Assembly (NCBI GenBank): GCA_027365145.1
Contig: DAHXOA010000041.1
Coordinates: 1-34,783 of the forward strand
Source: Acidimicrobiaceae bacterium
GTDB lineage: Bacteria > Actinomycetota > Acidimicrobiia > Acidimicrobiales > RAAP-2
Length of the DNA stretch: 34,783 nucleotides
Direction: 5' to 3'
The position numbers were made by a program, and so were the translations under genes. This document shows, in pieces, positions 1-34,783 of this stretch (positions are counted from its first letter, which is position 1; the number at the start of each line of letters is the position of its first letter). A model generated the notes under the pieces. The model did not search any database, was not told the origin of the DNA, and was given only the letters and a program-made list of their open reading frames with translations.

Positions 1-546
1 GGCGCCCGCCATGCCGTCCTGCGCGACCTGGTGGACGAGATCGGCGAGAGCTGCAACATCACGGCGCTCTCCGGTGACGAGGTCGTCTACTTGGACCGGG
101 TCGAGACGCCGGAGCCGTTGCGGTTCCACCTCCACGCCGGCTCCCGCGTGCCAGTCCACGCATCCGCTAGCGGGAAGATGATCCTCTCCCAGATGCGCCC
201 CACCCAACGGAGGCAACTCCTGGCCCATGCGCCCCTCCGGCGCTACACCCCGAAGACGGTCACCGACCTCCAGGAGTTGGAGAACGAGCTGAGGCGGATC
301 CGACGTGACGGGTTCGCCGTCGACGACGAAGAGTTCCTCCCCGGCCTGGTCTGCGTGGCCGTGCTCGTGCCCACCTCGACCAGCCGCTCCAACGTGTGTG
401 TCGCCGCCCAGGCTCCGGTCGTCCGGCTCACACCCGACAAGGCTCTGGCGCTGCTCCCCGCGCTCCAGCGGGCCGCTGCCGCCATCGGCGACGTCGAAGC
501 CGATGCCGCGCCCCTCTCCCCCGGCACTGCCTCCCGAGGCGCATGA
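1..546 (+). CDS. IclR-family transcriptional regulator, C-terminal effector-binding domain (5' truncated by window edge)
   Basis: Frame 1 open from base 1. Contains ...ESCNITALSGDEVVYLDRVETPEPLRFHLHAGSRVPVHASASGKMILSQM..., typical of the IclR effector domain. Stop TGA at 544-546. Confidence 0.9.
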   Translation, partial: GARHAVLRDLVDEIGESCNITALSGDEVVYLDRVETPEPLRFHLHAGSRVPVHASASGKMILSQMRPTQRRQLLAHAPLRRYTPKTVTDLQELENELRRIRRDGFAVDDEEFLPGLVCVAVLVPTSTSRSNVCVAAQAPVVRLTPDKALALLPALQRAAAAIGDVEADAAPLSPGTASRGA

Positions 547-1592
547 CCGTCGTGCCCACTGATCACTCCGCGTCCGACTTGCCCGACACCATGGTCGACC
601 GCGACTATCCCGACACCACGTTCGGCCCCGACCGACCTGACACCACGATCGACGTGCGGCAGACCTTTGGCATCGACGTCGACCTCAGCGTTCCGGCCTT
701 CGCTACCCCCACGGAGCACGTGCCGGACATCGATCCTGCCTACCGGTTCAACCCCGACGTCACCCTGGCGCTCCTGGTCGGCTTCCGCCTCGGCCGGCGA
801 GTGATGGTGAAGGGCCGGCACGGTACGGGCAAGTCCACCCACGTCGAGCAGGTCGCCGCCAGGCTGAATTGGCCGTGCATGCGGGTCAACCTGGACGGTC
901 ATCTGAGCCGCATGGACCTGGTCGGGCGCGATGCTGTCGTACTCGAGGCAGGTAAGCAGGTCACTGCGTTCCAGGAGGGCATCGTCCCCTGGGCGCTCCG
1001 ACGCCCGATGGCGCTGGTCTTCGACGAGTACGACGCTGGCCGGCCCGAGGTGATGTTCGTCATCCAGCGCCTCCTCGAGCGCGACGGGGCCTTCACCCTC
1101 GTCGACCGGAACATCGTCATCCGCCCGCATCCGTCGTTCCGGCTCTTCGCCACCACCAACACCGTCGGCCAGGGCAACCTGAACGGCCTCTACCACGGCG
1201 CCCAGCGCCTGAACCACGCCCAGTTGGACCGCTGGAACATCGTGGCTGCCCTCGACGGCCTCCCCGCCGACGAAGAGGTGGCGATCGTCCAAGCTCGCGT
1301 GCCCGAGCTGGCCGACGAAGCCGGCACGACCCTCGTGGCCTCGATGGTGGCAGTGGCCAACCTCACCAGGAGTGGCTTCGACGCCGGTGACGTCTCGACG
1401 CTGATGTCGCCGCGGACGGTGATCAGCTGGGCGGAGAACCTCGCCGTCTTCCACGATCTGGAGCTGGCATTCCGCCTCGCCTACCTGAATCGGTGCGACG
1501 AGGCCGAGCAGGTGATCGTGGCCGAGTACTTCCAACGCTGTTTCAGGGTCGAGCTCGCCGCCGCCGGCATGCGCGCCGCCGTGGGGGGATAG
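543..1592 (+). CDS. CobS-like AAA+ ATPase (aerobic cobaltochelatase CobS family)
   Basis: ATG at 543 overlaps the IclR stop (ATGA). Protein shows GRHGTGKSTHVEQVAARLNWPCMRVNLDGHLSRMDLVGRDAVVL, EGIVPWALRRPMALVFDEYDAGRPEVMFVIQRLLE and RPHPSFRLFATTNTVG, close to the CobS core. Confidence 0.9.
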   Translation: MTVVPTDHSASDLPDTMVDRDYPDTTFGPDRPDTTIDVRQTFGIDVDLSVPAFATPTEHVPDIDPAYRFNPDVTLALLVGFRLGRRVMVKGRHGTGKSTHVEQVAARLNWPCMRVNLDGHLSRMDLVGRDAVVLEAGKQVTAFQEGIVPWALRRPMALVFDEYDAGRPEVMFVIQRLLERDGAFTLVDRNIVIRPHPSFRLFATTNTVGQGNLNGLYHGAQRLNHAQLDRWNIVAALDGLPADEEVAIVQARVPELADEAGTTLVASMVAVANLTRSGFDAGDVSTLMSPRTVISWAENLAVFHDLELAFRLAYLNRCDEAEQVIVAEYFQRCFRVELAAAGMRAAVGG

Positions 1593-1593
1593 C

Positions 1594-3447
1594 GTGCCGA
1601 GCCGGCCCGGAGCTCGGCTGTCCGGCGCCACCGCCGCCGGTGCTCCGCAGACGGTCACCCCCGATGGCCGCGCCGGGGAGGCCGGTGCCGAGAAGTCGGG
1701 TGCCATCGGGGAACCAGGGATGACCCCGCGGGAGCAGCGACGCCTCGACGACGTCCTCGCCGCCGCCATCCGCGCCATCAGCGGTGACCCCCAGGTCGCC
1801 TGGCACGAGGGGGAACTCCGTCGGCGGGGTGCGCGCGTGCCACTCCCCGCCCCGCACCTCCACCCCGCTGCTGGTGACGACCTGGCCTCGTTCCGAGGTT
1901 CGGCCGACGGCGTGGCGCTGCGGCTCCAGCACTGCGACCTCCGTCTCCACGAACAGCTCTGTCCGGCCGACCCGATGGCCCGGCTCCTCTTCGACCTCCT
2001 CGAGCAGTACCGGGTGGAGTCCCTCGCCGACCCGTCGATGGTCGGAGTTGCCACCAACCTGGACCATCGTCACCGGCAGTGGTCACTCGCCTTCCACCAC
2101 TCGGGTCTGACCGACACGGCCAGCGGCCTCCTCGTCTACACCGTGGCTCAGGTCTGCCGGGCCCGGATCACCGGGCGTCCTGTCGTGCACGAGACCGAGG
2201 ACGTGATCGAGAGCACGCGGTTCTCCCTTGCTCCGGTGATCGGGTCCGACCTGGCCGGGCTCCGCCGGCATCGGGACGATCAGCGGGCCTACGGGGTCCA
2301 TGCGCTCGCCATCGCCCACACCGTGGCCACCATGCTCCACGAGACGCAGGCCTCCCCTGGCGGTGGCGCCCGTGCGCGCGGAGCGGACGAGGCCGCGCAG
2401 TGGCACGCGCTCCTGTGGCAGGGACTTGGTGGCGACGACCTCCCTAGCGCCCGAGACTCTGGCCCGGACACTGCCCCAGACGGGAGCCGACCGGGCGGCA
2501 CGGCCACCTACACGGTCTTCACCACCGCCTACGACCGTGAGGAGCGTGCGGTGACGACGGTCCGCCCGGAGCTCGCTAGGCAGTACCGGGCCGAGCTCGA
2601 TAAGCGCCTTGCCGCGCTCGGGATCAACGCCGGCCGCCTCGCCCGACGCCTGGCCGACCAGCTCGGCGAACCCGGCCTGGCCGGGTGGGAGGCGGACCAG
2701 GAGGCGGGCCACATCGACGGACATCGGCTGGCCCAGCTCATCAGCGACCCCGACCTCCGGCGCCTGTTTCGGGTCGAGCACGTCCGCTCTACAGCCCACG
2801 CGTCGGTCACGTTCCTCCTCGACTGCTCGGGATCGATGCGGGCACACGGTCTGGCGATCGCGCTCCTCGTGGACGTCTTCTCCCGAGCTCTAGAACAGGC
2901 GGGCGTGTCCAATGAGATCCTCGGCTTCACCACGGGGGCCTGGAGCGGGGGCCGCGCCCAGCGCGACTGGCTCCGGACCGGGCGGCCGCCGCGGCCCGGG
3001 CGGCTGAACGAGCTCAGGCACCTGGTCTTCAAGGACGCAGCTGCGTCCTGGCGCCAGGCGAGGCCCGGCATCGCCGCGTTGCTCCATCCCGACCTCTACC
3101 GGGAAGGCATCGACGGCGAGGCTGTCGCTTGGGCCCTCCGTCGATCCGGGGCCATCGACGCCCGGCGCCGGATCGTTGCCATCGTGTCGGACGGGAGCCC
3201 GATGGACAGCGCGACCGTCCTCGCTAACGACCCCGGCCTGCTCGACGCCCACCTCCGGGAGGTGGTGGCACGCGAGGAGGAGCGGTGTGCCGCGGAGATT
3301 GTCGGGATTGGCGTTGGCCTGGACTTGAGCCGGTACTACGAGCACTCCTGCATGCTCGATCTGTCGGGCGACGGAGGGCTTCGGACGATGTTCGGTGTGG
3401 TGGCCGACCTCCTCTGCCGGCGACGGGAGGGCGAACCGCGCCGCTGA
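1594..3447 (+). CDS. CobT-like VWA-domain protein (cobaltochelatase CobT family)
   Basis: GTG start 1 nt after the cobS-like stop. C-terminus has the MIDAS motif DCSGSM, then NEILGFTTGAWSGG, RLNELRHLVFKDA, DGEAVAWA and IVSDGSPMDSATVLANDPGLLDAHLREVV, as in CobT. Confidence 0.88.
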   Translation: MPSRPGARLSGATAAGAPQTVTPDGRAGEAGAEKSGAIGEPGMTPREQRRLDDVLAAAIRAISGDPQVAWHEGELRRRGARVPLPAPHLHPAAGDDLASFRGSADGVALRLQHCDLRLHEQLCPADPMARLLFDLLEQYRVESLADPSMVGVATNLDHRHRQWSLAFHHSGLTDTASGLLVYTVAQVCRARITGRPVVHETEDVIESTRFSLAPVIGSDLAGLRRHRDDQRAYGVHALAIAHTVATMLHETQASPGGGARARGADEAAQWHALLWQGLGGDDLPSARDSGPDTAPDGSRPGGTATYTVFTTAYDREERAVTTVRPELARQYRAELDKRLAALGINAGRLARRLADQLGEPGLAGWEADQEAGHIDGHRLAQLISDPDLRRLFRVEHVRSTAHASVTFLLDCSGSMRAHGLAIALLVDVFSRALEQAGVSNEILGFTTGAWSGGRAQRDWLRTGRPPRPGRLNELRHLVFKDAAASWRQARPGIAALLHPDLYREGIDGEAVAWALRRSGAIDARRRIVAIVSDGSPMDSATVLANDPGLLDAHLREVVAREEERCAAEIVGIGVGLDLSRYYEHSCMLDLSGDGGLRTMFGVVADLLCRRREGEPRR

Positions 3448-3601
3448 GGCTGCGGCGACGGTCCGCCAACCCGGATGCCCATCGACAGAAAGCGCTGTTG
3501 CCGTTGCCCTGTCATTGCCCGCCTCTCCAGCCGTGTTGCGGTTCATCGACAGGGGCTCCGGTCTGTTGACGCCACACTCCGCGAGCTGTGAGGATTCGTC
3601 C

Positions 3602-4414
3602 GTGGGGGAATCTCGATCGGCGTACGCACACATCCGGTTGGAAGTGCGCGACCGAGTCGCCGTGGCGACGCTCGATCGCCCCGAGGTGCTCAACGCCCTC
3701 GACGCCGAGCTGCGCGACGACATCCTCAGGCTGGCCGACGACGTGCGCAACGACGACGAGATCCGCGTGCTCGTGGTCACCGGCGAGGGACGGGGGTTCT
3801 GCTCGGGTGCCGACCTCTCCAGAGGGCTTCGCGGCGGCGAGCACGAGCAGAGCCAGAACGAGCGGCTGGACGAATGGGGCTGGGTCGGGCGCCAGGCGCT
3901 GGCCCTCCACGGCATCGACAAACCGACGATCGCCGCCGTGAACGGGGTCGCCGTCGGCGCCGGGATGAGCCTCGCCCTGGCCTGCGACCTGCGGGTCGGC
4001 GGGCCGGCCACCCGGTTCCGGACCATGTTCGCCGAGCGGAGCCTGAGCCCCGACTCCGGCATGAGCTACTTCCTCACCCGGATCCTCGGCTACTCCCGGG
4101 CCGCCGACCTGGTGTTCACCAGCCGGGACGTCGGTGCCGAAGAGGCATTCCGGCTGGGCCTCCTCGATCGCCTGGTCGGTGAGGGGGAGGTGGTCGACGC
4201 ATCCCTGGCGCTGGCAGCGCAGATCACCCGGCTACCGCCTCTCGCGATTCGCTCTGCGAAGCGGGTGCTGCAGCACAACGTCGACGCGGTGCTGACCGAG
4301 TCCCTCCGTTACGAGACTGCCGGCTTGGAGTTCGCCCGGCGGGCACCCGGAGACGTCGCCGAGTCGGCCGCCAGCTTCCGCGAGCGCCGGGCACCCGACT
4401 TCACGGGTCGCTGA
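3602..4414 (+). CDS. Enoyl-CoA hydratase/isomerase (crotonase) family protein
   Basis: GTG start at 3602 in the 3395-4414 ORF. VATLDRPEVLNALDAELR, GEGRGFCSGADLS, KPTIAAVNGVAVGAGMSLALACDLRV are crotonase-fold motifs. SPDSGMSYFL suggests a PaaG-like isomerase subgroup. Confidence 0.9.
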   Translation: MGESRSAYAHIRLEVRDRVAVATLDRPEVLNALDAELRDDILRLADDVRNDDEIRVLVVTGEGRGFCSGADLSRGLRGGEHEQSQNERLDEWGWVGRQALALHGIDKPTIAAVNGVAVGAGMSLALACDLRVGGPATRFRTMFAERSLSPDSGMSYFLTRILGYSRAADLVFTSRDVGAEEAFRLGLLDRLVGEGEVVDASLALAAQITRLPPLAIRSAKRVLQHNVDAVLTESLRYETAGLEFARRAPGDVAESAASFRERRAPDFTGR

Positions 4415-4474
4415 CGCTCGGCAGCCTTGCGCCATTGGTGACGCCAGTCGCTCGGCAGCCCGGCCCGCAGGCGC

Positions 4475-4506
4475 CGGTCCTTCAGGCACTCGGTCCTTCA
4501 GACACT
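4475..4506. repeat. 16-bp tandem duplication (CGGTCCTTCAGRCACT x2)
   Basis: cggtccttcaggcact at 4475-4490 and cggtccttcagacact at 4491-4506, one mismatch. Lies at the convergent gene junction. Confidence 0.9.
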
Positions 4507-5226
4507 CGGTCGGGCCGACGCCAGTGCGGCGGGCACCCAGGCATACAGCCGGTCGAACACCTCGTCGGCCGCCTCCTGCAGACCGTGGCCGGCGGTCGGC
4601 AGGACGACCAGCTCGGCGTGGGGTGCGAGCATGCGAACCAGCTCGCTGGCGGCCGGGGAGAGGACCTGGTCGGAGCCGCCATGGACGAGGAGCATCGGGC
4701 AGCCGTCGAGCTCTTCGGCGGGCTCCGCCCCTCCGGCCTGGGTCGAGAGAGTGACGACCCCGGCGGCTGACGCCCGACGGGCTGCAGCCGCCCTCACCGC
4801 CACCGCCCCGCCGAAGGAATGCCCGATGGTCACCACCCGGTCGGCCCCCTGCATCAAGGCCAGGTCGACGGCGGCGACCGCGTCGGTGGTGCAGCGATCC
4901 AGGTCGCCGGGCCGGCGATAGCCGACCCGAAGCGTGGCGATGCCCATTTCGGCCCAGGCTTCCCCGAGCCGGTAGAAGAGGGCGCGGGCCGGCCCGAGCA
5001 GGCTTCCGACCGCCCCGCCACAGGTGACGACGGCAGTCGGGGAGTCGAGCGGGCCGTGCCACAGCACGGTGAGCAGACCGGACCGACCGAACAGCTCGAG
5101 GTGCCACAGCCCGGAGTGCAGCTCGACGTGCTCGCTGTAGCGCACCTCCAGCGCTTCGAGCCCCTCCGCGGGCTCCGGTTCCCCCGGATCGCGCCCCTCC
5201 ACCTGCTCCCCCGGCTCTTCGGCCAC
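4498..5226 (-). CDS. Alpha/beta-hydrolase, dienelactone-hydrolase-like
   Basis: Probable GTG start at 5226. Contains VVTIGHSFGGAVAVRAA (GxSxGG nucleophile elbow), PMLLVHGGSDQVLSPA and LPTAGHGL (catalytic His region). Confidence 0.8.
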   Translation of the reverse strand: MAEEPGEQVEGRDPGEPEPAEGLEALEVRYSEHVELHSGLWHLELFGRSGLLTVLWHGPLDSPTAVVTCGGAVGSLLGPARALFYRLGEAWAEMGIATLRVGYRRPGDLDRCTTDAVAAVDLALMQGADRVVTIGHSFGGAVAVRAAAARRASAAGVVTLSTQAGGAEPAEELDGCPMLLVHGGSDQVLSPAASELVRMLAPHAELVVLPTAGHGLQEAADEVFDRLYAWVPAALASARPSV

Positions 5227-5435
5227 CAGCCCGAGGCTACCGGGTTCGTGGGAACGAGAGAGCGGGCACGCGGCCGTGCGTGCGCAACGACACCACCCGG
5301 TGCGCCCCCCATCGACGGGGCACAGTCGGGGAGCTGCCTCTGGGCGCGGCCTGGCAGAGCTGGTCGCGCCACGGTGAGCTGATCGCGCCACGAGAACATC
5401 TGGGAGGATGGGGGCACCGATCGAGGGGGTGTCCC

Positions 5436-6854
5436 ATGGACCATGCCGACGTAGAACGGGCCGTAACGCTCGCAGGCCTCTCCCTTCCCGCCGGAGCGGA
5501 CTTCGAGGTCAGCGGCGACGAGCCGATCCTGGCGTCGCCCCACTACCTCGGCACCGGAGCAGCGGCAGCTCGCCTGCTCACCGGGTTGGCAGCGGCAGAG
5601 CTGTGGCGCCTGCGCACCGGCCGGCGCCAGCACGTCGTCGTGGACGCCCGCCATGCGGCGGCCAGCTTGCGCTCCTACCAGTACGCCCGTCCCGTCTCGG
5701 AGCCAGAGCAGACCCTCGAATCGCTGGCCACCCGCACCGGGACGTCCGCACGGCTACGGATCACCCGGATCGTGGCCGCCCGCGACCGCCGCTTCGTGCA
5801 GCTCCACGGCTCCTTCCACGACGCACCAGCCGTCCTGGCCGAGCTCGGCCTCGACGAATCGGCGACCACCGAGGAGATCGACGCCGCCGTAGCTGGTCGC
5901 GACGCGTTCGAGCTCGAAGCCGCCTTCGTCGGGCGCCGGATCTGCGGCGGCGTGGTCCGCTCCAAGGAGGAGTGGGCCGCGCACCCCCAAGGACGCGCCA
6001 TCGGTGAGCTGCCGGCGGTGACCATCACGAAGATCGCCGACGCGCCCCCCATCCCTCTCCCTGACGGAGACCGGCCCACGGCCGGGGTGCGGGTCCTCGA
6101 TCTCACCCGGGTTCTCGCCGGTCCCACCTGCGCCAAGACGCTCGCCGAGCACGGGGCCGATGTCCTCCACGTGAGCGCTCCCCACCTGGAGGGTGGTGGT
6201 CCCTTCGAGATGGAGACGGGCATCGGCAAGCGCCAGGCCGCGCTCGACCTCGACGACCCCGAGCAGGCGGCCGCGCTCGTCGAGCTCATCGCCGGCGCCG
6301 ACATCTTCTCGCAGGGCTACCGGCTGGGCTCGCTCGATCGTCGTGGCCTGTCGCCGGCGCAGGTCGCCGCCGTGCGGCCCGGCATCGTGTACGTCTCGGA
6401 GAACTGCTACGGCCACGTCGGCCCGTGGGCGCAGCGGCCGGGCTGGGAGCAGCTCGGCCAGGCAGCTACGGGCATGTCCTACCGGGAAGGACGCGACGGG
6501 CCCGATGGCGTCCCACGCCTGGCCCCCGCGGCGGTGAACGACTACAGCACGGGTTTTCTCGCCGCATACGGGGCGATGGTGGCGCTGGCCCGCCGGGCCT
6601 CCGAAGGCGGGTCGTGGCACGTACAGGTGTCGCTCAGCCAGACGTGCATGTGGTACCAGAGGCTGGGCGACGACAACGACGTCGCCGCCGCACACCTCGG
6701 CGACGTCGAGCCCTTCACCGCCGTGATGGACACCGACGACTTCGGCACCATCCGCTATCTCACGCCTGCGGTCCACATGTCCGAGACGCCCACCCGCTGG
6801 ACCCTGCCGCCGGCTCGCATCGGCGCCCACGAGCCCGTGTGGCTGGCCCGCTGA
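5436..6854 (+). CDS. CaiB/BaiF-type (family III) CoA-transferase-like protein
   Basis: ATG at 5436. GVRVLDLTRVLAGPTCAKTLAEHGADVLHVSAPH, GIGKRQAALDLDDPEQAAALVELIAGADIFSQGYR and GIVYVSENCYGHVGPWAQRPGWEQLGQAATG are CaiB/BaiF signatures. Confidence 0.85.
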   Translation: MDHADVERAVTLAGLSLPAGADFEVSGDEPILASPHYLGTGAAAARLLTGLAAAELWRLRTGRRQHVVVDARHAAASLRSYQYARPVSEPEQTLESLATRTGTSARLRITRIVAARDRRFVQLHGSFHDAPAVLAELGLDESATTEEIDAAVAGRDAFELEAAFVGRRICGGVVRSKEEWAAHPQGRAIGELPAVTITKIADAPPIPLPDGDRPTAGVRVLDLTRVLAGPTCAKTLAEHGADVLHVSAPHLEGGGPFEMETGIGKRQAALDLDDPEQAAALVELIAGADIFSQGYRLGSLDRRGLSPAQVAAVRPGIVYVSENCYGHVGPWAQRPGWEQLGQAATGMSYREGRDGPDGVPRLAPAAVNDYSTGFLAAYGAMVALARRASEGGSWHVQVSLSQTCMWYQRLGDDNDVAAAHLGDVEPFTAVMDTDDFGTIRYLTPAVHMSETPTRWTLPPARIGAHEPVWLAR

Positions 6855-6942
6855 CGACCCTGCGGCCCAACCCTCGCGACTGGCGACGACGCGATCTTCC
6901 TCGCACAGACCGGCACCTCCGGCGAGCAGCGCACGACGCTGC

Positions 6943-7377
6943 TCAGAACGCGGCCTCGATCACCGAGATCCGCCCGGCCGTGATGGAAACCACGTCGAAC
7001 CGGACGGTGACCCGGGACCGGGCCGCCGCCGGCGTGATCTCGTTCAGCCACCGCTCTGCCAGGCGCCGGATCCGGCGTTGCTTGGCCGGGAGCACCGCCT
7101 CGACACCCTCGCCGAAGCGGGCGCTCGAACGGGCCTTCACCTCGACGAAGACCACGGTCCGACCCTCGCGAACGATGAGGTCCACCTCCCCCTCCCTGCG
7201 ACGCCAGTTGCGTTCCAGGACCTCGTAGCCCTTCGACTCGTACCATCGAGCCGCCAGCTGCTCCCCCGCCTCCCCGAGCGTCGACGGCGTGACCCGGTCG
7301 GGCTCCGGTACCACCCGGTCGGACCCCGGCGTGACCCGGTCGGGCTCCGGTGCTGCCGGGTCTACCCCGTCATCCAC
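6943..7377 (-). CDS. yraN: YraN/UPF0102 family endonuclease-like protein with repetitive N-terminal extension
   Basis: GEAGEQLAARWYESKGYEVLERNWRRREGEVDLIVREGRTVVFVEVKARSSARFG is the UPF0102 core. Probable GTG start overlaps the DUF2469 stop. Confidence 0.88.
   Translation of the reverse strand: MDDGVDPAAPEPDRVTPGSDRVVPEPDRVTPSTLGEAGEQLAARWYESKGYEVLERNWRRREGEVDLIVREGRTVVFVEVKARSSARFGEGVEAVLPAKQRRIRRLAERWLNEITPAAARSRVTVRFDVVSITAGRISVIEAAF
7286..7351. repeat. In-frame 42-bp-period repeat encoding PEPDRVTP units in YraN
   Basis: ggcgtgacccggtcgggctccggt at 7286-7309 and again at 7328-7351, with a related half-repeat between them. Confidence 0.85.
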
Positions 7378-7669
7378 CGAATTCCCGCTCGGGGAGCCGT
7401 TCGATGTTCACGTCCCGGAAGGTGAGGATCCGCACGGAAGGCACGAACCGGGCCGGGCGGTACATGTCCCATACCCAGGCGTCGCGGAGCCGCACCTCGA
7501 TACAGGCGGGCGACGATGCCGTCAGGGTCTGGACCTCCACCTCGTTGGCCAGGTAGAAACGGCGCTCGGTCTCCACCACGTAGGCGAACATCGGCAGCAC
7601 CGCCCGGTACTCCTGCACCAGTGCGAGCTCGATCTCCGACTCGTAGCGCTCGAGGTCCTCTTCGCTCAT
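7370..7669 (-). CDS. DUF2469 family protein
   Basis: MSEEDLERYESEIELALVQEYRAVLPMFAYVVETERRFYLANEVEV... matches the conserved actinobacterial family usually located next to yraN. Confidence 0.88.
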   Translation of the reverse strand: MSEEDLERYESEIELALVQEYRAVLPMFAYVVETERRFYLANEVEVQTLTASSPACIEVRLRDAWVWDMYRPARFVPSVRILTFRDVNIERLPEREFGG

Positions 7670-7708
7670 CGCGTCAGACGGGCCCGATCGGTTGAGGTTG
7701 CGCAGCCC

Positions 7709-8062
7709 TCACAGGCGGGCAGTCCGGCGTTCCTTGATCTTCGCAGCCTTCCCGTGGCGGTCCCGGAGGTAGTACAGCTTGGCCCGGCGGACGTCACCGA
7801 GCGAAACCACCTCGGTCTTGGCGATGATGGGCGAGTGGACGGGGAAGGTCCGCTCCACGCCCACACCGAAGCTGACCTTCCGCACGGTGAACGTCTCCCG
7901 GACGCCGGTGCCCTGCCTCCGGACGACGGCGCCCTGGAAGACCTGCACCCGCTCCCGGTTGCCTTCGACCACCCGGACGTGGACCTTCACGGTGTCGCCC
8001 GGACGGAAGTCGGGGACGTCGTCTCGGAGACTGTCCCGGTCGATGATGTCGGTGGGGTTCAT
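7709..8062 (-). CDS. rplS: 50S ribosomal protein L19
   Basis: ATG at 8062. [60 protein letters not shown]. Confidence 0.97.
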
Positions 8063-8193
8063 GGCGCGGTTCTCCAGAAATCGCTCGGCGGCTGCTCGAC
8101 CGGTCACCGACCGGCTCGCGAGGGCCGGCTGGTGCTCCCGGCACGCGACCGGCGCGACGGACCCGGTTGGGCCCACTAATGGTAGCCGTGTTG

Positions 8194-8940
8194 CTAGAGC
8201 CCGTGCACCTCTCCTACCTCGGCGAGGAGCGCGAGCTCCTCCGGCCGCAGGCCGCCACGTGCTTCGATCAGGTCGGGTCGGTGCGCCACGGTCAGCCGGA
8301 TGGCTTGGGCCCGGCGCCACCGGTCGATCCTGGCATGATCGCCGGAGCGCAGGATCTCGGGCACCGGCCACCCCCTGAACTCGGCAGGTCTCGTGTACTG
8401 GGGGTACTCCAGCAGGCCGTCGGCGAAGCTCTCGTCGCCGGCCGAGCGGTCGTTGCCGAGCACCCCGGGAAGGAGCCGGGCCACGGCCTCCACGACGACG
8501 AGCGCCGCCAGCTCACCACCGGCCAGGACGAAATCACCGACCGAGAGCGCACCGTCGGCCAGGTGATCGGCCACTCGCTGGTCCACACCCTCGTAGCGAC
8601 CGCACAGGAGCGAGAACCCCCCTCCTTCCGCCAGCTCCTCGGCCCGGTCCTGGTCGAAGCGGGCGCCGGACGGCGAGAGCAGGTAGAGCGGTCGGGCAAG
8701 CCCGTCGTCTGAGGCCTCGACCCTCTCCACCGACGCGAACAGTGGTCCGGGTGCCAGCACCATGCCGGCACCCCCGCCGAAGGGGGCGTCGTCGACGGAG
8801 CGCCGGGGATCGTCGGCCCCGTCCCGCAGGTCGTGGATCCGGAGGTCCAGGTGGCCGTGCTCCCTGGCTCGCCCCAGGATCGAGGCCCCGGCGTAGGCAG
8901 CCAGCACCTCCGGGAAGATGGTGAATACCTCGATGCGCAC
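8194..8940 (-). CDS. trmD: tRNA (guanine-N1)-methyltransferase TrmD
   Basis: [13 protein letters not shown]..., [48 protein letters not shown]. Confidence 0.97.
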
Positions 8941-8952
8941 TCGACCAGGCCC

Positions 8953-9498
8953 CTAGTCGAGCTCGAAGAGCCCGGCCGGCGGGTCGATGACCACCCGGAT
9001 GCCCGGCTCGTGACCGACGACGAACCGCAGCGGGACCAGACCGCCTCCAGAGAGGACGAGCAGGTCGCTGGCCGGATTGGCCTGCACGGACTCGACGGTG
9101 CCGCGGTGCGCCCCGGACACCTCGACGACCTCTGCACCGATGAGCTCGTGGACCCAGAGCGTCCCCGCCTCGGTCCTGGGCGAGGCGAACAGCGTCGTGC
9201 CTCGGAGCTCCTCGGCGGCGTCGATCGTGCTCACGCCAGCGAAACGCACGATCCAGCGGTGGTGGTGCGGCGACGATGCCTCCACCACCAGCTCTCCGCC
9301 GTCCGCTGCGGTGAGTACCGTCCCGGCCGCCAGGCGGTCGTCCCGGTTGGTGAGCAGCTCCACCACCACCTCGCCCCGCAGCGCGTGTGGCTTGACCACA
9401 CGGCCGACCTCCAGCAAACCGACTCCGTCCCCGACCGGTGCCGGCTCCGGCGCCACGTTCCGCTCCGGGGTGGCCCCGGCCGCCGGGTCCAGGCCCAT
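8953..9498 (-). CDS. rimM: 16S rRNA processing protein RimM
   Basis: LLEVGRVVKPHALRGEVVVELLTN, LWVHELIGAEVVEVSGAHRGTV, DLLVL, IDPPAGLFELD; position between khpA-like and trmD. Confidence 0.94.
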   Translation of the reverse strand: MGLDPAAGATPERNVAPEPAPVGDGVGLLEVGRVVKPHALRGEVVVELLTNRDDRLAAGTVLTAADGGELVVEASSPHHHRWIVRFAGVSTIDAAEELRGTTLFASPRTEAGTLWVHELIGAEVVEVSGAHRGTVESVQANPASDLLVLSGGGLVPLRFVVGHEPGIRVVIDPPAGLFELD

Positions 9499-9514
9499 CG
9501 GTTCCCGAGAACCC

Positions 9515-9916
9515 TCAGTCGTCGACGATGTCGACAGTGGCCTGCCTGCCGTCGCGGGACGCAGCGGCGGCGACCACCGTCCGGATGGACTGGGCCACCC
9601 GACCGCGACGGCCGATCACCCGGCCCATGTCCTCCGGTGCGACCCGTACGCTGAAGCGGACGGTCCTCCCCCGCTCCTCGGTGTCGATCGTCACCGCGTC
9701 GGGATCGGACGCCAGGGAGCGCACGACGTAGGCCGCCACGGCAGCCGACGTCCCGCCGTCGATGCGGTTCCCGACGTCCCCGTCCCGGTCGTTGCCCCCG
9801 TCGACTTCGTACTCGTTGCCCTCGTCGGCCTCGTACTCGTCGTCGCCGAACTGGTCGTCGGCCTCGTTGCCCACGTTGTCGGCCTCGTCGGCCAGAGGTC
9901 CGTCCTGGTCGGTCAC
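9515..9916 (-). CDS. KH-domain RNA-binding protein (KhpA-like) with acidic N-terminal extension
   Basis: [33 protein letters not shown] contains the KH GxxG loop (GRRG). GTG start overlaps the rpsP stop (GTGA). Confidence 0.9.
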
Positions 9917-10200
9917 GTGGCCGCCTTCGCCGCCGCCAGGTCGTCGAGGGCGCCCGACTGCCGCAACAGCTTCTCCACGCGTTCGGTGGGCTGGGCGCCC
10001 TGCGAGAGCCACTTCACCGCCTTGGCGTTGTCGATCTCGACGACCGCGTCCGGCTCGGCCAGCGAGCGTCCGCGGGGTGCGTAGGTCCCCAGGATCTCGA
10101 TGAACCGACCGTTCCGGGGCGAGCGACTGTCCGCTGCCACCAGCCGATACGTCGGCTGCTTCTTCTTGCCCATCCGCACAAGGCGGAGCTTGACTGCCAC
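9913..10200 (-). CDS. rpsP: 30S ribosomal protein S16
   Basis: Probable GTG start at 10200: (M)[43 protein letters not shown]. Confidence 0.96.
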
Positions 10201-10337
10201 GTTGCACTCCTCTGGTTCTCGTACCGGCGGCACACAGTCTCGCATCATCTCGGACCCTGTCGCGCCATCGGGCCCCACGGACGCGCCCCGCCCGTCGCCG
10301 CGCCCGTCGCCACGGGTATCCGGTGTCCCCCTGACGT

Positions 10338-11870
10338 TCAGCGCGCCTTGGGGGTGACCCGGCCGCCGCCCTTGCGCTTCTTGCCCTTCCCCGGGGGTTT
10401 CCCCTTCCCGGCACCCCTCGCCGCCGCCGGCGCACCCGGTTGACCTCCGCCGAGGGTGGCCAGCCCCCCGGTCCCACCCGCGTCTATCCCGTCGCCCATG
10501 GCGCCGAGCTCCGCCAGTTGCCTCGGGTTGATCCCGCCCTTCCCGAAGAGCCCACCGAGGCCGCCCATCGCTCCACCCAGGCCGCCCTTGCCGAAGCCCT
10601 TCATGAGCTTCTGCATCTCCCTGAACTGCTTCAGCAGGGCGTTGACCTCCGTGGTCGTCGTGCCACTACCCCTGGCAATGCGCACCCGCCTCGAACCGTC
10701 GATGACCGTGGGGTCGATCCGTTCCGCCGGTGTCATGGAGCGGATGATCGCCTCGATCTGCCCGATCTGCCGGTCGTCGACCATCGACGAGGCCTGTCGC
10801 AGGTCCTTCGACACGCCCGGCAGCATGCCCAGCATCCCCGAGACCGGACCCATCTTCTTCACCTGCTGGAGCTGTTCCAAGAAGTCCTCCAGGGTGAACC
10901 TTCCAGACAGGATGGCCGAAGCCCCCTTGACCGCCACGCCCTCGTCGAAGGTCCGTTCCGCCTGCTCGATGAGGGAGAGGATGTCCCCCATCCCCAGGAT
11001 CCGGTCGGCCATGCGGTCGGGATGGAACTGGTCGAAGTCCGCCAGCTTCTCCCCGGTGGAGGCGAAGGCGATGGGCCTGCCCACCACTTCTTTCACCGAG
11101 AGCGCCGCCCCACCGCGGGCGTCACCGTCGAGCTTCGTCAACACGACACCGTCCAGGGAGAGGGCGTCGTGGAAGGCCGACGCCGTGGCAACGGCGTCCT
11201 GACCGGTCATGGCGTCGATCACGAGGAACGTGTAGTGGGGCTCGACGGCCGCCGAGATGCTGCGCACCTCTTCCATCAGCTCCTCGTCGACGGAGAGGCG
11301 GCCCGCCGTGTCGACGATCAACACGTCACGCCCGAGCCGCCTGGCCTCCTCCAAGCCGGCGATGGCCACGGCGACCGGATCGGTCGGCTCGCTGAACACG
11401 GCCACCTGGGCCTGGGCGCCGAGGATCCGGAGCTGGTCGACCGCGGCAGGCCGCTGGAGGTCGGCTCCGACGAGGAGCGGGTTGCGTCCCTGCCGCTTGA
11501 ACCACTGTGCCAGCTTCGCCGCCGTGGTGGTCTTCCCCGAACCCTGCAGCCCGGCCAGGAGGACGACGGTGGGAGGTCGACCGGCGTAGGTGATCCGGAG
11601 CGTCTCGCCGCCGAGGATGGAGGTGAGCTCCTCGTTGACGGCCTTGATCACCTGCTGACCCGGGCTCAGGCTCTGCGAGAGCTCCAGGCCCACGCAGCGT
11701 GCCCGCACGCCGGCGGTGAACGTCCGGACGACACCGAGCTCGACATCGGCCTCCAGGAGCGCGACGCGGATCTCGGCCAGGATCTCGTCGACGTCGGCAT
11801 CAGACAGCCGTCCCCGGCTCTTCAGCCGGGAGAGGATGCCTTCGAATCGGTCGGTCAGGCTCTCGAACAT
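10338..11870 (-). CDS. ffh: Signal recognition particle protein Ffh
   Basis: [92 protein letters not shown], Met-containing M domain. Confidence 0.98.
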
Positions 11871-11976
11871 CGGACGCCCAGGTTACAGGGGACGGGCACA
11901 CCCGCTGCCCCGCCGGGGGTGGTCGAGTGCCGTCGCCCGGGCAGAGTGGCTCCGTCCACGGAGCGCCACGTGGCGG

Positions 11977-13236
11977 TCATCCCGCCGGGTCGAAGAGCGC
12001 CTCGACGAACGCAGCCGGCTGGAAGTCGACCAGATCCTCGGCACCCTCGCCCAGGCCGACCAGCTTCACCGGCACGCCGAGCTCCCGTTGGATGGCGACC
12101 ACGATCCCGCCCTTGGCCGTCCCGTCCAGCTTCGTGAGGACCACGCCGGTCACGTCCACGGCCTCGGAGAACACCTTGGCCTGGGCCAATCCGTTCTGTC
12201 CCGTGGTGGCATCCAGCACGAGCAGGACCTCGGTCACGCGTCCGGGCGGTCGGTCGGCGATCCTTCTGACCTTCTTCAACTCCTCCACCAGGTTCACCTT
12301 GTTGTGGAGGCGGCCGGCGGTGTCGGCCAGCACCACGTCGTGGCCCCGCGCCCCCGCCCGCTGGACGGCGTCGAACACCACGGCGCTCGGGTCCCCGCCC
12401 TCGTTGCCCCGCACGATGTCGGTTCCGGACCGGGATGCCCACAGCGCGAGCTGCTCGGCCGCCGCGGCCCGGAACGTGTCGGCGGCTGCCAGGGTGACAC
12501 GTGCTCCCTCCCGGGTCAGGCGGGTCGCCACCTTGCCCACGGTGGTCGTCTTCCCCACCCCGTTCACCCCGACGAACAGCCAGACGTCGACGGTGCGGTC
12601 CGGTGCCGACGCGTCTCCCCCAAACCCCGAGCCGACCGGGGCGAGCCCGGCCTCGGGCGCCGTCAGGATCTCCACCAAGGATGCCTGCAGGGCATCGATC
12701 AGCTCCCCGGCACTCGAGATCTCTCCCGCCTTCACCCGGCCACGCAACGTTCCAAGCAGGGCATCGGTCGAGCGCACCCCTACGTCCGCCCGGATCAACG
12801 CCTCTTCCAGCTCGTCCCAGGTCGTCCCGTCGATGCGGTCCCCCGAACGAACTGCGCCGAGGTAACCGGCGAGCAGACCTCGCGCTTTACCCAGACGACC
12901 TCGGAACGTCGGCCTGGCGACCTCCGGTTCCAGAGTGGATCCCGGGGGGACCGCCGGTGTGATCGGGGCCGGCTCCTCTGGCGGAGCGATCCGCACTGCA
13001 TCTGGCGTTGCCTCCGGCGACGCCTCCCCTCCAGGAGTTGCCGGCGCCCTCCCAACGGCAGCCTCGGGAGACACGGCAGCCTCAGGTCTGCCCGGTGCCG
13101 CGGAGGGCCGGCGCCGGAGGCGAATGGAGATCGCCGTGACGCCACCGACCACCACGACCGGGACGGCGATGGCCAGGGCGAGGGTGGCGTCGGAGACCGT
13201 TGCAAGGGGCGGCGTCACCGCGACGACCCCAACCAT
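11977..13236 (-). CDS. ftsY: Signal recognition particle receptor FtsY with predicted N-terminal hydrophobic segment
   Basis: GVNGVGKTTTVGKVATRL, DTFRAAAAEQL, DTAGRLHNKVNLVEELKKV, LTKLDGTAKGGIVVAI. N-terminus ATLALAIAVPVVVVGGVTAISIRLRRR. Overlaps the smc 3' end. Confidence 0.97.
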   Translation of the reverse strand: MVGVVAVTPPLATVSDATLALAIAVPVVVVGGVTAISIRLRRRPSAAPGRPEAAVSPEAAVGRAPATPGGEASPEATPDAVRIAPPEEPAPITPAVPPGSTLEPEVARPTFRGRLGKARGLLAGYLGAVRSGDRIDGTTWDELEEALIRADVGVRSTDALLGTLRGRVKAGEISSAGELIDALQASLVEILTAPEAGLAPVGSGFGGDASAPDRTVDVWLFVGVNGVGKTTTVGKVATRLTREGARVTLAAADTFRAAAAEQLALWASRSGTDIVRGNEGGDPSAVVFDAVQRAGARGHDVVLADTAGRLHNKVNLVEELKKVRRIADRPPGRVTEVLLVLDATTGQNGLAQAKVFSEAVDVTGVVLTKLDGTAKGGIVVAIQRELGVPVKLVGLGEGAEDLVDFQPAAFVEALFDPAG

Positions 13237-16200
13237 TCGGCAGGCCCGGCCGACCCGGCAGGTCCAACCGCCCCGGAGCGATCAGGTCCCGGTCCGTCGA
13301 CCGGCACCCGGCGCACCTTCTGACTGACCACCTTCGACGACCCCCCCGGGGCCATGGTGACGCCGTAGAGCGCGTCGCCCGCCTCCATCGTCCGCTTCTG
13401 GTGGCTCACGATGATGAGCTGCGCCTCGGCCCGGAACTCCTGGACGAGCCCGAGGAACCGATGGAGGTTGACGTCGTCGAGCGCGGCCTCCACCTCGTCC
13501 ATGAGGTAGAACGGCGAGGGGCGGCTCCGGAAGACGGCGAACAGGAAGGCCAAGGCGACGAGGGAACGCTCCCCTCCCGACAGGAGCGACAGCCGCCGGA
13601 CGTTGCGGCCCGCCGGACGCACCTCCACCTCGATGCCGGTATCGAGCAGGTGCTCCGGGTCGGTGAGCGAGAGCCGCCCGGTACCGCCCGGGAACAGCGA
13701 CGACACCAGCGAGGAAAAGTGCTCGTTGACGTCGGCGAACGCAGCATCGAACACCGACATGATCTCCTCATCCAGCGTCCGGATCCCGTGCTGGAGCTCA
13801 CGCCTGGCGCGCCGGACGTCCTCCACCTGGGTCTCCAAGAAGTGGTGGCGCTCCGAGAGCTCCGAGAGCTCCTCCACCGCCAGCGGGTTGACCGGGCCGA
13901 TCTCCGCCATGGAGGCCTCGATCTCCGCCATACGGACCTCCGGCTCGACACCGGGCGCCAGGTCGGGCTGCGGGGCAAGCCGAGCCTCCTCGGGACCGCA
14001 GCCGAGCTCGCGCCCCAGGACGTCGACGATCCCGTCCCTCCGGATCGTGGCCTCGGCCAGGTCGAGCTCGATCCGTTGGAGCCGGCTCCGCACGGCCGCC
14101 AGCTCGTGCTCGGCCGCCGACCGCTCCCGGCGCAAGCTCTCCAGGCGGGCACCACCGGCTCTCGCCGCCTCGACCTCGGCCCGGTGCCGGGCCCGGAGCT
14201 CTTCCAACAACGCGGTCAGCCGGCCGTAGGCGTCTGCCACTACGGTCTCCAACCGGTCGACGGCCCGGGCGTCGGCCTCGAGCCGGCGACGGCGCTCGGC
14301 CGCCTGAAGGCGCTCGCCGACGTGCCCCTCCAGGCGGCGCTCCACCTCCATCAGCCGGTCGGCGAGGACACGCCGGCGCTCTGCCATCGCCGCCAGCCGC
14401 ACCTCGAGCTCCTTGCGGGCCGTCGCCGCCCCGGCCAGACGGCGCTCGATCTCGGCGCGGGCGCTGGCCGCCCGTTCGGCGATCTCCGACAGCTGCCGGC
14501 GGCGTTCCTCGAGCGCAGGCAGCTCCGCCTCGAGCGCCTCCAACCCGGCCCGGTCGCCCGCCACACGGGCCTCCAGCTCGTTGCGCTCCCGGTCCACGTC
14601 CACGAGCTCGGCCGCCAACCCGGCCCGGTCGTCGGCGATCCGTTGCAGCGCGGCGCGGGCGGCGCCGTGCGCCGACTCGTTGCGGTCGTCCCGGCGCGAT
14701 GCCTCGGCCGCGGTTGCACGCGTCTCTTCCACCTGGCGTCGCGCTGCGCTGCGCTCCTCGGCCGCCGCCTCCGCCTCCGCCTCCGCCCGCTCGGCCCGCT
14801 GGCGGGCTTCCTCGACGAGCGCGGCGGTGACGACCCCGCCAGCAGCCCGGACGCGCCACCCGGTTGCCGAGAACCGGTCCCCGTCCTTCGTCACGACCAC
14901 CAGCTCCGGGCGGGCGAGTGCCAGGTCGATGGCTGCCGACCAACCGCCGTCGCAGCACACCGCGTCCTGCAGCACTCGGTCGAGCAGGGCACCGAGTCCC
15001 GGCGGGGAGATGTGGTCGGACCGGGGCCGGACATGATGACGGACCGGTTGGCCGGTGCCGACCGAGACCAGCGGGACCGGGTCCGAACTGCGACGCGGCA
15101 GCTGCCCGGTCAGCGCCAGAACGGCGCCGGACGCCTCACCCTGCCGCAGCTTCGCCAGCGCGGCTCGTGCGGCGTCGTCACCCGACACGACGACGGCGGC
15201 CAGCGAGGCGCCGGCGGCCGCCTCGAAGGCGTCCTCCCACCCCGCATCCACCTCGATGAGGTCGAGGAGCGTCCCGACCACCCCACTCACTCCGGCGAGG
15301 AGCTCGGCGCCGGCGGCGCCGCGGGCTTCCTCCAGCACCCGGGAGAGCGCGTCGGCCCGAGCCATCGAACGGTGGTGCTCCTGCTCGGCCTGGCGCAGCG
15401 TCTCCTCGCCCGCCTCCAATCGGGCCGACGCCGTGCGGTGGGCGGCCTCCGTCTGCGCCACCGCCTGTTGCAGCTCGGCGCGGGCCTGTTCCGTGTCGGC
15501 CAGGCGCGCCGACCACTCGCCCTCCTCCTTCCCGCATGCCTCGAGCCGGCGAGCGAGCGACGCCTGGCGAACGGCGATCTGGTCCAGCGCCCGGCGGTCG
15601 CGCTCCAGGCCTGCGCGCACCGAGACCACCTGCGTCCGGGCCACGGTGACCGCCTCGTCGGCTGCCCGCATGGCCTCCGGCGCTCCGCCTCCCTCCCGGG
15701 CGTCCTCCAGCTCACCGGCGAGCACCTCCTCGGCCCGGACCAGCCGCTGGCGCTCCGGCTCCCCCTCCTCGACCGCCGCCGATGCCGCCTCCAGCTCGTC
15801 GGACAAGCGGGCGCCTTCGGCTTCCAGCGTGGAGACGACGTCGACGTCGGCGGCGGCGTCGATCGCCCGCTCCAGGCCGCGCCGGCGCTCGCGGAGCACC
15901 CCGGTCAGGCCCCGAGACCGCTCGACCAACCCCTCGACCCGTCCGAGCGCGGAGGCCATGTCCGCCTCCCGCTGCGCCGAGAGCGCATCGGTGGTCCGGC
16001 TGGTGGCATCGTCCAGTTCCGTGAGCGAGGTCCGGAGCGCGCCCTCCGTGACCCGCAGGGCGGCGGCGGCCTTCGCTCCCTCCGAGCAGCGGTCCTCCAG
16101 GCGGACGAGCTCCACGCCGGCCAGATGGAGCCGGAGTGCGCGCAGCTCACTGGCCAGCGAGGCGTGGGAGCTCGCCGCCGCCGCCTGCCGCTCGAGCGGC

Positions 16201-16808
16201 CGGATCTGCCGCTTGACCTCTCGCACGAGGTCGTAGAGGCGCTCCAGGTTCTCCTCGGTCACGGCGAGGCGGCGCTCCGAGCGCTCCCGACGGCGGCGGA
16301 ACTTCAGCACCCCGGCCGCTTCTTCGATCACCGACCGGCGGTCTTCGGGGCGGGCGTTCAAGATGGCGTCCAGCTGGCCCTGGGAGATGATGACGTGCTG
16401 CTGGCGGCCCACGCCGGTGTCGGACAGCAGTTCCTGGACGTCGAGCAGGCGGCACGGGGCGCCGTTGATGGCGTACTCGCTCTCCCCCGATCGGAACAAG
16501 GTCCGCGTGATGGTGATCTCGGCCAGGTCGGACGGGAGCTTCCCGGAGCTGTTGTCGATGGTGAGGCTCACCTCTGCCCGTCCCAGCGCCGGCCGGGACG
16601 CAGTGCCCACGAAGATGACGTCCTCCATCTTCGCCGACCGCACCGTGCGCGGGCCCTGGGCGCCCAGCACCCAGGCCACCGCGTCGACGACGTTGGACTT
16701 CCCGCTGCCGTTAGGACCGACGACCACGGTGATGCCGGGCTCGAACTCGAGCACGGCCGGATCGGCAAACGATTTGAACCCTTTGATGGAGAGCGCCTTC
16801 AGGAACAC
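13215..16808 (-). CDS. smc: Chromosome segregation ATPase SMC
   Basis: MFLKALSIKGFKSFADPAVLEFEPGITVVVGPNGSGKSNVVDAVAWVLGAQ; coiled coil and hinge; C-terminal LSGGERSLVALAFLFAVFRSRPSPFYLMDEVEAALDDVN. Confidence 0.98.
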   Translation of the reverse strand: MFLKALSIKGFKSFADPAVLEFEPGITVVVGPNGSGKSNVVDAVAWVLGAQGPRTVRSAKMEDVIFVGTASRPALGRAEVSLTIDNSSGKLPSDLAEITITRTLFRSGESEYAINGAPCRLLDVQELLSDTGVGRQQHVIISQGQLDAILNARPEDRRSVIEEAAGVLKFRRRRERSERRLAVTEENLERLYDLVREVKRQIRPLERQAAAASSHASLASELRALRLHLAGVELVRLEDRCSEGAKAAAALRVTEGALRTSLTELDDATSRTTDALSAQREADMASALGRVEGLVERSRGLTGVLRERRRGLERAIDAAADVDVVSTLEAEGARLSDELEAASAAVEEGEPERQRLVRAEEVLAGELEDAREGGGAPEAMRAADEAVTVARTQVVSVRAGLERDRRALDQIAVRQASLARRLEACGKEEGEWSARLADTEQARAELQQAVAQTEAAHRTASARLEAGEETLRQAEQEHHRSMARADALSRVLEEARGAAGAELLAGVSGVVGTLLDLIEVDAGWEDAFEAAAGASLAAVVVSGDDAARAALAKLRQGEASGAVLALTGQLPRRSSDPVPLVSVGTGQPVRHHVRPRSDHISPPGLGALLDRVLQDAVCCDGGWSAAIDLALARPELVVVTKDGDRFSATGWRVRAAGGVVTAALVEEARQRAERAEAEAEAAAEERSAARRQVEETRATAAEASRRDDRNESAHGAARAALQRIADDRAGLAAELVDVDRERNELEARVAGDRAGLEALEAELPALEERRRQLSEIAERAASARAEIERRLAGAATARKELEVRLAAMAERRRVLADRLMEVERRLEGHVGERLQAAERRRRLEADARAVDRLETVVADAYGRLTALLEELRARHRAEVEAARAGGARLESLRRERSAAEHELAAVRSRLQRIELDLAEATIRRDGIVDVLGRELGCGPEEARLAPQPDLAPGVEPEVRMAEIEASMAEIGPVNPLAVEELSELSERHHFLETQVEDVRRARRELQHGIRTLDEEIMSVFDAAFADVNEHFSSLVSSLFPGGTGRLSLTDPEHLLDTGIEVEVRPAGRNVRRLSLLSGGERSLVALAFLFAVFRSRPSPFYLMDEVEAALDDVNLHRFLGLVQEFRAEAQLIIVSHQKRTMEAGDALYGVTMAPGGSSKVVSQKVRRVPVDGPGPDRSGAVGPAGSAGPAEWLGSSR

Positions 16809-16853
16809 CGGTCGCTCACCCTATCGGCCGCCGGGGCGGAACCGGGGCGGCCC

Positions 16854-17693
16854 TCACACCTGGCAGTGCTCGCACAGGTAGGTCGATCGGCCGCCGGACT
16901 TCACCCGGACGACCGTGGCGCGGCATCGCCGGCAGGCCTTCCCCTCCCGGTCGTAGACCTGGTGTTGTCCCTGGTAGTCGCCGATCTCCCCGAAGAGGTC
17001 GCGGTACTGCTCGTCGGCGAGCGACGAGCCACGGTGCTTGACCGCGTCGGCCAGGGTCTCCACCATCGCCCGGTACAACCGCCGGACCTCCTGGGCCGAC
17101 AGCGAGTCGGACATCCGGTCGTAGCGCAGGCCGGCGGCGAAGAGGATCTCGTCGGCGTAGATGTTGCCGATGCCGGCGACGAACTCCTGGTCCATGAGCA
17201 GCGACTTCAGGCGCATCTTCCGGGAGGCGAGGTGCGCCCAGAACCGGTCCCAGCTCATCACGTCCTCCAGGGGGTCGAACCCCAGGTGGGCCAGCTCGGG
17301 GACGCGCGCGCCCCCCTCTGTCGTCGCCGAGACGAACAGCTCCCCGAAGGTCCGCGGATCGACGAACCGGAGCTGCCCACCCTGGGTGAACGTGACGACG
17401 ACCTGGGTATGGGGCGCCTTGGGCTCCTTCAGGCTCTTGGCCCGCTGGAGCTGGCCGCTCATCCCCAGGTGCACGACGAGCGTCTCCCCGTTCTCCAGCC
17501 CGAACAGCAGGTACTTCCCGGCTCGGCCGACCGACTTCACCGTCCGGCCCTCCAGGCGGGCCCGGAAGTGCTTGGCGCTCGGGTGCCGGCGGACCGTACG
17601 CCCGTTGCGCACCTCCACCGACTTGATCTTCTTCCCGACGACCTCTCCCTGCAGGTCGCGCCGGATGGTCTCCACTTCGGGAAGCTCAGGCAT
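16854..17693 (-). CDS. mutM: Formamidopyrimidine-DNA glycosylase
   Basis: MPELPEVETIRRDL start at 17693, HLGMSGQL, NIYADEILFAAGL, C-terminal zinc finger CRRCRATVVRVKSGGRSTYLCEHCQ. Confidence 0.97.
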   Translation of the reverse strand: MPELPEVETIRRDLQGEVVGKKIKSVEVRNGRTVRRHPSAKHFRARLEGRTVKSVGRAGKYLLFGLENGETLVVHLGMSGQLQRAKSLKEPKAPHTQVVVTFTQGGQLRFVDPRTFGELFVSATTEGGARVPELAHLGFDPLEDVMSWDRFWAHLASRKMRLKSLLMDQEFVAGIGNIYADEILFAAGLRYDRMSDSLSAQEVRRLYRAMVETLADAVKHRGSSLADEQYRDLFGEIGDYQGQHQVYDREGKACRRCRATVVRVKSGGRSTYLCEHCQV

Positions 17694-18474
17694 CCCCCCC
17701 GCCCTTCTCGTCGTGCAGCACCCGGATGGCCGATCGAGCTGCCTCCTGCTCTGCGTCCTTCTTCGATCGCCCGTCACCCCCGCCGAGCCGAGCACCTGCA
17801 ACGTACACCGTCGCCGAGTACCTGCGGTCATGGTCCGGGCCCCGGCCCGCCACCTCGTAGTGGGGCACACCCCGCCCCAGGTGCACGGTCAGCTCCTGGA
17901 GCCGGCTCTTGTGGTCGGTCCGACCGGGCTGCTCCGTGGCCTGCTCGATGCGCTCCCGCAGCAGGTCCAGGATGACCTGCCGGGCGGGCTCGAACCCACC
18001 GTCGAGGTAGATGGCTCCGAACACCGCCTCGAGCGTGTCGGCCAGGATCGACTCCTTTTCCCGGCCACCCGAGAGATCCTCGCCCCGGCCCAGCCTGACC
18101 AGCTCGCCCAGCTGGAGCTCGCGTGCCAGCTCACCGAGGACGCGGGTGTTGACCACCGATGCCCTGACCTTCGCCAGCACGCCTTCGGACAACTCCGGGT
18201 GCGAGCGGTAGGAGTCCTCGGCGACGACCAGCCCGAGCACGGCGTCGCCGAGGAACTCGAGGCGCTCGTTCGACGGCAGGCCGCCCTGCTCGGCGCACCA
18301 GGACCGGTGGGAGAGGGCCTGGTCCCACAACGCCACCTCCCTGAACCGGTACCCGAGCCGGCCCACGGCCCCGTCAGAGCCCTCCGGAGCCTGGAGGTGC
18401 CGTGCTCCGCCGGTCGGGGCTCCCGGCACGGGATCGATCACCGGAGGCCTCCGGGATCCAACGACCACACCCAC
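17686..18474 (-). CDS. rnc: Ribonuclease III
   Basis: ALSHRSWCAEQGGLPSNERLEFLGDAVLGLVVAE, ADTLEAVFGAIYLDGG, C-terminal dsRBD GRSKKDAEQEAARSAI. Confidence 0.97.
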   Translation of the reverse strand: MGVVVGSRRPPVIDPVPGAPTGGARHLQAPEGSDGAVGRLGYRFREVALWDQALSHRSWCAEQGGLPSNERLEFLGDAVLGLVVAEDSYRSHPELSEGVLAKVRASVVNTRVLGELARELQLGELVRLGRGEDLSGGREKESILADTLEAVFGAIYLDGGFEPARQVILDLLRERIEQATEQPGRTDHKSRLQELTVHLGRGVPHYEVAGRGPDHDRRYSATVYVAGARLGGGDGRSKKDAEQEAARSAIRVLHDEKGGGDA

Positions 18475-18481
18475 GTCGCGC

Positions 18482-18760
18482 TCAGGCTCCCTCCAGCTTG
18501 GCGTAGACGTAGTCGACCGCGTCCCGGACCGTCCGCAGGTCCTCCAGGTCCTCGTCGTCGATCCGAAAGCCGACCGACCGCTCCCCGAGCTCCTCTTCGA
18601 GCGCCTCGACGAGCTCGATCAGCGCGAGCGAGTCGGCATCCAGGTCCTCGGCGAACGACGACGACTCTGAGATCCCCGCCGGTTCGATCTCCAGGATGTC
18701 GGCGAGCTGGTCACGGATGAGCTCGAACACCTGCGGGCGTCCGAGGGGACCACCGCCCAT
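18482..18760 (-). CDS. acpP: Acyl carrier protein
   Basis: VFELIRDQLADILEIEPAGISESSSFAEDLDADSLALIELVEALEEEL with the DSL phosphopantetheine site. Start at 18760 is a guess; the ORF extends to 18823. Confidence 0.9.
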   Translation of the reverse strand: MGGGPLGRPQVFELIRDQLADILEIEPAGISESSSFAEDLDADSLALIELVEALEEELGERSVGFRIDDEDLEDLRTVRDAVDYVYAKLEGA

Positions 18761-18984
18761 ATGGGTCTCTGCTGGCACGGCTCTCTGCTCTCCTCGTTGG
18801 GACATGGGCGCCCGGCAGGCCACCCATCGGGGCTCCGGACGCCCGGGGAACGGACCCCACGCGACGGCTCCGGGACACGGCAGTCACGCCCCGAAGGCGC
18901 ACCACCCATCGTGCCCGCGGGCGCTCCGGTCCCGGCATGATACCGGACCGGCCGGTCGTCGGCGCTGAAACCCCGGAGAGGTCG

Positions 18985-19401
18985 TCAGCCCGGCACGTTG
19001 ACCAGGCTGTGCGCGGCCGCGGTGAGGTAGTCCAGGAGCTCGCCCCGGCCGTCGGCATCCAGCCCCGATGCGTCGACCGCCGCCCGCATGTGGGTGAGCC
19101 AGGCCGCCGCCTCCACCTCCCCTATGGCGAGATGGGCGTGGCGCATGCGGAGGCGCGGGTGTCCGCGTTCGTCCCGGTAGAGGGGGGGACCACCCCAGTA
19201 CTGGATGAGGAACCAGGTCAGGTGCTCTCTCGAGTCGGTCAGGTCGTCGGGGTACAGCGGCCGGAGCACCGGGTCGGATGCCACCCCGTCGTAGAACCGA
19301 TCGACCAGGTCGACGAAGAACCGCTCCCCTCCCCATCGCTCGAAGGGTGTTCCCTTCACCGATCGGGGTCCTCGTATCTGCACGCCACGACTGTACGGCA
19401 C
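18985..19401 (-). CDS. Group II truncated hemoglobin (GlbO-like)
   Basis: ERWGGERFFVDLVDRFYDGVASDPVLRPLYPD, FLIQYWGGPPLYRDERGHPRLRMRHAHLAIGEVEAAAWLTHMRAAV. Confidence 0.93.
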   Translation of the reverse strand: MPYSRGVQIRGPRSVKGTPFERWGGERFFVDLVDRFYDGVASDPVLRPLYPDDLTDSREHLTWFLIQYWGGPPLYRDERGHPRLRMRHAHLAIGEVEAAAWLTHMRAAVDASGLDADGRGELLDYLTAAAHSLVNVPG

Positions 19402-19520
19402 GGGCCGGCCCCTCCGGTCAGCGGTCGCCCGCCCACCGGCGATCCCGCCTCTGCCCGGGCCGTGCCACGATGAACCCGGAGTGAGGCCCGTCTGTGGAGA
19501 CGGCCGGTCGGGAGCCTGTC

Positions 19521-20786
19521 ATGTTCGAATGGTCAGACGAGCAGCTGATGGTACGTGACGCCGTGCGGGCGTTCGTGGAGGCGGAGGTGAAGCCCCACAT
19601 CGTCGAGCTGGAGCACGGCGACCTCCCGCCGTACGGGATCATGCGGAAGCTCTACACCACGTTCGGCATGGACCAGCTCGCCCGCGACCGTTTCGCCCGG
19701 CAGCTCGAGGCACGCCGCACGGAGTCCGACCGGCCGAGCGGGCCGGGCGGGGAGCGATCGGCGGGCGTGCCCGGGGGCACCCCGAGGCGCGGCGACGGCG
19801 GGGCGGCGGCGATGACCCTGATCCCGATCATCGAGTTGTGCCACTACTGCCCGGGGATCGTGACCGCCATGGGAGTGAGCATCGGCCTGGCCGCCGGGAC
19901 GGTTCTGAAGCGCGGCACCCCGGCGCAGATGGAGCGGTGGGGCCTCCCCCTGGCCACCATGGAGAAGATCGGTGCATGGGCGATCACCGAGCCGGGATCA
20001 GGATCGGATGCGCTCGGTGGCATGCTGGCCTCGGCCCGGCGCGACGGGGACGGCTACGTCCTCAACGGCAACAAGACCTTCATCACCAACGGGCCGTACG
20101 CCGACACGATCGTCTTCTACACCAAGCTCGACGACGGCACCGACACGCCGATCCGCGACCGGAAGGTCCTCACCTTCGTCCTGGACACGGGCACTCCCGG
20201 CCTGGTCCAGTCGCGGCCGTTCGCCAAGATGGGGCTGCACTCCTCGCCCACCGGGGAGCTCTTCTGCTCCGACGTCCGGGTGGGTCGCGACCACCTGCTC
20301 GGCGAGACCGAGAACGAGGCGGACGGGGGTGGCCGCGAGTCGGCGAAGGACAACTTCGTCCAGGAGCGCGCCGGCGTGGCGGCGATGGCGCTCGGGGTCA
20401 TCGAGGCCTGCCTCGCCCTCTCCGTGGACTACGCCCGGGAGCGGATGCTCTGGGGACAGCCGATAGGCGATCGGCAGCTCGTCCAGCTGAAGCTGGCCAA
20501 GATGGAGGTAGCCCGGTTGAACGTCTCCAACCTCGTCTTCCGCCACATCGAGCTGTCGGCCGCCGGCAAGCAGCTCACCCTGGCCGAGGCCTCGGCCATG
20601 AAGCTCTACTCGGCCCAGGCCGCCTCCGAGGTGGCGATGGAGGCCGTCCAGCTGTTCGGGGGCAACGGCTACATGTCCGAGTTCCGCGTCGAGCAGCTGG
20701 CGCGGGACGCGAAGGTCTTCCAGATCTACGCCGGCACCGACGAGATCCAGGTCACCCACATCGCCAAGGCCCTCCTCGCCACCTGA
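19521..20786 (+). CDS. Acyl-CoA dehydrogenase
   Basis: MFEWSDEQLMVRDAVRAFVEAEVKPHI, GAWAITEPGSGSDALGGM, NGNKTFITNGPYADTIVFYTK, VQLFGGNGYMSEFRVEQLARDAKVFQIYAGTDEIQ. Confidence 0.95.
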   Translation: MFEWSDEQLMVRDAVRAFVEAEVKPHIVELEHGDLPPYGIMRKLYTTFGMDQLARDRFARQLEARRTESDRPSGPGGERSAGVPGGTPRRGDGGAAAMTLIPIIELCHYCPGIVTAMGVSIGLAAGTVLKRGTPAQMERWGLPLATMEKIGAWAITEPGSGSDALGGMLASARRDGDGYVLNGNKTFITNGPYADTIVFYTKLDDGTDTPIRDRKVLTFVLDTGTPGLVQSRPFAKMGLHSSPTGELFCSDVRVGRDHLLGETENEADGGGRESAKDNFVQERAGVAAMALGVIEACLALSVDYARERMLWGQPIGDRQLVQLKLAKMEVARLNVSNLVFRHIELSAAGKQLTLAEASAMKLYSAQAASEVAMEAVQLFGGNGYMSEFRVEQLARDAKVFQIYAGTDEIQVTHIAKALLAT

Positions 20787-20827
20787 GGACCAGCGCCCCC
20801 CTCGGCTCGGCCGGAGCTCCCGCCGGA

Positions 20828-21865
20828 TCAGGCAGGCGTCGGGTCCGCCGTCACGGCGGCCGCCACATCCCGGACAAGCCCGCTGACCGCCAAGTCGTGG
20901 GCCACGGTGATGGCGTTGACCACGGCCGTCGCCGACGACGAGCCGTGGCTGATGACGCATACCCCGTCGACACCGAGCAACATGGCCCCCCCGGTCCCCT
21001 CGGGGTCGAGCGCGCCCGCCAGCGGGAGCAGGTGGGGCAGGATCTTCTCCGCCGCCTCGCGGACGTCGTCCCTGGCGAGCACGGCGCCGAGCGCGGCCAC
21101 GAGGAAGCCCATCGATCCTTCCATCGTCTTCAGGGCCACGTTCCCCGTGAACCCGTCGGTGACGACGACGTCCACCACCCCGTGGAAGAAGTCCCTCCCC
21201 TCCACGTTGCCGGTGAACTCCAGGCCCGGACCCCCTGCGCCGGACGCCAGCATGGCGTGAGCCTCCTTCACGAGCGGCGTGCCCTTCGACTTCTCCTCCC
21301 CGATGGACAACAGCGCCACGTGGGGACGGGCCGTCCCGTACCGGCACCGAGCGAACACGGCACCCATCCGTGCGAACTGGACGAGCATCTGGGGGGTGCA
21401 CTCGGCGTTCGCCCCGGAGTCGAGGAGCACGGTGGGCGGGCGGTCGCCACCGGGATTGGGGATCGGCGTGGCGATCGCCGGACGGATGACCCCGGGGAGC
21501 CGTCCCATCCGCAGCAGCGCCGACGCCATGGCCGCGCCCGTGTTCCCCGCCGACACCATGGCGAGAGCACGGCCGTCCCGGACGGCCTCGGCCGCCCGCA
21601 CCAGCGAGGAGTCCTTCTTCCGGCGGACGCCCTGGGCCGGGTCGTCGTCCATGCCGATGACCTCGCCGGCGTGGATCTCGGGAAGGCCCCCGGTATCGCC
21701 CATGTCGCCCGGCCGACCCACGAGGACCACGTCGATCCCTCGCTCATCGCGGGCGCGTCGCGCCCCGCCGACGATCTCACCGGGTGCCCGGTCCCCGCCC
21801 ATCGCGTCCACAGCCACGGGGAGGGCGGCGAGCGCCGCTCCCTCGGGCCGGTCGTGGCGCGCCAC
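20828..21865 (-). CDS. plsX: Phosphate acyltransferase PlsX
   Basis: LPVAVDAMGGDRAPGEIVGGA, GDMGDTGGLPEIHAGEVIGMDDDP, MVSAGNTGAAMASAL, DGFTGNVALKTMEG. Candidate GTG start at 21865 overlaps the rpmF TAG by 1 nt. Confidence 0.95.
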   Translation of the reverse strand: MARHDRPEGAALAALPVAVDAMGGDRAPGEIVGGARRARDERGIDVVLVGRPGDMGDTGGLPEIHAGEVIGMDDDPAQGVRRKKDSSLVRAAEAVRDGRALAMVSAGNTGAAMASALLRMGRLPGVIRPAIATPIPNPGGDRPPTVLLDSGANAECTPQMLVQFARMGAVFARCRYGTARPHVALLSIGEEKSKGTPLVKEAHAMLASGAGGPGLEFTGNVEGRDFFHGVVDVVVTDGFTGNVALKTMEGSMGFLVAALGAVLARDDVREAAEKILPHLLPLAGALDPEGTGGAMLLGVDGVCVISHGSSSATAVVNAITVAHDLAVSGLVRDVAAAVTADPTPA

Positions 21866-22044
21866 TAGTCGACGTCGATCGCCTGCCTGCCCTTGTACCA
21901 GCCGCACTGGGGGCAGACGACGTGTGGGAGCTTGGCCGCCGTACACTGCGGGCACACCGAGCGGGCCGGGGTGCGCAGCACCCAGTTGGACGCCCGGCGG
22001 CTCCGGCTCTTCGCCTTCGAGGTCTTCTTCTTCGGGACGGCCAT
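21865..22044 (-). CDS. rpmF: 50S ribosomal protein L32 (zinc-ribbon form)
   Basis: Translated by eye: MAVPKKKTSKAKSRSRRASNWVLRTPARSVCPQCTAAKLPHVVCPQCGWYKGRQAIDVD*. Contains CPQC..CPQC. 59 aa, so absent from the ORF track. Confidence 0.96.
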   Translation of the reverse strand: MAVPKKKTSKAKSRSRRASNWVLRTPARSVCPQCTAAKLPHVVCPQCGWYKGRQAIDVD

Positions 22045-22066
22045 GTTCGATTACTCCACGTTCGTA

Positions 22067-22084
22067 GGTCCCGCCGGCGGGACC
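22067..22084. promoter_or_regulatory. Perfect 18-bp palindrome upstream of rpmF
   Basis: ggtcccgccggcgggacc equals its own reverse complement; 22 bp upstream of the rpmF ATG. Confidence 0.6.
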
Positions 22085-22190
22085 GTTCGTCAGGTCCGCA
22101 CCACCCAGCGGGATGCCGGGCCGGCGGGGAAGCAGTGTAGGGGCACCGCGCCCCTACCCGCCACCACGGGTCACGCCAGCGTACACGCGT

Positions 22191-22220
22191 CGGATCCCGG
22201 GGCAAGAGCCCCGGGATCCG
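22191..22220 (-). terminator. Strong hairpin, candidate U-tract-less terminator of the secreted-protein gene
   Basis: cggatcccggggc-aaga-gccccgggatccg: 13-bp perfect arms, 4-nt loop; about 55 bp past the minus-strand stop at 22276. Confidence 0.65.
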
Positions 22221-22275
22221 GCCGCTCCCCATGCGGCTCCTCCGGGAGCAGGCGTGGGTCAGGATCCGGCCGCCA

Positions 22276-23322
22276 CTACCACCACGGGCCGAATTGGTTC
22301 CCGCCGGGTGCTTCGTTCCCGGTCACCGTGAACGGCGCCGTACCACTGGCCGTGCCGTCCGTGGCCACGATGGGGTTCGATCCGTCGCTGTCGGTCCGGC
22401 TGACCGTGACGAACCCTCCGAGCGACCCGTTGGCATCCACGCGGGCGGACCCCGTCGACGCCGGCGACCCGCTCGTGAAGGACAAGGACGCGTCCGACGC
22501 CAGCGTGGTCCAATTGAGCCCGATGACGGCGGCGGTCGTCCCGGCGGTGCCGGTGGTCGGGACGCTGTAGACGGTGTCGGTACCACCCGAAAGGCCGTTC
22601 ACCAGGGTCGTGTCGAACCTCAGGGAGGAGGCACCCGGGGCGAGCGGGAGTCCGGCGAGGGAGTTGGTGAGCACGGCCACGAGGCCGGGGCAGGTGGCAG
22701 AGGGCTGCACGGCGGGCACGGCGAAGTCGTCGGCCACGAGCACGCCCGACTGCACGCCACCCAGCAGGCCGGTGATGGGCGTGCCCGTCAGGTCGCCGCT
22801 CGTCCCCGTGGTCAGCTGGGCCGTGATCGGCCCGATGGTGCACGAGAACGGCCCGACCTGGGCGGTGGTCTCCAGCGACGCCGAGATCGTCGACGTGATC
22901 GCCCCGTTGGCGTGGATCTGGGCTGTCCCGGCCAACGCGCTCGTGGCCGTGAAGGTCGCCGGCAGCCCGACACCGAGCGGACCGAGGCTCAGGCGAGCCG
23001 TATTCGGTTGGATCTGCACGTCGGACCGGGGGACGTCGATCGCCAACGGGTTCGCCAGGGATCCGTCGATGGACAGGGTGCCCGTCGACACGCCGGTGAT
23101 CCCGGTGGCGGCGATGTGGGAGCCGATCGTCGCTGATCCGTTGGTCAGCGCGATGGCGATCGGGATCTGGATCGACGACGGCGCTGCCGATGCCGCCGGC
23201 ATCCCAAACAGCCCGGTCCCAAAGACGCCGAGGGTCGTGACCGCACCGACGGCGGTTGCCACTGCCATCCGGACGGCCCGGACCCTGGAGCGGGTGGTTC
23301 GAGTTCGTAGGTGGGAGGTCAT
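22276..23322 (-). CDS. Putative secreted Thr/Ser/Gly-rich protein of unknown function with Sec-type signal peptide
   Basis: MTSHLRTRTTRSRVRAVRMAVATAVGAVTTLGVFGTGLFGMPAASAAPSSIQIP...: basic n-region, hydrophobic core, AxA cleavage motif. Start at 23322 preferred over 23358. Confidence 0.82.
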   Translation of the reverse strand: MTSHLRTRTTRSRVRAVRMAVATAVGAVTTLGVFGTGLFGMPAASAAPSSIQIPIAIALTNGSATIGSHIAATGITGVSTGTLSIDGSLANPLAIDVPRSDVQIQPNTARLSLGPLGVGLPATFTATSALAGTAQIHANGAITSTISASLETTAQVGPFSCTIGPITAQLTTGTSGDLTGTPITGLLGGVQSGVLVADDFAVPAVQPSATCPGLVAVLTNSLAGLPLAPGASSLRFDTTLVNGLSGGTDTVYSVPTTGTAGTTAAVIGLNWTTLASDASLSFTSGSPASTGSARVDANGSLGGFVTVSRTDSDGSNPIVATDGTASGTAPFTVTGNEAPGGNQFGPWW

Positions 23323-23427
23323 GGAACGAACGGTGAAGCACGAACCGGGAGATGTCAAGACATCCGACCCGTGATCACGTCAGATACGCGACCCCCGTCC
23401 CACCCCGGACTACCCCTCTGGACTGGG

Positions 23428-23460
23428 ACAATATTATTTCTTACTGGTCAGTAGATAGAT
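23428..23460. promoter_or_regulatory. AT-rich island with TACTGgtCAGTA dyad, candidate promoter/operator region of the secreted-protein gene
   Basis: acaatattatttcttactggtcagtagatagat: about 9 G/C in 33 nt in a GC-rich window. TACTG-GT-CAGTA at 23442-23453. Confidence 0.4.
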
Positions 23461-23498
23461 CCGAACCCCGCCGAAACCCGCCACGGAGCGTAGATCCA

Positions 23499-24041
23499 TC
23501 ACCGCGTTCCGCTGTCTTCGGAGCCGGCCGACCCGGCGGAGAGCGCGTCCAGGGCAGCCCAGCGCGGGTCGTGCACGGGCGCACACCCACAGGGCGCCGC
23601 GTTGCGATCGGCCCCGCACCCCGGGCAGAGCCCGCGGCAGTCGTCGGCGCACAGGGGAGCGAGCGGGAGGGCGAGCATGACCGCGTCGCGCACCATCGGC
23701 TCCAGGTCGACCAGGTCCCCGTCGAGGGGGTAGGCGTCCTCGTCCTCCCCGGTGCAGTCACCTTCGACGAACCGCTCGCGTACCTCGACATGGACCGAGC
23801 CGTCGACCCGACCACCGCAGCGCCGGCACTCTGCCCGCCACGGCGCGTCGATGAACCCGGTGACGGCGATCCCCCCCGGGTAGGCCGAGAGCACCAGCTC
23901 GACGGCCACGTCGGCCCCACCCGGCACCTCGGCGCCCAGGACGGCCAGGTCGTCCACCGGGCCCTGGGTGGAGACCTGCCGGACGCCGGACGTCCGACGG
24001 CGCAGGGATGCGATCGGGACGGCGAAGCGGGGCGGTGGCAC
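23499..24041 (-). CDS. DUF177/YceD family protein
   Basis: GGIAVTGFIDAPWRAECRRCGGRVDGSVHVEVRERFVEG, LEPMVRDAVMLALPLAPLCADDCRGLCPGCGADRN. Confidence 0.92.
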   Translation of the reverse strand: MPPPRFAVPIASLRRRTSGVRQVSTQGPVDDLAVLGAEVPGGADVAVELVLSAYPGGIAVTGFIDAPWRAECRRCGGRVDGSVHVEVRERFVEGDCTGEDEDAYPLDGDLVDLEPMVRDAVMLALPLAPLCADDCRGLCPGCGADRNAAPCGCAPVHDPRWAALDALSAGSAGSEDSGTR

Positions 24042-24064
24042 GTCGGCGGCTCGGGCGGGACGGA

Positions 24065-24685
24065 TCAGGCGAGATCCTGGTCGAAGAAGCCTTCGGCGTC
24101 CTCGTCGCGCTCGACGATCCCGGTCGGGGACGAACCCTCCGCTTCGAGACCCGACGACCAGCCTTCCGCCGGGGGCGGTGGCGCGCCCTGGGGAAGGACC
24201 TGGAGCTTCTCCCGCCCGGCTTGGACGGTCTTCATGACGCGGTCGAGCACGATCTCGAAGTTGGCGAGCTGGCGGTCGGCGTAGTCCTCCGCCTCGTGGC
24301 GGAGCCGGCGGGCCTCCTCGTTGGCGTCGTCGAGGATGCGCTGGGCGGCGTGGTTCGCCTGGCGGACGATCTCGGTGCGCTGCACCATGCGCTCGGCCTG
24401 CACTCGCACCTCGTCAAGAAGGCCTTCGGCCTCCCGCTCCTTCTCCGCCAAGAACTCCTCCCGCTCCTTCAACAGCCATCTGGCCTGCCGCAGCTCTTCG
24501 GGCAGCTGGTCGAGGGCGGCGTACAACAGCTCGGCCATCTCGTCCCGCGACACCAGGACCGAGGCGGAGAGCGGCATGGCCTTCGCCGAGAGCACCAGCT
24601 CGAGGGCGTGGCGGACCAACGTCTCGGCGTCGTGCTCCTCCGAGAGCGCCTGGCGCTCCTCGAAGTCGTCGAAGACGTCACTCAT
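24065..24685 (-). CDS. DivIVA-like / ATP-synthase-b-like coiled-coil protein
   Basis: Long charged coiled coil KEREEFLAEKEREAEGLLDEVRVQAERMVQRTEIVRQANHAAQRILDDANEEARRLRHEAEDYADRQLANFE, located between coaD and DUF177. Confidence 0.82.
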   Translation of the reverse strand: MSDVFDDFEERQALSEEHDAETLVRHALELVLSAKAMPLSASVLVSRDEMAELLYAALDQLPEELRQARWLLKEREEFLAEKEREAEGLLDEVRVQAERMVQRTEIVRQANHAAQRILDDANEEARRLRHEAEDYADRQLANFEIVLDRVMKTVQAGREKLQVLPQGAPPPPAEGWSSGLEAEGSSPTGIVERDEDAEGFFDQDLA

Positions 24686-25160
24686 CGGCGAACTTTTCCT
24701 GGAGTCGGGTGGCGACCACCTCGGGCACGAACGACGTGACGTCGCCGCGGAAGCGCGCCACCTCCCGGAGCAGGCGCGACGCGATGAACGAATGGGCCGA
24801 GCTGGTCGGAATGAACAGCGTCTCCATCCCGGAGAGCTCCTTGTTCATCTGCGCCATCTGGAGCTCGTTCTCGAAGTCCGACACGGCTCGGAGGCCCTTC
24901 ACGATGGCGGTGGCGCCCACGTCACGGGCGACGTCCACCACGAGCGTGCTGACCGAGACGATCCGCACGTTGGCCAGGTGGCCGAGCGACTTCTCCAGCA
25001 TCTCCTGGCGCTCGTCCAGGCTGAAAAGGGGCTCGGTCTTCTGCGGGTTGCGGAGGGCGGCCACCACCACCTCGTCGAAGAGGCGGGAGGCCCGCTCGAT
25101 CACCTCGAGATGGCCGTTGTGCACGGGGTCGAACGACCCGGGAATGAGCGCGATCCTCAC
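24678..25160 (-). CDS. coaD: Phosphopantetheine adenylyltransferase
   Basis: GTG start at 25160: (M)RIALIPGSFDPVHNGHLEVIERASRLFDEVVVAALRNPQK, GLRAVSDFENELQMAQMNK, SSAHSFIASRLLREVARFRGDV. Confidence 0.97.
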   Translation of the reverse strand: MRIALIPGSFDPVHNGHLEVIERASRLFDEVVVAALRNPQKTEPLFSLDERQEMLEKSLGHLANVRIVSVSTLVVDVARDVGATAIVKGLRAVSDFENELQMAQMNKELSGMETLFIPTSSAHSFIASRLLREVARFRGDVTSFVPEVVATRLQEKFADE

Positions 25161-25714
25161 GAAGCACCTTTCTCTGTCGCCCGGATCGTCCGGGCCACGG
25201 TGACGAGCGTACCGCCGTAACGGCGCGACCTGATGATGCACCACTCCGGCGGCGCGGGGATGTCGGCGCGGGACTCGAGTACCACCAGATCGGCCGGCAG
25301 GGTCGGGATCAGCGCATCCCACTGGGCGAACGCGTAGGGGGGATCGCAGAAGGCCAGGTCGAAACGGGCGGCCGTGGTGGCCGACCACGAAACGGCGTCG
25401 CTCCGGACGATGGAGACCGTCCCGGACGCCTCCGCCTTCCCCATCCCGGTGCCGGAAAGGTTCTGCCGCACCGAGGCGAGCGAGCCGGCGTCGTTGTCGA
25501 CGAACGTCACGGAGGCCGCCCCCCGCGAAAGTGCCTCGATCCCGAGAGCGCCCGAGCCGGCGAAGAGGTCGGCGACCCGGAGCCCCTCCACGTCCCCGAG
25601 CGAGAAGAGCATGTCGAACATCGCCTCCCGGACCCGGTCCGAGGTGGGACGCACCGCGCCCGACGCCGGCACGGTCAGGCGCCTGCCCCGGAGCTCCCCC
25701 GCGATCACGCGCAC
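25157..25714 (-). CDS. rsmD: 16S rRNA (guanine(966)-N2)-methyltransferase RsmD
   Basis: MRVIAGELRGRRLTVPASGAVRPTSDRVREAMFDML, DLFAGSGALGIEALSRGAASVTFVDND, FDLAFCDPPYA. Confidence 0.96.
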   Translation of the reverse strand: MRVIAGELRGRRLTVPASGAVRPTSDRVREAMFDMLFSLGDVEGLRVADLFAGSGALGIEALSRGAASVTFVDNDAGSLASVRQNLSGTGMGKAEASGTVSIVRSDAVSWSATTAARFDLAFCDPPYAFAQWDALIPTLPADLVVLESRADIPAPPEWCIIRSRRYGGTLVTVARTIRATEKGAS

Positions 25715-25774
25715 CGGCCCACCCTACCGGCTCCGACACGACCGGTTCTCGGGCGGGCGGTCAGCTCTCGGCGG

Positions 25775-28045
25775 TCAGCTCTTGAACAGGAACTCGGCGT
25801 CGTCGTCGTCGATGAAGATCCGGACCTCCTCTTCCAGCAGCTCCCAGGTGGCAGGTCCACGCTCGCCGGCGACCACGGACCGCGCACCCTCCGCCGCCGC
25901 CACCACCAGGTCTCGGTCCCCGGTGACGGACGCCAACCGGAGGTCGCTCCTCCCCTTCTGCCGGGCACCCAGGATGGTGCCCTCGCCGCGCTGGGAGAGG
26001 TCGATCTCGGCCAGCTCGAAGCCGTCGTTGCTGCGCTCGAGGGCGTGCAGGCGCGCCTTCGCCTCGGGCGATCGGCTGGTGGACAGCAGGTAGCACCACG
26101 ACCGATCCCCCCCTCGCCCGACCCTGCCCCGCAGCTGGTGGAGCTGGGCGATCCCGAAGTGGTCGGCGTCCTCGATGACCATGACCGTCGCCTCCGGGAC
26201 GTCGACCCCGACCTCGATCACGGTGGTGGCCACGAGCACGTCGAGCGACCCGGCCCTGAAGGCCGCCATCACCTGCTCCTTCTCCGTCGAGCGGAGCTGG
26301 CCGTGGAGCAGGCCCAACCGCAGCCCAGCCAGCTCCCCGTCGGCCAACCTCGCCATCTCATCGGTGACCGATGCCGCTTCCACGAGCTCGGAGCCTTCGA
26401 CGAGCGGGCAGACCACGAACGCGCGGCGGCCGGCGGCCACCTCGGAGCGGACCCGCCCCCACGCCCGCTTCACCGCCGCCGGTGTGCGCGCCCACTCGGT
26501 GGTGACCGGCTGGCGGCCGGGCGGCAGCTCGTCGACCACGGTCATGTCGAGATCGCCGAAGACCACCATCGCCGCTGTCCGGGGGATAGGTGTCGCCGTC
26601 ATGACGAGGAGGTCGGGATCCAGACCCCGTCCGCCCGGTGCGTGCCCCTTCGCCCGGAGTGCCGCCCGCTGCTCCACGCCGAATCGATGCTGCTCGTCGA
26701 TCACGGCCACACCGAGCGCGGCGAAGACGACGGACTCCTCGAGCAGCGCGTGGGTGCCGACAAGAAGGTCGACCGTGCCGGCAGCCACGCCTCCGAGGAT
26801 GGCAGCGCGGGCCTTCGCCGGCGTGCGACTGGTGAGCACCTCCAACCGTGGCGGCCGGGCGCCTCCCAGCACCTCGGGGTCGGCGACGGTGAGCCCGGAC
26901 AGCATCTGGCGGATGCCGAGCGCGTGCTGGTCGGCCAGGACCTCGGTGGGCGCCATGAGGGCACCCTGGTACCCACCCTGGACGGCGACGAGGAGGGCGG
27001 CCAGCGCCACCACGGTCTTTCCCGCGCCCACGTCCCCCTGGAGCAACCGGTGCATCGGGAGCTCGCCGGCCAGGTCGGCGCAGATGGCGTCGATGGCCCG
27101 GCGCTGGGCGCCCGTCGGCTCGAAGGGGAGCTGGTCGAGGAAGCGGTCGACGAGGCTCGGCGCGCCGCCCGGGTCGCGGACGACGTGGGCGATCCCGCGG
27201 GCGTCCTGGCGCATCCTGGCCTTCTTCAGGGCCAACACCAGCTGGAGGCGCAACAGCTCGTCGAACGCCAGCCGCCGGCGGGACGGCTCCACGTCCTCGG
27301 GGGAGGCTGGCTGGTGGATGCCCCGCAGTGCGGTCGTCCGCCCGACGAGGCCGAGGTCGCCCCGCCAGCGATCGTCGACCGGGTCCGCCAGCTCCCCGGC
27401 GCGATCCAGCGCCTCGGCGACGTAACGGGCGATCCGCACCGAGGTGAGCCGGGACTTCTCCGAGAGGGGGTAGACCGGGTAGACCCTCCCGGCGAGGATC
27501 CCGCCGGGAGGGCCGCCGTGCCCGACGCCCCCGGGATCCCCTCCCCACCCTGAGCCGGCGACCGGCGACGACGGTGCCGGTCCCGGTCCCAGGACCTCGA
27601 CGGTCGGGCTCGCCATCTGGAGGACATCCCGGTAGCGCGTCACCTTCCCGTAGAACAGTGCCAGCATCCCCGCGGAAAGGGTGGAGACCCGCCACGGCTG
27701 GCCGAAGAAGACCACGCGGAGCGATCCCGACGCGTCGGTCACCTCCACTTCCACCCGGGAGATCCCCCGACCCCGCCGGGCGGCTCCCCCCGAGGACCGG
27801 ATACGGCGGACCTGACCCACCACGGACGCCGACTCCCCCTCGGTCAGGCGGTCCAGCGTGACGAGGTGGGAAGCGTCGACGTGCCGACGCGGGTAGTGGG
27901 TGAGCAGATCGAGAACCGTCGCGATCCCGAGCGCACCGAGCTCGCCTTCGGCCACCGTGCCCACACCCCGGAGCACACCGACCGGGATCCCGGCCAGCTG
28001 GCGCAACCGGCGACCGGGAACTCCTCCCCCAGGAGCGGCGTTCAT
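25775..28045 (-). CDS. recG: ATP-dependent DNA helicase RecG
   Basis: LLQGDVGAGKTVVALAALL, APTEVLADQHA, VIDEQHRFGVEQRAAL, MTATPIPRTAAMVVFGDLDMTVVDELPPGRQPV, HGQLRSTEKEQVMAAFRAGSLDVLVATTVIEVGVDVPEATVMVIEDADHFGIAQLHQLRGRVGRG. Confidence 0.98.
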   Translation of the reverse strand: MNAAPGGGVPGRRLRQLAGIPVGVLRGVGTVAEGELGALGIATVLDLLTHYPRRHVDASHLVTLDRLTEGESASVVGQVRRIRSSGGAARRGRGISRVEVEVTDASGSLRVVFFGQPWRVSTLSAGMLALFYGKVTRYRDVLQMASPTVEVLGPGPAPSSPVAGSGWGGDPGGVGHGGPPGGILAGRVYPVYPLSEKSRLTSVRIARYVAEALDRAGELADPVDDRWRGDLGLVGRTTALRGIHQPASPEDVEPSRRRLAFDELLRLQLVLALKKARMRQDARGIAHVVRDPGGAPSLVDRFLDQLPFEPTGAQRRAIDAICADLAGELPMHRLLQGDVGAGKTVVALAALLVAVQGGYQGALMAPTEVLADQHALGIRQMLSGLTVADPEVLGGARPPRLEVLTSRTPAKARAAILGGVAAGTVDLLVGTHALLEESVVFAALGVAVIDEQHRFGVEQRAALRAKGHAPGGRGLDPDLLVMTATPIPRTAAMVVFGDLDMTVVDELPPGRQPVTTEWARTPAAVKRAWGRVRSEVAAGRRAFVVCPLVEGSELVEAASVTDEMARLADGELAGLRLGLLHGQLRSTEKEQVMAAFRAGSLDVLVATTVIEVGVDVPEATVMVIEDADHFGIAQLHQLRGRVGRGGDRSWCYLLSTSRSPEAKARLHALERSNDGFELAEIDLSQRGEGTILGARQKGRSDLRLASVTGDRDLVVAAAEGARSVVAGERGPATWELLEEEVRIFIDDDDAEFLFKS

Positions 28046-28073
28046 GCGGCAGGCGGGCTCATCTGGTGGGCGG

Positions 28074-28105
28074 GCTCACTCGATGGAGAGCTCACTCGAT
28101 GGAGA
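28074..28105. repeat. Perfect 16-bp tandem duplication spanning the fakA-like stop codon
   Basis: gctcactcgatggaga at 28074-28089 and 28090-28105, identical. Confidence 0.97.
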
Positions 28106-29957
28106 ACAGGTAGGGGTAGAGCGGCTGCCCGCCGTGATGGACCTCGATGTCCACGTCCGGCCAGTGTTCGTGGAGCCATTCGGTCAGACGGCGGGTGTCC
28201 GCCGCCGTCGACGCCTCTCCCTCGAAGATCGTGACCAGGTTGTGCCCTGGCTCGACGAGCAGGTCGAGGAGCCTGCACCCAGCGTCGCTCGGCGCCGGGG
28301 ACACGACCTGGATCCCCGCCCGCGAGATGCCCAGCCAGTCCCCTGCTCGGATCGGCCCATACGGACCATCGGCGTTCCTGACGGCCCTCGTCACCTCCCC
28401 CGGCACCACCCGGGCTGCCGACGCCTCCATCGCCGCTGCGTTGGCGTCCACGTGAGCGGCGGGGTCGTAGGCGAGCAGGGCAGCGAACCCCTCCACGATG
28501 GTCGCCGTCGGGATGATCCGCACCTGCTTGCTCGTGAGGGCGTCGACCCGGCCCGCCACGGCATGGATGTTGTCGTTGTTCGGGAGCACGATCACCTCGT
28601 CGGCATCGACCGCTTCCACAGCGTCCAGCATCTCGGCCGTCGACGGGTTCATCGACTGACCACCGGCGATCACCCGCTGCACGCCGAGGGACCTGAAGAT
28701 CCGTCCGATGCCCTCACCGGCGGCGACGGCGACGGCACCCGTCGTGCGACGGGGCCCCGGCGGGATGTCCGACGGTCCGGTCCCGGCCGTGCCCGCGGCC
28801 TCCCGCACCCAACGCTCCTCCTCGACCTGCTCGAGGAGGTCGGTCACGCGGATCGAATGCGGCCGCCCGGCGTCGATCGCCGCTTCGATCGCAGCGCCGA
28901 TGTCGTCGGTATGGATATGGCAGTTCCACAGGCCACCCCCCCCGACGACGACGATGGAGTCCCCCACGCCGGCCCAGACCTCCTTGAAGTGGGGGATCGT
29001 CTCGTCCGGGGCATCGAGGAGGTACATCACCTCGTAGCGCAGCTTGGCCAGCGTCGCCGTCGAACCGGCAGCGTCGCCACCGGAGTCCACCGCCGACCGG
29101 ACCGAACCCGTCGGGCCGCTGGCTACCGGAGGATCCCCGTCCGCCGGGACCGGTGGCGGTGGGAGCGGACTGCCGGCCACGACGTGCAACAGCGCGTCGA
29201 ACAGCAACAGGTACCCCGCCCCACCGGCGTCGACCACCCCGGCGTCGGCGAGCACGGCAAGGAGCTGGGGCGTCCGGGCCAGCGCGTCGGCAGCGCCGCC
29301 CTTCGCCGCCTGGACCACGTCGTAGAGCGACTTGCCCACCTCGGCCGCTTCGGTGGCGGCTTCGGCAGCTCCGCGTGCCACCGTGAGGATCGTTCCCTCG
29401 ACCGGGCGCATCACCGCCTCGCGCGCCAACCGATCGGCGGCGGCGAGCGCTCGGGCCAGTTCGGGCGCTCCGACGGCATCACCGGGCCGGCCCCCCGCAC
29501 CGTCACGCCCGTCACGCCCGTCGCCTCCGGTTCCCGGACGTGCCGCCTCGACGAACGCATCGGCAAGGCCCCGGAGGAGTTGGGACAAGATCACCCCCGA
29601 GTTTCCCCGTGCCCCCATCAGCGACCCGTGGGCGATCGCCTCGCAGATCTGGCCCATGGCAGGCGCCTTGCCCGAATCCGCCGGCACCCCGCCGTTACCG
29701 ACCCCGCCGTCGTTGCCGACCTCGCCGTCGCCCGGATCGCTTAAGGTCCGGTCGATCGCCGCCACGGTCGACTCGACGGTGAGCGCCATGTTGGTGCCGG
29801 TGTCGCCGTCGGGGACCGGGTAGACGTTGAGGCGGTTGATCGCCTCCCGATGCGCCTGGAGCACATCACGGTAGGAGACGATCACCGCCTGCACGTCAGC
29901 GGCGTCGAGCGCCTCCAGAGTGGTCACCGCCAGGATGCTAACCTTTTCCCGGTCCAC
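28092..29957 (-). CDS. DAK2-domain fatty-acid kinase subunit A-like protein (FakA/YloV family)
   Basis: [63 protein letters not shown], and C-terminal region [43 protein letters not shown]. Confidence 0.93.
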
Positions 29958-29986
29958 GAGGAGCCCCGAGAGGAAGTCTGCGTACC

Positions 29987-30220
29987 ATGGCAGCGGTCTG
30001 TGACGTCTGCGGTAAAAAACCTTCGTTCGGCATGAGCGTCAGTCACTCCCATCGCCGCACGAAGCGTCGGTGGGACCCGAACATCCAGCGGGTCCGGGCC
30101 CTGGTCAGCGGGTCCCCCACCCACATCCACGCCTGCACCTCGTGCATCCGCTCGGGCAAGGTCACCAAGCCCCCGGCCCGCCAGATTCCCCAAGCGACGC
30201 CGGAGGCTCGCGTGCGATGA
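29987..30220 (+). CDS. rpmB: 50S ribosomal protein L28
   Basis: [39 protein letters not shown]... [11 protein letters not shown]; two CxxC pairs. Confidence 0.97.
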
Positions 30221-30314
30221 GGCGGTTGTCACCGGGTGGAACCGTCGGCGCGCCCGTCCGGGCAAGTCACCCGACAGTCCTCCCGGCCCCGATCTTCTGA
30301 TCCGCACTCCCAGC

Positions 30315-30343
30315 GCTCTGGGAAGCGGGTGCTCTGGGAAGCG
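30315..30343. repeat. Direct repeat gctctgggaagcg, 16-bp period
   Basis: gctctgggaagcg at 30315-30327 and 30331-30343. Confidence 0.9.
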
Positions 30344-30416
30344 AACCCGCCGTTCTCCCCTCTTCTCTCCTCCCGGAGCGTTACCCGGGTCCGATCAGGA
30401 TTGGATCGCCATCCGC

Positions 30417-30505
30417 GACCGGCTTGTTGAGAAGATTGCCCCCCATCGAGCCGTGGAAGTCGGCGCGCCCGTAGTCGAACACGCCACCGCTACCCGCCGG
30501 TAGCC
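30417..30505 (-). pseudogene. Degenerate fragment of a secreted repeat-domain protein (GGVFxxGxAxFxGSxGGxxLNKPV unit)
   Basis: Minus-strand GSGGVFDYGRADFHGSMGGNLLNKPV resembles the YWLVASDGGVFxFGDAxFxGSxGGxxLNKPV repeat of actinobacterial exoproteins. GYRRVA (cf. GYWLVA) lies just upstream in a shifted frame. Confidence 0.55.
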
Positions 30506-30824
30506 CGTCGCCGGCACGGTCACCGACGGCGGAGCGGGAACGCCGTCGCGGCCGAGAAGGGTGGGACCGGGTCCTGATCCTCAGCGTCGTCGCGAGCACC
30601 TCCGGCTGTCGTGGCCCGTTCACCGTGCCGGCATCTGCGGTCGGACACCCACACACCCACACCCGACACGGTGCCCGACCGGTCGGACCCCATCAGGAGC
30701 GGTGTTTAGCGGTGATAGCTGTCGGCTCGGACTGACGTACTGGGACTATGCGCACACCGGTATTCGAGCTACCTGCGATCGGGCGACGCGGCGCCGCGTG
30801 TACTGCGGCGGTATCGCGTCGATC

Positions 30825-30868
30825 TCCAAGGAACCTCCAAGGAAGATCCATGACCTTTCCAAGGTGGG
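30825..30868 (+). promoter_or_regulatory. Four 11-bp phased direct repeats, candidate OmpR/PhoB-family response-regulator operator
   Basis: TCCAAGGAACC TCCAAGGAAGA TCCATGACCTT TCCAAGGTGGG at 30825, 30836, 30847, 30858; 110 bp upstream of the efflux operon ATG. Confidence 0.6.
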
Positions 30869-30978
30869 TGACGTGTACTCGCAGCACTGCGGGGACCGAG
30901 AGCGCCTCGGAAACCCGGAGGGCGAGGCCTACGAGCCCCGCCGCTCGATCCCCCAGACTCAGGTGCCGAGGAGACGTG

Positions 30979-32213
30979 ATGGACGCCAAACACCGACGGT
31001 GGTCGAAGAAATGGACGATCGTGGTCGTGGCCGTGGTCGTGGTGGCCGGCGGCGGTGTGGGGCTGTGGCTCGGGACCCGGTCCTCGTCGCCTGCTGCTGC
31101 TGCCACCACCGAGACCGAGGCCGTCACCACCGGTACCATCTCCGAGAGCGTCTCGGCCACCGGGACCCTGGAGCCGGCCACCGAGGCGAACCTCGACTTC
31201 GGGACCTCCGGAACCGTCGATGCGGTCGATGTCACCGTCGGCCAGAAGGTCACCGCAGGACAGACCGTGGCCACCTTGGACACCACTACGCTCACCGCCT
31301 CGGTGGCCGTGGCCCAGGCCACCGTGTCCTCAGACGAGTCCAAGCTGGCCACCGACGAGGCCGACGACGCGTCGAGCTCGCAGATCGCCGCCGACAACGC
31401 CGCCGTTGCCTCGGCGGAGACCCAGTTGACCAGCGCCAACCAGGCGCTCGCCGATGCCACGCTCACCTCCACAATCGCCGGGACCGTGGCGGAGGTGAAC
31501 CTCACCGTCGGCCAACAGGTGTCCGGGACCGCAGCATCGTCGGGCGCCTCGGCGTCGTCGGCAGCCGCTGCGACCGGGGCGGGAGCGGGCGGTGCCGGAG
31601 GGTTCGGCGGTTCGGCGGCCGGCACCGGATCGGCGTCGACGGCCACCACGGCTACCGCCCAGATCGAGGTGATCTCCACTGGCTCCTATATCGTGAACAC
31701 CACCGTCGACGACACCGAGGTGGGCGAGATCGCCGACGGAGACCAGGCGACCATCACGCTGAGCGGAGCGACGACCCCGGTGTACGGCACCGTGGGATCG
31801 ATCGGGCTCCTGGCGACGAGCACGTCCGGCGTGGCGTCGTTCCCGGTCGTGATCGACGTGACGGGAGACCCCTCCGGGCTCTACGGGGGCATCAGCGCCA
31901 CCGTCACCATCATCTACAAGGAGCTCCAGGACGTCGTCATCGTCCCCACCGCCGCCATCCACTACTCCGGGAGCTCGGCCACGGTCGACGTGGTCGACGG
32001 GTCGAAGCAGGAGCCCCGCACGGTGACCGTCGGGACCACCTCCGGTGCGGAGAGCCAGATCACCTCGGGTCTCCAGGTCGGAGAGAAGATCTCCATCCCC
32101 GTGATCCGCTTCGCGCTGCCGTCCGGGGCAGCCAAGGGCGCTGCCGCCGGGGGGCTCGGCGGCAGGGGCGGCGGGGGCTTCGGGGGCTTCGGGGGCGGCG
32201 GGGGCTTCGGCGG

Positions 32214-32217
<4 letters not shown>
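30979..32217 (+). CDS. MacA/HlyD-type periplasmic adaptor (membrane fusion) protein
   Basis: ATG at 30979 after gaggag. N-terminal TM segment KWTIVVVAVVVVAGGGVGLWLG, lipoyl half-motifs GTVDAVDVTVGQKVTAGQTVATLD and GTVAEVNLTVGQQVSG, GLYGGISATVTIIYKELQDVVIVPTAAI. Gly-rich C-terminus. Confidence 0.9.
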
Positions 32218-33103
<886 letters not shown>

Positions 33104-33107
<4 letters not shown>

Positions 33108-34330
33108 ACTGGCTGGAGACCTTGCGCACCGGTTTGGAGGCCACCGTCACCCATCGGCTCCGATCGGGCCTCACCGTGCTCGGCATTCTCATCGGTATCG
33201 CCGCCGTGATCCTGACCGTCGGGCTGGGGGAAGGGGCGCAGAACCAGGTGGCGTCGGAGATCTCCTCGCTCGGCTCGAACCTGCTCACCATCACCCCGGG
33301 GAGCTCGACGTCGTCCACCGGCGTTCGGGGTGGGCTCGGGACGGCCACGACGCTCACCATGGGCGATGCGACGGCGCTCGCTTCCCACACAGTTGCGCCC
33401 GACATCGCCGCGGTCGCGCCCACGACGTCGGTCTCCGAGGTGCTGACGGCGGGGACGAGTACCTGGACCACGTCGGTCGTGGGCACGAGCCCGGCGTGGC
33501 TGAGCGTGCGCGACGAGACCGTCGCCGAGGGGCGGTTCATCACCACCAACGACGTCGCCGATCACGCCATGGTCACGGTGCTGGCATCGACGACATCCGA
33601 GGAGCTCTTCGGCTTCCGTGATCCGGTCGGTCAGACCGTCGACGTCGGCGGCACACCGATGACGGTGGTCGGGGTACTGGCATCGGTCGGCGACTCCTCG
33701 ACCACCAACGAGGACGACCAGGCGGTCGTCCCGATCACCACCGCCCAGGACGTGCTCTCCGGCGGCAGCGACGTGGTCCAGGACATCCTCGTGTCTTCGA
33801 CCTCGTCGGGCACCCTCTCCGGCGCCTACCAGGAAGCCGACGCGGAGCTCCTCGCCCTGCACCACATCACCTCTCCCGCCAATGCCGACTTCACGATCGA
33901 GTCACAGCAACAGGTGCTCTCGACCGCAACATCGGTCGACAAGACCCTCACTGTGCTCCTCGGCGGGATCGCCGGGATCTCCCTCCTCGTCGGTGGCATA
34001 GGGGTCATGAACATCATGCTGGTGTCGGTGACCGAGCGGATCCGGGAGATCGGGCTCCGCAAGGCACTGGGCGCGACCCCGAGCATCATCCGGCGGCAGT
34101 TCCTCGTCGAGGCGTCGGTGTTAGGGCTGGTCGGTGGCGTCCTCGGGGCCGGTCTCGGTCTCCTCGGGGCGGTGGTCCTCCCCCACTTCATCTCGGACCC
34201 GATCGCCATCTCACCGGTCGCCATCGTGGGGTCCATCGTCATCGCCATCTGCATCGGCATCCTCTTCGGTGTCTATCCGGCCAGCCGGGCGGCACGCCTG
34301 GCACCGATCGATGCCCTACGGAGCGAGTAG
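33104..34330 (+). CDS. MacB-type ABC transporter permease (FtsX-like)
   Basis: GTG overlaps the ATPase stop (GTGA). LRSGLTVLGILIGIAAVILTVGLGEGAQNQV, ISLLVGGIGVMNIMLVSVTERIREIGLRKALGATPSIIRRQFLVEASVLGLVGGVLGAGLG, FGVYPASRAARLAPIDALRSE. Confidence 0.96.
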
Positions 34331-34435
34331 CGATGCCGGACCACAGGACCGACCCGCGTTCCACTGGGGCACCAGCGTCTGCAGAGACCGCTGGGCGTAC
34401 CCACACATGCACTACCTCACCGTAAGGAGCACGAG

Positions 34436-34783
34436 ATGGCGAAGCACGCGATGGGAGCCACAGGGCGGCGTTACCGGATCCCGGGCACTCGTCACCTCGT
34501 TGGCCTGCCGGTCCTGGCCACCTGTGCCGTCGTCCTCGCGGCGTGCGGCGGGGGGTCCACCACCACGAGCGCCACGACCAAGACCGGGAGCAGCGCGCCT
34601 GGGCACAGCTCCTCCGCTCCCAGGGGAACTGCGATACCGGGAACGTCCGGGACGCTCGCTGCCATCGACGGCACCTCCCTCGAGGTGCAGAACCCCGCGA
34701 GTGGGCAGACCACCGTCACCTACACGCCGACGACGACGTTCTCCCAGACGGTGCCCGCGTCACTTGCGAACGTGACCGTCGGT
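34436..34783 (+). CDS. Putative lipoprotein, DUF5666-like (3' truncated by window edge)
   Basis: ATG at 34436 after aaggag. MAKHAMGATGRRYRIPGTRHLVGLPVLATCAVVLAACGGGSTTTSATTKTG...SGTLAAIDGTSLEVQNPASGQTTVTYTPTTTFSQTVPASLANVTVG, open to the window end. Lipobox LAAC. Missing from the ORF track. Confidence 0.82.
   Translation, partial: MAKHAMGATGRRYRIPGTRHLVGLPVLATCAVVLAACGGGSTTTSATTKTGSSAPGHSSSAPRGTAIPGTSGTLAAIDGTSLEVQNPASGQTTVTYTPTTTFSQTVPASLANVTVG

Follow-up and report, generated by a model that had tools for sequence, protein, structure and literature searches.

The window analysed here, a stretch of 34,783 nucleotides that ends where contig C92 ends, carries a four-unit array of phased direct repeats on its forward strand (30825..30868) ahead of a MacAB-type exporter operon, and an array of the same design stands before the orthologous operon in eight related genomes. 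It is probable, judging from sequence and synteny, that this array is a tandem operator of the PhoP type through which a kinase-regulator pair encoded at the start of contig C158 activates the exporter operon. That the predicted binder is some PhoP-like member of the OmpR family appears highly likely, and the C158 regulator would be the likely member, in preference to a paralogue. The original prediction of a response-regulator operator controlling the adaptor-ATPase-permease operon thus gains support from both the phylogenetic footprint and the syntenic regulator pair. Tandem operators built on the PhoP-type 7+4 plan are known; what is new is that their occurrence has been traced in a little-studied bacterial family, for which a concrete and testable regulator-operator pair can now be proposed.

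The array and the operon that follows it

The letters at 30825-30868 read TCCAAGGAACC/TCCAAGGAAGA/TCCATGACCTT/TCCAAGGTGGG, in exact agreement with the sequence and position first reported, and can be written as TCCAAGG-N4-TCCAAGG-N4-TCCATGA-N4-TCCAAGG followed by four further bases, with units at 30825-30831, 30836-30842, 30847-30853 and 30858-30864. The element had been described as an 11-bp repeat; the period of 11 stands, but only 7 bp of it are repeated, the other 4 bp being a free spacer. The third copy (TCCATGA) is degenerate in the window, and a tendency toward a degenerate third copy is seen in the relatives as well. With four units of 7 bp at period 11, the array scores 36 out of 42. 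When the whole window was shuffled 15 times under a second-order Markov model, the top scores were 27-30, and in 2,000 shuffles of the intergenic region around the array a score of 36 was never reached. A period-11 scan of the window found no second position at 36/42, the only other equal score being that of a coding Gly-Phe repeat of period 9 (32163-32181). The 1.95-Mb draft genome contains a single exact TCCAAGGN4TCCAAGG and no instance of the reversed control. The motif was picked post hoc, after it had been sighted in the window, and the footprint in relatives serves as the independent test. The array is real and far from chance.

On its left, the array's intergenic region ends at rpmB, encoding ribosomal protein L28 (29987..30220, forward), which is also the upstream neighbour in G003, G024 and G005; left of rpmB lie a FakA-like (DAK2) gene and recG, both in the opposite direction. 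About 95 bp past rpmB, GCTCTGGGAAGCG occurs in two exact copies 16 bp apart (30315-30350), overlapping an inverted repeat, GCGGGTGCTCT/AGCGAACCCGC, that is perhaps the rpmB terminator. Scanning the window for Rfam families and tRNAs returned no matches. The operon itself, all on the forward strand, begins with a HlyD/MacA-like adaptor, or membrane-fusion protein (30979..32217; Pfam HlyD_3 and Biotin_lipoyl_2; start context GAGGAGACGTGATG), and continues with a MacB/LolD-type ABC ATPase (32214..33107; ABC_tran, E=1.4e-32) and a MacB-type permease (33104..34330; MacB_PCD and FtsX). The union of a HlyD adaptor, an ABC ATPase and a MacB_PCD/FtsX permease in one operon identifies a MacAB-type exporter, with the ATPase and permease as separate genes and a score that does not reach the MacB NCBIfam equivalog cut-off. 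The adaptor gene has a Gly-Phe-rich tail of 9-bp coding repeats (32163-32217), and its stop and the start of the ATPase gene overlap by 4 bp. Beyond the permease, the start of a putative lipoprotein gene (34436..34783, forward; tblastn matches to L154, L155, L158, L163 and others) is cut by the end of the contig, 453 bp past the permease.

Nine bp past the last unit lies a putative -10-like hexamer, TGTACT (30874..30879, forward); among the nine aligned genomes, eight have T at its first position and all nine have T at its last. TGTACT is a weak match to TANNNT, and the hexamers found elsewhere read TCAAAT, TCGAAT and TCCAAT. TGTACT is poor as a -10 element, and a sigma-70 promoter scan of the window found no promoter. 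Some similar sites before other genes have better hexamers, such as TACGAT and TAGAAA, at a distance of 9-10 bp. Because the last unit sits 9 bp upstream of the weak hexamer, a regulator bound to the array would overlap the -35 region, and we infer from this placement an activator operator, favoring activation over repression. The array would then serve the promoter of the exporter operon as its operator, bound head-to-tail by a phosphorylated OmpR-family regulator close to PhoP of Mycobacterium tuberculosis (Mtb), with one protomer on each 7-bp unit and strict 4-bp spacers between them; four units could hold a cooperative tandem tetramer, which would recruit RNA polymerase and so activate transcription.

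Conservation before orthologous operons

Alignment of the upstream regions of orthologous operons, proposed at the outset as a check on the array, could be carried out with operons taken from relatives whose permeases share 62-75% identity; an adaptor search of the genome contigs gave remote matches only. The 15 upstream regions were tested with the window's own unit, TCCAAGG, alone and against dinucleotide shuffles. Four-unit period-11 arrays were found before the adaptor gene in G003, G022, G033, G021, G035, G024, G005 and G082, each at p<=0.015, and the combined p by Fisher's method over all 15 regions is 7e-12. These eight genomes represent three genera other than the window's, and G024, G005 and G082 are closely related, so that the independent evidence amounts to about four genera with the window's included. 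The arrays in all eight end in TCCAAGG, and periods of 8-10 and 12-14 score lower than period 11. With the last unit as the anchor of the alignment, the four 11-bp steps show inter-genus identities of 0.59, 0.68, 0.40 and 0.81, as against 0.24-0.33 in the upstream flank and 0.27-0.43 in the downstream flank; the flanks themselves are unalignable. The array is, by sequence comparison, a phylogenetic footprint.

Among the remaining regions, G012 is borderline for a TCCAAGG array (p=0.03), and the same test was negative in G044, G036, G013, G006, G018 and G063. Several of the TCCAAGG-negative genomes have units of the TCACAGG/C type at roughly the same place, and TCACAGG and TCTCAGG units are interspersed in the operon arrays of G021 and G033.

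A candidate regulator across a presumed contig gap

The genome encodes 11 Trans_reg_C proteins. One of these, a PhoP-like response regulator with Response_reg and Trans_reg_C domains, is encoded with a histidine kinase on contig C158 (953-1621, reverse strand); among solved structures Mtb PhoP is its nearest relative (E=6e-68), and it falls within a clade of 11 regulators from the window's genome and its relatives (support 100/99). The recognition helix reads N-M-V-E-V-Y-(V/I)-S-Y in 11/11 clade members and in G035. The corresponding helix of Mtb PhoP is N-V-V-E-S-Y-V-S-Y, with base contacts by N212, V213, E215, S216, Y217 and Y220; the C158 protein keeps the N, E and both Y residues among these and replaces V213 with M and S216 with V.

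One line of evidence that pairs this regulator with the array is gene order. A putative lipoprotein gene also follows the permease in relatives, and after it come a second HlyD-type adaptor and then a convergent kinase-regulator pair; this pair follows closely on the operon, in convergent orientation, in G003, G024, G005, G082 and G035, and where the contig continues in the same genomes, thiL and a PEP carboxykinase gene follow. C158 begins inside a kinase (308 of ~520 residues), and continues with the regulator, thiL and PEP carboxykinase. C92 at its right end and C158 at its start therefore match the two sides of the relatives' arrangement, and we infer that the two contigs adjoin across an assembly gap right of 34783. 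It had been suggested that two-component genes might lie just past the right edge of the window, and the synteny in five relatives together with the C158 orthologues supports this suggestion. Three features expected of an OmpR/PhoB-family operator are found together, namely head-to-tail repeats of period 11, conservation in orthologous promoters, and a nearby regulator with receiver and winged-helix domains in relatives, the last being found in the window's genome across the inferred contig gap. The likeliest binder would be the regulator of this pair. Elsewhere, a related kinase-regulator pair stands directly upstream of the operon and in the same direction in G013, and the pair of G070 is next to the DAK2 gene, without the operon.

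The arrays and the regulator also occur together. The TCCAAGG array is present in all nine operon genomes with the N-M-V-E-V regulator and in none of the seven tested genomes without that regulator (Fisher 9e-5), a contrast that ignores phylogeny and places the borderline G012 among the negatives. Related sites precede the regulator gene itself in several genomes: TCCAAGG-AAAT-CTCCAGC in the window's genome, G000, and its congener G001, TCTCAGG-N4-CCACAGG/A in G024, G005 and G082, and pairs of TCACAGG, TCTCAGC or TCTCAGG in G070, G068 and G044. No array was found before the regulator gene in clade members G021, G033, G003 and G022.

Further sites and a possible regulon

A four-unit array, TCCCAGG-N4-TCTAGGG-N4-TCTCAGG-N4-TCACAGA, precedes a second gene in G000 (C132:3774-3813; L193). 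By eye this gene is sqd1-like and would encode a UDP-sulfoquinovose synthase, with Pfam support limited to Epimerase. A four-unit 7+4 array also precedes the sqd1-like gene of G001 (C82:2791-2830; L192), so that both genus members have one, and two clear units lie upstream of the gene in g16 and g3 genomes. Among the g16 genomes are some with no detected C158-type regulator (e.g. G063, 93% complete) that carry TCTCAGG-N4-TCCAAGG before sqd1, which makes it probable that such sites can also be read by some other PhoP-like protein.

The pattern TCWCAGSN4TCHMAGS gave 39 matches over 20 genomes, with regulator promoters and, in g5, a site at a membrane protein gene among them, against 6 for the reversed control. 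Two-unit matches in the genome with up to 3 mismatches numbered 105 vs 123 in the reversed control; since such degenerate pairs are not above control, calling a regulon from them is unreliable, and only multi-unit or conserved sites were used as regulon hints. Many TCNNAGGN4TCCAAGG matches were set aside as having no further units or conserved context. TCTCAGC-N4-TCCCAGG was observed before a membrane protein gene at L170 (G082:C73:46731), G024:C66:37471 and G005:C182:282; the protein, in g5, resembles PAP2/inositolphosphotransferases by eye and is a possible further regulon member. Paralogous exporter operons have different OmpR-family regulator genes close upstream (G001:C72, L088; G018:C49, L087; G056:C16, L091), and TCACACC-N4-TCACATG lies upstream of the G001 regulator.

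It is tempting to speculate, though the idea is doubtful at present, that a distinct PhoP-like subfamily, marked by the N-M-V-E-V-Y helix and a TCCAAGG/TCTCAGG code of its own, controls an envelope-lipid regulon in which sqd1 sulfolipid synthesis is coupled to the MacAB-like exporter, the latter perhaps moving an envelope lipid or glycolipid, not a drug. Such predicted joint control of exporter and sulfolipid synthesis would hint at the exporter's purpose, and the case as a whole shows that following up a phased repeat from a single genome can be a reliable route to a regulon.

Alternative binders and readings

The sqd1 sites bear on the question of whether a different PhoP-like paralogue, e.g. 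the C50 regulator (L065), reads the array in place of the C158 regulator. L065 is the protein nearest to Mtb PhoP, closer than the C158 regulator; its own promoter (G000:C50 ~590-622, gene at 687) carries TCACAGC-N4-ACCCAGC-N4-ACACAGG, a variant of the 7+4 plan that is likely an autoregulatory site of near-classical Mtb PhoP type; and in genomes that yielded L065-type regulators alone, TCTCAGG-N4-TCCAAGG is still kept before sqd1. L065-type promoters, however, carry TCACAGC/CCACAGG units in place of TCCAAGG, and it is the C158-type pair, not L065, that is the operon's syntenic neighbour and that the TCCAAGG arrays of the operon track. L065-type paralogues may cross-bind, yet as the principal readers of the array they seem unlikely.

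Far less probable is binding by a SARP-type activator, which joins an OmpR-like DNA-binding domain to BTAD. The published SARP target architecture is nearly identical to that of the array (PMC10936776), and the genome has one weak BTAD-domain protein, but this sole candidate lies on a different contig with no link to the operon, and what relatives keep beside the operon is a two-component system.

Finally, the repeat might be accidental or degenerate and play no part in regulation, or might belong to an N-terminal extension of the adaptor's coding sequence. These readings have hardly any probability left, even with the frame upstream of 30979 open from 30748 in the window's genome: the shuffles never reach the array's score, the array is kept while its flanks diverge, and the coding reading was dropped because the distance from array to start codon (64-114 bp across genomes) covers all three frames and the array does not stay in one frame with the adaptor. 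The preferred reading thus remains a PhoP-like operator read by the C158-type pair.

Comparison with known systems

The pho box of PhoB in Escherichia coli consists of 11-bp-phased direct repeats over the -35 region, ~10 bp upstream of the -10 element. The window array shares this phasing and placement, but the PhoB unit is of the CTGTCA type and its regulator belongs to a different branch. SARP/AfsR boxes also have an 11-bp phase, with the last repeat 8 bp from the -10 element (PMC10936776), and thus share with the array an OmpR-type DNA-binding fold, the phase and a similar -10 placement; unlike the candidate regulator, SARPs are not phosphorelay response regulators, and no SARP gene lies near the operon. 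Streptomyces CutR offers a likeness of another kind as an actinobacterial two-component regulator of envelope/secretion functions, and was dropped as a binder because the site published for it consists of one TAWATAAA rather than phased repeats (PMC12802291).

The closest parallel is Mtb PhoP, which binds 7-bp direct repeats cooperatively in tandem with a strict requirement for 4-bp spacing, holds three or four units tighter than two, and has the operator TCACAGC-N4-TCACAGC (PMC4832192). The window array resembles this operator in its 7-bp head-to-tail units, 4-bp spacer and four-unit extension, in its PhoP-like candidate regulator, and in the TCACAGG-type units present in the same arrays of some relatives. 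It differs in that the main unit here is TCCAAGG/TCTCAGG, TCACAGC itself being absent from the window array; in the Met and Val that replace Val213 and Ser216 in the candidate regulator's helix; and in the predicted target, a MacAB-like exporter with which the kinase-regulator pair is convergent. These differences offer a natural experiment in how a PhoP-type recognition helix alters its DNA code.
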